Part shown: piece by piece, positions 1-61,416 of the stretch
Layout of the letters: every line of letters begins with the position of its first letter
Position numbering within the stretch: position 1 is the first letter of the stretch
Origin: Hyphomonadaceae bacterium
GTDB taxonomy: Bacteria; Pseudomonadota; Alphaproteobacteria; Caulobacterales; Hyphomonadaceae
NCBI GenBank assembly: GCA_947474455.1
Contig: CANJIL010000013.1
Coordinates: 1-61,416 of the forward strand
Direction of reading: 5' to 3'
Length of the DNA stretch: 61,416 bases
Made by a program: the position numbers and the translations under genes
Notes under the pieces: model-generated
Databases searched by the model: none
What the model saw: only the letters and a program-made list of their open reading frames with translations
Told to the model about the DNA's origin: nothing

Positions 1-1
1 C

Positions 2-109
2 CTCATGTGGCATCGGCACACTGGCAAATGGCATCGGCTCCACCAGGGGCTGTCGCTTCATCAGGCGATCGCGACGCTGAAAGCCGACGGGCTGTTGCAC
101 CCGGTCTAA
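2..109 (+). CDS. Possible C-terminal end of a gene entering from the left edge
   Basis: A frame is open from the first bases and stops with TAA at 107-109. The last residues read LSLHQAIATLKADGLLHPV, a plausible protein C-terminus. I do not recognise the family, and 36 codons are too few to be sure it is coding. It could be a chance frame in GC-rich DNA. From 110 to 322 I see no gene, RNA or repeat. Confidence 0.2.
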   Translation, partial: LMWHRHTGKWHRLHQGLSLHQAIATLKADGLLHPV

Positions 110-322
110 CTTTCTCAGGTCCGCAAGGTCAGCCAGCCCGGACGCTTACGCTTACCAAGAGCCACCGTTCGCGGCGGCCGCGACGATCCGGCTGGTGATC
201 GCCCAAAAACCGTCATTCGCCATAGATCTCCGAGAGCCGACTCAAGGCGGGTAATCCCCCGGCCGCGCACGCGTTCGGCAAGGACGGGCGCCGTCAACGA
301 GGGACGTTGGATTCGGCCACAC

Positions 323-997
323 TCACCCGTTCATTCCTTTGACGAAGACAAGCGATCTGTTGTTGGCAGGCATCTCGATCGTTTCGCGCAGAATGAGCCC
401 AGAAGCTTTGCCGAGGCGTTCAAGATCGCTAATATCACGCACGCCCCAGGATGGGTTTCGCGCTCTTAGAGATGCGTCGAATGCGGCGTTTGAGGGCGCG
501 TTGTGTGTGCCATCGCGCATAAATGGACCGTAGAGGATGAGAGGCGCGTCAGCGCGGAGCATTCGGCTGGCGCCGGCGAACAATCCCAAGCTCGCCGCCC
601 AGGGCGCAATATGAACCATATTGAGCGACACGATGGCGTCAAATGGCGCTTCTTGCTCTACGCCCCATGCGCTTGCGCACACATCAATATCGAGTGGTGC
701 GCGCACATTGCTCAGTCCGGCAAAGCTGGTCCAGCTTGCGGTGCTCGCGCGGGCGTCAGGATCTGGGTCGCTCGGGCACCAGGTGAGCTGCGGCAGCGCC
801 TCCGCAAAGCACGCAGCATGCTCGCCCGTCCCGCAGCCGATCTCCAATACTACGCCGTGTGAGGGAAGAACGCGTTGCAGGACCGCAAGGATAGGGGCCA
901 CATTTCTCGCCGCCGAGGGCGAGAACATACGTTGATCAGCGCCAACACCGCGCTGTTCAAGAGCAACAGGCGGACGGTCGTCGTTCTTTTCGGTCAT
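323..997 (-). CDS. DUF938 family SAM-dependent methyltransferase
   Basis: This 224-residue protein is a class I methyltransferase fold of the DUF938 (UPF0585/METTL26-like) family, whose substrate is not established. The N-terminal FSPSAARNVAPIL and the glycine-rich SAM-binding loop LEIGCGTGEHA (residues 51-61) are typical. They are followed by the acidic strand end PSDPD and by SLNMVHIAPW, which aligns with the family's conserved middle block. The length fits the family and no break is visible. It is a monocistronic minus-strand gene; its neighbour upstream is an M48 protease about 260 bp away. Family assignment is firm, biochemical role unknown. Confidence 0.85.
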   Translation of the reverse strand: MTEKNDDRPPVALEQRGVGADQRMFSPSAARNVAPILAVLQRVLPSHGVVLEIGCGTGEHAACFAEALPQLTWCPSDPDPDARASTASWTSFAGLSNVRAPLDIDVCASAWGVEQEAPFDAIVSLNMVHIAPWAASLGLFAGASRMLRADAPLILYGPFMRDGTHNAPSNAAFDASLRARNPSWGVRDISDLERLGKASGLILRETIEMPANNRSLVFVKGMNG

Positions 998-1260
998 GCA
1001 TACCGCCCTGCCCGTAACTCACTCAGATTAATCGCCAGCGTACCAGCTGGCTGGTGAAGGTCAAAGCACACGAACGGCCATACGCAATCGACGCGGAATC
1101 GATAGCCGAGACTTGGGCCAAGTCTGGCCACCCAACTCTGAATGGCATCGACGGCTGCAGTCGCCTCCAAAGCGTCTTCGACGCGTCGCGCTTGGTCCGA
1201 AAATGCTTAGGCAGGTCACACCCGACCAGCGCTGATTGTCAGCGCCACCTGTCCCAAAGT

Positions 1261-2088
1261 CTAGAACGTCGCGTACCCCTTCGACGTAATGTAAGCTTTC
1301 AGGTCAGCGACGCGGCTTTCGGGGTTTGGGTGGGTCGACATCCATTCCTGCGGACGCGCGCCTGATACGGCACCCATCTTCTCCCATAGCCGGACGGCCT
1401 GTTTCACGTCATAACCAACCTGCTTCATGTAATCGACGCCGACACGGTCCGCGTCTGTTTCGTTCGAGCGGCTGAACGGCAAAAGAATGCCGACCTGCGC
1501 GCCGGCGCCGGCGGCGGCCATAACCATGTTGAGCGATTCCGAACTCATCTTGACCTGCGAACCGACGAGAGCGCCAGCGCCCTGGAGGGCGACGCTGGTC
1601 AGCGTTTCCTGACCGATGCGGCGCGCCGCGTGGCGCAGCACGACGTGGCCCACTTCGTGGCCGAGCACTGCTGCAACCTGGTCGTCATTGTCCACAAAAT
1701 CTAGGAGACCCTTGTAGAAGCCAACCTTGCCGCCCGGTAGGCAGAAAGCGTTCTTCTCCTGACTGTCGAACACGACGAACTCCCACTGGGCGCCGGGCAA
1801 ATTGGCCACGTTCGCGATCTTGTTTCCGACGGTCTGAAGACGCTGGTTCGCCTTCGCATCCCTGGAGATGGGTGTTTGCGCCTTGGTTTCTTGCCAGGCC
1901 TGCGCAGCCATGGGGATCAGATCGGCGTCGCCAGGTGTGAAGAGTTCGGCGGCGCTCTCGCATGCGCCGGTCGTGCTGGCCACGCCCAGAAGCATCGTGC
2001 CGGCCCAAAGACGCCTCACCACATCGCGCCGGTGCATGCTGTCGAGCGACACGATTTGCGGGGCGGCGACCTGCTGGTTCTCACACAT
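1261..2088 (-). CDS. M48 family zinc metalloprotease, exported
   Basis: This is a periplasmic-type M48 peptidase, probably a BepA/LoiP-like quality-control protease. The zinc site HEVGH lies near residue 145, and the third ligand is in SNETDADRVG near residue 210 (the ExxxD element of the family). The N-terminus has arginines, a hydrophobic stretch (LWAGTMLLGVASTTGAC) and a cysteine that could be lipidated, although the lipobox is not classical. I chose the ATG at 2088 because GGAG stands six bases upstream; a TTG at 2100 and an ATG at 2094 are in frame but poorly spaced. It is about 275 residues long, usual for the short exported subgroup. It is separated from the HMG-CoA lyase gene by about 130 bp. 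Confidence 0.88.
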   Translation of the reverse strand: MCENQQVAAPQIVSLDSMHRRDVVRRLWAGTMLLGVASTTGACESAAELFTPGDADLIPMAAQAWQETKAQTPISRDAKANQRLQTVGNKIANVANLPGAQWEFVVFDSQEKNAFCLPGGKVGFYKGLLDFVDNDDQVAAVLGHEVGHVVLRHAARRIGQETLTSVALQGAGALVGSQVKMSSESLNMVMAAAGAGAQVGILLPFSRSNETDADRVGVDYMKQVGYDVKQAVRLWEKMGAVSGARPQEWMSTHPNPESRVADLKAYITSKGYATF

Positions 2089-2215
2089 GCGCATCTCCAA
2101 TCGAAATAATCTATCCTGCTAACATAGTCCGCTCTTGCGGCCAGACAAAACCCCGGAATCAGTGGGAATTTCTCATTCCTCGCAGCAACCAGATCTCGCG
2201 ACCGACACCCGCTTG

Positions 2216-3127
2216 TTAGTTCGGAAAGCTCCCTGCACGGCTGACCAAGCCAGGAAGACCGCGCGCCATTTTTTGTGACAGCCATCGCGCTGTATCGATG
2301 AGTTTCTCGAGTTTGAGTCCCGTTTCTATGCCGGAGCGCTGGAGCATATACTGCACATCTTCGGTCGCCACGTTTCCGGTCGCATTGGGGGCAAAAGGAC
2401 ATCCTCCTATCCCGCCTAAAGAGGCATCCAGTGTTGCGGCGCCGGCCTCGAAACCAGCCCATGCGTTCGCAACGGCAGTGTTGCGCGTGTCATGGAAATG
2501 CAGTCGTATCGGGATGGCCGGCGCGGCCGCTTTCACGGCCGCCATAACCGTCTTCACCTGTGACGGCACGGCGACACCGATCGTGTCGCCCAGCGCGATC
2601 TCTCGCGGCCCTGCCGCGGCAACCTTACGCGCCAATTCCGCAACCCGTGCCGGAGCGATCTCACCATCAAAGGGACAGCCAAATGCAACGGAGATCGTCG
2701 CCTGCGCGGAGCGGCCACGCTCCTTGGCGAGCCTGATGATCTCGATGGCGTCCTCTAAGGTCTCGTCCGACGAGCGGCCCTGGTTGCGCGCGCCGAAACC
2801 ATCGCTCGCAGAGATCACCGCGCCCAATTCATGGATCTGCGTTTCGAGCGCACGGAGCGCGCCGCGTTTATTGAGAACAAGACCAATATAGGTGACGTCT
2901 TGTGGAGAACGCTTCGGCAGATCCGCGCATACGGCTTCTGCATCCGCCATCTGCGGGACGCGGCCGGGATGCACAAAGCTGGCGACCTCGATCCGTCTTG
3001 AGCCAGCAGCGATGGCTCGCTCGATCAGCTCCAGCTTATCGGCCGTCGGGAAAAACCCCGGCTCGTTCTGCAGCCCATCGCGGGCTGCGACTTCGACAAT
3101 TTCGATCTGCATGTCCATGCCCGCCAT
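2216..3127 (-). CDS. mvaB: Hydroxymethylglutaryl-CoA lyase
   Basis: It cleaves HMG-CoA to acetyl-CoA and acetoacetate, the last step of leucine catabolism, in the cytoplasm. The 303-residue TIM-barrel protein begins with IEIVEVAARDGLQNE, the substrate and metal-binding start of the HMGL-like family. It carries the active-site loop GGIGGCPFAPNATGN with the catalytic cysteine near residue 243, followed by VATEDVQYML. Conserved histidines of the metal site are in LHFHDTRN. Full length and intact. The exact first methionine is uncertain, because three ATG codons occur within six residues. No other leucine-degradation genes lie next to it, so it may be co-transcribed with glpK, 61 bp upstream. Confidence 0.93.
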   Translation of the reverse strand: MAGMDMQIEIVEVAARDGLQNEPGFFPTADKLELIERAIAAGSRRIEVASFVHPGRVPQMADAEAVCADLPKRSPQDVTYIGLVLNKRGALRALETQIHELGAVISASDGFGARNQGRSSDETLEDAIEIIRLAKERGRSAQATISVAFGCPFDGEIAPARVAELARKVAAAGPREIALGDTIGVAVPSQVKTVMAAVKAAAPAIPIRLHFHDTRNTAVANAWAGFEAGAATLDASLGGIGGCPFAPNATGNVATEDVQYMLQRSGIETGLKLEKLIDTARWLSQKMARGLPGLVSRAGSFPN

Positions 3128-3188
3128 ATAAGCGGCTTGGCGCCTGGTTGCGAGCCCCGAATAGCCTGGGCAACGGGTTGAACAGCGA

Positions 3189-4664
3189 CTAGTTCGGCGT
3201 TTTCACGCGGGCAATCGCACTCTGCCAGCCTGCGAGCTGTCGCGACCGGTCGGCCGGCGCCATATCGGGCTCGAACTTGCGGTCCAACCGCCACAATGCG
3301 GCAGCTTCGTCTAGCGAGCTGAATTCGCCGGCTCCAACGGCGGCAAGAATAGCAGCTCCAAGCGCCGTCGTTTCGGTGTTCGCTGGCCGCACGACTTCCA
3401 TGCCGAGGATATTGGCCATGAACTGCAACAGCCAATCATTGCGCGCCATGCCGCCATCGACGCGGAGGCGTTGCGGCGCCACTCCGTCGTTCGCCATGGC
3501 CTGAAGTAATTCCGCCGTCTGGAACGCAACGCCTTCCAACGCGGCGCGAGCAATATGCGCGATCGTCGATCCACGCTGCAGCCCGAGTATCGCGCCGCGT
3601 GCCGCTGAATCCCAGTGCGGCGCGCCCAGCCCTGCAAATGCCGGAACGAGGTAGACGCCCGCGGTATCAGATACGCTTTGAGCCAACTCGCCAGCATGTG
3701 CGCCATCGCGAATGATCTTGAGTCCGTCGCGCAGCCACTGGATCGTGGATCCGGCTGACAGGATTGATCCTTCAAGCGCATAGGTCGGCTTGCCGCCAAG
3801 CTGGTATGCGATCGTGCCGAGCAGACGTGATTGCGACCGCTTGAGTTCGGCGCCTGTGTTGAGCACGAGAAAACCACCAGTGCCGTAGGTTGACTTCACC
3901 TCGCCCGCCTCGAAACATGCTTGCCCTACCAGCGCGGCCTGTTGATCGCCGGCTACGCCACGTATGGGAAGGCTGGGTCCGAAAATATCGCTGACGCCGT
4001 AGTCGCCTGCGGAATCTCTTACTTCCGGCAACAGGGACATCGGCACGTTGAACAACGTGCAAAGCTCCGCGTCCCATCGTCCAGTGCGAATATCAAAGAG
4101 GGATGTGCGAGAAGCGTTGGTGGCGTCGGTGGCGTGCACCCGTCCGCCAGTCAGCCGCCAGATCAGAAAGCAATCGATCGTTCCCGCCGCCAGATCGCCT
4201 TTGCTGGCGCGCTCCCTGGCGCCGGGAACAGCGTCAAGTATCCAGGCGATCTTGGACGCAGAAAAATAGGGATCGAGCACAAGTCCGGTGCGGTCGCCGA
4301 CCATCTGTTCGTGGCCCGCTGCAGCCAGACCGTGGGTAATTTGCGCAGTACGGCGATCTTGCCAGACAATCGCGTTGTGGATTGGCGCACCGGTTCTGCG
4401 ATCCCAGACAATCACGGTCTCACGCTGGTTGGTGATCCCGAGGGCGGCGACTTTCTTCGACCCAAGCTGCTCGAGGGTTTGTTCGGCGGTGCGTCGCTGC
4501 GTGCGCCAGATGGCTTCGGGATCGTGCTCCACCCAACCTGAATGCGGAAATATCTGCGGAAACTCTTCCTGAGCCGAGGCAACGACCGAACCGTCAAAGC
4601 CGAACGCCATTGCTCGGCTGGATGTCGTGCCCTGATCGAGGGCCAGGATCACGCCGTCGCTCAT
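3189..4664 (-). CDS. glpK: Glycerol kinase
   Basis: It phosphorylates glycerol to sn-glycerol 3-phosphate using ATP. The 491-residue FGGY-family protein starts with ILALDQGTTSSRAMAF, the phosphate-binding loop of the first actin-like domain, and has the second-domain signature around GDQQAALVGQ and the substrate-site segment DATNASRTSLF. The length is normal and no residue of the core looks lost. Its start codon overlaps the stop of the GNAT gene (ATGA at 4661-4664), so it is translationally coupled to the ast block. That is an unusual partner; glpF and glpD are not present nearby. Confidence 0.95.
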   Translation of the reverse strand: MSDGVILALDQGTTSSRAMAFGFDGSVVASAQEEFPQIFPHSGWVEHDPEAIWRTQRRTAEQTLEQLGSKKVAALGITNQRETVIVWDRRTGAPIHNAIVWQDRRTAQITHGLAAAGHEQMVGDRTGLVLDPYFSASKIAWILDAVPGARERASKGDLAAGTIDCFLIWRLTGGRVHATDATNASRTSLFDIRTGRWDAELCTLFNVPMSLLPEVRDSAGDYGVSDIFGPSLPIRGVAGDQQAALVGQACFEAGEVKSTYGTGGFLVLNTGAELKRSQSRLLGTIAYQLGGKPTYALEGSILSAGSTIQWLRDGLKIIRDGAHAGELAQSVSDTAGVYLVPAFAGLGAPHWDSAARGAILGLQRGSTIAHIARAALEGVAFQTAELLQAMANDGVAPQRLRVDGGMARNDWLLQFMANILGMEVVRPANTETTALGAAILAAVGAGEFSSLDEAAALWRLDRKFEPDMAPADRSRQLAGWQSAIARVKTPN

Positions 4665-5206
4665 GCGTCTCTCCTTTTCTCGAACTGGATGGATGGCGCG
4701 CCACGATAGGCCGTGCGGGCGCGCTCACGAAAGCCAAATTTGTGCGCCAGCTTTATTGACGCTGCATTGTCGGGGTCAATCAAGGCCACGAGACAAGGGG
4801 ACGCGAGCATACGCTGCTCCCAGTCAAGCATCGCCTTGAGCGCCTCGGTTGCATACCCTCTATCATGCACCTTCGGCCGCAGCGCCCAGCCAACCTCCAG
4901 ATCGTCGCCAAAAGGCGGATCCATGTCGCGCTTTGCGTTCATGACGCCGACTTCGCCCGCCAGGCGGCCGGTTGCCTTTTCTTCGATCGCCCAAAAGCCG
5001 TGACCGAGAAGCACCCTCGATCCCGCATAGCGTTGCAGTCTCTGCCAGACTTCTTCGGGGGTGTAGGGTCGTCCGCCGATAAAGCGTGTGACAATGGGGT
5101 CATTACATATCGAAATGCTGCCTTCAAAGTCCGCGACAGTATGTGCGCGCAAACGCAAGCGTTCCGTTTCGATCGTTGGCGGCCGGTCAAATCCGCTGGA
5201 AGCCAT
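4661..5206 (-). CDS. GNAT family N-acetyltransferase (RimJ/RimL type)
   Basis: A 181-residue acetyltransferase of the RimJ/RimL-like GNAT group. It opens with IETERLRLRAHTVADFEG, contains the acetyl-CoA-binding motif RGYATEALKAML, and ends with the IKLAHKFGF block. I took the ATG at 5206 (MASSGFDRP), because upstream in-frame codons lie within astB and lack similarity to the family. The gene overlaps the end of astB by 20 bp and the start of glpK by 4 bp, so it belongs to the same transcript. Its acceptor is unknown; a small metabolite or protein N-terminus are both possible. Confidence 0.85.
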   Translation of the reverse strand: MASSGFDRPPTIETERLRLRAHTVADFEGSISICNDPIVTRFIGGRPYTPEEVWQRLQRYAGSRVLLGHGFWAIEEKATGRLAGEVGVMNAKRDMDPPFGDDLEVGWALRPKVHDRGYATEALKAMLDWEQRMLASPCLVALIDPDNAASIKLAHKFGFRERARTAYRGAPSIQFEKRRDA

Positions 5207-6527
5207 GTACAGCCCCAAGGCCAAGGACCTGGCCGATCTCATCAAGCGCCGTGCGGCTTTCATCAAGGAGCGCCGGGTCGGCCAGATCTGAACTTTCCAG
5301 ACGATCCCGGTAACGCTGCCGAACAATTTCCTCCAGAGCCACAATGCGTGCTTCGTCGAGAATTGCGCGGCCTGCGAGCGCGGCCAGTTCGCTCTCCGTC
5401 AACACCACTCGCAACCGCAGGCAAGCAGGCCCGCCGCCATTCCGCATCGATTGACGCAGGTTGAAATAATGCGCTTCGCGGATCGGTCCGTTGCTCGCCA
5501 GCACGCGATCAACAAACGCCTTCGCGCGCGGAGCTTCTTCCACCTCGGACGGCAGGATCAAAGCCATGCCGCCTGTCGGCAACGTCACGATCTGCGAGTT
5601 GAACTGGTAGGATTTGACCGCCTCTTCCAGCGTCAGCTCGTCGGCCCCGGCTTCCAGCAGCACCGGCTCGAAACCCTTAGACTCGCAGGCTCGCTTGAGC
5701 GCTTCGGTAAGCACTTCCTTTTGCTCGAACGCGTGTGCATGGAACATAAGCACATTGCAGTTCGACACGGCTACGACGTCGTTGTGAAACGCTCCGGCGT
5801 CAACTGCCGCCTGACCTTGTTGCGCCAGTAGGGCGCCACCGCCCGCCCACAGCTGATGTTGCGTCGCCACGATGTGCGAGGCTTCCATCGCCTGACGCGG
5901 AGTGAAGCGACGACCATCGGATTTGGCAAAGGCTGATCGCCCGTAGACGAACAATTCGACGCCGCGCTCGCCGTGCGAGGCGGACAAGCGGCAATGGTTG
6001 GCCCCACCCTCGTCTCCGAACGTTGCGAAAGGAACAGCCGGATGCACCGCGAACCTGGACGCATCAGAAAAGATCGCCGCAAGCACACGCGACGTGGTTG
6101 CTGTCTCGATGGCGCGATGAAAGTGCGAGGAGAGATTGGCGGGCGTGACGTGCACCCTGCCGTCGCCGGTGTCGGCAGAAGGCGACACGGTGCCGGCATT
6201 GGCGGTCCACATGGCGGATGCGGACGACACGTTGGTCAAGAGTGCGGGCGAAGCGCGAGCGGCCGCACGCAACACATCCGCATCGCTTCCCGCAAAAGCC
6301 ATCTTGCGCAGGCTGGGGATGTGTGGGCGTTCATGCGGCGGCAGGACACCCTGAATCAGTCCCATGCGCAGGAGGGCCCGCATCTTGGCGAGGCCTTGCA
6401 GCGCTGCTTCCCTCGGGTTTGAGATCTTTCCTTCGTTCGACGCCGACGCCAGATTGCCCTGCGCCAAGCCGCCATAGTTGTGCGTTGGCCCGATGAGACC
6501 GTCGAAATTGACTTCAACGGCGGTCAT
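5187..6527 (-). CDS. astB: N-succinylarginine dihydrolase
   Basis: Second enzyme of the arginine succinyltransferase pathway: N2-succinylarginine to N2-succinylornithine plus ammonia and CO2. The 446-residue protein opens with VNFDGLIGPTHNYGGLAQGN, diagnostic for AstB. Candidate catalytic residues of this guanidine-modifying fold are visible: Glu in GDEGGANHCRLS, His in FHNDVVAVSN and Cys in GGGPACLRLRV near the C-terminus. Its start overlaps the astD stop by four bases. The pathway genes run astA-astD-astB here; astC and astE are not in the window, so a general ornithine aminotransferase and a desuccinylase elsewhere must be supposed. Confidence 0.95.
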   Translation of the reverse strand: MTAVEVNFDGLIGPTHNYGGLAQGNLASASNEGKISNPREAALQGLAKMRALLRMGLIQGVLPPHERPHIPSLRKMAFAGSDADVLRAAARASPALLTNVSSASAMWTANAGTVSPSADTGDGRVHVTPANLSSHFHRAIETATTSRVLAAIFSDASRFAVHPAVPFATFGDEGGANHCRLSASHGERGVELFVYGRSAFAKSDGRRFTPRQAMEASHIVATQHQLWAGGGALLAQQGQAAVDAGAFHNDVVAVSNCNVLMFHAHAFEQKEVLTEALKRACESKGFEPVLLEAGADELTLEEAVKSYQFNSQIVTLPTGGMALILPSEVEEAPRAKAFVDRVLASNGPIREAHYFNLRQSMRNGGGPACLRLRVVLTESELAALAGRAILDEARIVALEEIVRQRYRDRLESSDLADPALLDESRTALDEIGQVLGLGAVHGFQRI

Positions 6528-8005
6528 GCGCGCAAACCGGTCATCGGTTCGTCGTCCTTCACAACTCCGGGCGAAATCAAGCTCGCCATCGGCCAGGCCG
6601 AATAGTCGGCCGCGTAGTATCCGGCAGGACGGTGATTGCCTGACCGTCCGACGCCGCCAAACGGTGCGGCGCCGGATGCGCCCGTGGTCTGCCGATTCCA
6701 GTTGAGCACGCCCGCGCGGACCTCCGCCTCGAAGAGTTCGAACAGTTTTGGATCGTCAGAGATAAGACCGGCCGCCAGTCCGAAGCGCGTATTGCTCGCT
6801 TCATCCAGCGCGGCTTCGAAGTCGGGCACGCGAATAACCTGCAGCAGCGGCCCGAACACCTCTTCATCCTTGCGCGCATCCGTCGCCGTGACGTCGATGA
6901 GGCCGGGTGAAAGAAACGCCGGGCCGATATCAAGCCGCCGCGACTCCCGCAACGCCACGCCGCCAGCGCGCAACCACTCCGCTTGCGAAGCAAGAACGGC
7001 CTCTGCCGCTCGCGCCGAAATGACCGGCCCCATGAACGGCTGCGGTTGCGCATCTGGCAAATCAACAACCAGCCGGTCGATGAGGTGGGTAAGAGCCTCA
7101 AGCACTCTCTCGCCTTCGCCGCCCGATTTCACGATCAGCCGGCGGGAACATGTGCAGCGTTGGCCAGACGTGATGTATGCGGATTTCACGATTAGCCGCG
7201 CGGCCGCATCAACATCCGCAGCATCCCAAACCACCAAAGGGCCATTTCCCCCAAGCTCCAGGGCGACAATCTTCTCCGGTTTCCCGGCGAGCGCACGATG
7301 GATCGCCCGTCCGGTCGGAACACCGCCAGTGAACAACACGCCATCGACGCCGTCATGCGCGACAAGCTGCTCGGCGGGTCCGCGGGCGCCGTGCACGAGG
7401 TTGATCACTCCAGCCGGGATGCCCGCTTCCTCCCATAACTGAAGGGTGAACTCGGCGACCTCCGGCGTCTGCTCGGAAGGCTTGAAGACTACCGCATTGC
7501 CCGCGACTAACGCAGGCATGATATGTCCGTTGGGAAGATGCCCGGGGAAGTTGAAGGGCCCGAGCACAGCCATCACGCCGTGTGGATGATGGCTGATGCG
7601 CGCCGTAAAGGCGCCGGCAAGAGCCTCCTTGGTTGGCGTGCGCTCGGCGTAGGCTTTGACGGAAAGCTCTGCCTTGCCGATCATTGCAGCTGCTTCTGTA
7701 AGGGCGTCCCAGAGCGGCTTGCCCGTAGCGCGTGAGATCACGGCCGCCATGTCGTTCTTATGGGCTTCAACAAGGCTCGCGAATGCCCGCAAGAATGCGA
7801 TGCGCTGGTTGATGGGGCGGCGCCGCCACGCCGGAAAAGCCTCGCGCGCCGCGGCAACTGCGGCATCGACATCTCCTGCGCCGGCCTCCGCGCCTCTCCA
7901 CGTCTCCGCTCCATCCGCCGGCGCGATCGATGAGAACGTCGGACCGCTTCCCTTCACCCAGCGCCCGCCAATGAAACATGCACCCGTGAAAGCTGGCAAA
8001 CTCAT
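6524..8005 (-). CDS. astD: N-succinylglutamate 5-semialdehyde dehydrogenase
   Basis: An NAD-dependent aldehyde dehydrogenase that oxidises succinylglutamate semialdehyde to succinylglutamate in arginine catabolism. The 493-residue protein has the general-base motif ALELGGNGPLVV and the nucleophile motif SGQRCTCSRRLIV. The start GACFIGGRWVKGSG resembles AstD rather than other ALDH families. The gene overlaps astA by four bases on one side and astB by four on the other, which supports the assignment and implies translational coupling. Intact, usual length. Confidence 0.93.
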   Translation of the reverse strand: MSLPAFTGACFIGGRWVKGSGPTFSSIAPADGAETWRGAEAGAGDVDAAVAAAREAFPAWRRRPINQRIAFLRAFASLVEAHKNDMAAVISRATGKPLWDALTEAAAMIGKAELSVKAYAERTPTKEALAGAFTARISHHPHGVMAVLGPFNFPGHLPNGHIMPALVAGNAVVFKPSEQTPEVAEFTLQLWEEAGIPAGVINLVHGARGPAEQLVAHDGVDGVLFTGGVPTGRAIHRALAGKPEKIVALELGGNGPLVVWDAADVDAAARLIVKSAYITSGQRCTCSRRLIVKSGGEGERVLEALTHLIDRLVVDLPDAQPQPFMGPVISARAAEAVLASQAEWLRAGGVALRESRRLDIGPAFLSPGLIDVTATDARKDEEVFGPLLQVIRVPDFEAALDEASNTRFGLAAGLISDDPKLFELFEAEVRAGVLNWNRQTTGASGAAPFGGVGRSGNHRPAGYYAADYSAWPMASLISPGVVKDDEPMTGLRA

Positions 8006-9006
8006 CCGCGCTTCACCCGCAGGCTGTAGACCAGAACATCGTCGCCAGCGCTGGCTCCAATGCGCTTCAGCACGGCTTGCTTGTCCTCGCCCCGCGCAAA
8101 CTGCGTCACAGCGAAGCGCTCGGTGCTGGCCAGCGCTATTAGCCCCGGCGACAGATCGCGATTAATAAAGTCCACCGCCAGCATCCGCACGGCTTCGCGT
8201 ACGGCATCGATCTGATCGATGAAAGCCTCGACCGTGGGACCGGCGTCAAAGATATCGACGACGTCGTTGTAACGAAAACCCTGAGACTCGAGCATCGCGA
8301 GCGCCGGTTTGGCATCGGGATGCGGCTTCGAGATCACGTTGCGCGCCGCTTCCGGCAGCAGCGCAATATAGATTGGATAGCGCGGCATCAGATCGGCGAT
8401 GAAGCGATGATCGCGCGCGCTCAGCCTGTCGGCTTTGCGGTAGTCCATATGGAAAAACTTGGTACCCACCGCATCCCAGAACGGACTGCGTCCGTCGGCA
8501 TCCGTGAACCCGCGGATCTCCGCCATCGCCTTTGGTCCAAATCGCATTGGATCGACCGCGATAAGCATGAGCCGCGCGAACGACAGCAACCGCCCGCGCC
8601 CCCCTCCCCTTGCCTTGCGCTCGATGAAGAGCGTCCCCAGTTCCGAGTCGCCGTGATAGTCATTGACGAGAAAAAGGAGATCGAGCTCGGCTTTCACACC
8701 CTGTTCGGGAGAGACTTTTGAATCACGTGAGATGCGGTAGGAGTAGAATGGCCGCTCCACACCCAGGTTGGTGAAGATGCTGGCAGTTCCAAGGAGTTCG
8801 CCGTCTTCTTCCATCACGAGGAAGTAGCATTCGTTTTCCGGCGGCAGCGAGCCACGCGCGAACGCGGCCAGAGAACGCTCGATCCGCGCCTTCATGCTCT
8901 CGCGCGAAGACGGCATGGTCAGCATGCCGGGATCGACGTGTGAGATCATCGCTTCGAGCTGATCAAGGTCTTTGAGATTGGCCGGCCGTACCGTCGCTGT
9001 TGTCAT
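8002..9006 (-). CDS. astA: Arginine N-succinyltransferase
   Basis: First step of the AST pathway: succinyl-CoA plus L-arginine to N2-succinylarginine. The 334-residue protein starts VRPANLKDLDQLEAMIS and includes GMLTMPSSRESM and the acyl-CoA-binding segment ERKARGGGRGRLLSFARL typical of AstA, which is a duplicated GNAT-like fold. It is intact. The Yip1-like gene lies 9 bp upstream and astD overlaps downstream, so it sits near the head of the operon. The single-subunit form is expected for this length; no AstG-like second subunit gene is adjacent. Confidence 0.94.
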   Translation of the reverse strand: MTTATVRPANLKDLDQLEAMISHVDPGMLTMPSSRESMKARIERSLAAFARGSLPPENECYFLVMEEDGELLGTASIFTNLGVERPFYSYRISRDSKVSPEQGVKAELDLLFLVNDYHGDSELGTLFIERKARGGGRGRLLSFARLMLIAVDPMRFGPKAMAEIRGFTDADGRSPFWDAVGTKFFHMDYRKADRLSARDHRFIADLMPRYPIYIALLPEAARNVISKPHPDAKPALAMLESQGFRYNDVVDIFDAGPTVEAFIDQIDAVREAVRMLAVDFINRDLSPGLIALASTERFAVTQFARGEDKQAVLKRIGASAGDDVLVYSLRVKRG

Positions 9007-9015
9007 ATTTACGGC

Positions 9016-10164
9016 TTAACTCTCGGCCTCGAACTGCGCCAACGTTTCCCGGCCGAACAATTCCACGGCGGCCCGAAGCTCGTCGGCGCTGACGCCGCCG
9101 CCTGACGCTTTCACATAGAAGCGGTCTTCCACGAGCCGTCCGTAACTTCCGGTCTGGGAGACGTTGTCCCAGTCCTCCACAATGATCGCACCGCCCACGC
9201 GTCTGCGGCGCGAATATCCATCGGCGGTTTCCCGGTCAAACTCCGAAGTCGACGGGCCGCCAAAACCAAGTTTCTCGGCAATGGTTCTCGAATACAGGAT
9301 CTGGAGCAGGATTTGTCTGCGGCCGTCGCGGTATTCGGCTTCGACGTTCACCGTGCGCTGGCCCTCAAGGCCGCTTCGCTCGACACCGACGGCGACGCGA
9401 TTGAGGCCGGCAAGTTGTTGGGGCATCGCGCCGCGAAGCTCTCCGCCGCTCACCCTCCCGCCGCCTCCCGCAGCCAGCTGTCCAGCCGACGCAGGCAATC
9501 GCGGCGCCGCCACATCCACAGCAGCGACGCGCTCGGGCGGCGGCGCGCCCCAAAGATCCGGAATGCGCGGAAGATGTGGAAAGAGATTCCCCGATGGCGC
9601 CGCCGTCACCATGGTGATCAAGCCGACGAGAAGAGCGAGCACGATCGCTAAGAAGGTCACCGTGATCGAATAGTTCACAGCGAATGTTTCCGGCGCATGC
9701 ATGACCTTCGGCGTGCCAGTAAACAGCAGGTAGAGACTGTAGGTGGCCCCAAGCAAAGCAAGAATCTGTAGCGCTGGCGCAATCGTCAGAACGCCCGCAA
9801 CCATCGCGGCGGTTATTGAATAAGCGGAAAGCTTGAATGCCTGACGATAGCTCCTCGGGGCGCCGAAGCGTGGAGCCAGCCTGTCTATGACGGCCGCAAA
9901 GACAAAGACGCCGACGATGGACAGAACAAAAAACAGCAAGGCGGAAAGTGCGACTTCCAGAATGGGCGCCCGATACAGTTGTCCACCAACCTGGACCCCC
10001 AGGACAGAAAGACCGATCACAATCGCTATGGCAGGGATTGCCACCAATGGAGCGACATAACGCGTGACGAGTCGGCCTGGCCCGACCGTTTCGCGATCAA
10101 TGACATCCCATTCGGTTCCTGGAGACAGCAACAGGTTCTTCACCCGTGCAATCAACGCGATCAT
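9016..10164 (-). CDS. Yip1-like multi-spanning membrane protein
   Basis: A 382-residue inner-membrane protein. The first ~200 residues follow the bacterial Yip1 pattern: an amphipathic start (MIALIARVKNLLLSPGTEWDVI), then about five hydrophobic segments (for example VAPLVAIPAIAIVIGLSVLG and VALSALLFFVLSIVGVFVFA). The remaining half is hydrophilic, with a small-residue/Pro linker and a charged domain around AEYRDGRRQILLQ. Its function is not known. It is 9 bp upstream of astA and may be co-transcribed with it. It is divergent from the MFS exporter gene; the shared intergenic region is 170 bp. The C-terminal soluble domain is unusual for Yip1 proteins and I cannot name it. Confidence 0.7.
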   Translation of the reverse strand: MIALIARVKNLLLSPGTEWDVIDRETVGPGRLVTRYVAPLVAIPAIAIVIGLSVLGVQVGGQLYRAPILEVALSALLFFVLSIVGVFVFAAVIDRLAPRFGAPRSYRQAFKLSAYSITAAMVAGVLTIAPALQILALLGATYSLYLLFTGTPKVMHAPETFAVNYSITVTFLAIVLALLVGLITMVTAAPSGNLFPHLPRIPDLWGAPPPERVAAVDVAAPRLPASAGQLAAGGGGRVSGGELRGAMPQQLAGLNRVAVGVERSGLEGQRTVNVEAEYRDGRRQILLQILYSRTIAEKLGFGGPSTSEFDRETADGYSRRRRVGGAIIVEDWDNVSQTGSYGRLVEDRFYVKASGGGVSADELRAAVELFGRETLAQFEAES

Positions 10165-10334
10165 GGGACAACTCTCAAAGACATCGCTTCACCCTATCGA
10201 CGCGCACAGGCGCTTTCAAATCCTGTTAGGCCAAGCCAATTTATTGATTGTAAGCCGGATTGCCGCCCTCTGGCGGGGTGTCGCCAACCAGTGTATCGGA
10301 TCGGAAACTAACGAGTTTCGTTCGAGGGTTTCTT

Positions 10335-12011
10335 ATGAACGCGACGGCAAGCCACGACACGCCTTACCGGCGCGAACCGACGCCTGAGGAAAAGCGCCTG
10401 ACTTTCTGGGCGCTGATGATCGTCTTTCTGCTTAGCGCGCTGGACCAGACGATCGTCTCGACGGCGATGCCGACGATCATCGGCGAACTGAACGGCCTCG
10501 ACCTCTATGCCTGGGTCACGACCAGCTACCTGCTGACCTCAACCGTAATGGTGCCGATATGGGGCAAGCTCGGGGACCTCTATGGCCGAAAGCGGATACT
10601 GATCATCGGCATTGTGATCTTCGTCGCGGGTTCTTGGCTTTGCGGACTGGCTGGTGAATTCGGCGACATGCCGCTCATCGGCGGCGGCATGACGCAACTG
10701 ATCGTGTTTCGAGGCGTTCAGGGCATCGGCGGCGGAGCGCTATTCACCACCGCCTTCGCAACGATCGCCGACCTGTTTTCTCCACGCGAGCGCGGAAAGT
10801 ATTCTGGTCTATTCGGGGCCGTCTTCGGTCTTGCCAGCGTTGTTGGGCCAATCGTCGGGGGGTATTTTACCGATCACGGCAGCACTGACATTGCCGGCAT
10901 TCACATCGCGGGCTGGCGCTGGTGTTTCTACATCAACCTGCCGACTTCCGTGATCGCGCTCGCGATGATCACGTTAAAGATGCCCAATCTCGGCCACACG
11001 GGTGGCGGCAAGATCGACTGGTTCGGCGCGATCTTTGTTGTGCTGTCCATCGGCGCGCTGATGCTCGCGCTGACATGGGGCAATGAACAGGGCTGGTCAT
11101 CGCCCACCGCGCTTGGCCTGTTCGCTTTTGCGTTGGTGACCGGCGTCATCTTTCTGCTCATTGAGCGCGCGGCGGAGGAACCTCTGCTTCCACTTGGTTT
11201 GTTCTCGATACGAGCATTCACCACCACGACTCTCGCGTCCTTTGTGATCTCGATGGCGTTCATGGGCACGATCGTGTACCTGCCGCTTTTCCTGCAGCTG
11301 GGCCTCGGGATTCGGGCGACAAACAGTGGGATTCTGCTTCTGCCGTTGATGGCTGGCCTGATTATCTCTGCGACACTTTCAGGACGACTTGTCACCAAGA
11401 CCGGCAAATACAAAAGCATGATGCTCGCAGGGCCGGTGCTGCAGTTCATCGGGATCTTCCTGATGTCGCAGCTCACGACCAGCTCAGCGCAGTGGGATGT
11501 TGTATGGCGATTGTTCCTCGTCGGTCTTGGCCTCGGCCCGACTCAAAGCTTGTTCAACATGGTCTCGCAGAGCGCAGCGCCAATGCGCCAGGTCGGCGTC
11601 GCCACATCGACCAGCATGTTCCTGCGTCAGTGCGGCGGCATGATCGGCGTGTCGATCTTTGGCGCCATGCTCACATCGAAGATGACGGAGTCCATTGCCA
11701 AGCAATTCCCGGGCATCAACGTCGACATCGGGGAGATGCAGAAAATGGCGGCGATGGCGGGCGAAGGCGGCGCAACCATGTCACCGCTCCTTGAAGGCTT
11801 CATTGCAAAAACGATCACCGAAGCGATGAGCTACATCTTCACAGGAAGTCTCCTGATCGTGGCAATTGCGTTTGTCGTGATCCTTTTCGTGCCGCAGATT
11901 TCCCTGCGCGGTCGCGCACAGGTCCAGAATCTCGAGAAGGCAGCCGAAGGCTCATCGCCCGCAGGGCCAGGTACGCCTGAAGAGCCAGCTGGTGCGGTGA
12001 AAGCCGACTAG
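10335..12011 (+). CDS. DHA2 family MFS multidrug exporter (EmrB/QacA type)
   Basis: A 558-residue proton-driven drug exporter with about 14 membrane segments. It has the DHA2 hallmarks: LDQTIVSTAMPTI in helix 1 (motif D1), GKLGDLYGRKRILIIG (motif A) between helices 2 and 3, and GLASVVGPIVGGYFTD (motif C). I chose ATG 10335, preceded by CGAGG, over the earlier in-frame codon at 10260, which would add an unrelated N-terminus. The C-terminal tail is Pro/Gly/Ala-rich. No adjacent EmrA-like adaptor or regulator is seen, so it may act alone. The substrate cannot be predicted. Confidence 0.9.
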   Translation: MNATASHDTPYRREPTPEEKRLTFWALMIVFLLSALDQTIVSTAMPTIIGELNGLDLYAWVTTSYLLTSTVMVPIWGKLGDLYGRKRILIIGIVIFVAGSWLCGLAGEFGDMPLIGGGMTQLIVFRGVQGIGGGALFTTAFATIADLFSPRERGKYSGLFGAVFGLASVVGPIVGGYFTDHGSTDIAGIHIAGWRWCFYINLPTSVIALAMITLKMPNLGHTGGGKIDWFGAIFVVLSIGALMLALTWGNEQGWSSPTALGLFAFALVTGVIFLLIERAAEEPLLPLGLFSIRAFTTTTLASFVISMAFMGTIVYLPLFLQLGLGIRATNSGILLLPLMAGLIISATLSGRLVTKTGKYKSMMLAGPVLQFIGIFLMSQLTTSSAQWDVVWRLFLVGLGLGPTQSLFNMVSQSAAPMRQVGVATSTSMFLRQCGGMIGVSIFGAMLTSKMTESIAKQFPGINVDIGEMQKMAAMAGEGGATMSPLLEGFIAKTITEAMSYIFTGSLLIVAIAFVVILFVPQISLRGRAQVQNLEKAAEGSSPAGPGTPEEPAGAVKAD

Positions 12012-12195
12012 CAACGAGATTACGCTCCCTTTAACGCCTCGCCACCGTGCCGCCACCTTCGCCACAATCAAACAGCGCCGGCGCCCTACGTCAGCCGCGA
12101 CGCAGTTTCACAACTCCATGCAAGTGGGACACGAACCCGCGAGTCGGCCGCCTCCACCACCCGATCCCCGGACGGCGCGCGGCCTGGAGGGACCA

Positions 12196-12780
12196 ATGAG
12201 CATCCGTACTTTCGCGCGCACCAGCATTGTGTCGGCCGTCGCGCTGGCCGGCGCAGGCGCTGCGAACGCCGACGTCTTCCTGAAAGTTGAAGGAACATCC
12301 GGCGAGGCGATGCTGCGTGGCTTCGAGGGCCAGATATCCGTATCCGGCGCCAGCATGAACGTTTCGAGCTTCGTAACGCCAGACCCGAACGGCCTCACCG
12401 ACCAAGTCCGCTCCACAATGGTTGGTCCGATCTTCATTACCAAGCTGCCTGACCGCGCATCTCCCAAGCTTATGATGGCGGCGGTGGAAGGCCAGCCGCT
12501 CGGCCGTATCGAGATCACCTTCACCTCGCCGCTTCGCACAGGCGGTCAGGCGGTGGAATCGCGCTGGATCATCGAAGGCGCCGAAGTCCGCAGCTTCAAC
12601 CTCTCCCCGGATTTCAACAACGGCAACTTGCCGATGGAAAGCATCGAGATCAGCTACTCGTCGATGAAGTACCAGTATTACGCCAAGGACGCGAAGGGTC
12701 AGCGCACCGGCGCCATGGAAGAAGTAACTTGGCGCGTACCGGACGATCAGACCTTCCCGTTTGATGTCGGCTGCCGGTAA
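12196..12780 (+). CDS. Hcp-like protein with a Sec signal peptide
   Basis: A 194-residue protein of the Hcp (type VI tube) fold family. After a signal peptide (residues 1 to about 25, with a hydrophobic core ending AGAANA), the mature part starts DVFLKVEGTSGEA, close to the Hcp start, and includes FITKLPDRASPKLMMA and GNLPMESIEISYSSMKYQY, both strong Hcp signatures. The ATG at 12196 follows a strong GGAGG. No other type VI genes are present. Classical Hcp is cytoplasmic and lacks a signal peptide, so this is probably one of the stand-alone exported Hcp homologues of unknown role. It is flanked by an MFS exporter and an unknown gene. Confidence 0.82.
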   Translation: MSIRTFARTSIVSAVALAGAGAANADVFLKVEGTSGEAMLRGFEGQISVSGASMNVSSFVTPDPNGLTDQVRSTMVGPIFITKLPDRASPKLMMAAVEGQPLGRIEITFTSPLRTGGQAVESRWIIEGAEVRSFNLSPDFNNGNLPMESIEISYSSMKYQYYAKDAKGQRTGAMEEVTWRVPDDQTFPFDVGCR

Positions 12781-12865
12781 CAGGTCGTTAGGAGATCGGG
12801 CAGGCCTCGCCTGCGCGATTTCGCGCCGCGATTCATGAGGGCCTAACCAGTAAGTGCTAGTCATG

Positions 12866-12880
12866 CTCCGATAATCGGAG
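12866..12880 (+). promoter_or_regulatory. Perfect inverted repeat covering the ribosome binding site
   Basis: CTCCGAT-A-ATCGGAG forms a 7-bp perfect stem with a one-base centre. Its right arm contains the only good Shine-Dalgarno (GGAG, 12877-12880) for the gene at 12892, and the left arm is its exact complement. A one-base loop is too small for a simple RNA hairpin, so the stem would have to open to about five pairs. A protein operator is the alternative reading. Confidence 0.4.
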
Positions 12881-12891
12881 AACCTTGTCCC

Positions 12892-13458
12892 ATGGCGAAG
12901 GCTGCATTCCACAAGAACCAAAAGGTATTCGTGAAGCCTGTCGGCACCTGGGCCCTCGTTGAAGCCGTGCTTCCCCAATGGGTCAAAGGCCTCGAAGAGC
13001 CTCTGAAAATCCACTACGACGTGGGTCTTGGCCGCGAGTTCGCCGCCAGCGAATTGATGGCCGACAAGACCGGCGCGCCGGTCGACGACATTGCTGACTT
13101 CAACAACTGGCGGATCAATCGCGCGCGGAACCGGTGGAAGGACTCCGTCGACGCGCCAAACCATCCGCAGCCCGGCACTTATCCGGTGGTCACGACTGAC
13201 GACAAGAACTGGGGCGGCTGGCGTGTACCGAGCGCGGAATACGACCGCGACCCGCAGCGCATCGAGTTCCAGGCGCGCATCATCGAGGCGGCGCCGCACC
13301 TAATGCGCATCTCGAAGTCGCTTGCCCAGTTCGGTCACAACCATTCGGACGACATGCCGTCCGAGCTGCTGGATCTCGCCAAGAAGGCGACTATCCTGCT
13401 CCGCCGCGTTTATGAAACGTCGGCGGACGGCTCATCGATGCTACAGGCTGCCGAATAG
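12892..13458 (+). CDS. Conserved protein of unknown function
   Basis: A 188-residue soluble protein without signal peptide or membrane segment. It begins AKAAFHKNQKVFVKPVGTWALVEAV, which looks like a small beta-barrel (SH3/KOW-like) start. It has a tryptophan-rich middle (FNNWRINRARNRWKD, NWGGWRVP) and ends in a helical segment (ELLDLAKKATILLRRVYE). The composition and codon use look normal for the window, so it is a real gene. I recognise it as similar to uncharacterised Caulobacterales proteins but cannot give a function. It stands alone between the Hcp-like gene and pepN, all on the plus strand, and has an inverted repeat over its ribosome binding site. Confidence 0.75.
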   Translation: MAKAAFHKNQKVFVKPVGTWALVEAVLPQWVKGLEEPLKIHYDVGLGREFAASELMADKTGAPVDDIADFNNWRINRARNRWKDSVDAPNHPQPGTYPVVTTDDKNWGGWRVPSAEYDRDPQRIEFQARIIEAAPHLMRISKSLAQFGHNHSDDMPSELLDLAKKATILLRRVYETSADGSSMLQAAE

Positions 13459-13601
13459 GCGGGGTCAAGGCTAATCACGCGACAAGGCCCAGGTTTCCTT
13501 GCGAAATCCGGACAGACGCTCTTTATCTTGCCAACAAACTCTGTAGGCATGCATCGCCGCAGCATCGATAGCGGCGTGGCCGACCGAGGCGCTAGTCAGT
13601 C

Positions 13602-16238
13602 ATGCGAACCGAAACGCCGCCGCCTGTCAGGCTCAGCGAGTATCGCCCATTCCCGTTCCGCATCGAGCAGGTGCGTCTGCTGTTCCGGCTTGAGCACGCC
13701 GAGACGGAGGTTGTCTCCGAGCTGTCGATACGCCGAACGGGAGACCCAGACGCGCCGCTGCGTCTGGACGGCGAAAAGCTTACGCTCAAGTCGATGCTTC
13801 TCAATGGTCAGCCACTGTCTGATCAGGACTACGCGATCGAATCCGAGGGCCTGGTTATCTTCAAACCCGGCGACGTCTTCACGCTTGAAATCGAAACCAG
13901 CATCTCGCCCGAGACGAACACGGAGCTTTCCGGCCTCTACATTTCGGGCAACCGGTTCTGCACACAATGCGAGGCGGAAGGCTTTCGAAGGATCACCTAC
14001 TATCCCGACAGGCCGGATGTGCTGGCGCCATTCTTTGTACGAATCGAAGCGGACAGGAGGAAATATCCTTACCTGCTCTCCAATGGAAACCCCTCTCGCA
14101 GCGGAGACCTGGGCAACGGCCGGCATTTTGCGGAATGGAGCGATCCGCACCCCAAACCGTCTTACCTGTTCGCGCTTGTAGGCGGCAAGTTTGATGTGCT
14201 GCACGACGACTTCATGACGTTCTCCGGCAAGCCGGTGAAACTGTCGATCTTCGTAGAAAAGGGTGATGCGCCACGCGCTGAGTACGCCATGCGCTCACTG
14301 AAGGCGGCGATGTCCTGGGACGAGGATGTTTTTGGCCGCGAGTACGACCTTGACGTGTTTCAGATTGTCGCCGTGCGTGACTTCAATTTCGGCGCGATGG
14401 AGAACAAGGGGCTCAACATTTTTAATTCCGCCTATGTTCTGGCCGATGGCAAGGCAGCGACGGATGCAGACTTCGAGGCAATCGAAAGCATTGTCGCGCA
14501 CGAGTATTTTCACAACTGGACAGGCAATCGCATCACTTGCCGCGACTGGTTCCAGCTGTGCCTGAAGGAAGGCCTGACGGTTTATCGCGACCAGGAGTTC
14601 ACGAAGGCCATGCGCTCCCCGGCCGTCGCGCGCATCAAGGAAGTGATCCGTCTGCGCACCCGGCAATTCCCGGAGGATGCGGGCCCGCTCGCTCACTCCG
14701 TCCGGCCAGACACGTATGCACGGATCGACAATCTCTACACCGCGACGGTCTATGAAAAGGGCGCTGAACTAATCCGTATGCTGCGCCTGATCGTTGGAGA
14801 CGAAGCATTCTTTGCCGGAATGAACCGATACTTCGACACTTTTGACGGAACCGCCGCAACGATCGAAGACTTCATCGGATCATTCCAACCTTCGACGGAT
14901 CAAGACCTGTCGGCGTTCGCGCTTTGGTATGCGCAGGGGGGCACGCCGTTAGTGCGGGCTAAGGGCGACTACGATGCCGCCGCTCGCACGTGGCGTCTGA
15001 CGCTCACGCAGAGTGTGTCGCCAACACCGGGCCAGCAGAACAAGATGCCGCTTCGCATTCCTCTTCGTGTTGCGTTGTTTGACGCCAACGGCGCCAAGAT
15101 GGAAACGCGGTTGGGCGATGCGCCAGCCTCCTTCGAGCATGTGGTGCTGCTTGATAGCGGCTCGTCGCAATTCACGTTCAACGACGTGGCGTCGCTGCCG
15201 CGGGCTTCGCTGAACCGCGGATTCTCCGCCCCGATCCGGCTGGCAGACGATCTTTCCGAATCTGATCGTGCTGCTCTCGCCGGCTTTGACGATGACGCCT
15301 TCGCGCAATGGGAGGCGCTACAGACCATCGCTCGCGCTCTTATGCTCGACGCCGTCCGCGGCGGCGCGCGCGAACCTGACCAGGAACGACTCAGCAGCTT
15401 CCTGCAATCGCTCCGCCACTCCGTTACGCGCACCACCCAGAATGACCAGGCATATGCGGCGCTACTCCTCTATCTGCCCACGGTCGGCGAGCTGATTCTC
15501 GATGTTCGCGATGCTGATCCATCGGCGATCGATGTGGTGCGCCTGCACGTGCGCCGCGCCGTTGCGCGGTCTCTGGAAGACCTGTTGTTGTCGGTGGTCG
15601 AGAAGACGGAGCCGACGACTGCCTTCGATGCGTCCGCCCGCGCTGCCGGCCGACGTGCGCTGCGCGCTTCCGCTCTCTCGCTATTGTCTTCGCTTGGAAA
15701 CCGGCACGAAGGTCTTGTATCGCAGGCTTATCGCTCCGCGAACACGATGACAGAAATGCTGGCTGCCCTAGCTGCACTCTCGAATATCGAGAGCGAAGCT
15801 TTCGACGTGGCGCTTCGCGATTTCGAGTCCAGATGGAACGCATCGCCGCTCGTCATGGACAAATGGTACGGCGTCCAGGCGATGTCAGTTCGCGATGATC
15901 TACGCGATCGACTGCAGCGTTTGCTGGAGCGGCCGGATTACGATCTGCGCAATCCCAATCGTGTGCGCTCGCTCGCAGCTTCCTTCTCGATGAACAATCC
16001 AGTGGCGTTCCATACGGACGATGGCTGGGGCTATCGTTTCCTTGGCGATCTGATCCTCAGGCTCGATCCGCTAAACCCGGCGCTCTCCGCGCGCCTTTCC
16101 ACTGCATTCGAAAGCTGGCGCACCTTCAACGCTCCGCGCCGGGAGAAAGCACGGGCCGAACTCGTGCGGCTGTCGGAAGCAGGACTCTCGAGGAATGCAC
16201 TCGACATCATTGGCCGAGCCCTCGCGGAATCCACCTGA
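13602..16238 (+). CDS. pepN: Aminopeptidase N (M1 family)
   Basis: A cytoplasmic zinc aminopeptidase that removes N-terminal residues from peptides. The 878-residue length matches the bacterial PepN group. The exopeptidase motif NFGAMENKGLNIF is near residue 264. The zinc motif HEYFHNWTGNR starts near residue 300 and the third ligand glutamate is in LKEGLTVYRDQEF. The C-terminal half carries the DUF3458-type Ig-like and ARM-repeat domains (ending NALDIIGRALAES). No defect is seen. Between its stop and the EAL gene (about 115 bp) there is a short GCGGC/GCCGC repeat but no clear terminator. Confidence 0.95.
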   Translation: MRTETPPPVRLSEYRPFPFRIEQVRLLFRLEHAETEVVSELSIRRTGDPDAPLRLDGEKLTLKSMLLNGQPLSDQDYAIESEGLVIFKPGDVFTLEIETSISPETNTELSGLYISGNRFCTQCEAEGFRRITYYPDRPDVLAPFFVRIEADRRKYPYLLSNGNPSRSGDLGNGRHFAEWSDPHPKPSYLFALVGGKFDVLHDDFMTFSGKPVKLSIFVEKGDAPRAEYAMRSLKAAMSWDEDVFGREYDLDVFQIVAVRDFNFGAMENKGLNIFNSAYVLADGKAATDADFEAIESIVAHEYFHNWTGNRITCRDWFQLCLKEGLTVYRDQEFTKAMRSPAVARIKEVIRLRTRQFPEDAGPLAHSVRPDTYARIDNLYTATVYEKGAELIRMLRLIVGDEAFFAGMNRYFDTFDGTAATIEDFIGSFQPSTDQDLSAFALWYAQGGTPLVRAKGDYDAAARTWRLTLTQSVSPTPGQQNKMPLRIPLRVALFDANGAKMETRLGDAPASFEHVVLLDSGSSQFTFNDVASLPRASLNRGFSAPIRLADDLSESDRAALAGFDDDAFAQWEALQTIARALMLDAVRGGAREPDQERLSSFLQSLRHSVTRTTQNDQAYAALLLYLPTVGELILDVRDADPSAIDVVRLHVRRAVARSLEDLLLSVVEKTEPTTAFDASARAAGRRALRASALSLLSSLGNRHEGLVSQAYRSANTMTEMLAALAALSNIESEAFDVALRDFESRWNASPLVMDKWYGVQAMSVRDDLRDRLQRLLERPDYDLRNPNRVRSLAASFSMNNPVAFHTDDGWGYRFLGDLILRLDPLNPALSARLSTAFESWRTFNAPRREKARAELVRLSEAGLSRNALDIIGRALAEST

Positions 16239-16354
16239 AAAACAAGCATTTTTAGGCGGCTATGTCGCCGCAGGTCAGTCGCTGGCATCGTTAACCGCCG
16301 CCTAACAATACCTCGCTAGCGTTCAGTTTGCGTTGGTGTGACCGGACGGCAGGG

Positions 16355-17482
16355 ATGTCGCTTTCAAGCCTTGATAGCGCGCGTTTCCGCGAGTTTGCTT
16401 TTGCGGTCGCGGATTTGTTGGTGTCGACCGACGCTGGCGGACGCATCACCGAAGCTGAAGGCGACGCAACACTGCTGCATCACCCTTCCGCGGATCGCCT
16501 GATCGGCCGAAACGCCGTTGATCTTATAAGCGAAGCGGAAGGCAGCCGCCTTCGTGAGGAATTGTGGGCGCTGGGGCCAGGCCGCAGACTCTCCTGGGAA
16601 GACGCGTCCTCGATCGAGGGCGGACGACGCATCGTCATCCAACGCAACAGCAACGCTCCGAACAGTTTCAGATTCATCGTCTCGCGCATGCCTTCTTCCA
16701 TCCGCGTGCGCGGTGATCGCATGGACGAGATTTTGGCTGAACGGTTCCGGGACGCCGTGATGAACGGCCGCTTGATGGCCGCCCGTCAACCAGTGGTTGA
16801 GACGCGCTCGGGCGCCGTCAGTCATTATGAGGTGCTGGCGCGTTTTGATGGCGAGGACTCGCCAGTCAGCTTCATCGCGGCGGCCGAGAAAAGCGGCCAA
16901 ATCGCGCATCTGGACTATATCATGGTCAGCGCCGCCGCCGCTCAGCTGGAGAGCAACCCGGATCCGGACTATCGGCTCGCCATAAATATCTCGGGCGAAT
17001 CCCTGCAGCGCCTCGAGGTTATTCATGAGCTCTGCGCGGTCATATCCGGTCATACTTTCTGCAGAAGCCGTTTGATCATCGAGATCACGGAAAGCGCTCA
17101 TATCCACGACATCGAGAACGCCGCCCGCGCCGTCAAAACGCTGCGCTCCTGCGGCATCAGCGTATCGCTCGATGATTTTGGCGCCGGATCCGCCTCCTTT
17201 GGTTACCTTCGCGCGCTTGATGTCGACAGCCTGAAATTCGACGGCAGCTTCCTGCATACTTCGGAGACCAACATCCGCGGGCTTTCTCTAATGCGCAACG
17301 TCGCCCGCATGTGCGCCGAACTCGGGATTACGTCGATCGGCGAGCGTATCGAGACCGAGGCTGACCGGCGCCTCCTTCTCGAAGCCGGCGTGAAGTACGC
17401 GCAAGGCTATTTCTACGGCCGCCCGATGATCGACGAAACCTTTTTTGGCCGCAGCCCGCGTTCGCTGCGGGGCGCGGCATAG
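16355..17482 (+). CDS. EAL-domain cyclic-di-GMP phosphodiesterase with PAS-like N-terminus
   Basis: A 375-residue protein. Residues 1 to about 115 look like a PAS sensor (LVSTDAGGRITEAEGDA), and the rest is an EAL domain. The signature reads EVL instead of EAL (HYEVLARF), but the acid is kept. Other catalytic positions are visible: Asn in LAINISGESLQ, Glu in IIEITES, the DD pair in LDDFGAG, Lys in DSLKFDGSF, Glu in GERIETE and the late Gln in AQGYFYGRP. I therefore expect activity against c-di-GMP. I used ATG 16355 (MSLSSLD) as start; an upstream GTG/ATG extension is possible. It is followed after 12 bp by a receiver gene, so the two are probably co-expressed. Confidence 0.85.
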   Translation: MSLSSLDSARFREFAFAVADLLVSTDAGGRITEAEGDATLLHHPSADRLIGRNAVDLISEAEGSRLREELWALGPGRRLSWEDASSIEGGRRIVIQRNSNAPNSFRFIVSRMPSSIRVRGDRMDEILAERFRDAVMNGRLMAARQPVVETRSGAVSHYEVLARFDGEDSPVSFIAAAEKSGQIAHLDYIMVSAAAAQLESNPDPDYRLAINISGESLQRLEVIHELCAVISGHTFCRSRLIIEITESAHIHDIENAARAVKTLRSCGISVSLDDFGAGSASFGYLRALDVDSLKFDGSFLHTSETNIRGLSLMRNVARMCAELGITSIGERIETEADRRLLLEAGVKYAQGYFYGRPMIDETFFGRSPRSLRGAA

Positions 17483-17494
17483 TGGGGAAACGCC

Positions 17495-18031
17495 ATGGAC
17501 CGCATGCTGGGGCGGCTTAAGGTTCTGGTTGTCGACGACAACCACCACATGATCAACATCGTCAAAACCATTCTGCGCGGTTTCGAGGTCAAGGACTTCT
17601 ACGACGCGAGCAATGCGCCGGACGCGTTCAACATCGTTCGTGGAACGGCGGTGGATCTGATCGTCACCGACTTCGCAATGGACCCGGTCAATGGCTGCGA
17701 CTTCACACGGCAGATCCGCGCGGCGGAAGACAGCCCGAACCACTTCGTGCCAATCATCATGCTGACGGCATACACGGAAAAGTCGAAGGTCGAGCAGGCT
17801 CGCGACGCTGGCGTCACCGAGTTCTGCGCCAAGCCCGTCACTGCTACAGAGCTGTATCGAAAGGTGTGCACCGTCATAAACACACCCCGGTCTTTCATCC
17901 GGACCGGCGTCTATTTCGGTCCAGACAGACGCCGGCGCAAAGATGACGGCTACGAGGGCAAAGAACGTCGCGAGAACCTGTTTGGGCCCAAAAGCTCTGT
18001 GCTATTGACCAAACCACAGAACGCCGCCTGA
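17495..18031 (+). CDS. Single-domain response regulator with a basic tail
   Basis: A 178-residue protein with a CheY-like receiver at residues 8-125. The acidic pocket is in LVVDDN, the phospho-acceptor Asp is in VTDFAMD, the Thr in MLTAYT and the Lys in FCAKPV. The C-terminal 50 residues contain YFGPDRRRRKDDGYEGKERR, a tail I associate with alphaproteobacterial receivers that have no DNA-binding domain. It probably relays phosphate or controls a partner protein. It lies 12 bp after the EAL gene and about 150 bp before a PleC-like kinase gene, the likely partner. Confidence 0.85.
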   Translation: MDRMLGRLKVLVVDDNHHMINIVKTILRGFEVKDFYDASNAPDAFNIVRGTAVDLIVTDFAMDPVNGCDFTRQIRAAEDSPNHFVPIIMLTAYTEKSKVEQARDAGVTEFCAKPVTATELYRKVCTVINTPRSFIRTGVYFGPDRRRRKDDGYEGKERRENLFGPKSSVLLTKPQNAA

Positions 18032-18181
18032 CATCGCTGAACATGGGTCAATCGAATGGCCCACAGTTAATCTCTCGTTAACTCTTTCGCAGCTTTTCGA
18101 ATCCAAAACTGGTGAATCCGTTCGGTTGCGGAAGGAATAGTATTGGGGAATCGGGCGATCAAGGGTGGGAAGGCGCGGACT

Positions 18182-20428
18182 ATGGCGCCCCAGAAGCCGC
18201 GCAGTGCGGTTCCGGTCGGCATGCTCGTCATCCTGATGCTGGCTTTCGGCGGGGCTTTGGCCCTGAAGGCCTTCGAGGAGCGGCAGTTCGCCGACAGGTC
18301 GATTCTCGTCCAACAGCAGCGCGAAGCTGAAACGCTTGCCGGTCACGTGCGCGCGGAACTGATTTCCTCGCGCGCGAAGATGGAAGGGCTCCTGCTGACC
18401 GGCGCCTCCCTCGAAGTGATCCGCCGCGGCGTGCCTTTCGACGCGGTCGCCGAACGCGAACCGCCGTCTGGCATTTGGGCCCAGCTTGCAGACGACAAAG
18501 GTGTGCGTGTTTTCGCGCGGAACAACCTGGGCCGATGGGTATCAGGCATCCGCACCAATTCGGCGCTGATGCCTCGACCGCTGGAGAACAGGAAGTTCTA
18601 CCTCGTTTCGATCGACCGCATGCCCATAAACGCCTGGTTCGAGACAGTAGACTTTGAGCGCTCGGCAGTCGCCTGCGCGCCGGTTGACGACGCCGGCATA
18701 GCGGCATGCGTATTCCGCCCCTTCCCGCTGATCGGCCTGGGTGACCTCAACCGCGTCATCATTTATGGCCTTCTGCTTGCGGCGCCGCTACTCGCCGTAT
18801 TTGGACTCGTCGGAGTTATCCGCCGCATGCAGCAAGAAAAGATGGACGCCGAAGCAAAGATCCCGACGCGCGAAGCACTGGAACAATCGACCTGGACCGC
18901 GTTCGAGGTGCCGACTGTCATTGGCCTGTGGCGTTGGAATCCCAACGTGCAGCTGCTGACCGTCGGACCAGAAGCCGGCAATATTGTCGGCGCCGCGCGT
19001 CATGGCGATATGACTCTCGACGAATTTACGTCGATGATCGCCGACGACGATCGCAAGCGCGTTCAGGACGCTATCGAGAGCGCATCGCCCCAGAAGCAGA
19101 TCAGCGCCGCATTCCAGGGCGCCGGCCGCACGGCCGGCAAATTCTTCGAACTGATCGGCGGACATAGCGACGGCGCTTTCACGGGCGCAATTCTTAACGT
19201 TACCGACCGCATTCAGGCGCAACACCGTTCCCGTCGCGCCGAAGCGCTCGCCCGGACTGCACTCGATGCTCACCCCGGACCTTTTGCCGTGTGGGATAGC
19301 CGCAAACGCCTCACACATTGGAATGCTGCGTTCGCCCGTGTCTTTAACCTCGACAAGAGCGTCGTGCAGGCCGGCGCCTCATACGATTTGGTGATGGCTG
19401 AGCTTTCCAAATTTGTTCGCGTAGAACGACCGCTCGGCGACGATGCAAACGCCAGGGAAATGCTGCTGCTCTCGGATACCTGGATCCGTTTGGTGGACCG
19501 CCGCACGGCAACCGATGGCCTGATCACGGTTGGCCTCGACATCACCAACATGAAACGCCAGGAAGCCGGCCTGCAGAAGAGCGAGCGCCGCCTGCGATCG
19601 ATGGTCGAGGAACTTCAGCGTACCAAGGGCCAAGCTCAGGAACTGGCGGAAAAGTATGCGGAAGCCAAGGCCCGCGCCGAGCGTGCAGCACAAGCCAAGG
19701 GCTCCTTCCTCCAGAATATGAGTCACGAGCTGCGCACGCCGCTGAACCACATTAACGGTTTTGCCGAGATGATGGCGAGCGAGATCTACGGGCCGCTGGG
19801 CAATGAGCGATACAAGGAATACACTCAAGATATCGTGCAGGCAGCCAAGCATCTCGAGGAGATGATCAACGACATCCTAGACATGTCGAAGATCGAAGCC
19901 GGCAAGATGCGTCTCTCGCCTGCGCTGATCGATCCGGTGGACGCGGTCGATGGCGCCGTCAAGCTGGCGCGGCGGCGCTGCGCCGACAGGGAAATCGCCC
20001 TAACATTCGATCCGGATGACGATCTGCCGGACATCAACGGCGATCACCGCGCCATCAAGCAGATGACGTTCAACCTCATCACCAACTCGATCAAATTCAC
20101 CGACGCTGGCGGCGAGATCCGCGTCACCATCTTGCTGGAAGGCCAGTGGGTGGTGATCCGTGTCAAAGACAACGGCATAGGCATCGCACCGGAGGACTTG
20201 CCCCGCCTCGCCCAGCCCTTCGAGCAGGTCACCACGCCGGAAGCCAAGGAACGCAACATTCGCGGCACGGGCCTGGGCCTTGCCCTGACCAAATCGTTCG
20301 CGGAGATGCACGGCGGCTACATCACGATCGAAAGCACGCTGGGCGTGGGCACGACGGTTTCGATCTTCCTGCCCACAATCAGGCCTACCGTAACTGGCGA
20401 TCGATTGCGCGAAAACGTCACGGCCTGA
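18182..20428 (+). CDS. PleC-like membrane sensor histidine kinase
   Basis: A 748-residue hybrid of sensor parts: a membrane helix near residues 14-30, an extracytoplasmic region of about 160 residues, a second helix (VIIYGLLLAAPLLAVFGLVG), two PAS-like domains (the second around FAVWDSRKRLTHWNAAF), a coiled coil and the kinase core. The H-box NMSHELRTPLNHINGF and the following LDMSKIEAGKM resemble PleC/DivJ/PdhS kinases. ATPase motifs are FNLITNSIKF, VKDNGIGI and GTGLGLALTKSF. I prefer ATG 18182 (GGGAAGG eight bases upstream); a TTG at 18143 would add 13 residues. With the EAL protein and the receiver upstream it suggests a c-di-GMP or cell-cycle type pathway, by inference only. Confidence 0.87.
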   Translation: MAPQKPRSAVPVGMLVILMLAFGGALALKAFEERQFADRSILVQQQREAETLAGHVRAELISSRAKMEGLLLTGASLEVIRRGVPFDAVAEREPPSGIWAQLADDKGVRVFARNNLGRWVSGIRTNSALMPRPLENRKFYLVSIDRMPINAWFETVDFERSAVACAPVDDAGIAACVFRPFPLIGLGDLNRVIIYGLLLAAPLLAVFGLVGVIRRMQQEKMDAEAKIPTREALEQSTWTAFEVPTVIGLWRWNPNVQLLTVGPEAGNIVGAARHGDMTLDEFTSMIADDDRKRVQDAIESASPQKQISAAFQGAGRTAGKFFELIGGHSDGAFTGAILNVTDRIQAQHRSRRAEALARTALDAHPGPFAVWDSRKRLTHWNAAFARVFNLDKSVVQAGASYDLVMAELSKFVRVERPLGDDANAREMLLLSDTWIRLVDRRTATDGLITVGLDITNMKRQEAGLQKSERRLRSMVEELQRTKGQAQELAEKYAEAKARAERAAQAKGSFLQNMSHELRTPLNHINGFAEMMASEIYGPLGNERYKEYTQDIVQAAKHLEEMINDILDMSKIEAGKMRLSPALIDPVDAVDGAVKLARRRCADREIALTFDPDDDLPDINGDHRAIKQMTFNLITNSIKFTDAGGEIRVTILLEGQWVVIRVKDNGIGIAPEDLPRLAQPFEQVTTPEAKERNIRGTGLGLALTKSFAEMHGGYITIESTLGVGTTVSIFLPTIRPTVTGDRLRENVTA

Positions 20429-20455
20429 AACCTGGCCTCGATTGCAGCCTGGATT

Positions 20456-21022
20456 TCAATTAGAAGGCTTCGCCGCTTCTGGCGGCTGAACTACAGAGCC
20501 AGCGCTGGCGGACGTTTTCGTGCGATCCTTGTCCTTGCCATAGCGCTCTTCAGCCCGCTTCATCCGGGCATTGAACGGCGTCAACAAGCCCGTCGCTGCC
20601 GTGGCCCGCGCCTGCGGCGGCATCTTGCCGAGATGGCTGATGAGAATGTTCTCAGCGTCATCCTGCAGATGCTTTTCCCGCAACTGGAAAATCGCCACTG
20701 CATCGCGCAGCTTATTGTGATCGAACGGCTCCACCAAGGCTGCGTTGTAGACCGCCTCGCCGGCGTCGCGCAGCCGCTGGCGCTCTGCTTCCATGCTGAA
20801 CCAGCTTTCCCGCAACTGCTTGCGCAGCTCGGACCTGTCGGCGTCCGGCAGTTGAGCCCACGCCGCAGCAACCACATCAGACGTAGGACCGTAACGCTCA
20901 AGCTGCATCTGCGCTGTAGGCTCGGCAGGCTGCGGACTGAAAAGGCGACCGCCCACGATACCCAGCAGCGCTGCGTTCAATACCAAGGATCCAATCAGGA
21001 ACAGCGAGGTCCGCGAAGGCAT
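20456..21022 (-). CDS. Periplasmic heavy-metal sensor (Metal_resist/CnrX-like)
   Basis: A 188-residue protein with one N-terminal membrane helix (LFLIGSLVLNAALLGIVGG) and a helical periplasmic domain with the arrangement of the Spy/CnrX/ZraP-like metal-resistance group (AWAQLPDADRSELRKQLRES, FDHNKLRDAVAIFQLREKHL). The C-terminus is charged and Pro/Ala-rich. It begins immediately after the stop of a membrane protein gene, which itself follows an ECF sigma factor, so it is the third gene of a sigma/anti-sigma-like/sensor operon. By analogy with CnrYXH it would sense a metal or misfolded envelope protein; the ligand is unknown. Confidence 0.78.
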   Translation of the reverse strand: MPSRTSLFLIGSLVLNAALLGIVGGRLFSPQPAEPTAQMQLERYGPTSDVVAAAWAQLPDADRSELRKQLRESWFSMEAERQRLRDAGEAVYNAALVEPFDHNKLRDAVAIFQLREKHLQDDAENILISHLGKMPPQARATAATGLLTPFNARMKRAEERYGKDKDRTKTSASAGSVVQPPEAAKPSN

Positions 21023-21475
21023 CTAGTTTTGAGTCTCCGGCTCATTCATCGCGGACAAGAACATCGAACCGGCCCCAGAGACCGAAACCGTGAGCATCGC
21101 TGCATAATCGCCATCTGCTGAATGCTTGGGCTCGTTCGCATAACCAACCGCAAACCCGAAAGCGAGCGACGCGGCCAATGCGCCGCCAGCAAACCATTGC
21201 GGCATGCGCCATCCGGCAAGCGCGCCCACAGGACGAGGCAGGCCACGCCGGTCAGGTGAGGCCCCAAGCACGCGTGTCTCAAGTGATATCGAGGCGGGAG
21301 CATCCTTCTCGAGCGCCAGAAGGTGGTCGAATGCGCGCTCGCTTTCCCAGATGTCCTTCATGCGATGCGGGGCGATTTCCAGAAATGCTTCTGCATCGTC
21401 GCGAACATCTTCAGGCCAACGCGCCAGTTCGGCGCCGTAGGCGCTCAGCAATTCCATAAAACGCGCTTCATTCAT
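21023..21475 (-). CDS. Membrane protein, candidate anti-sigma factor
   Basis: A 150-residue protein with an N-terminal cytoplasmic region of about 90 residues (MNEARFMELLSAYGAELARWPEDVR) and a single membrane helix (WFAGGALAASLAFGFAVGYA), followed by a short periplasmic tail. This topology and the position directly downstream of an ECF sigma gene suggest an anti-sigma factor. The ARWPED motif near residue 18 occurs in anti-sigma-like proteins of alphaproteobacteria. I used ATG 21475, which has GAGG six bases upstream, rather than a codon inside the sigma gene. No ASD zinc motif (HxxxCxxC) is seen, so the assignment is by context. Confidence 0.68.
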   Translation of the reverse strand: MNEARFMELLSAYGAELARWPEDVRDDAEAFLEIAPHRMKDIWESERAFDHLLALEKDAPASISLETRVLGASPDRRGLPRPVGALAGWRMPQWFAGGALAASLAFGFAVGYANEPKHSADGDYAAMLTVSVSGAGSMFLSAMNEPETQN

Positions 21476-21482
21476 GATCGCC

Positions 21483-22133
21483 TCAACCTGTCTCGATGCC
21501 ACTTAACAGATCAGCCCGCTCGGCCGCGAGAGCGGACTTGAGCGATCTGCGCGCCCGCGAAAGTAGACTCTCAAGAGCATCAACGCTGACGCCCAGAATT
21601 TCCGCTGCTTCGATGTTGCTTCTTTCCTGATAGTAGCAAAGTACAAGCGCCGCACGTTGACGTTCCGGCAACCTCTGCAACGCATCACGCACGCGCTCGC
21701 GCCGTTGACGATCGTCAAGCGCACGCGTGGCGGATGCGCGCTTGTCTGGCATCTCGGGAGAAATCTCTCCGCCCTGCCGTCCGCTGCGGCGCAATCTGTC
21801 CAGACAAAGGTTCATCGCGACCCTGTGCATCCAGGTTTCGAATTTTGCCTGACCCGGTCGCCACGCATTTGCGTGTTTCCAAACACGCAGAAAAACGTCC
21901 TGAGCCACGTCCTCGGCTTCTGCATGGGTACCCAGCATTCGTCGGGCGAGACCTACCATCTTGGGGAGGTGACGGCGCACGAGCTCTGCTGCCGCGCGCT
22001 TGTCGCCGACGCCAACACGTTGCACCAACTCTTCGTCTGGATCCCGCATGGCTTGAATGCCAACTCCGAGAATCGATAGATCACCCTTGCGGGCAACATG
22101 GTCAAAACTGAACTGCTCTCCACGTTTATGCAT
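21483..22133 (-). CDS. ECF RNA polymerase sigma factor
   Basis: A 216-residue extracytoplasmic-function sigma factor. Region 2 is recognisable in AEAEDVAQDVFLRVWKHANAW and the following WMHRVAMNLCLDRLRR, region 4 in LQRLPERQRAALVLCYYQE and the helix-turn-helix AEILGVSVDALESLLSRARR. The conserved protein starts near MRDPDEELVQRVG (ATG 22049); the longer ORF from ATG 22133 would add 28 residues of unknown value, and neither start has a well-spaced Shine-Dalgarno. Seven bases downstream begins the putative anti-sigma gene, followed by the metal-sensor gene, a typical self-regulating unit. Its promoter should lie in the 97 bp after glnE, but I did not identify it. Confidence 0.88.
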   Translation of the reverse strand: MHKRGEQFSFDHVARKGDLSILGVGIQAMRDPDEELVQRVGVGDKRAAAELVRRHLPKMVGLARRMLGTHAEAEDVAQDVFLRVWKHANAWRPGQAKFETWMHRVAMNLCLDRLRRSGRQGGEISPEMPDKRASATRALDDRQRRERVRDALQRLPERQRAALVLCYYQERSNIEAAEILGVSVDALESLLSRARRSLKSALAAERADLLSGIETG

Positions 22134-22230
22134 CCTGATGCGACTTTTGCCGAGCGTTGATTGCTCTTTTGCAGAGCTGATCTCAGCACGTCCGGACCTA
22201 CTCCTGTCCGCTCAGTCAAACGCCGTTAGG

Positions 22231-25050
22231 CTACGGTTCCGTCGTGAGCGGCCCCAGTTTCCGCGTCCGGAGGTTGGCGACAGCACCCTGTATCTGATCC
22301 AGTCGCGCCTCCAGCGCCAAAAAATCCTTAAGCGCCAAATGATTGGCCATCCAGGCTTTCAGGCCCGCCGAGGCGTTCTCGGGCTCGAACTTGTCGCCAG
22401 TCGCAATCCTCAGCGCCTGTTGCAAATTTAGCTGAAAGGCTAACCCTTCCGTCAGGACGGCTGCGTCCCCAGGGGCCAATCGGCCAGCCGACGCGATCGC
22501 CTTTATAGCATCCATCGATGTTGGGATCACGGCGCCGGGCACATCTGCAGCCGACATCAGAATCGCATGCTGGATTACAAATTCTATATCTACCAGACCA
22601 CCGGGCGCCAGCTTCACATCCCATCGTGACCGGGCTGGCCGCTCGCGGGCCATTCGCCGTCGCATGTCGCCGACATCTGCCGTGATCTTCGGATCAGCCG
22701 CCTTGAAACGCAGAGCTTCTCGTGCCGTTTCCACAATGCGTTGCCCAAGACCGGCATCACCAGCGACCGGGCGGAGGCGCGTGAGCGCCATGAATTCCCA
22801 GGTCCATGCATCCTCGCGGTAATAGCGTTCGAAAGACGAGAATCGGACTGCCACGGGCCCTGCCCGTCCCGACGGGCGCAACTGCATATCGACTTCATAG
22901 AGCGCCCCCTCTTCGGTTTGTGCAGAAAGCGCTGCAACGACTCGCTGCACAAAGCGGGCGGCGAGAGGTCCTCCCGCATCATCGTCGGGCTCATAGATCA
23001 GCATCAAATCGAGATCGGAGGTGGCCGTCAGTTCTCGTCCGCCAAACTTGCCCAGCGCACAGACCGACCACTTTCCAATGTGGCCCGGGAAGCGCGAGAG
23101 CACATCCTTCTCGCACACATCTGCTAACGTTGAGACGCAAGCATCAGCGAGATCAGCATAGGCAATACCAGCTTCGGTCGCTCCGATAGCGCCGCGCAGC
23201 AACTGATAGCCTATCCGGAATCCCTCCTCGCGATGAAATCGGCGAGCAACGTTGAGCTGCGCTTCGAAACCATCGGCACGTTCCAGCTGTTCGCGGAGTT
23301 TCGCTTTGCGCGCTCCCGGAGGGTCATTCTGGAGCGGTGCTCGAAATGACGGCTCCAGCATCGAGTCGATCAACGCAGGCCGGCGCGCAAGGTCAGCGGC
23401 AAGCTGCGGGGCAAATGACATCGTTTCGATGACGTCGCGCGTCAAGGCTGGCTCAGCCAACATGAGCGACATCACCTGAACGCCGGACGAAAGTCCCGAG
23501 AAGAACTCCTGGAAACGCTCAAACGCCGCATCCGGCTCGCCAGCCTTCGACATCGCCTCCAGTAGCCGCGGCCCCAGCGACGTGAACAGCTGCTGGGCGC
23601 GAGCGGACCGTGTGGCCGCAATGCTGCCACGGTGCCATTGCTGGAACGCATGGATGATCCGAGCAGGATCGCTAAAACCCATCGCCTTTAATGTCGCCAC
23701 AGTTCCGGGATCATCGTCGACCCCTGTGAAGACAAGATTTCCGCGTTCGCCGGAAAGCCTTTCCTCGGTAGCAAACAGGTCGGAATAAACCGCGTGCACA
23801 CGATGCCGCACGGAGGAGATATCCGCCTCGAAACGCGCTACATCAGAATAGCCGGACAATGCAGCGACCGCCGCCCGCTTTTCGGCAACATCGGGGAGCC
23901 GGTGCGTTTGCTCGTCGTTCAGCATCTGGATGCGATGCTCCACCGAACGGAGAAAGTCGTAGCTCCGCGACAGATCCCCCGAGACTTCCGGTACAATCAC
24001 GCCTGCTTCCGCCATCGCGGCCAGTGCATCTTTCGTCCTCGGCGGGCGAAGTTCCGGTCGCCGCCCGCCAAGGATCAGCTGCTGCACCTGCGCAAAGAAT
24101 TCGATCTCGCGCACGCCGCCACGGCCCAGCTTCACATCGAAGTCAGGCGAGATCAGTTCGGCATGCCCGCCGTGCGAATGGATCTGGCGCTTGATGGAAT
24201 GGATGTCCGCAATGGCCCAATAGTCCAGGTGACGCCTCCAGACATAAGGCGTCAGGTCCTTGAGATAGGACTCGCCGGTCGCAATGTCTCCCGCGCAGAC
24301 GCGCGCCTTGATGTGCGCCATCCTCTCCCAGTTCTGTCCGATGCTTTCGTAATAGCCGGTTGCAAACTGCGTGGAGATTGCGGGGCTGGTCGAGGAGGGA
24401 TCGGGACGAAGCCGCAGATCCGTGCGGAACACATATCCATCAGCCGTCCGCTCTTCCAGAATGCGAACCAGGTCCCGCGTCAGTCGCGCCATGCTTTCCT
24501 TCACGCGATGGCCCTTCACCGGCAGCACGTCCAAATCGAACAGGACGATCAGATCTATGTCGCTGGAATAGTTGAGTTCGCGTGCGCCCATCTTGCCCAT
24601 AGCGAGCGTAAACAGACCCGGCATGTCATCGCTTTCGCGCGCTTCACCAAATGAACCGGACGCCCAAGCCGATCGCACCGCAAGCTTCAATGCAGACCGG
24701 ACGGACGCATCCGCCAGCTGGGTCAGATGCTCCACGACATCATCGAAATTCCAGATCGCCGAAAGATCGCCAGCAGCGATGGCGATGTGGGCGGCTTCCT
24801 TTGCTCGCCGCATCGCCTGCATCGGCGGCTCGAGCGGCCCTGCGACGCCGCCGGCGGCTGCAATCATCGCTAGCGCCTCGGTCAGCACGCCTTCTGGACC
24901 AGCCTCGAGCTGCTCAAAAGTCTCGGGCCGACGGCGCTCCATGCGTGCGATATAGTCAGAATGTGCAGCCGCCAGCTTCAGCGCCGCAAGCGGCGCGCCT
25001 TCGCCGCCCTTCAGAGCCGCAAAACCAAGATGTCCGAGTCGTTCGTTCAT
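22231..25050 (-). CDS. glnE: Bifunctional glutamine synthetase adenylyltransferase/deadenylylase
   Basis: It adds AMP to, and removes it from, a tyrosine of glutamine synthetase under PII control. The 939-residue protein has the two nucleotidyltransferase domains of GlnE: the N-terminal one with GARELNYSSDIDLIVLFD near residue 175 and the C-terminal one with GGRELTATSDLDLMLIYE near residue 670. Each is followed by a PII-uridylyl-transferase-type helical region. It is the last gene of the chain degP-response regulator-histidine kinase-glnE, 46 bp after the kinase. Intact and normal in length. Confidence 0.96.
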   Translation of the reverse strand: MNERLGHLGFAALKGGEGAPLAALKLAAAHSDYIARMERRRPETFEQLEAGPEGVLTEALAMIAAAGGVAGPLEPPMQAMRRAKEAAHIAIAAGDLSAIWNFDDVVEHLTQLADASVRSALKLAVRSAWASGSFGEARESDDMPGLFTLAMGKMGARELNYSSDIDLIVLFDLDVLPVKGHRVKESMARLTRDLVRILEERTADGYVFRTDLRLRPDPSSTSPAISTQFATGYYESIGQNWERMAHIKARVCAGDIATGESYLKDLTPYVWRRHLDYWAIADIHSIKRQIHSHGGHAELISPDFDVKLGRGGVREIEFFAQVQQLILGGRRPELRPPRTKDALAAMAEAGVIVPEVSGDLSRSYDFLRSVEHRIQMLNDEQTHRLPDVAEKRAAVAALSGYSDVARFEADISSVRHRVHAVYSDLFATEERLSGERGNLVFTGVDDDPGTVATLKAMGFSDPARIIHAFQQWHRGSIAATRSARAQQLFTSLGPRLLEAMSKAGEPDAAFERFQEFFSGLSSGVQVMSLMLAEPALTRDVIETMSFAPQLAADLARRPALIDSMLEPSFRAPLQNDPPGARKAKLREQLERADGFEAQLNVARRFHREEGFRIGYQLLRGAIGATEAGIAYADLADACVSTLADVCEKDVLSRFPGHIGKWSVCALGKFGGRELTATSDLDLMLIYEPDDDAGGPLAARFVQRVVAALSAQTEEGALYEVDMQLRPSGRAGPVAVRFSSFERYYREDAWTWEFMALTRLRPVAGDAGLGQRIVETAREALRFKAADPKITADVGDMRRRMARERPARSRWDVKLAPGGLVDIEFVIQHAILMSAADVPGAVIPTSMDAIKAIASAGRLAPGDAAVLTEGLAFQLNLQQALRIATGDKFEPENASAGLKAWMANHLALKDFLALEARLDQIQGAVANLRTRKLGPLTTEP

Positions 25051-25096
25051 GCCGGCAACCTAGCGCGCACCTGCGTATGGTCTATCAGGACCAGCG

Positions 25097-26491
25097 TCAT
25101 GCTGCAGGAAGTCTCAGCGTAGCGGACAAGCCGGGCCGCGCAGGCGGCCCACCGCCGTCAGCTAGGATGAGCTTACCCGCATGCGCTTCCGCGACTGCTG
25201 CGGCGAGACTAAGCCCCAGGCCGCTGCCCGGCTGACTGCGCGACTGCTCAAGCCGTACGAATCGCTCGATCGCCCGCTCGCGGTCTTGGGGAGGTATCCC
25301 GGGGCCAGAATCGGCGACCGTCAGATCCACGTCGCCATTCAAACCGCGCCGGACCTCGAGGCGGATGGCGCCGCCTTCGGGTGTGTACTTCACCGCATTG
25401 TCCATCAGGTTTGACATGGCCTGCGCAACGAGATCGCGGTCCGCCAGCACAAACAGTTCGCCATGAGGCAAATAGTTGAACGCCAGGCGCTTCTCTTCAC
25501 ATACGGGCTGATAGAGCTCGGCAAGCTCATTCGTAATGTCCGTCACGTTTGTTCGCCGGAACGAGCCCGTGGCGCCGGCCTGCACGCGCGACAGCCGCAG
25601 GATGGCGTTGAACGTGTCGAGCACGCTGTCCACGTCATCGATCGAACGCACGAGCGCGGCGCGCGCGCCATCCTTGTCGGTATCGCGAAGACCGGCCTCC
25701 AGTCTGTTGCGCAGCCTTGTCAACGGAGACCGCAGGTCGTGAGCGATAGAATCGCCCGCAGAACGCGATGAAATCACCAGGCGTTCGAGTTTCGCCAACA
25801 TGGCGTTGAGCTGCTCGGACAAGCGGTCGAATTCGTCGCCCGATCCAAATACGGGGGCGCGACGTGTCAGGTCACCGCCCATGACGCCTTCTGTCGTCTT
25901 GGCAAGCTGCTCGGCTCGTTGCGCGGCGGATCGCGAGATCACGACGCCGCCGATCAGCGACAGAACGAAACCAACGGCTGCGGAGCGCCAGACCACGTCG
26001 GTGATGCGCTGGTTCATCTCGCCCAGGTCGCCGACATCGTAAGCGACCATCAGGACGCCGCCTTCGGAAAGTCTGGATATCCTCCCCTCCGCTGAACGCC
26101 TACTTGGCTGCCCCTGTATTGTCCGCGCGTCGTAGGCAAACTCGACGTTTACGACCTGCCCGACTGGCGCGGGCGCGGGAAGAACATCAAAGTCACCCTC
26201 GATCTTCTGTCCGCTGCCGTCCTGAAGAAGGTAGAAGAATTTGCCTCGCGCCTCGCGGCGTTCAGTGACCGCCTGCTTCAATCGATCCAGGCCGCCGCCT
26301 CGGTATGCCGCCGACAGCTCTCCGAACTCTGCATTGAGTTCAACCTCCGCCTGACGGCCGAGGTGACCGGCTGTTTCATAGTAGAGATACGCGAGAAGCG
26401 ACGCCGTAAAGAGAATGAAGATCGACGCATGCAACAGCGCCAGCCGGAACGTTGTCGTACGCACCAGCGCCGGTAAACGGCCGATTTTCAT
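25097..26491 (-). CDS. Sensor histidine kinase, DegP-linked
   Basis: A 464-residue two-membrane-helix kinase. Helix 1 is near residues 17-37 (LLHASIFILFTASLLAYLYY); a periplasmic domain of about 120 residues follows, then helix 2 (AAVGFVLSLIGGVVISRS), a HAMP domain and the kinase core. The H-box reads DSIAHDLRSPLTRLRNRLE; the ATPase motifs are NLMDNAVKYTP, VADSGPGIP and GSGLGLSLAAAV. It lies three bases after the OmpR-type regulator gene, its partner, and just upstream of glnE. The position behind degP suggests an envelope-stress pair, by analogy with CpxAR, but no ligand is indicated by the sequence. Confidence 0.9.
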   Translation of the reverse strand: MKIGRLPALVRTTTFRLALLHASIFILFTASLLAYLYYETAGHLGRQAEVELNAEFGELSAAYRGGGLDRLKQAVTERREARGKFFYLLQDGSGQKIEGDFDVLPAPAPVGQVVNVEFAYDARTIQGQPSRRSAEGRISRLSEGGVLMVAYDVGDLGEMNQRITDVVWRSAAVGFVLSLIGGVVISRSAAQRAEQLAKTTEGVMGGDLTRRAPVFGSGDEFDRLSEQLNAMLAKLERLVISSRSAGDSIAHDLRSPLTRLRNRLEAGLRDTDKDGARAALVRSIDDVDSVLDTFNAILRLSRVQAGATGSFRRTNVTDITNELAELYQPVCEEKRLAFNYLPHGELFVLADRDLVAQAMSNLMDNAVKYTPEGGAIRLEVRRGLNGDVDLTVADSGPGIPPQDRERAIERFVRLEQSRSQPGSGLGLSLAAAVAEAHAGKLILADGGGPPARPGLSATLRLPAA

Positions 26492-26494
26492 GAC

Positions 26495-27166
26495 TTAAGC
26501 TTCGAGCCGATATCCTGCGCCGCGCACGGTGTGCAGCAAGGGACGCGCGAAATCCTTGTCGATCTTCCCGCGCAGGCGGGAGACGTGAACGTCTATGACG
26601 TTCGTCTGGGGATCAAAATGATAGTCCCAGACCTTTTCGAGCAGCATGGTTCGAGTAACGACCTGCCCGGCATGACGCATCAGGAATTCCAGCAAGCGGA
26701 ACTCTCGCGGCTGCAGGTCGATCTTCTGCCCATCGCGATTAACCGTGCGAGCCAACAAATCCATTTCCAGGCCGCCAACGGCCAGTTTGGTCGTAGGAAT
26801 GTCGCCGGTTGCCCTTCGGCCGAGCGCTTCGACCCGCGCGACCAATTCGCTCGGCGCGTAAGGCTTCACCAGATAGTCGTCGCCGCCAGCCTGCAGGCCT
26901 TCGACACGATGGTCCACTTCCCCAAGCGCGGAAAGGAAAAGAGCCGGGGCGCGACCGCCTCCATCCCGATAGCTCTTTAGAAGCTTCAAACCATCCATTC
27001 CCGGGAGCATGCGATCCACAACGAGCGCGTCGTAATCGCCCGTGCGAGCCTTATTAAGCCCGGATTTGCCATCGCCGCACACGTCAACCGCGTGCCCGGC
27101 TTCGTTCAAAACGCCTTTGACGAACGCAGCTGCGTCGGCGTCGTCTTCAATAACAATGACTCGCAT
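26495..27166 (-). CDS. OmpR-family response regulator, DegP-linked
   Basis: A 223-residue DNA-binding regulator. The receiver has the acidic residues in VIEDDAD, the phospho-acceptor in VVDRMLPGMDG and the lysine in YLVKPY. The winged-helix domain carries LQPREFRLLEFLMRHAGQVV and ends NVIDVHVSRLRGKID with VRGAGYRLEA, typical of the OmpR/PhoB group. The gene starts 10 bp after degP and ends 3 bp before the kinase, so it is in one operon with both. The likely targets include degP itself, but no binding repeats were identified. Confidence 0.92.
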   Translation of the reverse strand: MRVIVIEDDADAAAFVKGVLNEAGHAVDVCGDGKSGLNKARTGDYDALVVDRMLPGMDGLKLLKSYRDGGGRAPALFLSALGEVDHRVEGLQAGGDDYLVKPYAPSELVARVEALGRRATGDIPTTKLAVGGLEMDLLARTVNRDGQKIDLQPREFRLLEFLMRHAGQVVTRTMLLEKVWDYHFDPQTNVIDVHVSRLRGKIDKDFARPLLHTVRGAGYRLEA

Positions 27167-27176
27167 GCTTTCCGCT

Positions 27177-28733
27177 TTATTCCGCCGGAGCGATTTCGAT
27201 CGGCCGCAATACCGTCAAGTCAAAGCAGCGCTCCTGGTTGCCGCATCCGACCCTTGCGATGACGTCCTTCTTGCCTGCCGCCTTGGCTGCGGCAACTGCG
27301 TCCTCCAACTCTTTCGGCGTCTTTACAGCCTTGTTGTTGATTTCCAGGATCGCGTCGCCCGGGAAAATGTCCGCTTTCGAAAACGCGCCTTTCGTTTCCA
27401 CAGTCACGACGATCAATCCGGTACCCGCGGCGCCAACGTCGAACTTCTTGGCCTCATCTTCCGTCAGCGTGCGGATCGTGCCTCCGAGGACTTTCACGTC
27501 GTCCGGGCCAGGCTTCGGCGGCTTCATGCCTGCGCGAGCAGGATTGAGCTCGGCATTCGCCAGCGCCTTGTCGTTGCGCTCACGCACTGTCACCCGGATG
27601 ATCTGCTCCTTGCCATCGCGGATGATCTTGAAGCTGTTTGTGGATCCCGCGAGCAGGCTGCCGACGCGTTGCGTCAACTGGCGGTTGTCTTTCACGCCCT
27701 CGCCATTCACCGCGATGATGACGTCGCCACGCCTGATGCCGCTCGTCTCGGCTGGACCGCCAGCCGTGACGCCGCGAACGATGGCGCCATTCGAGTTGCT
27801 CAGGCTCCACGCGTCAGCGTAGCGCTGGTTCATGCTCTGGATCTCGACCCCCAGCCAACCGCGCACGACCTTGCCGTTCTTGATCAGGGTGTCCGCGATG
27901 GTTTTCACCGCATTGGCCTCAATTGCGAAACCGATTCCGACGCTGCCGCCCCCAGTATCGGAGAAGATCGCTGTATTCACGCCAATTACTTCGCCGTTCA
28001 GATTGAACGTCGGACCGCCCGAGTTGCCGCGATTGATAGGTGCGTCGATCTGGATGAAGTCGTTATAGTTGCCGCCCAACAGCTCGCGCCCGTCGGCCGA
28101 AACGATGCCAGCCGTCGCGGTGCCCCCAAGACCGAACGGGTTGCCCACGGCCACCACCCAGTCGCCGACACGCGGTTTTGCGCGCGTCGCAAAGTCAACG
28201 AACGGATACGATCCGGTCTTTTTGACTTTCAGGACTGCGAGGTCAGTCTGCTCGTCGGTGCCGACGATCTCCGCTTCGAGCTGATCACCATTCTTCAGGG
28301 TGACGGTCACTTCGCGAGCATTCTCGACGACGTGGTTGTTGGTGACGATGTAGCCCTGAGGGCTGATAAAGAAACCAGATCCAAGGGCGTTGCCCTCCTG
28401 ATCTGTCTCTGGAGCGCCGTCCTCTTCCTCTTTGTCCTCGCCAAAACGGTCTTCGTATTCGTCGAAGCCCGGGAGGCCGCGGAATGGATTGAACGCGCTG
28501 TTGCGCTCGGCCACCTTGACCTCGGTCGTGACCTGGACACTGACCACTGCCGGGCTCACCCGTTCGATCAGATCAGCAAAGCTCATCGGAGCGCCAGCTG
28601 GTGGCGTGACTGCAATCGGCTTTCCGTTTTGCGCCAAAGCGAGCGGCGTCATCGCCGCTCCGATCACGAGGGCAGTCATGAGACCCGCCGCAACGCCAAC
28701 CCGGCCAGCGCGGACAGTTCCAACCTTTATCAT
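27177..28733 (-). CDS. degP: DegP/DegQ-type periplasmic serine protease (Do family)
   Basis: A 518-residue HtrA protease. A signal peptide (hydrophobic GLMTALVIGAAMTPLALAQ) precedes the trypsin-like domain with the catalytic triad: His in IVTNNHVVENA, Asp in TDLAVLKV and Ser in INRGNSGGPTFN. Two PDZ domains follow (LGVEIQSMNQRYADAW region, then GLIVVTVETKGAFSKADIF). An acidic linker (DEYEDRFGEDKEEEDG) is inserted before the protease core, as in other alphaproteobacterial DegP proteins. It degrades or refolds damaged envelope proteins. In the operon it follows the cytochrome c maturation genes after 229 bp, which may hold its own promoter, and precedes the response regulator. Confidence 0.94.
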   Translation of the reverse strand: MIKVGTVRAGRVGVAAGLMTALVIGAAMTPLALAQNGKPIAVTPPAGAPMSFADLIERVSPAVVSVQVTTEVKVAERNSAFNPFRGLPGFDEYEDRFGEDKEEEDGAPETDQEGNALGSGFFISPQGYIVTNNHVVENAREVTVTLKNGDQLEAEIVGTDEQTDLAVLKVKKTGSYPFVDFATRAKPRVGDWVVAVGNPFGLGGTATAGIVSADGRELLGGNYNDFIQIDAPINRGNSGGPTFNLNGEVIGVNTAIFSDTGGGSVGIGFAIEANAVKTIADTLIKNGKVVRGWLGVEIQSMNQRYADAWSLSNSNGAIVRGVTAGGPAETSGIRRGDVIIAVNGEGVKDNRQLTQRVGSLLAGSTNSFKIIRDGKEQIIRVTVRERNDKALANAELNPARAGMKPPKPGPDDVKVLGGTIRTLTEDEAKKFDVGAAGTGLIVVTVETKGAFSKADIFPGDAILEINNKAVKTPKELEDAVAAAKAAGKKDVIARVGCGNQERCFDLTVLRPIEIAPAE

Positions 28734-28962
28734 TCTCTTTCTCTCACCTGCATTCGCCTCAGCGACCGCCCATTTGCGACCCTAGACGCAGACCGGGTCC
28801 ATGCAACTGCAAAGACTGTCCGGCTATCAGCATCACCCGGTTCAAGACATAAGCCTTGCACCGCTTACAACTACCGATAGTCCCTGACTTTAAGGCAATC
28901 ATGCGGCGGCGCCAGAGCCTGTACAGCGAGAATCCGGGAAGTTCTGGCCAGAATTTGGCCGC

Positions 28963-29382
28963 CTAGGCGTCCATCCCCTCGCCCCGATCGTCCGGAAGCG
29001 GCGTCAGATCGCGCCGGCGGGCCTTTAGCATCCGGAAACCGATAGCGCCGCCGACTCCCAAAAGAAGAAGAAACGGGAAGGCCCAGAGCGCCACGCCCCA
29101 ACCATCCGTCGGGGGTCGGAACGAGACGAACTGGCCGTACCTATCGACGAAATACTGCCTGACCTCTGAGTCGGTGGCACCCTTGTCAATCTGGGTTCGG
29201 ACCACGCGGCGCATGTCTACCGCGATATCCGCCGTGGACTGGGAGATCGGCTCGTTCTCGCAGACCACACACCGAAGCTCCCGCATCAGCCCCTGGGCGC
29301 GCGCCTCCTTCGCGGCATCCGAGAGGGGCGCCTCCGCCGCGCTGCTCTGAAGAAGCAACGCGATGATGAAGGCGGCCTTCAT
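28963..29382 (-). CDS. ccmH: Cytochrome c maturation protein CcmH (CycL)
   Basis: A 139-residue thiol-oxidoreductase of the haem-apocytochrome c ligation complex. The signal peptide is followed by the redox motif LRCVVCEN (CxxC) near residues 37-44 and the conserved stretch SQSTADIAVDMRRVVR. A membrane helix (VALWAFPFLLLLGVGGAIGF) near the C-terminus anchors it in the inner membrane. This is the short, one-helix CcmH of alphaproteobacteria, without the fused CcmI part of E. coli. Its start overlaps the ccmF stop by four bases, leaving no room for ccmG. Confidence 0.93.
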   Translation of the reverse strand: MKAAFIIALLLQSSAAEAPLSDAAKEARAQGLMRELRCVVCENEPISQSTADIAVDMRRVVRTQIDKGATDSEVRQYFVDRYGQFVSFRPPTDGWGVALWAFPFLLLLGVGGAIGFRMLKARRRDLTPLPDDRGEGMDA

Positions 29383-31367
29383 GCAGTTACCCCTGCCGGC
29401 GCATTTTCATTGCTAGGTTCGACCGCTGGCGATGCCGTTACTGCAGCGGCCGGGGCTCGCCTACGCAACCGCGCAGCGAGCGACATGAAGCCGCCGACTG
29501 CGATCAGGGCGGCGCCGCCAAAAACCCAGTCGATAAGCGGATGATGCGCAATGCGCAGTCGCCACACGCCCGGTTCGTCGCGGATGGTATCGCCAAGCGC
29601 GACGTAGACGTCTCCGCCAATCGTCTTCCTGATAGCAACTTCCGTCGTGCTCGTGTCAGCCACCGGATAGAAGCGCTTCTCCGGGCTGATAATCTCGGTC
29701 GTTCCGCCATGGGTGACCTTCACATCCGCGACGGTGGCATAGTAGTTGGGGCCTTCCTCGGACCGGATGCCCTGGAATTCGAAAGTCCATCCAGCCATCT
29801 CTGCTGTCTGACCTGAATGCAGAGGGAAAGTCCGTTCGGTGCGTGCCGCGGTTTCGACGGTCGCGCCAATGACGAATATCCCCATCCCGATGTGCGCGAT
29901 AGACATGCCCCAGACCGTGAGTGGCAGACGGAAAACCCGGCCGAATCCGCCAGGTCTCACCCTGCGCCACAGGTCGAATCCTACACCCACAACAACCCAT
30001 GTCCCAACCAGCACGCCAAAACCGAGCCAGATCCCCCAACCGCCAAGCGCCAGGGCGAGGAGCCCCGCAATCACCGCGACCACAGCCGCGGGGGCCAGCC
30101 ATTTGAGCAGGGGCGACACATCCGCCTTCCGCCACGGCGCTGCCTGCGCCAGCGGCAGGAAGAGCAGGAGCACGGCGACCATCGGCGCCAGCGTAAGCTG
30201 AAAATACGGCTCGCCGATTGAGAGCGACGCGTTTTCTGGCGGGATCGCTTTGATCTCTCCCAGCCATTGCACAACCATTGGCGTCACCGTGCCTAGCAAC
30301 ACCAATGCGGCGCCAACCGACAAAAAGAGGTTGTTCAAAACCAGAGCGCCCTCGCGGCTCACCGGGTCGAATTCCGGCCCAGCTGGAAGTTTTGGCGCGC
30401 GCCAGGCGAACAGCGCCAAAGCGGCCCCACCCGCTAATCCGAGCCCGGCGAGAAGGACGAGTCCGCGCGTTGGATCAGTCGCGAACGCATGCACTGACGT
30501 CATCACGCCAGAGCGAACCAGGAATGTGCCCAGCAGAGATAGACAGAAGGCCAGAACAGCCAGAAACACGGTCCAGGCGGCCATGCCGCCGCGCTTCTCA
30601 GTCACGATCAGTGAGTGCACCAGCGCGGCGCCGACCAGCCACGGCATGAAGGACGCGTTCTCGACAGGGTCCCAGAACCACCAGCCACCCCAGCCAAGTT
30701 CGTAATAGGCCCAGATGGCGCCCAGAGCGATCCCGACCGTGAGAGCGCTCCACGCGGTCAGCGCCCATGGCCGCACGCGTTTGGCCCAGTCTTGATCAAT
30801 TTTTCCATTGATCAGGCCTGCCGCAGCGAGCGAGAACACGAACGACATTCCGACATATCCCATATAGAGGAAGGGCGGATGCAGCGCGACAGCGGGATCC
30901 TGCAACAACGGGTTCATGCCTCCGCCATCAAGCGGAGGATCGGTCAGACGCGTGAACGGGCTTGAGGCGAAGAGAAGATAAGCGAGCGATCCAAGCGTCA
31001 GCAGGCCCTGAACGCCCAGCGCCCGATCGCGCAACCTGTCATTGCGCATGAACAGCGCAGCCGCGCCGCCATAGCCCGCCATGATCATGCACCACAGCAG
31101 CATAGAGCCTTCGTGGTTTCCCCACGCGCCCGCAATGCGGTAGATGATCGGCTTCAGCGAGTGGGAGTTCTTGGCGACGAGCGCGACGGAGAAATCCAGT
31201 CTCACGAAGCTGATGACCAGCGTCAGCATCGCGAGCGCCAGGAACGTCCCTGTCGCCACTGCCAGCCGCCGTGGCGCTTCGCCACCGGTGGTCAACCCGA
31301 GATAGCTCTGCGCCGCCGCGGTCGCCAGCGCGAGAAAAGCCAGCAGGTGGCCGAGTTCTGCGATCAC
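29379..31367 (-). CDS. ccmF: Haem lyase subunit CcmF (CycK)
   Basis: Core of the cytochrome c haem ligation machine: a 662-residue, many-helix inner-membrane protein. The tryptophan-rich WWD-type haem-binding motif WGGWWFWDPVENASFMPW is clear (about residues 220-240), and the conserved histidine-containing periplasmic loops (HSLIVTEKRGG, MLLWCMIMAGY) are present. The large periplasmic C-terminal segment is in place. Length is normal. It is coupled by four-base overlaps with ccmE upstream and ccmH downstream. Confidence 0.95.
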   Translation of the reverse strand: MIAELGHLLAFLALATAAAQSYLGLTTGGEAPRRLAVATGTFLALAMLTLVISFVRLDFSVALVAKNSHSLKPIIYRIAGAWGNHEGSMLLWCMIMAGYGGAAALFMRNDRLRDRALGVQGLLTLGSLAYLLFASSPFTRLTDPPLDGGGMNPLLQDPAVALHPPFLYMGYVGMSFVFSLAAAGLINGKIDQDWAKRVRPWALTAWSALTVGIALGAIWAYYELGWGGWWFWDPVENASFMPWLVGAALVHSLIVTEKRGGMAAWTVFLAVLAFCLSLLGTFLVRSGVMTSVHAFATDPTRGLVLLAGLGLAGGAALALFAWRAPKLPAGPEFDPVSREGALVLNNLFLSVGAALVLLGTVTPMVVQWLGEIKAIPPENASLSIGEPYFQLTLAPMVAVLLLFLPLAQAAPWRKADVSPLLKWLAPAAVVAVIAGLLALALGGWGIWLGFGVLVGTWVVVGVGFDLWRRVRPGGFGRVFRLPLTVWGMSIAHIGMGIFVIGATVETAARTERTFPLHSGQTAEMAGWTFEFQGIRSEEGPNYYATVADVKVTHGGTTEIISPEKRFYPVADTSTTEVAIRKTIGGDVYVALGDTIRDEPGVWRLRIAHHPLIDWVFGGAALIAVGGFMSLAARLRRRAPAAAVTASPAVEPSNENAPAGVTA

Positions 31368-31828
31368 GTTGTCGGCTCTTTGTCGTAAGCGGTCTTGCCA
31401 TCGGACTCTGCCGCGCGTTTGAGCGCGTCGTAGGTTTCCTTCGGCATGTAGTTTTCGTCGTGCTTGGCCAGAACGCGCTTGGCGACGAGGCGGCCCGTCT
31501 CATCGAACTTGCCTTCGGCCACCACGCCTTTGCCTTCCTCGAAAAGGTCAGGCGGAATGTCGTGATAGACTACGGGGACGGCATGCTTTCCGTCGGTTAT
31601 CTTGAACAACAACGCCCCATCCGGCCCGTGGGTTTCGCTACCTTTTTCGACCAGGCCGCCCACGCGGATGTTCTGTTTGAAATTGGTGACGCCCTTTGCG
31701 ACGATATCCGACGGCGACTGGAAAAACGCGACTGTATCCTGCAGCGCGACGACCGCCAGCGCCACGGCGCCCGTCGTCAGCACGGCAGCCGCGCCAATCA
31801 GCCAAAGTCGCTGTGATCGCTTGCGCAT
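31364..31828 (-). CDS. ccmE: Haem chaperone CcmE (CycJ)
   Basis: A 154-residue periplasmic haem carrier anchored by one N-terminal helix (RLWLIGAAAVLTTGAVALAVVAL). The OB-fold domain shows IRVGGLVEKGS and VVYHDIPPDLFEEGKGVVAEG. The covalent haem-binding histidine is in AKHDENYMP near residue 125, followed by the family tyrosine. It hands haem to CcmF, whose gene overlaps its end by four bases. The C-terminal tail is short and charged, as usual. Confidence 0.94.
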   Translation of the reverse strand: MRKRSQRLWLIGAAAVLTTGAVALAVVALQDTVAFFQSPSDIVAKGVTNFKQNIRVGGLVEKGSETHGPDGALLFKITDGKHAVPVVYHDIPPDLFEEGKGVVAEGKFDETGRLVAKRVLAKHDENYMPKETYDALKRAAESDGKTAYDKEPTT

Positions 31829-31912
31829 GGGATGGCGCCTCCGTGTAACGGGTCAGCACGATATATTGGGGTGGTACTGCAAGCACGAGCGACACGATAG
31901 TGCGAGATATAG

Positions 31913-32596
31913 TCACTTCTTGGGAGGGGTTTCGACAGTAGCGACCGGTTGGCCGGGCGAGGGATCAATCCCGAACATCTGCCGCAGCGCGGCGAACATC
32001 TGGCGTTCGGGGCCGTTCTGGGGGGCGCGGGCGTCGATGCCGGCCCATATCCCTTCAGCTTCGCTCGTCTTGCCCTGCAGCCATAACCCAATGCCGGCAA
32101 GGTAGCCAATCCGCAGATTGTTCGGCTGGGCAGCGAACGATTGCTGATAAAGCTGCGTCGTTGCTGGATCCACCTGCCCTGACATCTTGAAACGCAGATC
32201 TGCGAGATCAGTAACCGTCTCGATGTTTTTGGGGTCGCGGCGCAGCGCGGACTCATAGGCCAGCACGGCGGCCCCGGGATTATTGGAAGCTTCCATCATC
32301 TTGCCCATGATCCAGTGCGGAACCGGGTCGTTCGGCTGCTCCTGGGCCCGTTTTTGCGCCAGCGCTATGATCTGGTCGATGCGCATGGAATTCGGATCGC
32401 GCTGAGCCAGCGTCTCCAGATCACCAATCCGGGCGTCCAGCGGCTCATCCGGCATATCCGGCTTTCCGAAAATCCAGTAGGCGCCGAGAGCCGCAAGGCT
32501 GGCGACCAGCACGACCGCGCGCGTCTGCATCGACCTGGCGACGCACCAGGTTCCGCCAGCAACAAAGACAAGTGCAACTATAATCAGCCAGATCAA
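31913..32596 (-). CDS. ccmI: Cytochrome c maturation apocytochrome chaperone CcmI (CycH)
   Basis: A 227-residue protein with two N-terminal membrane helices (MIWLIIVALVFVAGGTWCVA and VVLVASLAALGAYWIFG), a short charged loop and tetratricopeptide repeats (PHWIMGKMMEASNNPGAAVLAYESALRRDPKN). It would bind the C-terminus of apocytochromes c and present them to CcmF/H. It is shorter than E. coli or Rhizobium CycH, with about three TPR units. The gene overlaps the sensor kinase by four bases and precedes ccmE by 84 bp. The order kinase-cycH-cycJ-cycK-cycL supports the call. Confidence 0.82.
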   Translation of the reverse strand: MIWLIIVALVFVAGGTWCVARSMQTRAVVLVASLAALGAYWIFGKPDMPDEPLDARIGDLETLAQRDPNSMRIDQIIALAQKRAQEQPNDPVPHWIMGKMMEASNNPGAAVLAYESALRRDPKNIETVTDLADLRFKMSGQVDPATTQLYQQSFAAQPNNLRIGYLAGIGLWLQGKTSEAEGIWAGIDARAPQNGPERQMFAALRQMFGIDPSPGQPVATVETPPKK

Positions 32597-34008
32597 AGCG
32601 GCGCCGCCGGCAGTTCAAGACGAGCGCGGAGGCCCCCTATCGGGCTGTCTTCGAGATGCAGCCGCCCGCCATAGATGTCCGCAAGCTCGGTCACAATCGA
32701 CAATCCCAGACCTGTTCCCGGCTCCGACTCGTCAAGCCGCTTGCCGCGCTCCAACGCCTTGGCCCGATGCTCGGCCGGAAGGCCCGGTCCGTCATCGTCA
32801 ACGATGACCCGAATACCGTCGTCGCTGCGGGTCACCGTCACGTTGACCCGGGACTTGCACCATTTGGCTGCGTTCTCCAACAGGTTCCCGACAAGTTCAT
32901 CGAGGTCGCCGCGTTCGCCGCGGAATACGGCTTTGGAATCAGCGTGCACATCAATAGCGATCCGCTTGTCGCGATGCAGGCGCTCCAGCATCCGGGCAAT
33001 GCCCTCGATTGGCTCCTTCACTTCGGTGCGTGCGCCCAAGACCTCGGCTTGCGCCGCGGCCTGAGCCCGCTTGAGATAGTGATTGACGTTGCTGATCATG
33101 GCCTCGGTCTGACGGCGCACGACTTCGGAAACCCTGTCTGCTCCCTTCGCCTCGTTCTTGAGCACCGCGAGCGGCGTCTTCAGCGCATGCGCCAGATTGC
33201 CCACATGCGTCCGCGCGCGCTCCACGACCTTGCGATTCTGGACTATCAGCGTGTTGATCTCTTTCACGAGCGGAGAGAGTTCGCTGGGATATTCACCATC
33301 CAGCGTATCCCGCCGGCCAGCCCGGACATCGCCAAGCTTGTCCAGGATCTCGTGCAGAGGCCGGAGTCCGTAGCGGATCAGAACCACAACGCCGATTACT
33401 ATCCCGAGCGCCAGAACGCCAAGTGCAATCCCCAGGCGCAACGTAAAGCGCCCCACCGCCTCATCCGCCGCCGTGCGATCGATGCTGGAATAAAGAACGA
33501 TCGGTGGGGACCGGCCGGCCAGTTTCACTGCTTGCAAGCCAATCCGCACAAGACGCTCATTTGGCGCGACGCCATCGATCTGGATCGTTTCGCCGGGATG
33601 CGCCGCGGCGTTCGCAACTGCGCTGCCGGCAAGCTCGGGTCTGACCTCGAAGAAGCTTGGAGATTGCCGGATGCGCACGACCTGCGCCTGCGAATCGACA
33701 TCAAGGAACGCCCAATAGCGCCCGGAGAACGTCATGCCGAACTTTTCGTCCTTGGGCAGCTTCTGGTCGTCGAACCTGGGTTCGCCTACGTCGTCGGAGT
33801 CCACCGCGTTCGCGAGCGTGCGAAGCGTATCGCTGTTCGATGCATCGAGCTGCTGGTCTGTCTCGGCCCGATAGAAAGCCTGAAGCGACCAGCCCGCGAT
33901 CAGCAGAACCACCGCACTCCAGATTGCCGCAGCAACGAGCATGCGGCGGGCGATCGAGCCGCGCGTACGCGTACCCTCGGTTTCGCCCGCCCCCGGCGCT
34001 TTGCTCAT
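32593..34008 (-). CDS. PhoQ/FeuQ-like sensor histidine kinase
   Basis: A 471-residue kinase with helix 1 (MLVAAAIWSAVVLLIAGWSL), a periplasmic domain of about 145 residues, helix 2 (LGIALGVLALGIVIGVVVL), HAMP and the kinase core. The H-box NLAHALKTPLAVLKNEA is of the PhoQ/FeuQ type, different from the HELRTP form of the other kinases here. ATPase motifs are GNLLENAAKWC, VDDDGPGLP and GTGLGLSIVTELA. It overlaps ccmI by four bases and follows its regulator by one base. In Rhizobiaceae feuPQ precedes cycHJKL in the same way, so I infer an FeuPQ orthologue. Confidence 0.87.
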   Translation of the reverse strand: MSKAPGAGETEGTRTRGSIARRMLVAAAIWSAVVLLIAGWSLQAFYRAETDQQLDASNSDTLRTLANAVDSDDVGEPRFDDQKLPKDEKFGMTFSGRYWAFLDVDSQAQVVRIRQSPSFFEVRPELAGSAVANAAAHPGETIQIDGVAPNERLVRIGLQAVKLAGRSPPIVLYSSIDRTAADEAVGRFTLRLGIALGVLALGIVIGVVVLIRYGLRPLHEILDKLGDVRAGRRDTLDGEYPSELSPLVKEINTLIVQNRKVVERARTHVGNLAHALKTPLAVLKNEAKGADRVSEVVRRQTEAMISNVNHYLKRAQAAAQAEVLGARTEVKEPIEGIARMLERLHRDKRIAIDVHADSKAVFRGERGDLDELVGNLLENAAKWCKSRVNVTVTRSDDGIRVIVDDDGPGLPAEHRAKALERGKRLDESEPGTGLGLSIVTELADIYGGRLHLEDSPIGGLRARLELPAAPL

Positions 34009-34009
34009 A

Positions 34010-34690
34010 TTACTCGACGATCTTCTCGACTTTAGGGTCGATCAACCGATACCCGAGGCCTCGTTCCGTCAAGATGCGGTTCGACCCGATCTTGCGACGC
34101 AGCCGGCCGACAAACACCTCGATAGTGTTGGAATCACGGTCGAAGTCCTGGTCATAGATGTGCTCGACCAGCTCGGTACGCGGCACGACACGGCCCTGAT
34201 GGTGCATGAGATAGCTCAGCACACGATACTCGTGCGCGGTGAGCTTGATCGGTTCGCCATTTATCGAGGCTCGCGCAGCACGGGTGTCGACCAGCAGGTC
34301 GCCACATTCAAGCGCCGCACTCGCATGACCCGCCGCCCGGCGCATCAGCGCGCGGAGCCGCGCCAGGAGTTCCTCCGTGACAAAGGGTTTGGTGAGATAA
34401 TCGTCCGCGCCGGCATCGAATCCGGCAACCTTCTCGCTCCAGCGATCGCGCGCTGTAAGGATCAATACAGGCATGTCCTTGCCTGCATTGCGCCACTTCT
34501 CCAGCACACGCACGCCGTCCAGCTTCGGCAGACCGAGGTCCAGCACTGCCGCATCATAAGGTTCGGTGTCGCCGAGGAAGTGTCCTTCCTCGCCGTCCGG
34601 CGCCAGATCTACGGCATAGCCAGCCTGCGTCAGCGCTTCGGTAAGCTGCCGGCCCAGATCAGGATCATCTTCTACGACAAGAACTCGCAT
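34010..34690 (-). CDS. PhoP/FeuP-like OmpR-family response regulator
   Basis: A 226-residue regulator: receiver with VVEDDPDLG, the phospho-acceptor in AAVLDLGLPKLDG and lysine in YLTKPF; winged helix with KLTAHEYRVLSYLMHHQGRVV and the end VEVFVGRLRRKIG followed by ERGLGYRLI. It is of the PhoP subtype and pairs with the PhoQ/FeuQ-like kinase one base downstream. A PepSY-domain gene precedes it by 9 bp, a common arrangement for PhoPQ-like systems. Together these open the long chain that continues into ccm genes. Confidence 0.92.
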   Translation of the reverse strand: MRVLVVEDDPDLGRQLTEALTQAGYAVDLAPDGEEGHFLGDTEPYDAAVLDLGLPKLDGVRVLEKWRNAGKDMPVLILTARDRWSEKVAGFDAGADDYLTKPFVTEELLARLRALMRRAAGHASAALECGDLLVDTRAARASINGEPIKLTAHEYRVLSYLMHHQGRVVPRTELVEHIYDQDFDRDSNTIEVFVGRLRRKIGSNRILTERGLGYRLIDPKVEKIVE

Positions 34691-34699
34691 GGTGGTCTT

Positions 34700-35035
34700 T
34701 CAGCGCGTGGAGATTACACGGCCGCTTGTCGCGTCCACCTCAATGGTGAGACGCCGGCCGTCTTGGGCAATCCAGGAGATAATGTAGCGGTCTCCCATCT
34801 TCTGGGCATCGAGCATCTGACCGCCATAGCGAGCCTGAAGCTCTCGCCGCACGGCATTTAGGGAAACTTCCCGCTGCGGCGCACGTTCCTCACTGTCCCA
34901 CTGCGAAGACGGAAAGCCGCTGTTTCGCTGGAAGCTGCCACGTTGCGAGTCACCGTCACGGTTGCCGCGCTGTGCCAGCGCAGGCGTTGTGACCAGAAGG
35001 GCGGCAAGGGCCGGTATGAGAATTCGCCGAAGCAT
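34700..35035 (-). CDS. Exported PepSY-domain protein
   Basis: A 111-residue periplasmic protein. I chose ATG 35035, because it begins a clean signal peptide (MLRRILIPALAALLVTTPALAQ); the longer frame upstream adds an unlikely hydrophilic start. The mature protein has a polar, low-complexity linker (RGNRDGDSQRGSFQRNSG) and one PepSY domain (AVRRELQARYGGQMLDAQK, then YIISWIAQDGRRLTIEVDA). Such small PepSY proteins are often encoded beside PhoPQ-like pairs and may act as accessory periplasmic regulators; that role is inferred from position. Confidence 0.82.
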   Translation of the reverse strand: MLRRILIPALAALLVTTPALAQRGNRDGDSQRGSFQRNSGFPSSQWDSEERAPQREVSLNAVRRELQARYGGQMLDAQKMGDRYIISWIAQDGRRLTIEVDATSGRVISTR

Positions 35036-35136
35036 GAGGCGGTATCTACGTTCAGGACCGTGAACCTCGTCTGAACGTGAAGTCGTGATGGTTAAACCAG
35101 CTTGTTCCAGCTGCTTTTTGCATCTTGCCCGGCATT

Positions 35137-36039
35137 TCATCGCTGCACGTCGGCTTTCCTGCCAGCCCAGGTCTTCACGAACTCCTTGAGTTCCGGGTCA
35201 TCTTTCCGCGGCAGGACAAGCAGTAGCCGGACCAGCAGATCGCCTGGCGTGGGCCGTGTCTGCACACCCTTCCCCCGGAGCTTCAGGAGATCACCGGAGT
35301 TCGACCCCGGCGGAACCGAAAGCGTCACAGCGCCCGATGGCGTCTGCACCGGAACTCTTCCACCCTCGACAGCTTCTGCGAGCGATATCCGAAGATCCAT
35401 TCGGATGTCGTCACCCTCGCGCTTGAACGCGGGATGCACTCCAACCGTGATTTCCACGAGCGCATCGCCTGCCGGACCACCGCCTGCGCCAGGAAGACCT
35501 TGTCCCTTGAGCCTCAGCGTCTGCCCCGAATTCAGCCCTGCGGGAATCGCAAGATCGAGCGACCGCCCGTCCGACATAGTCACGCGCCGACGTCCGCCAT
35601 TCACTGCATCGAGGAAGTCGACCTCCATGCGGTAGCGTACATCTTCGCCGCGCTGCTGCCCGAAGCCACGAGCCCCGCCGCCCCGGCTGAACAATCCATC
35701 GAACAGATCTTCAAACACGTCGCCGCGCTGGCCCCGTGTCCTCGCGCCTGCACTAGCGCCAGCTCCAGCTCCTGCAAATCCACCAAACCCGCCCGGCTGG
35801 AAGTGCGGCCGCTCGTTGCCGTCCGCGTCTATCTCGCCGCGGTCAAACCGTCCACGCTGAGTCGCATCAGTCAGCAGGTTGAAAGCTGCCGTAACGCGCT
35901 TGAAGCGCTCCTCAGTCGCCTTGTCGTTCGGGCGCACGTCCGGGTGCAGCTCTTTGGCGAGCTTCCGGTACGCCTTCTTTATGTCCTCGGCGCTGGAGGG
36001 TTTTGGCACTCCAAGCGCCGCATAGGGATCCCAGCTCAA
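35137..36039 (-). CDS. DnaJ-class co-chaperone, CbpA type
   Basis: A 300-residue J-domain protein. The J domain (residues 4-68) has the HPD motif in LHPDVRPND; a Gly/Phe/Ala-rich linker follows (FGGFAGAGAGASAGA), then the two C-terminal substrate-binding domains (GRRRVTMSDGRSLDLAIPAG, LRLKGQGLPGAGGGPAGD). The cysteine zinc-finger of true DnaJ is missing, which makes it CbpA-like. It is separated by about 100 bp from the PepSY gene. Immediately upstream is the g9 GTA remnant. Confidence 0.9.
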   Translation of the reverse strand: MSWDPYAALGVPKPSSAEDIKKAYRKLAKELHPDVRPNDKATEERFKRVTAAFNLLTDATQRGRFDRGEIDADGNERPHFQPGGFGGFAGAGAGASAGARTRGQRGDVFEDLFDGLFSRGGGARGFGQQRGEDVRYRMEVDFLDAVNGGRRRVTMSDGRSLDLAIPAGLNSGQTLRLKGQGLPGAGGGPAGDALVEITVGVHPAFKREGDDIRMDLRISLAEAVEGGRVPVQTPSGAVTLSVPPGSNSGDLLKLRGKGVQTRPTPGDLLVRLLLVLPRKDDPELKEFVKTWAGRKADVQR

Positions 36040-36066
36040 ATGCCGACCCTTGCTGAATGTGTAGCC

Positions 36067-36354
36067 CTAGCGTGGGGCCTCTCTCCCACCTAAGACAAGC
36101 GGGAAGATGGGGATATTGAGGCGAAGCGCTATTTTCCTGTCTGTCACGGGGCAGGAATTGTTAGTTGAAGCCGACCCGGTCGCCTGGTTCGCCATCTGAT
36201 CCAGGTTGCGGCGCCTCGATGAGCGCGCTCCCCCGATGACGCCTGAACTGAGGCTGATCGTCCGCGCGCGAATTCCCGCCACGGTTACGAATGCCTCCCG
36301 CGCGCCTCCATCGCCGATTGTGATCAGCACATCGCAGCCTCGCTGCCCCGCCAT
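36067..36354 (-). pseudogene. Remnant of GTA g9 (TP901-1-type major tail protein), N-terminus only
   Basis: The first ~40 codons read MAGQRGCDVLITIGDGG and FVTVAGIRARTISLSSG, the start of the GTA/TP901-1 major tail tube protein (RcGTA g9). After GVI the match ends and the rest of the frame to the stop at 36067 is unlike any tail protein, so about 100 codons of the gene are missing. An alternative frame over the same stretch ends LIEAPQPGSDGEPGDRVGFN before a stop. This is the most downstream piece of the GTA fossil. The assignment rests on my recollection of the family consensus. Confidence 0.7.
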
Positions 36355-36378
36355 CGGTCCACTCCTTCTCGATATGAA

Positions 36379-36407
36379 TTGACACGCAACCAGATGGTTG
36401 CATTATG
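36379..36407 (+). promoter_or_regulatory. Core promoter with ArsR operator as its spacer
   Basis: TTGACA (36379-36384) and ATTATG (36402-36407) are exactly 17 bp apart, the ideal -35/-10 arrangement. The spacer holds the inverted repeat GCAACC-AGAT-GGTTGC (36386-36401). Binding of the ArsR protein encoded directly downstream would block polymerase, giving autoregulation. The predicted transcription start, about 7 bp after the -10 box, falls on the ATG at 36414, so the mRNA would be leaderless. Confidence 0.72.
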
Positions 36408-36413
36408 AAATGC

Positions 36414-36722
36414 ATGGACCAGGTGTTTCGGGCTTTGGCGGACGAAAGCCGGCGAACCCTTCTCGATAGCCTCAGCGCGAGAAGCGCTCAGACGCTGAAC
36501 GAGCTGTGCTTAGGCCTTTCGATGACGCGTCAGGCGGTCTCGAAACACCTGGCGATACTTGAGGAAGCCAACCTCGTCGCCACCGTGAAGCGCGGCCGCG
36601 AGAAACTGCACTATCTCAACCCGGTTCCGATCGCCGAAATCGCAAACCGATGGATCCGCAAATTCGAACGCCACAGGGTCGACGCCTTCGTGGACCTGAA
36701 GAAGCAACTGGAGTCAGAATGA
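36414..36722 (+). CDS. ArsR-family repressor of the SRPBCC operon
   Basis: A 102-residue winged-helix repressor. The start MDQVFRALADESRRTLLDSL is the usual first helix of ArsR proteins that pair with SRPBCC (AHSA1) genes; recognition helix LSMTRQAVSKHLAILEEANLV is clear. No metal-binding cysteine motif (ELCVCDL) is present: the sequence has LNELCLGLS, so the signal is probably not a metal. I chose ATG 36414, because the upstream ATG at 36405 lies inside the -10 box. The stop overlaps the next gene (ATGA), giving translational coupling. It stands between GTA remnant g9 and the SRPBCC genes. Confidence 0.88.
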   Translation: MDQVFRALADESRRTLLDSLSARSAQTLNELCLGLSMTRQAVSKHLAILEEANLVATVKRGREKLHYLNPVPIAEIANRWIRKFERHRVDAFVDLKKQLESE

Positions 36723-37588
36723 CTTCCGCTACCGATCTTCCCGTCCGGCCGAAAAATGTCGCCGTGATCTTCATCGCCGCATCAGCCGAGCGCGTCTGGA
36801 GCGCGCTGACCGATCCCGCAGACCAGGCCACCTATTTCGGCGGCAAGACAGAAATCGGCCAACGAGGCGAGCGCTGGATACGTCACACTGCCGACAACGG
36901 CAAAACCCGCGCCACGATCAACGAATACCATGCCCGCGACTGGGGCGATGACTATGGTCATGCCGCCGCCCAAGGCTGGACCGAGCTCCTGTCCGGCCTC
37001 AAGACCCTCGCGAAACCGGCACCCCCCTCTGCCGCCGCTATTCCAGAAAGAAGCAGAATGCCCGCTCCGGACCTCTGCGCCGAGCCCAACCCCGACCGCC
37101 TATCCGTGATTTACATCGCCGCGCGTCCCCAGAAGCTCTGGGATCCCCTAACGGACGGAATAACTGCGCGACCTTGGCGGGCCCGCACACATAAGGATTC
37201 ATCTTTCGAGGTTGGCGCCCCAATGGTCTGGCGGGGCAATGGGAAAGTCGACCGGCGTGGCGAAATCTTCGAATGCGACCTCCCGCACCGTCCGGTCTGT
37301 ACCTCCCACGTCCAAGGCCCCGGTGCGGTCCACGACGAAGGCCCGTCAATCGTCACCTATGACATCTCGCGCAGCGGCGACATGGCCATGCTCGTCGTTA
37401 CCCACGGCGGCTGCCCGAAGAACTCTCTGTCGCACGAAGGCGTCGAGGGCGGCTGGCCCGCCATCCTGTCATCGCTCAAGACAGTCATCGAAACCGGTCA
37501 AATGCCCGCCTTCAAGGACAGGGGCGGAGCAGAGTTCAGGGCAGCACAAGAAAAACAGCTTCGCGAACACGGGGCAGGCAAACAATGA
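36719..37588 (+). CDS. Double SRPBCC (AHSA1-like) protein, first domain shortened
   Basis: A 289-residue protein with two START/Bet v1-like (SRPBCC) domains in one chain. Domain 1 (residues 10-100) has the start NVAVIFIAASAERVWSALTD and the end GWTELLSGLKTLAK, but lacks the central strands, about 50 residues. Domain 2 (residues 125-270) is complete: VIYIAARPQKLWDPLTD, GEIFECDLPHRPVCT, GGWPAILSSLKTVIETG. The simplest reading is two neighbouring genes fused through a deletion in the first. Ligand and activity are unknown. It overlaps the ArsR gene and the next SRPBCC gene by four bases each. Confidence 0.82.
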   Translation: MTSATDLPVRPKNVAVIFIAASAERVWSALTDPADQATYFGGKTEIGQRGERWIRHTADNGKTRATINEYHARDWGDDYGHAAAQGWTELLSGLKTLAKPAPPSAAAIPERSRMPAPDLCAEPNPDRLSVIYIAARPQKLWDPLTDGITARPWRARTHKDSSFEVGAPMVWRGNGKVDRRGEIFECDLPHRPVCTSHVQGPGAVHDEGPSIVTYDISRSGDMAMLVVTHGGCPKNSLSHEGVEGGWPAILSSLKTVIETGQMPAFKDRGGAEFRAAQEKQLREHGAGKQ

Positions 37589-38046
37589 GCGGCACGAAGT
37601 TTGTCTACGTAACCTACATCCGCACCACGCCGAGCAAACTCTGGCGCGCTCTCATCGAGCCCGAATTCACGCGGCGGTATTGGGCAGGCACCTACCAGAC
37701 GTCCGACTGGAAGGTCGGATCCGACTGGCAAATCATGATCCCCGATGGCCGGGTTGGCGACAGCGGAAAAGTCCTGGAGTTTGATCCGCCTCGCCGTTTG
37801 GCCATCAGCTGGCGCAACGAGTTCATGCCGGAACTGAAAGCAGAAGGCTATTCGATATGCACCTACGAACTCGAACCTGCGGGTACTGCGGTTAAACTGA
37901 CGCTCACCCACGAGATTGACATCCCGAACGCAAAGACAATTGCAGCGGTAAGCCGGGGATGGCCGCACTTCCTCGCAAGCCTCAAGAGCCTGCTCGAAAC
38001 TGGCGAGTCGCTTGTCGAAAGCCGCACATGGCCTGAAGGGATCTGA
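37585..38046 (+). CDS. SRPBCC (AHSA1-like) domain protein
   Basis: A 153-residue single-domain START-like protein: FVYVTYIRTTPSKLWRALIE, YWAGTYQTSDWKVGSDWQI, GKVLEFDPPRRLAISWRNEF, and the C-terminal helix GWPHFLASLKSLLETGE. Its start overlaps the double-domain gene (ATGA) and it is followed by another SRPBCC gene after 2 bp, so all are one operon under the ArsR repressor. These proteins bind hydrophobic small molecules or act as co-chaperone-like folds; nothing here points to a specific ligand. Intact. Confidence 0.88.
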   Translation: MSGTKFVYVTYIRTTPSKLWRALIEPEFTRRYWAGTYQTSDWKVGSDWQIMIPDGRVGDSGKVLEFDPPRRLAISWRNEFMPELKAEGYSICTYELEPAGTAVKLTLTHEIDIPNAKTIAAVSRGWPHFLASLKSLLETGESLVESRTWPEGI

Positions 38047-38048
38047 AC

Positions 38049-38486
38049 GTGTCTTCGAAACCAACAGCCGTCGCGATCCAGACTTTCCTTGTTTCTCCCG
38101 CACGCGTCTACGACGCCATCCTCGAACCGGACATGATTTCGCGTTTCATGTTCGGGCCTTTGTTGCGCAACGAGGAAATTCTCCATATCCGCAACGAACC
38201 GCGTATCGGCGGGAAATTCTCGTACAAGGTGCGCCGTGGCGAGCATGCGATAGACCATGTCGGCACATTCTTGGAGCTCGATCGCCCGCGCCGCATTGTC
38301 TTCACGTGGATCGTCGCCGGAGAAAGCGACGAAGACGGCTCCGTGGTCTCGATCGACATCTCGCCTACGGACGAGGGCTGCTCGGTACGTTTTTCGCATG
38401 AAATGCCGCCCGAATGGGCCGATTTCATCGACCGCTCACGCGACGCCTGGAAGAAGATGCTCTCTGTCCTTGCGACACTGCTCTGA
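38049..38486 (+). CDS. SRPBCC (AHSA1-like) domain protein, GTG start
   Basis: A 145-residue START-like protein beginning with GTG two bases after the previous stop. Motifs: AIQTFLVSPARVYDAILEPD, MISRFMFGPL, VGTFLELDRPRRIVFTWIV and RFSHEMPPEWADFIDRSRDA. The late Trp-Lys-Lys-Met helix closes the fold. It is the last gene of the ArsR operon and runs towards the antiporter pseudogene on the other strand, 9 bp apart. Sequence is clearly divergent from its two neighbours, so they are old paralogues, not a recent duplication. Confidence 0.86.
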   Translation: MSSKPTAVAIQTFLVSPARVYDAILEPDMISRFMFGPLLRNEEILHIRNEPRIGGKFSYKVRRGEHAIDHVGTFLELDRPRRIVFTWIVAGESDEDGSVVSIDISPTDEGCSVRFSHEMPPEWADFIDRSRDAWKKMLSVLATLL

Positions 38487-38495
38487 CCGGCGCCC

Positions 38496-40175
38496 TCAGG
38501 CCGAAGAGACGATGCGGCGCGGAATGACCGCAGCCGCATTCTCGATCATCGCATCGGCGATCTCCTGCTCACCGGACACGATCAGGTCTGCGCCGAAGCT
38601 GCGCAGATGCTCAACCTCCGCGTCCGAGTGCGCGCGCGCATAGACTTTGATTTTCGGGTTGAGCGTGCGCGCCAGCTCAACAATGCGCCCAGCCTCGAAC
38701 CCGTTCGGAACCGTCACGAACATCACGTCCGCCTGCGCGATGCCAGCCCGCTCCATCGTGTCCTGCGAGATCGCGTTGCCTGCAATGACGGCAACACCGC
38801 TAGAATTCAGAAGTTCGACAAGATCCTCCCGATCCTCGATCACGGAATAGGTTGCCTGCGCCTCATCCAGCGCCTTGCCGATCAACGATCCGACGCGTCC
38901 ATATCCGACAAGCACAACCCGCTTCGGCGGGGCTTGCGTCGGAGCTGCCAGCCGCACGGCCCCGACCGCCTGAGCCTTCTTGCCGATGCGATCGAAGATC
39001 GCAAACATCAATGGGCTCAGCACGATCGAGATGATCGCTCCGCCCAGGATCAGATCGTTGGCCTCTTCCGGCAACAGCCCGAACTGCAGGCCCAGTCCCG
39101 CAAGAATGAACGAGAACTCGCCGATCTGCGCCCGGCTCGCCGTAACCGTCGCTGTCGTTTCGCGCGATTGCCCGAATAGTTTGAGCAAGCCCGCACTGAT
39201 CAATGACCTCAAAACCAGAATAATCCCGACGGTCGCGATCAGCGGCCACGGATTGCGCAGAAGGATCATGGGATCGAAAAGCATCCCCACCGATACGAAG
39301 AACAGCACCGCGAATGCATCGCGGAGCGGCAGTGTTTCGTTTGCCGCCTGCTGCGAGAGTTCGCTTTCAGCCATGATCAAGCCGGCGAATAATGCGCCCA
39401 GCGCCACCGAAATGTCGAAGAAAGCGGACGCCGCATACGCAACGCCAAGCGCGATCGCCAGAACGGCAAGCCGGAAAAGCTCTCGCGACCCCATGTGAAC
39501 GACGCGATGCAGCAGCCAGGACACCACGCGCTTGCCCGCTAGCAGCATGATCAAAGCGAACAGCGCAACCTTCCCGAGCGTAAGCGCCACCGCAAGCCCG
39601 GCATCCTGCATTTGCAGCACGCTGATGGCTTCGCCATTCACCACCTGCGTACGGATGTGCACCCAAGTCGGCAGCAGCACCATCGCTACCACCATCGCCA
39701 GGTCTTCCACGACCAGCCAGCCGACGGTGAGCTTTCCGCGCTCGGTCTGCATCAGCCGCCGCTCCTGCAGGCTGCGCAGCGCCACCACCGTCGATCAAAC
39801 AGACAGCGCCAGGCCCAGCAAGATCCCGGCATCAATGCTCCACCCCAACGCCAGCGCAAATCCCACCCCGGCCGCCGTCGCGAACATGATCTGCAGCAAG
39901 GCTACCGGCACGGCCACGGCGCGCACAGACAGCAAGTCACTCGGCGAAAAATGCAGTCCCACCCCGAACATCAGCAGGATCACGCCGACCTCCGCGACTT
40001 CAGCAGCCAGTCCTGCATCAGCCGTGAAACCCGGCGTGAACGGGCCAATTACAACGCCCGCAACCAAATATCCGGCCAGCGGCGACAGCTTGAGCCGGGT
40101 AGCCACCGCCCCGAACACAAAGGCGAGCCCAAAACCAATCGAGAGAAGGGCGATCAGTGGAGAGTCATGCGGCAC
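38496..40175 (-). pseudogene. KefB/YbaL-type cation:proton antiporter interrupted by a TGA
   Basis: Together the two in-frame parts make 559 codons of a CPA2 antiporter with a TrkA-N domain. The N-terminal part (ATG 40175) has GYLVAGVVIGPFTPGF and ends GILLGLALSV; a single TGA at 39795-39797 follows; the frame then continues STVVALRSLQERR in helix order. The second part holds the antiporter core and the Rossmann domain VVLVGYGRVGSLIGKALDE with the ligand-gate C-terminus. Relatives usually have Ala at the stop position (LSVAST, from memory). The rest looks intact, so the loss is recent, or the TGA is an error. A GTG after the stop could re-start a shortened protein lacking the first helices. 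Confidence 0.85.
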
Positions 40176-40378
40176 CGATCGGGGGACTTTCTGTGCGAGT
40201 GAATCCGCGAATCAAACCTTCGCAGATCGTGGATTCATAATGCAAGAAGATCGTTCTCTCGCATGCGGATTTGGCCTTCTGTTCGCTTGCTGGTCCACCA
40301 TTTCGTGAAATCGCGAGCGCCGTCCCAATCCGGTCTTAACGATCATATGAGCAATGTCGGTAGATATCGGGGTCTGAC

Positions 40379-40861
40379 ATGCGTTCTTATAAACCCCGGC
40401 GCCTTGGCATAGTCTCCGGCGCCCTCTTGCTGCTGATCTTGGCCGGTCTTCCGGTGCTGCTCGGCCTCACCCGGCCGCAGCCCGGCGATGCTCCGGGCGT
40501 TGTTCTGGTCTACACCCACGGCCTGTCCTCTCTTGGCTCTACGGGTCTGGTTGCGCTCGGCCTCGCCGTGATCTTTGGCGCCTGGCTGCTGGCCAAACAG
40601 CGCAAGGAAGTGAACCGCAAATACCTGAGCAGAAGCGCTCGCCGCTGGCACAACACGATCGCTGCCCTGCGCACGCTGGCCATCACTGTGGGCGGCGCCA
40701 GCCTCATCGCAGGCAGCCTTTCCGGCCTCTATATCGCTATGATGCAGGCACGCCCGGACCTCTACGACCAGCTTGCGCTTCCGTTCGTCACCGGCCAGCT
40801 GGCCGTGATCTGCCTGGTTGGCGGCGGCGGCCTCTACGCGGCCGGTCGCCTAGGCGGCTAG
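40379..40861 (+). CDS. Small four-helix membrane protein of unknown function
   Basis: A 160-residue protein with four likely membrane helices: about residues 10-30 (LGIVSGALLLLILAGLPVLL), 47-68 (GSTGLVALGLAVIFGAWLLA), 95-117 (LAITVGGASLIAGSLSGLYI) and 134-156 (FVTGQLAVICLVGGGGLYAA). A basic cytoplasmic loop (KQRKEVNRKYLSRSARR) lies between helices 2 and 3. A GGGG precedes the ATG at fair distance. I do not recognise a family. It precedes the OPT transporter by 61 bp in the same direction and could be co-transcribed. Between it and the antiporter start there are 203 bp without a gene. Confidence 0.68.
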   Translation: MRSYKPRRLGIVSGALLLLILAGLPVLLGLTRPQPGDAPGVVLVYTHGLSSLGSTGLVALGLAVIFGAWLLAKQRKEVNRKYLSRSARRWHNTIAALRTLAITVGGASLIAGSLSGLYIAMMQARPDLYDQLALPFVTGQLAVICLVGGGGLYAAGRLGG

Positions 40862-40922
40862 CGCCACGGATTGCCCTCAGCCTGATTGTCGGCTTACCTC
40901 GGCTCAAAGCTGAGGGGCAGAC

Positions 40923-42917
40923 ATGACCGACTTCGCCGCGCCGACGAAACGCATCGAGTTGACGCTGCGTGCGTTGGTGCTTGGCTGCCTGCTCGCCATA
41001 ATCTTCACGGCGGCGAACGTATACCTGGGCCTGCAGGTCGGCCTGACCTTCGCCTCGTCTATCCCCGCAGCGGTCATCTCCATGGCCATACTAAGGGGGT
41101 TCCGTACCTCGACGATCTGGGAGAACATGACGGTCCAGACCGTCGCTTCTGTCGGCGGCGCGATCTCCTCGATCATTTTCGTTCTCCCAGCCTTGGTCAT
41201 GGTGGGCTGGTGGAAGAGCTTCCCGTTCTGGCAATCCTTCCTGATCTGCGCCTTCGGCGGCATCCTCGGCGTCACCTTCTCGATTCCCTTGCGTCGCGCC
41301 CTCGTTATCAATGCCGCGCTGCCATACCCGGAAGGCGTCGCCGCGGCCGAGGTGCTCAAAGTAGGTTCGCGTGGCGCTGAGCAGACCGAATCCGCCGTCC
41401 GCGAGAACAAGGCCGGCCTGCTGGTTGTGATCTGCTCCTCCATCGCATCAGCGCTTTATGCCTGGCTGGTCGCGGCCCGTGTTTTCATTGGTGAAGCCTC
41501 GACCTTCTTCCGCCTGCCCGCTGCCCTCGGCGGCGGCGCAACCGGCATCAGCTTTGGGATGCAGTTCGCTTTGCTGGGCGCCGGTCACCTCGTAGGCCTT
41601 GCCGTCGGCATCGCCATGCTCGTCGGTTTCATCATCGCTTGGGCCGTGTGCGTGCCCGTACTGACCTCCCTGCAAATGACGCCCGGTGAAGCCGAGGCGG
41701 CCGCCATCGACGTTTGGCGCAATCAGGTCCGCTTCATGGGCGCCGGCTCGATCGGCGTCGCGGCGATCTGGACGTTGCTAAAGCTCATCGGCCCTCTTGT
41801 CGGCGGCGTCACCTCCGCCCTGGCCGCTCAACGCAAGCGGGCCTCAAGTGAGGCCCTCGACATTACCGAACAGGACATCCCAATCACGCTGGTGAGCTTC
41901 ATCTCGCTAGGCGTACTTGCAGCAATCGCCATCTTGCTCTGGAGCTTCACTGCCGGCACCTCGCTCGCCTCTTCCGCCCCGGTGCTGGTCATCGGCGGCC
42001 TGATCTACGTCGTCCTGATCGGCTTGGTCGTCGCTTCGGTTTGCGGCTATATGGCCGGCCTCATCGGCTCGTCCAACAGCCCTGTCTCGGGCGTCGGAAT
42101 TCTCGCCATCGTCATCGCATCGCTGCTGATGGTCGGCGCCATGCAGTTGATGGGCATCCGGGCCGATCCCTCGATTGTAGCCTTCGCGCTGTTGATCACG
42201 GCCGTCGTATTCGCCGTAGCGGTTATCTCGAACGACAATCTACAGGATCTAAAGACAGGTCAGCTCGTTGCCGCCACGCCCTGGCGTCAGCAGACTGCGC
42301 TGATCGTCGGCGTGCTTGCCGGCGCACTTGTCATTCCGTTTGTTCTCGACCTCCTCAACAACGCGAATGGTTTCGTGGGCGGCCCGCCTCCGACGGCTAC
42401 AAACACCGCGCCACTCTCGGCCCCGCAAGCGACCCTCATCGCGGCCCTCGCCAAAGGCGTGATCGAAGGCGGCCTGCGCTGGGACCTGATCGGCATTGGC
42501 GCCGCCATCGGCGTCGGCGTCATCCTTGTCGACGAAGTCCTAGTCCGTACCTCCGGCGGGAAGCGCAAGCTCCCACCACTGGCGGTTGGCATCGGCATCT
42601 ACTTGCCGATGGCCATTACGACGACGGTCTTCGCCGGAGCCTTAATTGGCGCTGTCTACAACAAGTGGGTATCTGGCAAATCCTATGGCGAGGTCGCCAA
42701 GCGGCTCGGCATCCTGCTCGCTTCCGGCATGATTGTCGGTGAGAGCCTCTTCGGCGTCTTCACCGCAGGCGTTGTCGCCGCCTCCGGCAACGGCGACGTC
42801 CTCGCACTCGTTCCGGCCGACTCTGGCTGGCCCGCCATGCTCGCTGCGGTTGTCGGCCTAGCGGCCGCGACCTACGGCCTCTACGCGTGGATCAGGTTGA
42901 AAGCCGGCAAGGTCTAG
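40923..42917 (+). CDS. OPT-family oligopeptide transporter
   Basis: A 664-residue multi-helix inner-membrane transporter of the OPT superfamily (bacterial, peptide-type). The start RIELTLRALVLGCLLAIIFT, the NVYLGLQVGLTFASSIPAAV segment, and the loop LRRALVINAALPYPEGVAAAEV are characteristic; repeated glycine-rich helices follow to the C-terminus. It would import short peptides or metal chelates with protons. Its stop codon overlaps, on the opposite strand, the stop of the GTA g8 remnant by three bases, so no spacer exists between them. Confidence 0.92.
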   Translation: MTDFAAPTKRIELTLRALVLGCLLAIIFTAANVYLGLQVGLTFASSIPAAVISMAILRGFRTSTIWENMTVQTVASVGGAISSIIFVLPALVMVGWWKSFPFWQSFLICAFGGILGVTFSIPLRRALVINAALPYPEGVAAAEVLKVGSRGAEQTESAVRENKAGLLVVICSSIASALYAWLVAARVFIGEASTFFRLPAALGGGATGISFGMQFALLGAGHLVGLAVGIAMLVGFIIAWAVCVPVLTSLQMTPGEAEAAAIDVWRNQVRFMGAGSIGVAAIWTLLKLIGPLVGGVTSALAAQRKRASSEALDITEQDIPITLVSFISLGVLAAIAILLWSFTAGTSLASSAPVLVIGGLIYVVLIGLVVASVCGYMAGLIGSSNSPVSGVGILAIVIASLLMVGAMQLMGIRADPSIVAFALLITAVVFAVAVISNDNLQDLKTGQLVAATPWRQQTALIVGVLAGALVIPFVLDLLNNANGFVGGPPPTATNTAPLSAPQATLIAALAKGVIEGGLRWDLIGIGAAIGVGVILVDEVLVRTSGGKRKLPPLAVGIGIYLPMAITTTVFAGALIGAVYNKWVSGKSYGEVAKRLGILLASGMIVGESLFGVFTAGVVAASGNGDVLALVPADSGWPAMLAAVVGLAAATYGLYAWIRLKAGKV

Positions 42918-43410
42918 ACTGGCTCCACGACAGCCTTCAGACGCAGCAGCGCGCGCCAGAGACCACCCCCCTGCCGCGCCGCACCCGAGAACAGCGGAAG
43001 CAGCAACACACCGCCATTCGTTCATCTCTCGATCTGCTTCCATCAAAGCCGCGCGCGCGGCCGCCAGCGCCGTCTTCGCCATCCCTCCGCGCAGAAACGC
43101 TGACCAGATCGATCCGACGCTCGCTTCCACATCGACGCTGCCGCACGGCTCGCTCAGATGCCCCCCAGATTTCCAGATACCGATAGGCTGGCGAGGGCGC
43201 ACCGATCTCCCGCACGCGAACGGGATCACCCAGAGCCGCCCTTACTTCCGCATCCGCGCTGATCGCCCTTCGCAACGCGCCCTCCAGCGCGCTTTCCGCA
43301 CCGCTCACAGGCGCATGCGACGCCAAGGGGAAATCAGCCGCGCAACATCCCTTCGCCCCGGCCAGACTCAACAGTTCGGCTGACGGCGCCGCCAGCGTCG
43401 TCAAAATCAG
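42914..43410 (-). pseudogene. Remnant of GTA g6 start fused to frameshifted g8 (DUF3168)
   Basis: Reading from 43410 the frame gives LTTLAAPSAELLSLAGAK, the opening of GTA g6 (phiE125 gp8-like adaptor). After ~25 codons it passes into g8, a DUF3168 tail terminator: AISADAEVRAALGDPVR and PAYRYLEIW. From there the g8 sequence hops between frames: SEPCGSVDVEAS in a second, RIDLVSVSARRDG back in the first, MAKTALAAARAALMEA in the second, and WRALLRLKAVVEPV with the TAG stop (42914-42916) in the third. Most of g6 and all of g7 are deleted. At least four frame changes make function impossible. Confidence 0.78.
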
Positions 43411-43526
43411 TCCTCTTTTCCTTTTGAACCACGTTCGGACTTGAGCGCCCGCGCACAGCCTCGCGGCCACCGGACGGATCAAGCGTCAGCCGCCGCAATC
43501 GCGGTCAGAGTGTCCTGCCTGTAAGA

Positions 43527-43910
43527 TCAGTCGACTTTCGGGTCACGACGGCCGCCACTGGCGTCATCGATCTTGAAGCGCCACAGCCCATCATTGCCCC
43601 GCCTCAGCACCTCCGCCGAAACGCCATCCGACTTGATCCATCCCTCTGGCTCCAGCATCTCCCACGCAAGCCGGCAGAGCGCGCTGTCATCCGCGACAAA
43701 CACATGAGCGTAAGTTCCGCGCAGCTTCATCCCGGTTTCCAGAAATCCCTGCACCGCCGCCCGGATCTGTTCCAGCCCCACCGCCTTCTGCTCGCCATCG
43801 AACGTGAACACGGCATCGGGCTCGTAGAGAGAAATCAGCCCCTCCAAATCACCTTCATTGAATCGCGCGATGAAGGCTTCCGCCATCAGCTCCGGTGACG
43901 ACACGCCCAT
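43527..43910 (-). CDS. SnoaL/NTF2-like protein
   Basis: A 127-residue protein of the NTF2 superfamily (SnoaL/SgcJ-like): AEAFIARFNEGDLEGLISLYEPDAVF at the start, IRAAVQGFLETGMKL in the middle and LWRFKIDDASG at the end. Proteins of this fold bind small hydrophobic substrates or serve as isomerases; catalytic residues are not fixed in the family. The reading frame is intact, in contrast with the GTA fragments on both sides (capsid upstream, g6/g8 downstream), so it is a later insertion or a gene preserved by selection. Confidence 0.85.
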   Translation of the reverse strand: MGVSSPELMAEAFIARFNEGDLEGLISLYEPDAVFTFDGEQKAVGLEQIRAAVQGFLETGMKLRGTYAHVFVADDSALCRLAWEMLEPEGWIKSDGVSAEVLRRGNDGLWRFKIDDASGGRRDPKVD

Positions 43911-44025
43911 CGTCCACTCCCTCAGAAGATCGGGCGCATAATCGCGATGAAGACCGGAAGATCAAGTCCAACGGCGCCGGCAAGGCATGCCCGCCGGCGC
44001 CGCCGCCGAAATCGAGATGCGGCTG

Positions 44026-44567
44026 AAAAGCTGCGCACTTCATCACCGTGATCGCGCTAAAGTTCTGGATGCCGCCGCCCGCACGCTTCGTCGCATAGAA
44101 CAGAAGCCGATCTTGTCCCACGCATAGCTCGCATCGGCGATCCTGTCATAGCTGAGAAGGCCTTGGGGCCTGTTCAACCCATCACCCGTCGCCAACGCAG
44201 CGGCCCCCTGCGCCGAAAAGCTTGCCTCCACTTCGTCCGCCAGAGGCTCGTCGACGTCAGCATAGGCGTCATCGAGCAGTGTCTACGTCGCCGCCAGCAT
44301 CGCATAAAGCTCCGCCACCGGAGATTCGAGCAGATGCGCCGTTGTCTCCGAGCAAGACCCCGTTTCGGCCGCCCGCGCTGAAGCGGCGCCAAGGCTGACC
44401 GGCTTCCTGAAGACCGTCTTCGATGTCTGGCGCACCGTCGCGATCTGGCGCATTGGAGACGAAGCCATCAGGCTCTGGTCAATCAGCCTATCCAGCTCAG
44501 GTGGCGCCACCTAGCCGCCATACGCCCCGGCGCCCATGTTCACCGAATTCAGCTCCAGAAGCGCCAT
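44026..44567 (-). pseudogene. Remnant of GTA g5 (HK97-type major capsid protein)
   Basis: One reading frame from ATG 44567 gives MALLELNSVNMGAGAYGG, then TAG at 44511-44513 where the capsid has Tyr in GGY. It continues PPELDRLIDQSLMASSPM, QIATVRQTS, VFRKPVSLG and AELYAMLAAT, then a second TAG at 44283-44285 where Gln is expected, and TLLDDAYADVDEPLADEVEA, TGDGLNRPQGLLSYDRIA, DASYAWDKIGF. There the frame changes and about 120 codons are missing; the C-terminus LLFYATKRAGGGIQNFSAI follows. These blocks match the GTA capsid gene that I know from Rhodobacter and Caulobacter. Two stops plus a deletion make it non-functional. The capsid N-terminal scaffold part is also gone. Confidence 0.85.
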
Positions 44568-44624
44568 GCGCTGTCATCGCCCTTGCGATCATCCAGCCGC
44601 CGCGAAGCCATGCAGCAAGAAAAC

Positions 44625-44934
44625 TCAAAGCCTCAGCCGGGCCGCCAGCGGCATCAGCGGCGTCAACAGCTGCACCTCGCGTAACTCGATTTCCGGCGGC
44701 TCCTGCCCCCCGGCGGCACACCCGGCGACAGCGCCGCCTGTGCCGCCGCCGTCGCATCTTTCACCAGCCCGCGCCCTTCCTCTCGCGTCGTGGTCCCTCG
44801 CCCCGCCGCCTGCCCGCCAACCTGGCTCAGCAGCATCCATGCCTCCGCGCCGGCGTTCGCGTGAAGACGCCGGCCAGGTCCTCGACCCCGACAAACGATG
44901 CATAGCCCTCGATTACGAAGGATTCTGATCTCAT
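44625..44934 (-). pseudogene. Remnant of GTA g4 (prohead protease)
   Basis: From ATG 44934 (preceded by an AGGCGGAG ribosome site) the frame reads SFVIEGYASFVGVEDLAG, the start of HK97-type prohead protease. It then stops; a second frame continues MLLSQVGGQAAGRGTTTREE and GRGLVKDATAAAQAA, and a third ends EIELREVQLLTPLMP just before the stop, matching the protease C-terminus (ELxEVSLVTxPM). The central catalytic portion is largely deleted. About 310 bp remain of a gene usually above 500 bp. Confidence 0.75.
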
Positions 44935-44984
44935 CTCCGCCTCTTTCGATGTACACGATTGGCATGACAGCTCGGCCGCGGAAC

Positions 44985-45200
44985 GATCCGCTGCCGAAAC
45001 TCAGCCGCCAGCGATCCAGCTGTGCCGCCGTCAGCTCGCGTTGCACTTCGACTCTCGCCATCCGCACCGCCATTTCGGCTTGGGCCGCGCATCTCAACCT
45101 CTTTAAGCGGCTCTCCGGTCGCGGGCGCCCAGGCGAATACGCCAGCGGATTCAATCACGATTGGAAGAATGAGCGTCCACGCGATTTTTTTGTCGATCAT
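44985..45200 (-). pseudogene. Remnant of GTA g3.5 (small head-formation protein)
   Basis: ATG 45200 starts MIDKKIAWTLILPIVIESAG, a membrane-like helix identical in style to the small g3.5 gene found between portal and protease in alphaproteobacterial GTAs. The coiled-coil second half, MARVEVQRELTAAQLDR, is in another frame, so there is one frameshift out and probably one back near LAAEFRQRIV. The gene is followed at once by the g4 remnant, as in intact clusters. Confidence 0.65.
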
Positions 45201-45274
45201 TCGAAAGTCCTCTGCTAGAAAGACATCACTCTCGGGCTGGGCGGCGCGTAGTGTGCGTGTTCGGGAGTTTCCAT

Positions 45275-45973
45275 TTGAAGCGCGCGGATGTCGTAAGCGT
45301 TGGTCGCCTTTTTTCCGGCGCCGCGCGATTTCGATGCGGTCCTGCACGCCCCGGTTTTCACTGGGGCTTGCCGCAGATCGCCCAGGTCGTCGTTGATCTC
45401 GAAACCGCGGCCCGTGATTCACTGGACGAAGAAGATGTACCCGAGGAGCGTTTCTACCTCGGCGTGATCACTGTTTGCCCGCTGCAGCGTGGCGTCTCCA
45501 CTTTGCTGGACGGACAGCAACGCCTCGTCGTCCTGTCGATGTTTCTCGCTTTCGCACGCGACGGACTGCCAGGCGCCGGCGAACGCAGCCGCATGGAGCG
45601 CATGCTGATGCGCCGCTTCCCCGGCCAGCTGCCTGAGCCACGCTTGCGTCTCACGCCGGAAGATCATGCCTGGTTCGCGCATTTCATCCTGCCGCCCGGC
45701 GCGACACGCCGACTGCCGGCCACTGCGCCGATTGGCTCCCCGAAGGAACTGCTGCTCGCCGCACGCTTCATGGAGCACGCGTTCGCGAACTATTCCGTCG
45801 CCGACCTACGCAACATGGTCGATTTTCTGACCCACCACACTGCGGTCGTCTGCTCCATCGCGGAGCCACGTCCGGCGTTCGCGCCAACCTCGTCTTCACC
45901 CTCGCAGCAGATGTGGGGCGACGAGCCTTTCCCGGCCCCCGCTTCAGCGCGCTACCGCGTCGCCGCGGAATAA
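45275..45973 (+). CDS. Truncated DUF262 (GmrSD-type) protein
   Basis: A 232-residue frame from a TTG at 45275 (GGGAG seven bases upstream; a GTG at 45251 is the alternative). It has the N-terminal DUF262 pattern: LFSGAARFRCGPARPGFHWG in place of the usual VPxYQRxFxW, then FYLGVITVC and the nucleotide-site motif LLDGQQRLVVLSMFLAFARD. GmrSD and related anti-phage nucleases are 500-700 residues; here the protein stops after the ParB-like part, with a low-complexity tail (AFAPTSSSPSQQMWG). It may be a decayed defence gene or a short homologue. It lies between GTA g3 and g3.5 remnants on the opposite strand. Confidence 0.6.
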   Translation: MKRADVVSVGRLFSGAARFRCGPARPGFHWGLPQIAQVVVDLETAARDSLDEEDVPEERFYLGVITVCPLQRGVSTLLDGQQRLVVLSMFLAFARDGLPGAGERSRMERMLMRRFPGQLPEPRLRLTPEDHAWFAHFILPPGATRRLPATAPIGSPKELLLAARFMEHAFANYSVADLRNMVDFLTHHTAVVCSIAEPRPAFAPTSSSPSQQMWGDEPFPAPASARYRVAAE

Positions 45974-46037
45974 TTCCTCAATTTCACGACCCCTACGACG
46001 TGCCCGCTCACGGTGAGCGACCAACAGGAGTCTATCT

Positions 46038-46103
46038 ATGGTGCCGCGAATTCTTATCGCCGTCGTCGTCCTGGGTCTGATGAGCCTTAGCGTTCTCGCC
46101 TGA
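46038..46103 (+). CDS. Possible 21-residue hydrophobic peptide
   Basis: ATG at 46038, seven bases after GGAG, encodes MVPRILIAVVVLGLMSLSVL plus Ala, one membrane helix with a basic N-terminus, and stops at TGA 46101-46103. It could be a small membrane protein, or a toxin-like or leader peptide; it is too short for family evidence. The surrounding 45974-46386 holds nothing else I can support. Confidence 0.35.
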   Translation: MVPRILIAVVVLGLMSLSVLA

Positions 46104-46386
46104 CCCCCCCCGCACGGTTGAAATCCCGATCCACGGTCCCAGATGATGCTTGGGCCACTGGAGCCTCTATCATTTTCAATGGAGTCACCCATGGGCTGCT
46201 TGGCTACATCCACCGATCCCTGGTCGGTCGCGCAGGAGGGCGAGCTCCGCTGCCTCGCACGCGCCAACACCACGCCCGCCTCTCGCGAACGCCGGAACAG
46301 GTTTTCGAGCGCGCCCACGAACTAGAGCTTACTCTGAAGCGGCCTGCACACGGCGAAAAGTCCAACGCCGGTTGGAATCTTTAGGC

Positions 46387-46858
46387 CTACACACCCGTCA
46401 TCCGCTTCTCCGGAATCGTGAGAAAGCTGGCTGCCTCGATCCGCGCCCACTGCTCCGCGCTTTCCGCTTGGAAAGCCGGCACACCTTCCAGATCCGCAGC
46501 AATTTCGCCGCCTACACGATCCAGTAGCCAACCTGAGATCTCGCGCGCCGTCTTGTTGTCGAGTGGCGACACCACTCACCGCGAGATGGCCATGGAAATT
46601 CTCCAGCAGATCCGGCCCCGCCTGCTCGATGTTCGGTTGCACGATCAACCTGGCCAGCGCATCCTTCCTCTCGGCCGCCCTGAACCCCACGCTCGCAGCT
46701 GCTTCCGCAATCATACGCGCACAGCGATACGCCACGACATTGCGCTCGAACCCTTTGCGCACGAGCTGCCCCATGCCGGACCACTGCGCCGCCCGCAGAT
46801 CCGAAACTGCGGTCAGCGGCGCAGCGGATGTCGCCTCGCGCTTACTCAACAGTCTCAT
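46387..46858 (-). pseudogene. Remnant of GTA g3 (portal protein)
   Basis: ATG 46858 begins MRLLSKREATSAAPL and the frame continues GFERNVVAYRCARMIAEAAA and VQPNIEQAGPDLLENFHGHL, all characteristic of the start of the GTA portal protein. Near 46565-46575 the frame changes and the C-terminal portal part follows directly: ISGWLLDRVGGEIAADLEG and WARIEAASFLTIPEKR, ending at the stop 46387. About 700 bp of the middle are missing relative to a ~1.2-kb gene. This is the first (most upstream) recognised piece of the fossil. From 46859 to 47233 I find no terminase and no other gene. Confidence 0.82.
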
Positions 46859-47233
46859 CAACTTCCCCCGGTCCCGCCGCAAACCGGAAGCCGTCGGCGC
46901 GAACAGACACGCGAATGCGCGCCTCTCAAACCAGGGGATGGGTCACAGCGCTGCTGCAATTGAACCGGCCAGGAAGCGCGCCACGCCCGGGGCGTCCAGG
47001 CGCATGTCTTTCATGGCGTGTGTCCACGCGCCCTTCGCTGACCGACTTCTCGACCATGAGCTATGTTACCGCCGCCCGGATCCGGGCCAAATCTAGGCAG
47101 CTCGACATCCGATCGTTGGTTAGCAGACAGCTGATTTCGGTCGTGAAGTTTTTCGGCGGCGCTACGGACTCGGTACACCTCTATCCCCCATTCTCGGCGC
47201 TCACGCCGCGTTGCGGCCGACAAAGAGCCGACC

Positions 47234-47467
47234 ATGCCGATCGACGCCCCACTGTCCGTCCGCGCCGCAGACGAAAGCCAGCGCGAAGCCGCCCGCGACG
47301 CCGCGCATCAGTATCTCGTCAGCCGCGCCGAGGCGCGCCGCGACCAACGCATCGAGGAAGCGAAAGCTTCGGCCGCCGCGCGTCCGACCGTCGCTGAGCG
47401 CGCTGCCGAACAACCGCCGCGCCCGAAACCCGCTGCCGGCGGTCTGATCGTGGACGTGCTGGCGTAG
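47234..47467 (+). CDS. Small protein 1 with C-terminal VD motif
   Basis: A 77-residue, Ala/Arg/Glu-rich helical protein (DESQREAARDAAHQYLVSRA, DQRIEEAKASAAARPTVAER), ending GGLIVDVLA. No signal peptide or membrane segment. The ribosome site is weak (AAGAGC). It is the first of three consecutive small plus-strand genes that end in similar tetrapeptides at the same distance from the C-terminus. Function unknown; the composition suggests a coiled coil or disordered linker. Confidence 0.5.
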   Translation: MPIDAPLSVRAADESQREAARDAAHQYLVSRAEARRDQRIEEAKASAAARPTVAERAAEQPPRPKPAAGGLIVDVLA

Positions 47468-47583
47468 GCCTTACCTGCGCACTAACCATGCCCGCGTAAT
47501 CCGCAGGCGCATCCGCACGCGCTTTTCATGCGCATCTGCCATCCTGCATCCGTCGCCAGAGTCACGACCGGAAGTTGACCGCA

Positions 47584-47787
47584 ATGTCATTCGATCTTCA
47601 ATGGCCCGGAGCGCGTGATGCGTCTGTCGTGAATATCGCGATGATCCGCGAGCACGCGATCTACCTCGCCGCACAACGCTCAGATCGCAGGATTCAGAAG
47701 GCGCGCAACGTCGCTGATCTGCTCGAACGTGGCCACCGCGCCCGTTCCGGCCTGCACACCGCGCTGATCGTCGACTTGATGGCGTAG
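47584..47787 (+). CDS. Small protein 2 with C-terminal VD motif
   Basis: A 67-residue protein from ATG 47584 (GGAAG nine bases upstream). It reads VVNIAMIREHAIYLAAQRSD and DRRIQKARNVADLLERGHRA, then ends TALIVDLMA. It shares with its neighbours an amphipathic helix and the C-terminal VD motif. It has no recognised domain. The gaps to its neighbours are 116 and 188 bp and contain no other supported feature. Confidence 0.48.
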   Translation: MSFDLQWPGARDASVVNIAMIREHAIYLAAQRSDRRIQKARNVADLLERGHRARSGLHTALIVDLMA

Positions 47788-47975
47788 TGTGTTTCTCCCA
47801 AACGTCCGCCGCGCCGACCGAACATCCTCGTGCTGCGCCGGGTTCGCCGCCCACTTGCTGAATCGAATACCGCGGTGCGTTAACCGTTTACCCCTTCAAA
47901 ACGAACCAACCCGACATCGGCGTTTACCCGAGATTCACCGGGCCGGCAGATAATGCCGAGCTTAGGAGTGTATCC

Positions 47976-48269
47976 ATGAGCGCCGCCGCGACAGGCGCGA
48001 TCGGCCCCATCTCGGTCCGGTACGCCGCGCAAATCCGGGAACTGCTTCAAGCGCAAGCTGTGCAACGCATGGCGGCGGATGAGGAAGCTGCACGCACCGC
48101 CGCCCAGGCCGAACGCGACGCCCGCGCCGATGCTGCAAGCAAGACCGAAGAGACGGATCCGACCAAGGTCGAAAGCTCCGAGCCCACGGTCCGCCTTGAG
48201 CTGACAAAGACCGCCGAGTCGAAAACCGAGCCTGCGCCCGCCGGCCATCTGGTCGACATCCAGGTCTGA
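47976..48269 (+). CDS. Small protein 3 with C-terminal VD motif
   Basis: A 97-residue protein with a strong ribosome site (AGGAG, seven bases before ATG 47976). An N-terminal GPISVRYAAQIRELLQAQAV helix is followed by a charged helix (AADEEAARTAAQAERDARAD), a Thr/Ser/Glu-rich stretch and the end GHLVDIQV. It is the best-supported of the three similar genes. No known family. Confidence 0.55.
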   Translation: MSAAATGAIGPISVRYAAQIRELLQAQAVQRMAADEEAARTAAQAERDARADAASKTEETDPTKVESSEPTVRLELTKTAESKTEPAPAGHLVDIQV

Positions 48270-48305
48270 CTGGCCCTTTGCATCGGTAGCAGATAGTCAA
48301 GCGGC

Positions 48306-48947
48306 ATGACCCTGCCGCCGCGCAATCCATCTCCCGCCTACACGCGCTTCAAACAGTCGATGATCATCGACTATGGCAAGTGGCGTGATGGCGAGCCATA
48401 TGACATCGCGGCGCTGAAGGATGTAACGTCTGAAGAGCGCGACCTTCTCGTCGACGAGCTATGCGAGAACTCATCCCTAGACTGGCGCGATGTTGAAGCG
48501 CTGCGCGCCCTCGCCACGCCGAAGGCCATCAAGCGCGTTGGCAAGGCAGCCGAAACGCAAGTCGACGGCGGCGGCATCGAAGCCTTCATGGACGATGTCG
48601 AAAAGCACGGCTGGACTGACGACATCGAAGCCCGCTTCATCGACAAGCTGGAGAAAGCCGCTGCGATGACCGGCGCGCTCGACCGACTCTACGAAATTGC
48701 AGAAGTCCATCCCACGCCAGCAGTGCGCAAACAGATCATGCGCAACGCCCGCATCGCCAGCGACCCTACCGTCCGCTATTCGATGGGCGCGTTCCTGCTT
48801 TATCTCACCGGCCATGTCGACAGCCGCTACGTCTTCGACACAGACCATCGTCCGCATCTGCTCGACCTGAACAGCGACAACTACAAGAGTTACAAGGCCG
48901 CCGTCGCCTGGCTCGAGGACAAGGTCGCAAATCCGACCAAGAAATAG
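48306..48947 (+). CDS. Conserved-looking helical protein of unknown function
   Basis: A 213-residue soluble, all-helical protein: FKQSMIIDYGKWRDGEPYDI, LKDVTSEERDLLVDELCEN, then HEAT-like units (WRDVEALRALATPKAIKRV; LYEIAEVHPTPAVRKQIM) and YSMGAFLLYLTG near the end. No signal peptide. I do not recognise the family; the arrangement resembles small HEAT-repeat proteins found near accessory genes. It starts 37 bp after the third VD-motif gene and ends facing the GST remnant. Confidence 0.62.
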   Translation: MTLPPRNPSPAYTRFKQSMIIDYGKWRDGEPYDIAALKDVTSEERDLLVDELCENSSLDWRDVEALRALATPKAIKRVGKAAETQVDGGGIEAFMDDVEKHGWTDDIEARFIDKLEKAAAMTGALDRLYEIAEVHPTPAVRKQIMRNARIASDPTVRYSMGAFLLYLTGHVDSRYVFDTDHRPHLLDLNSDNYKSYKAAVAWLEDKVANPTKK

Positions 48948-48953
48948 CCGCCG

Positions 48954-49515
48954 CTATTTCTTGAACATTCCGCCGAACACCTGAACCTTCAACGCCATCG
49001 TCATGTCTTTCTCATCAGCACGCTTAGCCGCGAGACGTTCGGTTGTTCTGGCGAGGTAGTCCCTGGACGCCGGCTTCTCCGGCAACCATTTCCGCTTCAT
49101 CGCATAGGCCATGTTGCCTGCCATCTGCACATCCGTCGCGGTGAACCTGTCACCGGCGATGAAAGAAAGGCAAAACCGAAAGGCTCGGCTCCAGATTGGC
49201 AACCATGTGTTCAAACGTCCCGAACGAGGGGCTGATGCCTTTGTAGTCCCATCCCTACACATGCGCCGTCACGGCAGGATCAAACATTGAGTCTGCATAG
49301 ACGAGCCATGTCAGACAAGCGGCGCGATCCTTCTCGCCTATCTTCGGCGCCAGTCCAGCCTTCGGAAACGAATCGCCCGGCTGCTTCATCAGCCATAGCT
49401 CGTTCGACAAGCGCGACCACTGCGCATGATAGATTTCAGTATAGCATGCCTCGTGCGGCGACCAAGGTTCACTAAACGCAATCAGCACCTCGGCCAAGCT
49501 TGGCGGCAGGTCAGA
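48954..49515 (-). pseudogene. Remnant of a glutathione S-transferase
   Basis: The C-terminal GST half is recognisable in two frames: KIGEKDRAACLTWLVYADSM then AVTAHV and a TAG (Gln is expected) with GWDYKGISPSFGTFEHMVAN continuing in the same frame; after a frameshift, IAGDRFTATDVQMAGNMAYA and PASRDYLARTTERLAAKRA lead to the stop at 48954. The thioredoxin-like N-terminal domain is not intact. One nonsense codon and at least one frameshift show that the gene is dead. Confidence 0.75.
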
Positions 49516-49517
49516 AA

Positions 49518-49895
49518 TCAGCCCATCCGCTTCATGGCGCAGATCTTGTTGCCGTCGGGATCGCGCAGATAGGCGAGATACAATTCCATCGCGGCGCCCT
49601 TCCGGATTCCAGGAGGATTCTCGATGGCGGCGCCTCCGTTCGCGATCCCCGCCGCGTGCCACGCGTCGGCCTGCTCGGGCGACTCGCACGCAAACCCGAT
49701 CGTGCCGCCATTCGCGACTGTGGCCGGCTCGCCATTGATCGGAATCGTCACGCCGAACAAACCGGTCTTCGTCCGATAAAACATGCGATTCCCGTCAATT
49801 GTCGCGGGCCTCACGCCCAGCGTCCCCAGAACCGCGTCGTAGAATTTCTTGGCGCGTTCGAGATCGTTGGTCCCTACCATCACGTGCGTGAACAT
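49518..49895 (-). CDS. Glyoxalase/bleomycin-resistance (VOC) family protein
   Basis: A 125-residue single VOC-domain protein: MFTHVMVGTNDLERAKKFYD, MFYRTKTGLFGVTIPING, IGFACESPEQADAWHAAG and YLAYLRDPDGNKICAM. I chose ATG 49895, preceded by AGGAAG. Metal ligands His and Glu of the fold are present at the expected strands (FTHVM and AMELYLAYLRDP). The substrate is unknown. It is intact and immediately upstream of the GST remnant. Confidence 0.87.
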   Translation of the reverse strand: MFTHVMVGTNDLERAKKFYDAVLGTLGVRPATIDGNRMFYRTKTGLFGVTIPINGEPATVANGGTIGFACESPEQADAWHAAGIANGGAAIENPPGIRKGAAMELYLAYLRDPDGNKICAMKRMG

Positions 49896-50026
49896 GTCTC
49901 TTCCTATGCCGCATCCATCACCATGCCGCACTTGCGCGAAGATCGGCCTGGTGACAATAGCTGCAATGGAAATACGCCCCGTCCGGTCAGGACAGGGGTG
50001 CACGAATTCCATGGTAAATTGCACGA

Positions 50027-50272
50027 TCAGTTCGGCTTGGTGCTTTTGTCGCCATCGACCGCATCGGCAAGCGAATCCAGGTCGTTCTTGCGATCAGTGC
50101 CCAGCGTGTTGTCGATCGCTTCACCGGCCCTCTCCAGCGCGCCATCCTTGGGGTCTTTTTTCCCGTCACCGATCCTCTCAAGCGCCGAGTCCATGTCCTC
50201 GCCGGCCTTCTCGCAGGCAGCAAGCCCGCTCGCGCCTAGCACCGCACATGCGATAACCAATGCTTTCATCAT
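50027..50272 (-). CDS. Small lipoprotein
   Basis: An 81-residue protein with a lipoprotein signal peptide: MMKALVIACAVLGASGLAAC, where the cysteine is the likely lipidation site. The mature part is acidic and repetitive, alternating ALERIGDGKKDPKDGALERA and DSLADAVDGDKS. No known function. I used the ATG just before the signal peptide, not the upstream one at 50320. Confidence 0.72.
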   Translation of the reverse strand: MMKALVIACAVLGASGLAACEKAGEDMDSALERIGDGKKDPKDGALERAGEAIDNTLGTDRKNDLDSLADAVDGDKSTKPN

Positions 50273-50496
50273 TATACGTCTCCCGCTAACGGCGCTCACG
50301 CCTTGTCCTCGGACACTCAACGCTCGGTCCTGCCATTCAGTTGCATGGGGAGCACGTGCACAGCTGCACGACCGAGCTCGACGACGCCAACAGCCCCTGA
50401 TTCTACGTCAACTTGCCCGTTGACGGTGCGGTCGCGCCCCGGCCACTCTCGGCCGGAATCGCGCGCTTTCAGTCCGTGCGCGCCGGGGACCCGCCC

Positions 50497-50856
50497 ATGC
50501 TCTGGATGACTATCCTCAAAGCCATCGGCACGCTTGCCGTCGTGGTGATCATCTCAGAGGTCCAGAAACGGTCAAACGTTCTCGGAGCCGCAATCGCCGC
50601 CATGCCGCTGATGACCATGCTGGTGGTCTTCAACCTTGCCTCCGATCCCAAGGCCGGGCCCGCCCAAGCCAACCTTTTCGCCAACACGACCTTTCTCCTG
50701 TTCTGGCCAGGTCTCACCTTCTTCATCGTGCTGCCGGTGCTGCAGAGATTCGGCATCCCCTTCTGGTGGGCGTTCGCGCTCGGCGTGGTCGGCACGTTCG
50801 TGATAACGCTCGGCGCCATCGGCCTGATGCGCTCGCTTGGAGTGAAAATCGACTAA
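50497..50856 (+). CDS. DUF3147 family membrane protein
   Basis: A 119-residue protein with four membrane helices (TILKAIGTLAVVVIISEV; VLGAAIAAMPLMTMLVVFN; ANTTFLLFWPGLTFFIVLPV; AFALGVVGTFVITLGAIGL). The pattern, with an EVQKRSNVLGAAIAAMPL loop, fits DUF3147. Its function is unknown. ATG 50497 follows GGGG. Its stop (TAA) overlaps by one base the ATG of the next small membrane gene, so they form an operon. From 50273 to 50496 no other gene is supported. Confidence 0.75.
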   Translation: MLWMTILKAIGTLAVVVIISEVQKRSNVLGAAIAAMPLMTMLVVFNLASDPKAGPAQANLFANTTFLLFWPGLTFFIVLPVLQRFGIPFWWAFALGVVGTFVITLGAIGLMRSLGVKID

Positions 50857-51077
50857 TGCTTGGTCGCGGCTTCGAAAAGAACATGCGGCTGGCGATCATG
50901 ATCGCGCTGGCAAGCGTGGTCGTCATAGCGCCGCTTGTCGGCGTCTACGCATTTTCGCCGCTGATCTTCGTCTGGGGGATCCAACCCTATCCACTAGCCG
51001 TGGCGCTCAGCGTGATGCTCGCGGAAGCTTGCGGCATCGCGGCGCTGATGCTGCTGGTCACGCGTCGCAAGCGCTGA
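50856..51077 (+). CDS. Small two-helix membrane protein
   Basis: A 73-residue protein with two hydrophobic helices (LAIMIALASVVVIAPLVGVY and LAVALSVMLAEACGIAALML) and a basic end (VTRRKR). Its ATG shares a base with the stop codon of the DUF3147 gene, which suggests coupled translation and a joint complex. I do not recognise a family. Confidence 0.6.
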   Translation: MLGRGFEKNMRLAIMIALASVVVIAPLVGVYAFSPLIFVWGIQPYPLAVALSVMLAEACGIAALMLLVTRRKR

Positions 51078-51151
51078 CGTTATCGCCTCGATCGACGTGC
51101 TGCTTGCTACAGCGTCGCGGTCGCGTAATCTCTCCTGGTGGGAGACTCGCC

Positions 51152-51994
51152 ATGGCCGGTACGACATCGAAGAGCTACGAAGACATCCTGTATCGCGTCG
51201 AAAACGACGTCGCCGTCGTGACGCTTAACCGGCCCGACAAGCTCAACGCCTGGCGCGGCGAGATGGACCACGACGTCCGCGACGCCATGCGCGAAGCCGC
51301 CGGCGACCCAGACGTAAAAGTGATCATCCTCACCGGAGCCGGCAAAGGCTTCTGCGCAGGCGCAGACATGAGCCTGCTGCAAACCATCCAATCAGGCGAC
51401 GCCGCCGCCTCCCGCTCCGTCGTCAACTCGCAGCCGCCATGGGACCCCACGTCCCACGAAAGCTTCCAGAAACAGTATTCCTGGTTCCCCGCCGTCCCGA
51501 AGCCGATCATCGGCGCGATCAACGGCGCTGCAGCCGGTCTCGGCCTGATCATCTCGCTCTATTGCGACATCCGTTTCGCCAGCGACGCGGCCAAGTTCAC
51601 CACCGCCTTCTCACGCCGCGGTCTCATCGCCGAACACGGCATATCCTGGCTGCTCCCACGCCTGATCGGCTTCGCCAATGCAGCCGATCTTCTCTACTCT
51701 GCTCGGGTCATCGCCGCTGCCGAGGCCAAGGCGATGGGACTCGTCTCCCGTGTTATCCCCGCTGAAAGGTTTGAGCGCGAAGTGCTGGCCTATGCCCACA
51801 TGCTCGCCAACGAGGCGAGCCCCCGTTCGCTCCGCGAAATGAAGCGCGAAATCTGGAACGCCCAGTTCCAGACCCTTGGCCAAGCTGTCGAATCCGCCAA
51901 CGCTGACATGCTCGCCAGCTTCAATTCCGAGGATTTCAAGGAAGGGGTCGCCCACTATCTCGAAAAGCGAGCGCCTAAGTTCACGGGCCGCTAG
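51152..51994 (+). CDS. Enoyl-CoA hydratase/isomerase family protein
   Basis: A 280-residue crotonase-fold enzyme. It has the start VENDVAVVTLNRPDKLNAW, the oxyanion-hole stretch LTGAGKGFCAGADMSL and IGAINGAAAGLGLIISLYCD. The helical C-terminus for trimer formation (SRVIPAERFEREVLAYA, PRSLREMKREIW) is intact. It hydrates or isomerises an acyl-CoA; the exact substrate is not given by the sequence, and the residues after FSRRGLIAEHG differ from classical short-chain hydratase. ATG 51152 follows GGGAG. Confidence 0.9.
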   Translation: MAGTTSKSYEDILYRVENDVAVVTLNRPDKLNAWRGEMDHDVRDAMREAAGDPDVKVIILTGAGKGFCAGADMSLLQTIQSGDAAASRSVVNSQPPWDPTSHESFQKQYSWFPAVPKPIIGAINGAAAGLGLIISLYCDIRFASDAAKFTTAFSRRGLIAEHGISWLLPRLIGFANAADLLYSARVIAAAEAKAMGLVSRVIPAERFEREVLAYAHMLANEASPRSLREMKREIWNAQFQTLGQAVESANADMLASFNSEDFKEGVAHYLEKRAPKFTGR

Positions 51995-52051
51995 CAGGGA
52001 ACCTCGCTCCGGCCGCGCGTCTACGCTGACGCGCGACGAAACAGGAGCTGC

Positions 52052-52501
52052 ATGACCACCCCCGAGTTCAACAGCTCATCCATCCTCATCGTGGAAGAGG
52101 GGTTCTTTATGGGCTCGAACCTCGAGAAGATGTTGATCGACGCCGGAGCGGAACCCGTTCTGGTCAACATGGCGGAAGCTGGCATGGAGAACGTCGAAAA
52201 GATCCGTTTCGACGCCGCCATCCTCGACGTCGGCCTTCAGCATGGCGGCACTTGCCCACTTGCCGACGAACTCCGCTGTCGCTTGAGCCCCTTCATCTTC
52301 CTGAGCGACTACCTCACCATCCGCCAGGGCTACACGGACATCCCCTTCCTCGACAAACCCTTCACATCCGAATCGATAACCACCGCCCTTGGAAGCCTAC
52401 TGGCGCAGACGACGCACCGACGCCGTCATCCTGTTGTTCCGGTCGAGCAAATTTGGACCGCAACAGGGCAAACGCGTGTTTCAGGCGCCCGCCGCAGCTG
52501 A
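52052..52501 (+). CDS. Receiver-domain protein
   Basis: A 149-residue protein: an atypical receiver (residues 8-118) with the phospho-acceptor in AAILDVGL, the Ser/Thr position in IFLSDYL and the lysine in FLDKPF; the N-terminal acidic pair is LIVEEGF. A basic, disordered tail follows (AQTTHRRRHPVVPVEQIW). No DNA-binding domain and no kinase gene next to it. It probably receives phosphate from a distant kinase. Confidence 0.75.
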   Translation: MTTPEFNSSSILIVEEGFFMGSNLEKMLIDAGAEPVLVNMAEAGMENVEKIRFDAAILDVGLQHGGTCPLADELRCRLSPFIFLSDYLTIRQGYTDIPFLDKPFTSESITTALGSLLAQTTHRRRHPVVPVEQIWTATGQTRVSGARRS

Positions 52502-52566
52502 ACCAACGCCATTCCGCTTCCGTTCATAATCGCTCATATATGAGTAAGGTTCGGGAGGACTAATCC

Positions 52567-53886
52567 ATGAGCGCTGCACGCTCCGCCACCTTCGCTCCGC
52601 GCCGGAACCGGCGCGTTGCCTTGCTTGTCGCTGCGGTGTCGGCCGCCGCCGTGCTCGCCGCCTGCGAAACCGGGCCGACGCCCGAAGAGATCGCGCAGAT
52701 GGACTGGCAGTCCGCCGCACGTATCGACACGCCGCCCGCCTATGAAACCTATCTACGCATGCACCCGATTGGCGAATACGGCGTTGTCGCCCGCCAGCGT
52801 ATCGAAGAACTGCGCATCCAGGAATCCGCCGCCTACGCCGTCGCCAAGCGCGCCGACACGGAAGGCGCGTATGTTGGCTACCTCGATCGCTTTCCGTGGG
52901 GCGTGAACGCAGCGGAAGCCGATGCTCGCCGCGCCGTTCTCGCTGCGCCGCGTCTTGCCGCCGAAGAGAACCGGGCGTGGCAGGAAGTCCGCAAGTCCGA
53001 CCACATCGAAATCTACGAGGCCTTTCTCGAAGACTGGCCGCGCGGCGCCCACGCAGTCGAAGCCCGCACGAAACTCGACGCCTTGTGGCGCACGGATCAG
53101 GGCGCATTCGTCCGCGCGCAGCGTTCCAGCTCGCCGTCCGAACTGCAGGCTTTCCTCACCGCGTGGCCGCGCTCGTCCTACGTCGAGGATGCGCGCCGTG
53201 AACTCGACCTGATCCGCCGCCGCGATGACGACGCCTGGCGCCGCGCGCTCGCAGACAACTCGGTTGAGGCCTACGACTTCTATCTGTCGAGCCAGCCATA
53301 CGGAGCATGGCGCATCGAGGCCTCGCGCGCGATCTCAGATCTGCGCGAGCGCGACTATCAGGCCTGGCGTTATGCCGCCGCGGTCGATCAGATCTGGGCC
53401 TACGAGAACTACCGCGCGAGCTATGCGTGGGGCGGCTGGTACGACACCGCCTTCTATCGGATCGACTGGATCCGCGGCGGGCGCGACTACTATCGCTGGA
53501 ACAATGGCTGGAACCACCAATGGGATCGCGGCTGGCGCTGGGGCGACGGACGCGATCACGATCGCGACAATGATCGCGACGACCGCAACACCTATCCCCC
53601 GCTCTTCAGCGGCCAGCGGCCCAGCGGCAACAACGCGGCGCAGCCTCCGGCGGCGGCTCCACCGCCCACGCCGCCGCAATCCGGCACGCCCGCGTCGCCA
53701 CCGCCGCTGTTCGGCGGCCAGAAGTACCGCCAGGGCGCCGCACCGCCCACGCCGCCGCCTCAGACGCGGTCGATACCGGCCCCGGATGCGCCTGGGGCTT
53801 CTCCGCCGCCACCCCCTCCACCGGCGCCGCGCCCGCCCGCCCGCGAGCTACGCGAGAAGCCCGATCGCGGGGAAATCTTTCAATAA
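52567..53886 (+). CDS. Lipoprotein with repeats and Pro-rich tail
   Basis: A 439-residue protein. The signal peptide ends in VLAAC, a clear lipobox. Several units of about 35-50 residues follow with the pattern Y-x2-YL-x2-(F/W)P-x-G-x3-(V/A)-x2-A: GAYVGYLDRFPWGVNAAEAD, IYEAFLEDWPRGAHAVEART, LQAFLTAWPRSSYVEDARRE, AYDFYLSSQPYGAWRIEASR. Then a Trp/Tyr/Asp-rich segment (WNNGWNHQWDRGWRWGDGRD) and a Pro-rich tail with repeated PPPLFGGQK-like pieces. It looks like a surface or envelope protein; the family is unknown to me. Confidence 0.7.
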   Translation: MSAARSATFAPRRNRRVALLVAAVSAAAVLAACETGPTPEEIAQMDWQSAARIDTPPAYETYLRMHPIGEYGVVARQRIEELRIQESAAYAVAKRADTEGAYVGYLDRFPWGVNAAEADARRAVLAAPRLAAEENRAWQEVRKSDHIEIYEAFLEDWPRGAHAVEARTKLDALWRTDQGAFVRAQRSSSPSELQAFLTAWPRSSYVEDARRELDLIRRRDDDAWRRALADNSVEAYDFYLSSQPYGAWRIEASRAISDLRERDYQAWRYAAAVDQIWAYENYRASYAWGGWYDTAFYRIDWIRGGRDYYRWNNGWNHQWDRGWRWGDGRDHDRDNDRDDRNTYPPLFSGQRPSGNNAAQPPAAAPPPTPPQSGTPASPPPLFGGQKYRQGAAPPTPPPQTRSIPAPDAPGASPPPPPPPAPRPPARELREKPDRGEIFQ

Positions 53887-54107
53887 GAAAGGCGTGGACG
53901 CGGCGCTGGGGACAAACCGGCCCGGTCGGGCTATGCTTTTGAGGATTCGGCTGGGGATTTACGTCCTAGGCCGTGACGGGCGACGGGTTGCAGCTATTTC
54001 ACTGGTGAAGACGGCGTTCCGCGCTCTACCTCCCACACAGGCGAGGCTGGGGCTGGACGTTGTCCGGCGCCTGGCAGCGCCCTGAACGAGGCTGGCGGGG
54101 CGATAAG

Positions 54108-56105
54108 ATGACGACCGAGACTCCCGATCCACCGTCCACAAAACCGCCTGGCCCCTCTTTCGGCCAACGCTCGGCTAACGCAAACGCAAGTGACGTCCAG
54201 AGCCTTCTGATGCGTTACGGCCCGCCGGTCCTGAAGCTGGTCGGCACGCTCGCTGCGGTTGGCCTCGTAACGTTCGGCTTGCTGTGGAACAGCCTATTCG
54301 CGAAGATGCCCTCGCTGCCGAGCCGCGAGGCGCTGTGGGCGCTCAATCGCGAACCCGCGGTCGAGTTCATTGACGTCAAAGGCGCCACCATCTCCGTCCG
54401 TGGGCCTCGCTACGGGCGCGCTGTGCTGGCCGAACAGCTGCCAGCCCACGTGGTCAACGCCTTCATCGCCGCCGAGGATCGTCGCTTCCGCGAGCACACC
54501 GGCATCGACATGTGGGCGGTTGTCCGCGCCCTTCTGGCCAACGCCCGCGCCGGCCGCACGGTCGAGGGCGCATCGACGATCACGCAGCAGCTGGTCAAGA
54601 ACCTCTTCCTCACACCCGACCAGACCATCAAGCGCAAGGCGCAGGAAGCCCGCCTCGCCGGAGACCTCGAACGCCTCCTGTCCAAGAGCGAGATTCTCGA
54701 TCTCTATCTCAACCGCATCTATCTCGGCGCCGGCGCCTACGGCCTGGACGCCGCTGCACGCACCTATTTCGGCAAACCGCCGGCGGATCTCACGCTGGCA
54801 GAGTCCGCCATGCTCGCCTCCTTCCCCAAGGCGCCCACCCGCTTCGCCAACGAGGCGCAGAGCACACGTGCGAAGGAACGTCAGCACTACGTTCTCACCC
54901 AGATGGTCGAAGCCGGCTTCATCTCGAAGACGCAGGCCGATGACGCCTATGGCCAGGAACTCATTTTCGCGAAGGACACGCCCGACACCTTCACCGGCCA
55001 CGCGCTCGACTATGCGGTTGAGCGCGTCCACGACATCCTCCCCAACCCGCCGCCGGATCTTGTTATCAAACTCACTCTCGATCTCTCGCTCCAGACGGCA
55101 GCGCAGGATTCCGTCGAGCATGGCCTCGGCACCATGGGCAGGGACCGCCGCGCCTCCGAAGGCGCCGCCATCCTGATCGACGTCAACGGCGCCATCCGCG
55201 CCATGGTGGGCGGCCGCGACTATCTGAAGTCGCAGTTCAACCGCGCCACCCAGGCGCGCCGCCAACCCGGCTCCTCTTTCAAGATGTTCGTCTACGCCGC
55301 AGCCCTCGAAGACGGCATGACGCCCGGCACTGTGCGCTACGACATGCCGATCACCATCAACAACTGGCGCCCGCGTAACTATGGCGGCGAATACCGCGGC
55401 GCCGTCACGCTATCCGAAGCGCTAGCGGAATCGCTCAACACCGTCGCCGCCCAGATCGGCAACGAGATCGGCGTCGACAAGGTGACCGCGCTCGCCCACG
55501 AGTTCGGCGTCAAGTCCACGCTGCACAATTACCCCTCCATCACGCTCGGTTCGGACGAAGTCACGCTGCTCGACATGACCACGGGCTTCGGCGTGCTCGC
55601 CAAGGGCGGCCTGCAGATGTCGCCCTACATTATAGATGAGATCCGCAACTCGAAGGGGGACCTGCTCTACTCGAACCCGGTCACCACTTCGCCGCGCATC
55701 TACCCGGAAAAGCTTGTCGGCGAGATGAACTCGATGCTTACGCGGGTCGTCGTGGCGGGAACGGGCGGCGCCGCCCGTATCCCCGGCTGGGACGTCGCGG
55801 GCAAGACCGGCACCAGCCAGGATTGGCGCGACGCGTGGTTTCTTGGCTACACCACCCGCTATGTCGGCGGCGTCTGGGTCGGCAATGACGACGACAAGCC
55901 GATGGCCAAGATCACCGGGGGCGAAATGTCGGCCCGCATTTGGGCGGACATGATGAAGGTCGCGCTCAAGGACATCCCGCCCGAACCGCTCCCCGGCGCC
56001 AAGCAGGCGGAGGAATACCTGTCGACCGAAACGCAGGACCGCCTGAACTTTTACCGCCGCCTCGCCAGCGCCTTCGCCTCGGTCGCCGCGCGCGGCGGCG
56101 GGTGA
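54108..56105 (+). CDS. Bifunctional penicillin-binding protein (class A, PBP1A-like)
   Basis: A 665-residue peptidoglycan synthase. Cytoplasmic Pro-rich start, membrane helix at residues 41-60, then a GT51 glycosyltransferase domain (AFIAAEDRRFREHTGID, GASTITQQLVKNLFL). The transpeptidase has the Ser-x-x-Lys in RQPGSSFKMFVY, SxN in AESLNTVAAQ and KTG in GKTGTSQDWRDAWF. I used ATG 54108, because residues before it do not fit the family. Intact. It is preceded by 220 bp after the Pro-rich lipoprotein gene, without a visible gene. Confidence 0.92.
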   Translation: MTTETPDPPSTKPPGPSFGQRSANANASDVQSLLMRYGPPVLKLVGTLAAVGLVTFGLLWNSLFAKMPSLPSREALWALNREPAVEFIDVKGATISVRGPRYGRAVLAEQLPAHVVNAFIAAEDRRFREHTGIDMWAVVRALLANARAGRTVEGASTITQQLVKNLFLTPDQTIKRKAQEARLAGDLERLLSKSEILDLYLNRIYLGAGAYGLDAAARTYFGKPPADLTLAESAMLASFPKAPTRFANEAQSTRAKERQHYVLTQMVEAGFISKTQADDAYGQELIFAKDTPDTFTGHALDYAVERVHDILPNPPPDLVIKLTLDLSLQTAAQDSVEHGLGTMGRDRRASEGAAILIDVNGAIRAMVGGRDYLKSQFNRATQARRQPGSSFKMFVYAAALEDGMTPGTVRYDMPITINNWRPRNYGGEYRGAVTLSEALAESLNTVAAQIGNEIGVDKVTALAHEFGVKSTLHNYPSITLGSDEVTLLDMTTGFGVLAKGGLQMSPYIIDEIRNSKGDLLYSNPVTTSPRIYPEKLVGEMNSMLTRVVVAGTGGAARIPGWDVAGKTGTSQDWRDAWFLGYTTRYVGGVWVGNDDDKPMAKITGGEMSARIWADMMKVALKDIPPEPLPGAKQAEEYLSTETQDRLNFYRRLASAFASVAARGGG

Positions 56106-56170
56106 TCTCGCCTTATTGAGCATCACGCCATAACTACGCGTATCGGCGTAACCAGCGCATCTTTGCCGCT

Positions 56171-56203
56171 TGACCCCCCGTAAGTGTCGACTTACCGTAA
56201 GCC
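56171..56203 (+). promoter_or_regulatory. Probable promoter with ArsR operator
   Basis: A TTGACC (56171-56176) is followed by an inverted repeat GTAAGT-GTCG-ACTTAC (56181-56196) directly upstream of the ArsR gene. The -10 box is less clear (a TTACCG at 56193). Layout matches the other ArsR promoter at 36379, but with another operator sequence. A transcription start near 56204 would again make the ArsR mRNA leaderless. Confidence 0.6.
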
Positions 56204-56500
56204 ATGAGTTACTCTGCTTCCCTCGTGGCCCTGGCCGATCCGACGCGCCGCAAGATATTCGAGCGACTGCGGCGCGGTCCTCTGGCCGTCGGGGCGATCG
56301 CGGAAGGGCTGCCGGTCAGCCGGCCGGCAGTGTCACAGCATCTCAAGGTGCTGAAGGAGGCCGGGCTGCTGACCGAAACTCAGGATGGCGCACGGCGAAT
56401 CTACCGTATCGACCCGGAAGGGCTGGGCCAGCTGCGCGCCTGGCTCGACCAGTTCTGGGATGTTGCGCTGGAGAATTTCAAGGCAGACGCCGAGAAGTAG
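56204..56500 (+). CDS. ArsR-family repressor of the second SRPBCC locus
   Basis: A 98-residue winged-helix repressor: LVALADPTRRKIFERLRRGP, PVSRPAVSQHLKVLKEAGLL and ARRIYRIDPEGLGQLRAWLD. No cysteine metal site. It ends WDVALENFKADAEK, the helix typical of ArsR proteins partnered with SRPBCC genes. The SRPBCC gene begins 11 bp downstream but carries a stop, so this regulator may have lost its partner. No good ribosome binding site is present, consistent with a leaderless transcript. Confidence 0.88.
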   Translation: MSYSASLVALADPTRRKIFERLRRGPLAVGAIAEGLPVSRPAVSQHLKVLKEAGLLTETQDGARRIYRIDPEGLGQLRAWLDQFWDVALENFKADAEK

Positions 56501-56511
56501 GGGCGTGGGAA

Positions 56512-56994
56512 ATGACGAAGACGATCGTGATTGCGCCGGTGAGGAAGAGCCTCGTGATCGAGGCAAGCCAGGCGCACGCTTTCGACGTGTTCACAGCGGG
56601 ACTCGATCGCTGGTGGCCAAAGGAACACCACATCGGCGAGGCGCCCGTCGTGAAAGCGATGATCGAACCGTGGAAAGGGGGCCGCTAGTTTACGCTCCAC
56701 GCGGACGGCAAGGAAGCCACCACGGGCCACTTGCTGGTGTGGGATGCACCCAGCCGCATCGTCTTCACCTGGGAAATCAACGGCCAGTGGAAGCCGGAGA
56801 CCAATCCCAAATTCGCCTCCGAAGTCGACGTGCGCTTCATCGCCGAAGGCCCCAACCGCACGCGCGTCGAACTCGACCACTACAACTTCGAACGCATGCA
56901 CGATGTCGAAGGCGCCAGGGGAATGCGCAACGACGTCGACAACGGTTGGCCCGGCATCCTCGAAGGCTACAAGAAGACGGCGCAGTCCGGCTGA
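56512..56994 (+). pseudogene. SRPBCC gene with an internal TAG
   Basis: ATG 56512 starts KTIVIAPVRKSLVIEASQAH and AFDVFTAGLDRWWPKEHHIG; after GGR there is a TAG at 56686-56688 where relatives have Trp (a single G-to-A change from TGG). The same frame then continues FTLHADGKEATTGHLLVWDA, SRIVFTWEINGQW, VELDHYNFERMHD and NGWPGILEGYKKTAQSG. No other damage is visible, so the inactivation is young, or the base is an error. A late restart is unlikely to give a folded protein. Confidence 0.85.
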
Positions 56995-57115
56995 CCGGAC
57001 TAGGCAAAACCTCCATCTGTTTCGGCTACTTTGCTGAGCGCCAGCCCATCTCCAACAGGCAATGGTAACACTCTAGAACGAACTCACCGGAACCTGTTCG
57101 AGACGCCGACTGCGA

Positions 57116-57539
57116 TCAGATCGCTCGCATCCGATTGCCGCGCGCATTGTGGTCGACTTCCGCAAGACCGAGCGCATCCATCAAAGGCGGCACATACATG
57201 CCGAAACGGCCGCGCAATTCCTTTTTTAGGCCATACCAGCCGCCGATCGGATTGATGCCCGAGCGCCCCCAGGCTTCGACCGTGCCGTCCTTGGCGCCCT
57301 TCTGCTCGTCGGCCGAGCCGAGCTCCATCCAGTCGCCGTGCTTCTTGAGCATCTCGTGAAGATCGTTCAGGCAACGTGCATCGTAGATGCAGCACGGTAT
57401 TGCCGACGGTGCAGACCAGCACGTCTCTTCCGTTCTTCTTGTCGCGGTGCATCGTAAAATCAGACGTGAGCGGCGGCGTCTTCAACCGCCAGGGATCATC
57501 GGGCGTGCCTGCACCGTGGGTTGCCTTCTTGGCGGCCAT
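57116..57539 (-). pseudogene. Frameshifted conserved protein of unknown function (DUF6855-like)
   Basis: From ATG 57539 the frame reads GAGTPDDPWRLKTPPLTSDF, HRDKKNGRDVLVCTVGNTVL and then an extra C after CTGCAT shifts it. The next frame completes the protein: YDARCLNDLHEMLKKHGDWM, GTVEAWGRSGINPIGGWYGL and FGMYVPPLMDALGLAEVDHN, ending at 57116. The pieces fit without gap after removal of one base. I recall this as a small uncharacterised family; the DUF number is from memory. It lies 10 bp downstream of an intact SRPBCC gene on the same strand. Confidence 0.8.
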
Positions 57540-57549
57540 CGAAACCTCC

Positions 57550-58005
57550 CTATGGGTTGGCCTCCGCCGCACGTTTGAGATCGGCGGCGTAGCGGGTAAA
57601 CACGGGTACAAAGTCCGGCAGACTTGCCGCTATCATCGGCAGCATCAAGCCGCTGAAGGTCTCCGTCATAACGAAGCGCGTTCCCGCGCCCGCAGGCTCA
57701 AGTTCGTACACCCGCACACCCCGAAACATCGGCGCGGCGCCATCCTGCCAGACCATGCGGCGGCTCGGTTCGAACACGGAAACCTTCGGCTTGAACAGGC
57801 GCGGAGAAATCGGAACGCGCACAGCAAGTTTTCGACCGAGCGCGATCGGCCCTTCGATGCTCGTCACCGTCGAGTTCCAACGAGGAAAGACCTCCGCGTC
57901 GGTCAACAAAGCCCACACGCGCTCTCGCGGCGCCGCAATCTCGTTGGACACTTTGACGGACTGCTTGAATGTTGACTTTTCCGCGCTCGCCTGTCCGTCC
58001 GCCAT
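57550..58005 (-). CDS. SRPBCC (polyketide cyclase-like) protein
   Basis: A 151-residue START-like protein: FKQSVKVSNEIAAPRERVWA, EVFPRWNSTVTSIEGPIAL, KVSVFEPSRRMVWQDGAAP and RFVMTETFSGLMLPMIAASL. I chose ATG 58005, with an excellent AGGAGAGG six bases upstream, over the longer frame from 58122. Intact; it could be co-transcribed with the frameshifted gene downstream. No ArsR gene is adjacent on this strand. From 58006 to 58293 no further gene is supported. Confidence 0.86.
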   Translation of the reverse strand: MADGQASAEKSTFKQSVKVSNEIAAPRERVWALLTDAEVFPRWNSTVTSIEGPIALGRKLAVRVPISPRLFKPKVSVFEPSRRMVWQDGAAPMFRGVRVYELEPAGAGTRFVMTETFSGLMLPMIAASLPDFVPVFTRYAADLKRAAEANP

Positions 58006-58293
58006 GTCAAACCTCTCCTGGCAGCCGCTTGCGCCAAACCATCTGCGACCGGTGTCCGCGAAGCTCATGACGGCCTCGTGACAGAATTTTGCAAGACCGG
58101 CCGACATGGAGTTTTCGACCAACCGCCTAGGGCCAATATCCGCAGTTCGAAACGTGTCGTCGATCGTCTGGATCTGTGCGGTCTCATTCTTGGACTGGGC
58201 GCTTATACTGACGCCATCGCCATATTCGAGCAGATGTAATTGTATCCCAGTTCGCTGGAAACGAAGGTTGGCGTGTGTGCAAAGTTTTGGGGG

Positions 58294-58320
58294 GGTGAGT
58301 TCAATCGGTCAGCGCAACAC
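58294..58320 (+). repeat. Left inverted repeat of the IS30 element
   Basis: Starts GGTGAG-TTCAA and ends CGCAACAC. Over the inner 20 bases it differs from the complement of the right repeat at three positions (one C/T change and an AG/GA swap). Confidence 0.78.
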
Positions 58321-58346
58321 GTACCCTGATTTCAGGAGGTGGAGCG

Positions 58347-59467
58347 ATGGCGATGAGGCGAAAATACCGCAGGACGAAGGTTACGGCGGCCGAGAGCGCC
58401 GAGCTTTGGGAGCGCTGGAAGAAGGGTGAAGGGCTGCATGCGATCGGCCAGGCGCCGGGCAGAGGCCATACCAGCATCGCCGCGCATGTGAGGCCAAGCG
58501 GAGGCATCAGACCGCCAGCCCGGCGACGCTCGATGCGCTCTTTGACGATGGCGGAACGCGAAGAGATCTCAAGGAGCATCGTTGAAGGCCGGTCTGTCCG
58601 GCGATAGCGCGTGCGCTCAGCCGGTCCGCTTCGACGGTCAGTCGCGAGATCCGCCGCAATGGCGGATTGCGTCGCTACCGGGCTGAAGCAGCCGACAAGC
58701 TCGCGTGGAAACGGGCTCTTCGCCCAAAGCTCTGCAAGTTGGCGATTAGCGGCGAGTTGCGGCAAGCTGTTGCTGCGAAGCTGAAAAGGAACTGGTCGCC
58801 CGAACAGATCGCGGGTTGGCTGAAGCGGACACATCCAGCAAACGAGGCGCGGGGCGTGCTGAAGCAGGAGCTTATGCCTTATCTGCGATCAGAGCGAGTC
58901 TTCCGCCGGTCGCGACACGCAACGCAAAAGAGAGGCAGGCAAGGCCAGATCGTGGATGCCGTGTCGATTAGCGAACGACCGGCGTCGGTCGAGGATCGCG
59001 CTGTGCCGGGCCACTGGGAAGGCGATCTGCTTTGCGGGCCGAACAACAGCAACATCGTCACCTTGGTTGAGCGACATTCGCGCTATGTGATGCTCGCCAG
59101 GATCCCGAGCCGAGATACACAGACCGTCGTCAGTACCTTGATCAAGCAAGTGCGGAAACTGCCGGACGAGTTCTATAAATCGCTGACCTGGGACCGCGGC
59201 AAAGAACTCGCTGATCACAAGCGCTTCACCATGGAAACCAACATCGACGTCTACTTCTGCGCTCCGCACAGCCCCTGGCAGCGCGGATCCAACGAAAACA
59301 TTAATCGCCTGCTCAGGCAGTACTTTCCAAAAGGAACTGATCTATCGCCGTTCTCGCAGGCGCACCTCAGCAAGGTGGCGCGCCAACTCAACGAGCGGCC
59401 AAGGAAAACACTGGGCCTCCAATCCCCAGCTGAGCGATTTAGCGAATGTGTTGCGTCGACCGGTTGA
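58347..59467 (+). pseudogene. IS30-family transposase, frameshifted and with an internal deletion
   Basis: First part from ATG 58347 (AGGAGG upstream): KYRRTKVTAAESAELWERWK to EISRSIVEGRSVRR, ending at TAG 58605-58607. Loss of one A after CGGCGA explains the stop; in the next frame the protein goes on ARALSRSASTVSREIRRNGG. The DDE residues are all present (GHWEGDLLCG, TWDRGKEL, NENINRLLRQYFPKGTDL). Between HPANEA and RGVLKQELM about 18 residues usual in IS30 (with VSHETIY) are missing. Unless translational frameshifting occurs, the element cannot move by itself. Confidence 0.85.
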
Positions 59468-59474
59468 GCCCACC
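59448..59474 (-). repeat. Right inverted repeat of the IS30 element
   Basis: Complement of the left end; its inner part overlaps the last codons and the stop of the transposase (59465-59467), as is common in IS30 elements. Outer part GGTGGGC-TCAA matches the left end except for two bases. Confidence 0.78.
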
Positions 59475-59736
59475 GGGATAAAGCCCTCGCAAATCCGCCG
59501 GGCTGGTGAACGGGAGGATTCTGCCCGCGCACTGACGTAAGGGAGTCTTGAAGTCGACCGAACTTCCAGATCTGAGGGCGTTGGTCGCACCGCCCTCGGC
59601 GTGTCGGGTACTGCGCACAACCCAACTGGCGCCTCAACCAGAAACGCCTCGAACGCGCACAGCTGAACAGGTGAAAGCGGTGAGCACGCCGCGTGGTTCG
59701 ACCGGCGCGCTCACAAGCAGCGAACGAGAGAGGGCT

Positions 59737-60168
59737 CTAGATTTTTCCCAGCAACCGGAACACGCCCGTGGCCCGCGCCCGCGTCTGTCCACCGACGACC
59801 ACCAGGCATTCAGTATGAGCGACGTCATCATCGTGATCGACAAGGCGAGCCTGCGCCTCCATCCACGCGCCCTGTCGCACCGCATCGAAATACTCCGTGC
59901 TCATGCGAAGCGTCACCATGCGCCGCGGCATCGCGCTGAGCGTCGCTCGCGCCATTGCGCTGTCGCAGACCGTGGCGATCATGCCGCCGTGCATGAAGCC
60001 CAGCGTGTTGGTGTGAACAAGCTCGACCCGCAATCCAAGCGTCATCCGCCCCAGCGGATTGTCTTCGCGCTGCAACAGCGGCCCAACATGATCGACGAAT
60101 GGAGCACGCAGGATGTGGATGAAACCGTGCGGAGGGTCTGGAGCAGGAGGAGGCGGATCAGCCGCCAT
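59737..60168 (-). CDS. PaaI-like hotdog-fold thioesterase
   Basis: A 143-residue acyl-CoA thioesterase of the hotdog fold: LGRMTLGLRVELVHTNTLGF, MHGGMIATVCDSAMARAT, with the HGG and downstream Asp/Ser of the PaaI group, and EAQARLVDHDDDVAHTECLV at the end. It hydrolyses an acyl-CoA of unknown identity. Its start overlaps the end of the DUF192 gene by 11 bp, so they are coupled. Intact; N-terminus Pro-rich. Confidence 0.87.
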   Translation of the reverse strand: MAADPPPPAPDPPHGFIHILRAPFVDHVGPLLQREDNPLGRMTLGLRVELVHTNTLGFMHGGMIATVCDSAMARATLSAMPRRMVTLRMSTEYFDAVRQGAWMEAQARLVDHDDDVAHTECLVVVGGQTRARATGVFRLLGKI

Positions 60169-60610
60169 TGCCGAACAACTTGTTCTGCACCTTGTCGCCC
60201 GGCTTCAGCCCCAGCACGATCGACTGGCCCCCGGCAATCTGCAGAACCGCCGCCGAGCCGAGCCCCGGCGAGATATTGCGCAGGCTGCCCGGCCGGGCAT
60301 TCACCGCGATCGCCCGCACCGTCCCGTCGCCATCGACGAACAGCATGTCGAGATCGATCTTCACGTCCTTCATGGTCAGCTGGACCTGCTCGCGCACCGT
60401 GCGGAAATCCATCAGCAGGCCATAGTCCTTCGCCAGCGTGGTCCGCCCGGTGAGGCCTTTGGTGATCTCCGGCAGCGTATCGGCCAGCTCGACCTGGAAG
60501 GAATGCGTCTTCCCGCCCGAGACAATGCGCAACGGCTCCATCGGCGTCTGCGCCAGTGCGCTGGTGGAAAATGCGGCGGCAAGGGCCGCGAGAGACAGTG
60601 TGCGTTTCAT
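60158..60610 (-). CDS. Exported DUF192 protein
   Basis: A 150-residue protein with a signal peptide (MKRTLSLAALAAAFSTSALA) and one DUF192 domain: SFQVELADTLPEITKGLTGR, GLLMDFRTVREQVQLTMKDV, DLDMLFVDGDGTVRAIAVNA, AAVLQIAGGQSIVLGLKPGD. The family is widespread with unknown function. I chose ATG 60610, where the signal peptide begins. Commonly found near cold-shock genes in alphaproteobacteria; here the double cold-shock gene is 86 bp upstream on the same strand. Confidence 0.9.
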   Translation of the reverse strand: MKRTLSLAALAAAFSTSALAQTPMEPLRIVSGGKTHSFQVELADTLPEITKGLTGRTTLAKDYGLLMDFRTVREQVQLTMKDVKIDLDMLFVDGDGTVRAIAVNARPGSLRNISPGLGSAAVLQIAGGQSIVLGLKPGDKVQNKLFGNGG

Positions 60611-60696
60611 GGCCCACGGGCATAAGGCGCCGCCGGTCCGAAGCCAAGAGCGGACGCCGTCCACAATCAGCGAGAGAAGCCGGGAGCGCTACCACG

Positions 60697-61224
60697 CTAG
60701 TTCCCGTCGTGCAGCTTCGCACTCACAATGTGCCGGCCCTTCTGGCCCTTGCCGACGCAGGCGAGAAGCTTCTGCCCCGGCTGAAGGTCCTCGATGCCGG
60801 CCTTGCGCACCACAACCATATGGATGAAAATGTCTTCCGGATCTTCGAGGCGCTGTACGAAACCGTAGCCCTTGGTGCGGTTGAACCACTTCACCAGCAC
60901 GACCTCGACCAGCCCGCCTTCTTCCGGCACCGCATCGTTCTCGTTCGCCGAAAGCTCGAGAACCTCGCTCACCTGATATCCGCGGTCGCGCATCGCGACG
61001 TTGCAGACGATCCGCGCGCCTTCCGGCGCCGAGTCCTGCCCGAACTTCCGCATCACCGAGATATGGAGCAGCACGTCCCGCTTGAGCCCGCCGCCCACCG
61101 GCCCCGCGTCGGGAACCACGAATCCATAACCTTTCGCGGGGTCAAACCACTTCACGCGGCCCTCGACCGTGATGACCGCTTCGGCTTCATCCTCAGGCGG
61201 CATCTTGTTTTGTTGCTGTTGCAT
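60697..61224 (-). CDS. Cold-shock protein with two CSD domains
   Basis: A 175-residue RNA/DNA-binding protein with two cold-shock domains: the first has [20 protein letters not shown] and [14 protein letters not shown]; the second [20 protein letters not shown] and [18 protein letters not shown]. Each has the RNP1 motif (KGYGFV) and an RNP2-like motif (VLLHIS, IFIHMV). A short acidic linker ([15 protein letters not shown]) separates them. The double-CSD form is a Caulobacterales/Rhizobiales feature (CspC/CspD type). I chose ATG 61224 (MQQQQNK), as the longer start adds an unlike segment. From 61225 to the right edge I see no gene. Confidence 0.9.
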
Positions 61225-61416
61225 CCACCCACGCGCTCCCCAGCGCCATGACTGTAGCATGACAAAACCGCCGGCGAACATAGCTCGCCGGGCGATTATC
61301 CACTTGTGATTAACCGGCTGGCTTCAGCGAAAACAACGCGCCGACCGAACAACCAAACCACACGCGGCCGCCACAAATCCCAAGCCGCAACAAACCGCTG
61401 GCAGTCCCTAGGGGAG

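Follow-up and report, generated by a model that had tools for sequence, protein, structure and literature searches.

A probable fossil of an RcGTA-type gene transfer agent in a Hyphomonadaceae genome and its relation to loss of the ComEC import channel

Gene transfer agents (GTAs) are tamed viruses that ferry DNA between cells. The locus described here raises the question of whether a Hyphomonadaceae bacterium (G000, GCA_947474455.1; 103 contigs, completeness 99.94%) descends from cells with a working agent, and what followed its loss. The answer bears on why a suicidal DNA-transfer device persists in Alphaproteobacteria and on whether non-producers cheat. An initial annotation of a 61,416-nucleotide window (the whole stretch of DNA that was analysed) had read broken, ordered pieces on the minus strand as a decayed GTA head cluster and a rare record of such loss.

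Fossil pieces and the genes between them

Gene names g3 to g15 were assigned through Pfam and NCBIfam families and through order, with the RcGTA gene order as reference, rather than by alignment to RcGTA itself. The fossil pieces run along the minus strand from window position 46858 to 36146 in the order g3, g3.5, g4, g5, g6 stub, g8, g9 start and g15 end, interleaved with other genes as follows.

46571-46858, minus strand: g3 portal, N-terminal piece; 75% identical to residues 54-149 of 417 of the G012 portal ORF (E 1e-41)
46390-46590, minus strand: g3 portal, C-terminal piece; 72% identical to residues 349-416 of the same ORF (E 8e-20)
45185-45970, plus strand: DUF262/GmrSD_N-like gene, non-GTA, between g3 and g3.5; 78% identical to G012
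45069-45221, minus strand: g3.5 fossil; 59% identical to the G013 g3.5 reading (E 4e-14)
44839-45012 and 44762-44836, minus strand: g4 prohead protease fossil in two frames (tblastn E 4e-7 and 3e-7)
44029-44567, minus strand: g5 major capsid fossil; 44100-44567 is 75% identical to the G003 capsid (E 5e-61), 44029-44106 matches at E 1e-5
43530-43961, minus strand: SnoaL-like host gene, open, between g5 and g6; PF12680 (1e-12), 65% identical to G003
43359-43426, minus strand: g6 stub of ~20 codons; 82% identical over 68 bases to the G003 g6 start (L124 8346-8413; E 1e-12)
42940-43368, minus strand: g8 fossil, frameshifted, in two frames (E 7e-16); its intact relative belongs to PF11367
40914-42914, plus strand: OPT transporter, host, between g8 and g9; PF03169 (2e-99)
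38499-40199, minus strand: KefB-type antiporter between g8 and g9; PF00999 and PF02254
36378-38486, plus strand: host genes between the antiporter and g9, kept in congeners; ArsR-like and AHSA1/SRPBCC-like by reading only
36235-36354, minus strand: g9 tail-tube fossil, first ~39 codons; 36235-36348 is 63% identical to G013 g9 residues 2-39 (E 1e-9)
36227-36234, no strand: junction of a ~6.2-kb deletion, whose sides map to G012 L125 686 and 6867
36146-36227, minus strand: g15 remnant, last ~27 codons; colinear with G012 L125 605-686, g15 ending at 605 there
35140-36054, minus strand: DnaJ-family gene, intact; PF01556 and PF00226; adjoins the GTA 3′ end in relatives

All of the pieces that had been named at the outset (g3, g3.5, g4, g5, g6 with g8, and g9) were recovered close to the positions given for them, g6 as just a stub, and alignments with the sister species G003 and G012 bear out that they are broken by stops, frameshifts and deletions. 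The open portal piece alone matches Phage_portal (PF04860, E 4.8e-5), and ~0.6 kb is missing from the middle of the gene (the gap corresponds to G003 L032 2961-3586). The intact relative of g4 belongs to PF04586. The g5 fossil has lost its N-terminus and has an internal gap of ~360 bp; each of its two open pieces exceeds the NCBIfam major_cap_HK97 cut-off (28.9 and 32.9 versus 27.5 bits), and a PF05065 match of 75 bits spans two TAG stops. About 0.48 kb of g6 is missing, and at the protein level the stub stands barely above background, its score of 54 being the highest among 573 window ORFs and the next being 51. The g9 fossil retains its start codon and an upstream AAGGAG. The ~6.2-kb deletion took the tail half of the cluster, that is, most of g9, a g11-like ORF, g12, g13, g14 and nearly all of g15. 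Every surviving GTA gene is broken, and G000 does not have the full set of open structural genes expected of a functional GTA. Nor was an intact agent found elsewhere: searches of the remaining genome gave neither a further portal or capsid nor a g12, g2 or g15 (GTA_TIM). The flanking genes examined around the locus are host genes, and no Rfam family reached cut-off within the window.

Open clusters in relatives and relaxed selection in G000

Chance matches can be excluded, because the pieces share their order, their chromosomal site and their flanking genes with open GTA clusters in congeners. The fossil follows the g3-g15 order of RcGTA-type head-tail genes, and the open congener clusters have both the order and the families of RcGTA-type clusters, including the Caulobacter GTA: portal, S78 protease, HK97 capsid, gp6, gp8, tail tube, DUF2460, BR0599, NlpC/P60 and GTA_TIM. 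The GTA-specific families GTA_TIM, Rcc01698_C and DUF2460 are present in these orthologous clusters and were not found in G000 itself; in 14 control genomes, models of GTA_TIM and DUF2460 gave matches in Caulobacter vibrioides alone. The site beside DnaJ, a gene with matches in 103 of 105 family genomes, is common to the genus and to G019, and g3 and g5 together have a dN/dS of 0.06 (G013-G008) and 0.11 (G003-G012) in open clusters, which fits a cluster that is inherited vertically, stays at one conserved site and is subject to purifying selection. Both sister species retain the GTA genes, except for a stop in G003 g15 (codon 740 of 1237) and contig breaks in G012. Stops in g4 (G004, G008, G012) and g5 (G005) were considered as lesions and rejected, as they sit upstream of the conserved coding part.

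Unlike RcGTA-type clusters, those of the genus are split by host genes into several blocks even where open, so that the contiguity assumed in the initial annotation does not hold here, and the wide gaps between the pieces are mostly ancestral host genes. The 6.5 kb that separate g8 from g9, for example, are not a product of decay: open-cluster congeners also have host genes there, several of them the same genes as in G000, and the OPT transporter is common to G003, G004, G010 and G011. The SnoaL-like gene and the DUF262/GmrSD_N-like gene (PF03235, E 1.3e-4, below the family cut-off) are likewise found in congeners. RcGTA-type clusters have g1 and g2 beside g3; in this genus g2 is on another contig in seven of the eight congeners in which it was found (surely distant in G003, G004, G008 and G013), and in G009 it lies ~6 kb upstream. 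Further differences are that g10 was not found at the GTA locus of the genus, that g9 and g12 are separated by a short ORF of ~100 codons, and that all pieces are broken in G000.

Fossil codons carry 2.4-4.2 times more amino-acid change on the G000 branch than on the sister branch, with no such rise in control genes. With five outgroups, fossil dN was 0.109-0.118 on the G000 branch versus 0.027-0.045 on the G003 branch, and control-gene dN was equal on the two (0.037-0.044 versus 0.036-0.040). Changes unique to G000 or G003 numbered 112 versus 31 in the fossils and 120 versus 116 in a control set without the OPT gene, which too few relatives cover (Fisher p 8e-8). Seven paralogue matches were removed from the genus tree. 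Plain codon-position counts were set aside as sole evidence, because picking sites at which every other sequence agrees biases the count towards conserved positions, and the fraction in G011 (0.68) matches that of the fossil (0.66).

Two explanations that would do without a decayed GTA can be weighed against these data. Remnants of an unrelated HK97-type prophage might look similar, as portal and capsid families are common to many phages and the G013 capsid matches 437 of 50,697 phage records; all 437 matches are less than 60% identical, as against 75% between the fossil and the G003 capsid, and no unrelated phage matched better. Together with the GTA families in open clusters at the same site and the sharing of that site with G019, this led us to reject a prophage origin as very improbable. 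Errors in assembly, with the GTA in truth intact, could be suspected in a genome of 103 contigs in which the antiporter within the locus is interrupted once by an in-frame TGA (39797-39795). Such errors would hardly produce deletions of ~0.4 to ~6.2 kb relative to G003 and G012 together with a branch-specific rise in dN, and g12 and g15 are nowhere in an almost complete genome; we rejected this explanation too, with next to no doubt.

In all, the open clusters at the same locus, their purifying selection and the branch-specific change support the earlier proposal of an ancestor with a working, since decayed GTA. The GTA of the genus already lay in several host-gene-split blocks beside DnaJ; selection on it stopped after the split from G003 and G012, the tail half went in a single deletion, and the head genes were broken by sub-kilobase deletions, stops and frameshifts. 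From the excess of dN over dS, with dS near saturation, inactivation would fall within about the final 10-15% of the branch that began at that split. The initial annotation had expected the locus to be useful for dating the loss; such dating is possible in relative terms only.

Repeated GTA loss and ComEC

Far from being rare, GTA loss was inferred for 24 clades on a 73-tip Hyphomonadaceae tree, where a genome counts as GTA-bearing on a GTA_TIM match only (some of these genes are split or short, e.g. in G101 and G023, and G003 g15 has its stop) and the GTA-less class takes in the doubtful cases G005 and G016. Many of the clades keep remains at one syntenic site, and these graded fossils can serve as natural replicates.

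An unexpected result is that no ComEC, the channel through which DNA is imported, was found in the G000 genome. Among high-quality genomes of the family it is absent from none of 53 GTA-bearing and from 16 of 36 GTA-lacking ones. On the tree, 12 of 13 inferred ComEC losses fall in GTA-less lineages, which account for 35% of the length of the tree (p 3e-5); with high-quality tips only, all 11 do (p 3.7e-5), and nesting within the genus alone gives p 0.024. The GTA-bearing genomes with no ComEC match are G024 (86% complete) and G080 (84% complete, 6% contaminated); if G080 is treated as a second loss outside GTA-less lineages, the figure becomes 12 of 14 (p 1.4e-4). Half of the 24 GTA-loss clades are ComEC-positive in every tip (11 without G114, in which syntenic flanks enclose a ComEC pseudogene), and in the other 12, G000 among them, at least one member has lost it. 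From this nesting, and from the 11-12 clades that keep ComEC, GTA loss seems to come before ComEC loss. GTA remains are also fewer where ComEC is gone (p 0.014, 23 genomes; per loss clade, p 0.025). This comparison omits genus g1 (other queries), G015, G085, G098, G099 and G123 (short GTA side), G016 and G035 (outside the set) and G121 (no remains, ComEC-less); including G073 and G081, dropped for holding little GTA-side sequence, gives p 0.007.

We regard as highly probable the joint account in which the fossil is genuine, of RcGTA type and fairly recent, having decayed after the G003/G012 split, with ComEC decaying next and G000 at a later stage, GTA fossil present and ComEC not found. The recurrence of GTA loss may stem from the death of cells that produce particles; where particles are no longer made, ComEC would decay for want of its main substrate. 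The wider proposal is that Hyphomonadaceae keep ComEC mainly for GTA-borne DNA, and that recurrent GTA loss starts a one-way path, production then uptake, on which GTA-less 'cheaters' are transient; we give it about an even chance of being right. The nesting of ComEC loss suggests a role for the channel in these bacteria and predicts short-lived cheating.

If one cause lay behind both losses, for instance overall genome reduction or a change of habitat, there would be no causal order; both are indeed absent in several genomes, and of the 16 high-quality genomes without ComEC, 10 have a size of 3.3 Mb or less. We consider such a cause rather unlikely, as 11-12 GTA-loss clades retain ComEC and the reverse is seen in just one tip of the tree, G024, and in G080, which is not on the tree. 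We rejected genome reduction as a driver, since ComEC-less and ComEC-bearing GTA-less genomes do not differ significantly in size (p 0.18; 16 versus 19 of 20, G016 left out). Somewhat more doubtful is that GTA-less lineages are stable cheaters still receiving producers' particles, as suggested in PMC10883770. The clades that retain ComEC fit it, as does G009, with a decaying GTA yet an open 757-aa ComEC frame; the loss of ComEC in half of the loss clades argues that in many cases cheating would not last.

We found no report of nested GTA and ComEC co-loss in the literature searched. Pseudogenised GTAs are known; Kogay et al. (2024, PMC10883770) describe pseudogenised and completely lost clusters in several alphaproteobacterial lineages, the same phenomenon that is resolved here for one family into separate loss clades with ComEC loss nested among them. 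The same paper reports that the evolutionary rates of comEC, comF and dprA covary with those of GTA genes. That covariation is among GTA-bearing genomes, whereas ours concerns presence, absence and order of loss; both link import genes to the GTA.

The decayed cluster and its lesions

The window takes up the entire contig C13 of a 3.29 Mb genome (G000; 103 contigs, 99.94% complete). Using tblastn with the open gene transfer agent (GTA) cluster of the congener G013 (loci L028 and L129), among other queries, we recovered broken GTA genes on the minus strand in the order given by the initial annotation: portal, g3.5, protease, capsid, g8 and g9. By Pfam and NCBIfam, open counterparts belong to PF04860, PF04586, PF05065, PF05135/TIGR02215, PF11367 and PF06199, and those of g12–g15 in turn to PF09343; PF09356 and PF09931; PF00877; and PF13547, PF13550 and PF23666. 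The g-numbers are presumed from these families and the gene order of RcGTA.

The lesions were read from a DNA alignment of the fossil, which spans 46858 to 36146, with two sister species, G003 and G012. About 0.6 kb is gone from the interior of g3, g5 lacks its N-terminus and has an internal gap of ~360 bp, ~0.48 kb of g6 is lost and the stub that remains matches at 82% over 68 bases (E 1e-12), and a single deletion of ~6.2 kb fuses g9 codon ~39 to the final ~27 codons of g15. A search of the whole G000 genome found no second portal, no g12, no terminase g2, no GTA_TIM (the g15 family) and no capsid beyond the fossil copy.

Repeated inactivation within the genus and its relative age

The antiporter gene led to named congeners, among them Hyphomonadaceae bacterium UBA7672 (G008), classed in Hyphomonadaceae by NCBI, and other MAGs. 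The genus tree draws on 4140 columns from ten flanking proteins, after removal of seven hits that were paralogous; in it G000 groups with G003 and G012 (support 100), and these two with each other (98). In G013, G008, G011 and G004 every gene sought (g3, g4, g5, g6, g8, g9, g12–g15) is open. A single stop interrupts g15 in G003, the clusters of G012 and G007 are open to the limits of their contigs, and in G005, of ambiguous state, the portal is cut short and g15 was not found. The GTA is decayed in G000, G001, G006, G010, G009, G002 and G014. The sisters G001 and G006 apparently share a g12–g15 deletion, followed by private deletions; G009 has a portal stop at codon 316 and a 49-residue capsid gap, with g12–g14 not at the locus; and in G002 and G014 the 14 kb from DnaJ to the antiporter is occupied by other genes. 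Breakpoints differ wherever visible (G000, G001/G006, G009). On the tree these states amount to five inactivations, with G010 weakly placed (support 66 in one tree, 30 in another).

Between open congeners, dN/dS for g3+g5 is 0.06 (G013–G008) and 0.11 (G003–G012). With five outgroups taken in turn (361–486 fossil codons, 1598–2681 control-gene codons), the dN of the fossil is 2.4–4.2 times as high on the G000 branch (0.109–0.118) as on the G003 branch (0.027–0.045), and that of control genes is equal on the two branches. The initial annotation had offered the fossil as a means of dating the loss, which succeeded for a relative age and not for an absolute date: excess dN divided by dS places the inactivation roughly within the last 10–15% of the G000 branch, by arithmetic on a near-saturated dS.

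Loss of ComEC in GTA-less lineages

Within the family, losses of ComEC, the DNA-import channel, are nearly confined to GTA-less lineages. Our survey covered 105 genomes (89 high-quality; MAGs partly incomplete), with GTA presence scored from one gene, GTA_TIM, and ComEC from PF03772. GTA_TIM was detected in 64 genomes (53/89 high-quality) and ComEC in 84 (73/89). Among high-quality genomes ComEC is absent from 0/53 GTA-bearing versus 16/36 GTA-less (Fisher 4e-8, uncorrected for kinship); in all 105 the counts are 2/64 versus 19/41, the two GTA-bearing exceptions being G024 and G080 (86% and 84% complete). Nine genomes of the genus, those whose GTA is open, unclear or partly decayed, have ComEC (G003, G004, G005, G007, G008, G009, G011, G012, G013); it was not found in the other six (G000, G001, only 78% complete, G002, G006, G010, G014), nor was a comEC site located in G000.

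For 78 of the 105 genomes a flanking locus, the DnaJ neighbourhood or another, was available; apart from G035, the 27 omitted genomes are GTA-bearing. Dropping G099, G101, G085 and G016 (<400 aligned residues) as well as G005 left 73 tips. Among these, G098 counts as GTA-less, having a 50-residue stub, and G007 as GTA-bearing, with g9–g13 open and g14 open up to where the contig stops. If what is lost is never regained, this tree has 24 GTA-loss and 13 ComEC-loss clades, 12 of the latter within GTA-less lineages, which occupy 35% of tree length (p = 3e-5). The nesting is unchanged after collapse of weak nodes or removal of G015; it is 11/11 on high-quality tips alone (p = 3.7e-5), 12/14 if G080 is taken as an outside loss (p = 1.4e-4) and 4/4 in the genus by itself (p = 0.024). 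Fewer GTA codons persist at the locus in ComEC-less than in ComEC-bearing GTA-less genomes (p = 0.014 for 9 versus 14 genomes; p = 0.025 for 6 versus 11 loss clades), as a later loss of ComEC would predict. Every tip is ComEC-positive in 12 GTA-loss clades, or 11 without the GTA-less G114, whose short match was scored positive: its ComEC (locus L265, 8818–10230) is a pseudogene broken by internal deletions, its flanks matching G089 gene for gene. Beside DnaJ, many GTA-less genomes from other genera keep partial g15 matches (loci L207–L257): fossil GTAs are common across the family.

According to passages of PMC6209664 and PMC10883770 that refer to Brimacombe 2015, GTA production kills the producing cell and ComEC is required for entry of GTA DNA. 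From the observed GTA and ComEC states we infer a causal link between the losses, the likely course being that the GTA would be inactivated, selection on ComEC would relax, and ComEC would then be lost. RcGTA-like clusters are given for 78% of Caulobacterales OTUs in a passage of PMC6821227, and GTA pseudogenisation and loss in several lineages, with the suggestion that such lineages are possible cheaters, are already reported in sections of PMC10883770. In the model as outlined in parts of PMC6209664, GTA-less cells still taking up DNA can invade, and those without uptake lose their advantage; the loss pattern says that uptake retained after GTA loss is often temporary. Excerpts from the open-access literature held no recognisable report of nested comEC loss after GTA loss, and the main text of PMC12700997, on convergent losses in Caulobacterales, contains neither 'gene transfer agent' nor 'GTA'.

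Host genes within the cluster and the position of g2

The wide gaps between fossil pieces in the initial annotation are mostly inherited and not a product of decay, since open clusters of congeners also hold host genes at the g3/g3.5, g5/g6 and g8/g9 gaps and g2 lies far from g3 in several congeners. The interrupting genes are partly the same as in G000 (DUF262-like, SnoaL, the OPT transporter in some congeners, the antiporter, small genes before g9). In seven of the eight g2-bearing congeners g2 is on a separate contig (congener g2 loci L189–L195); it is truly distant in G003, G004, G008 and G013, as the portal there lies at least 18 kb from the upstream contig end, and in G005, G011 and G012 the contig ends are too near to judge distance. 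G009 has g2 ~6 kb upstream of g3, and G019, of another genus, ~1 kb upstream. The GTA contig of G006 carries a g2-like stub of 32 residues (E 2e-4; G006:C2:17247–17345).

Between the g8 and g9 fossils, the antiporter (window 38499–40199) has one in-frame TGA (39797–39795) in an otherwise conserved frame, either a recent pseudogene or a base error. A conserved ORF of ~100 codons sits between g9 and g12 in the place expected for g10 and g11 (L028 18241–18480) and recurs in that gap in G003, G004, G007, G008, G011 and G012; it may encode a very short tape-measure protein. The DUF262/GmrSD_N-like gene (window 45185–45970, Pfam match below cut-off) lies inside the cluster on the opposite strand, occupies the same place in nine congeners, and is possibly a defence gene lodged in a GTA.
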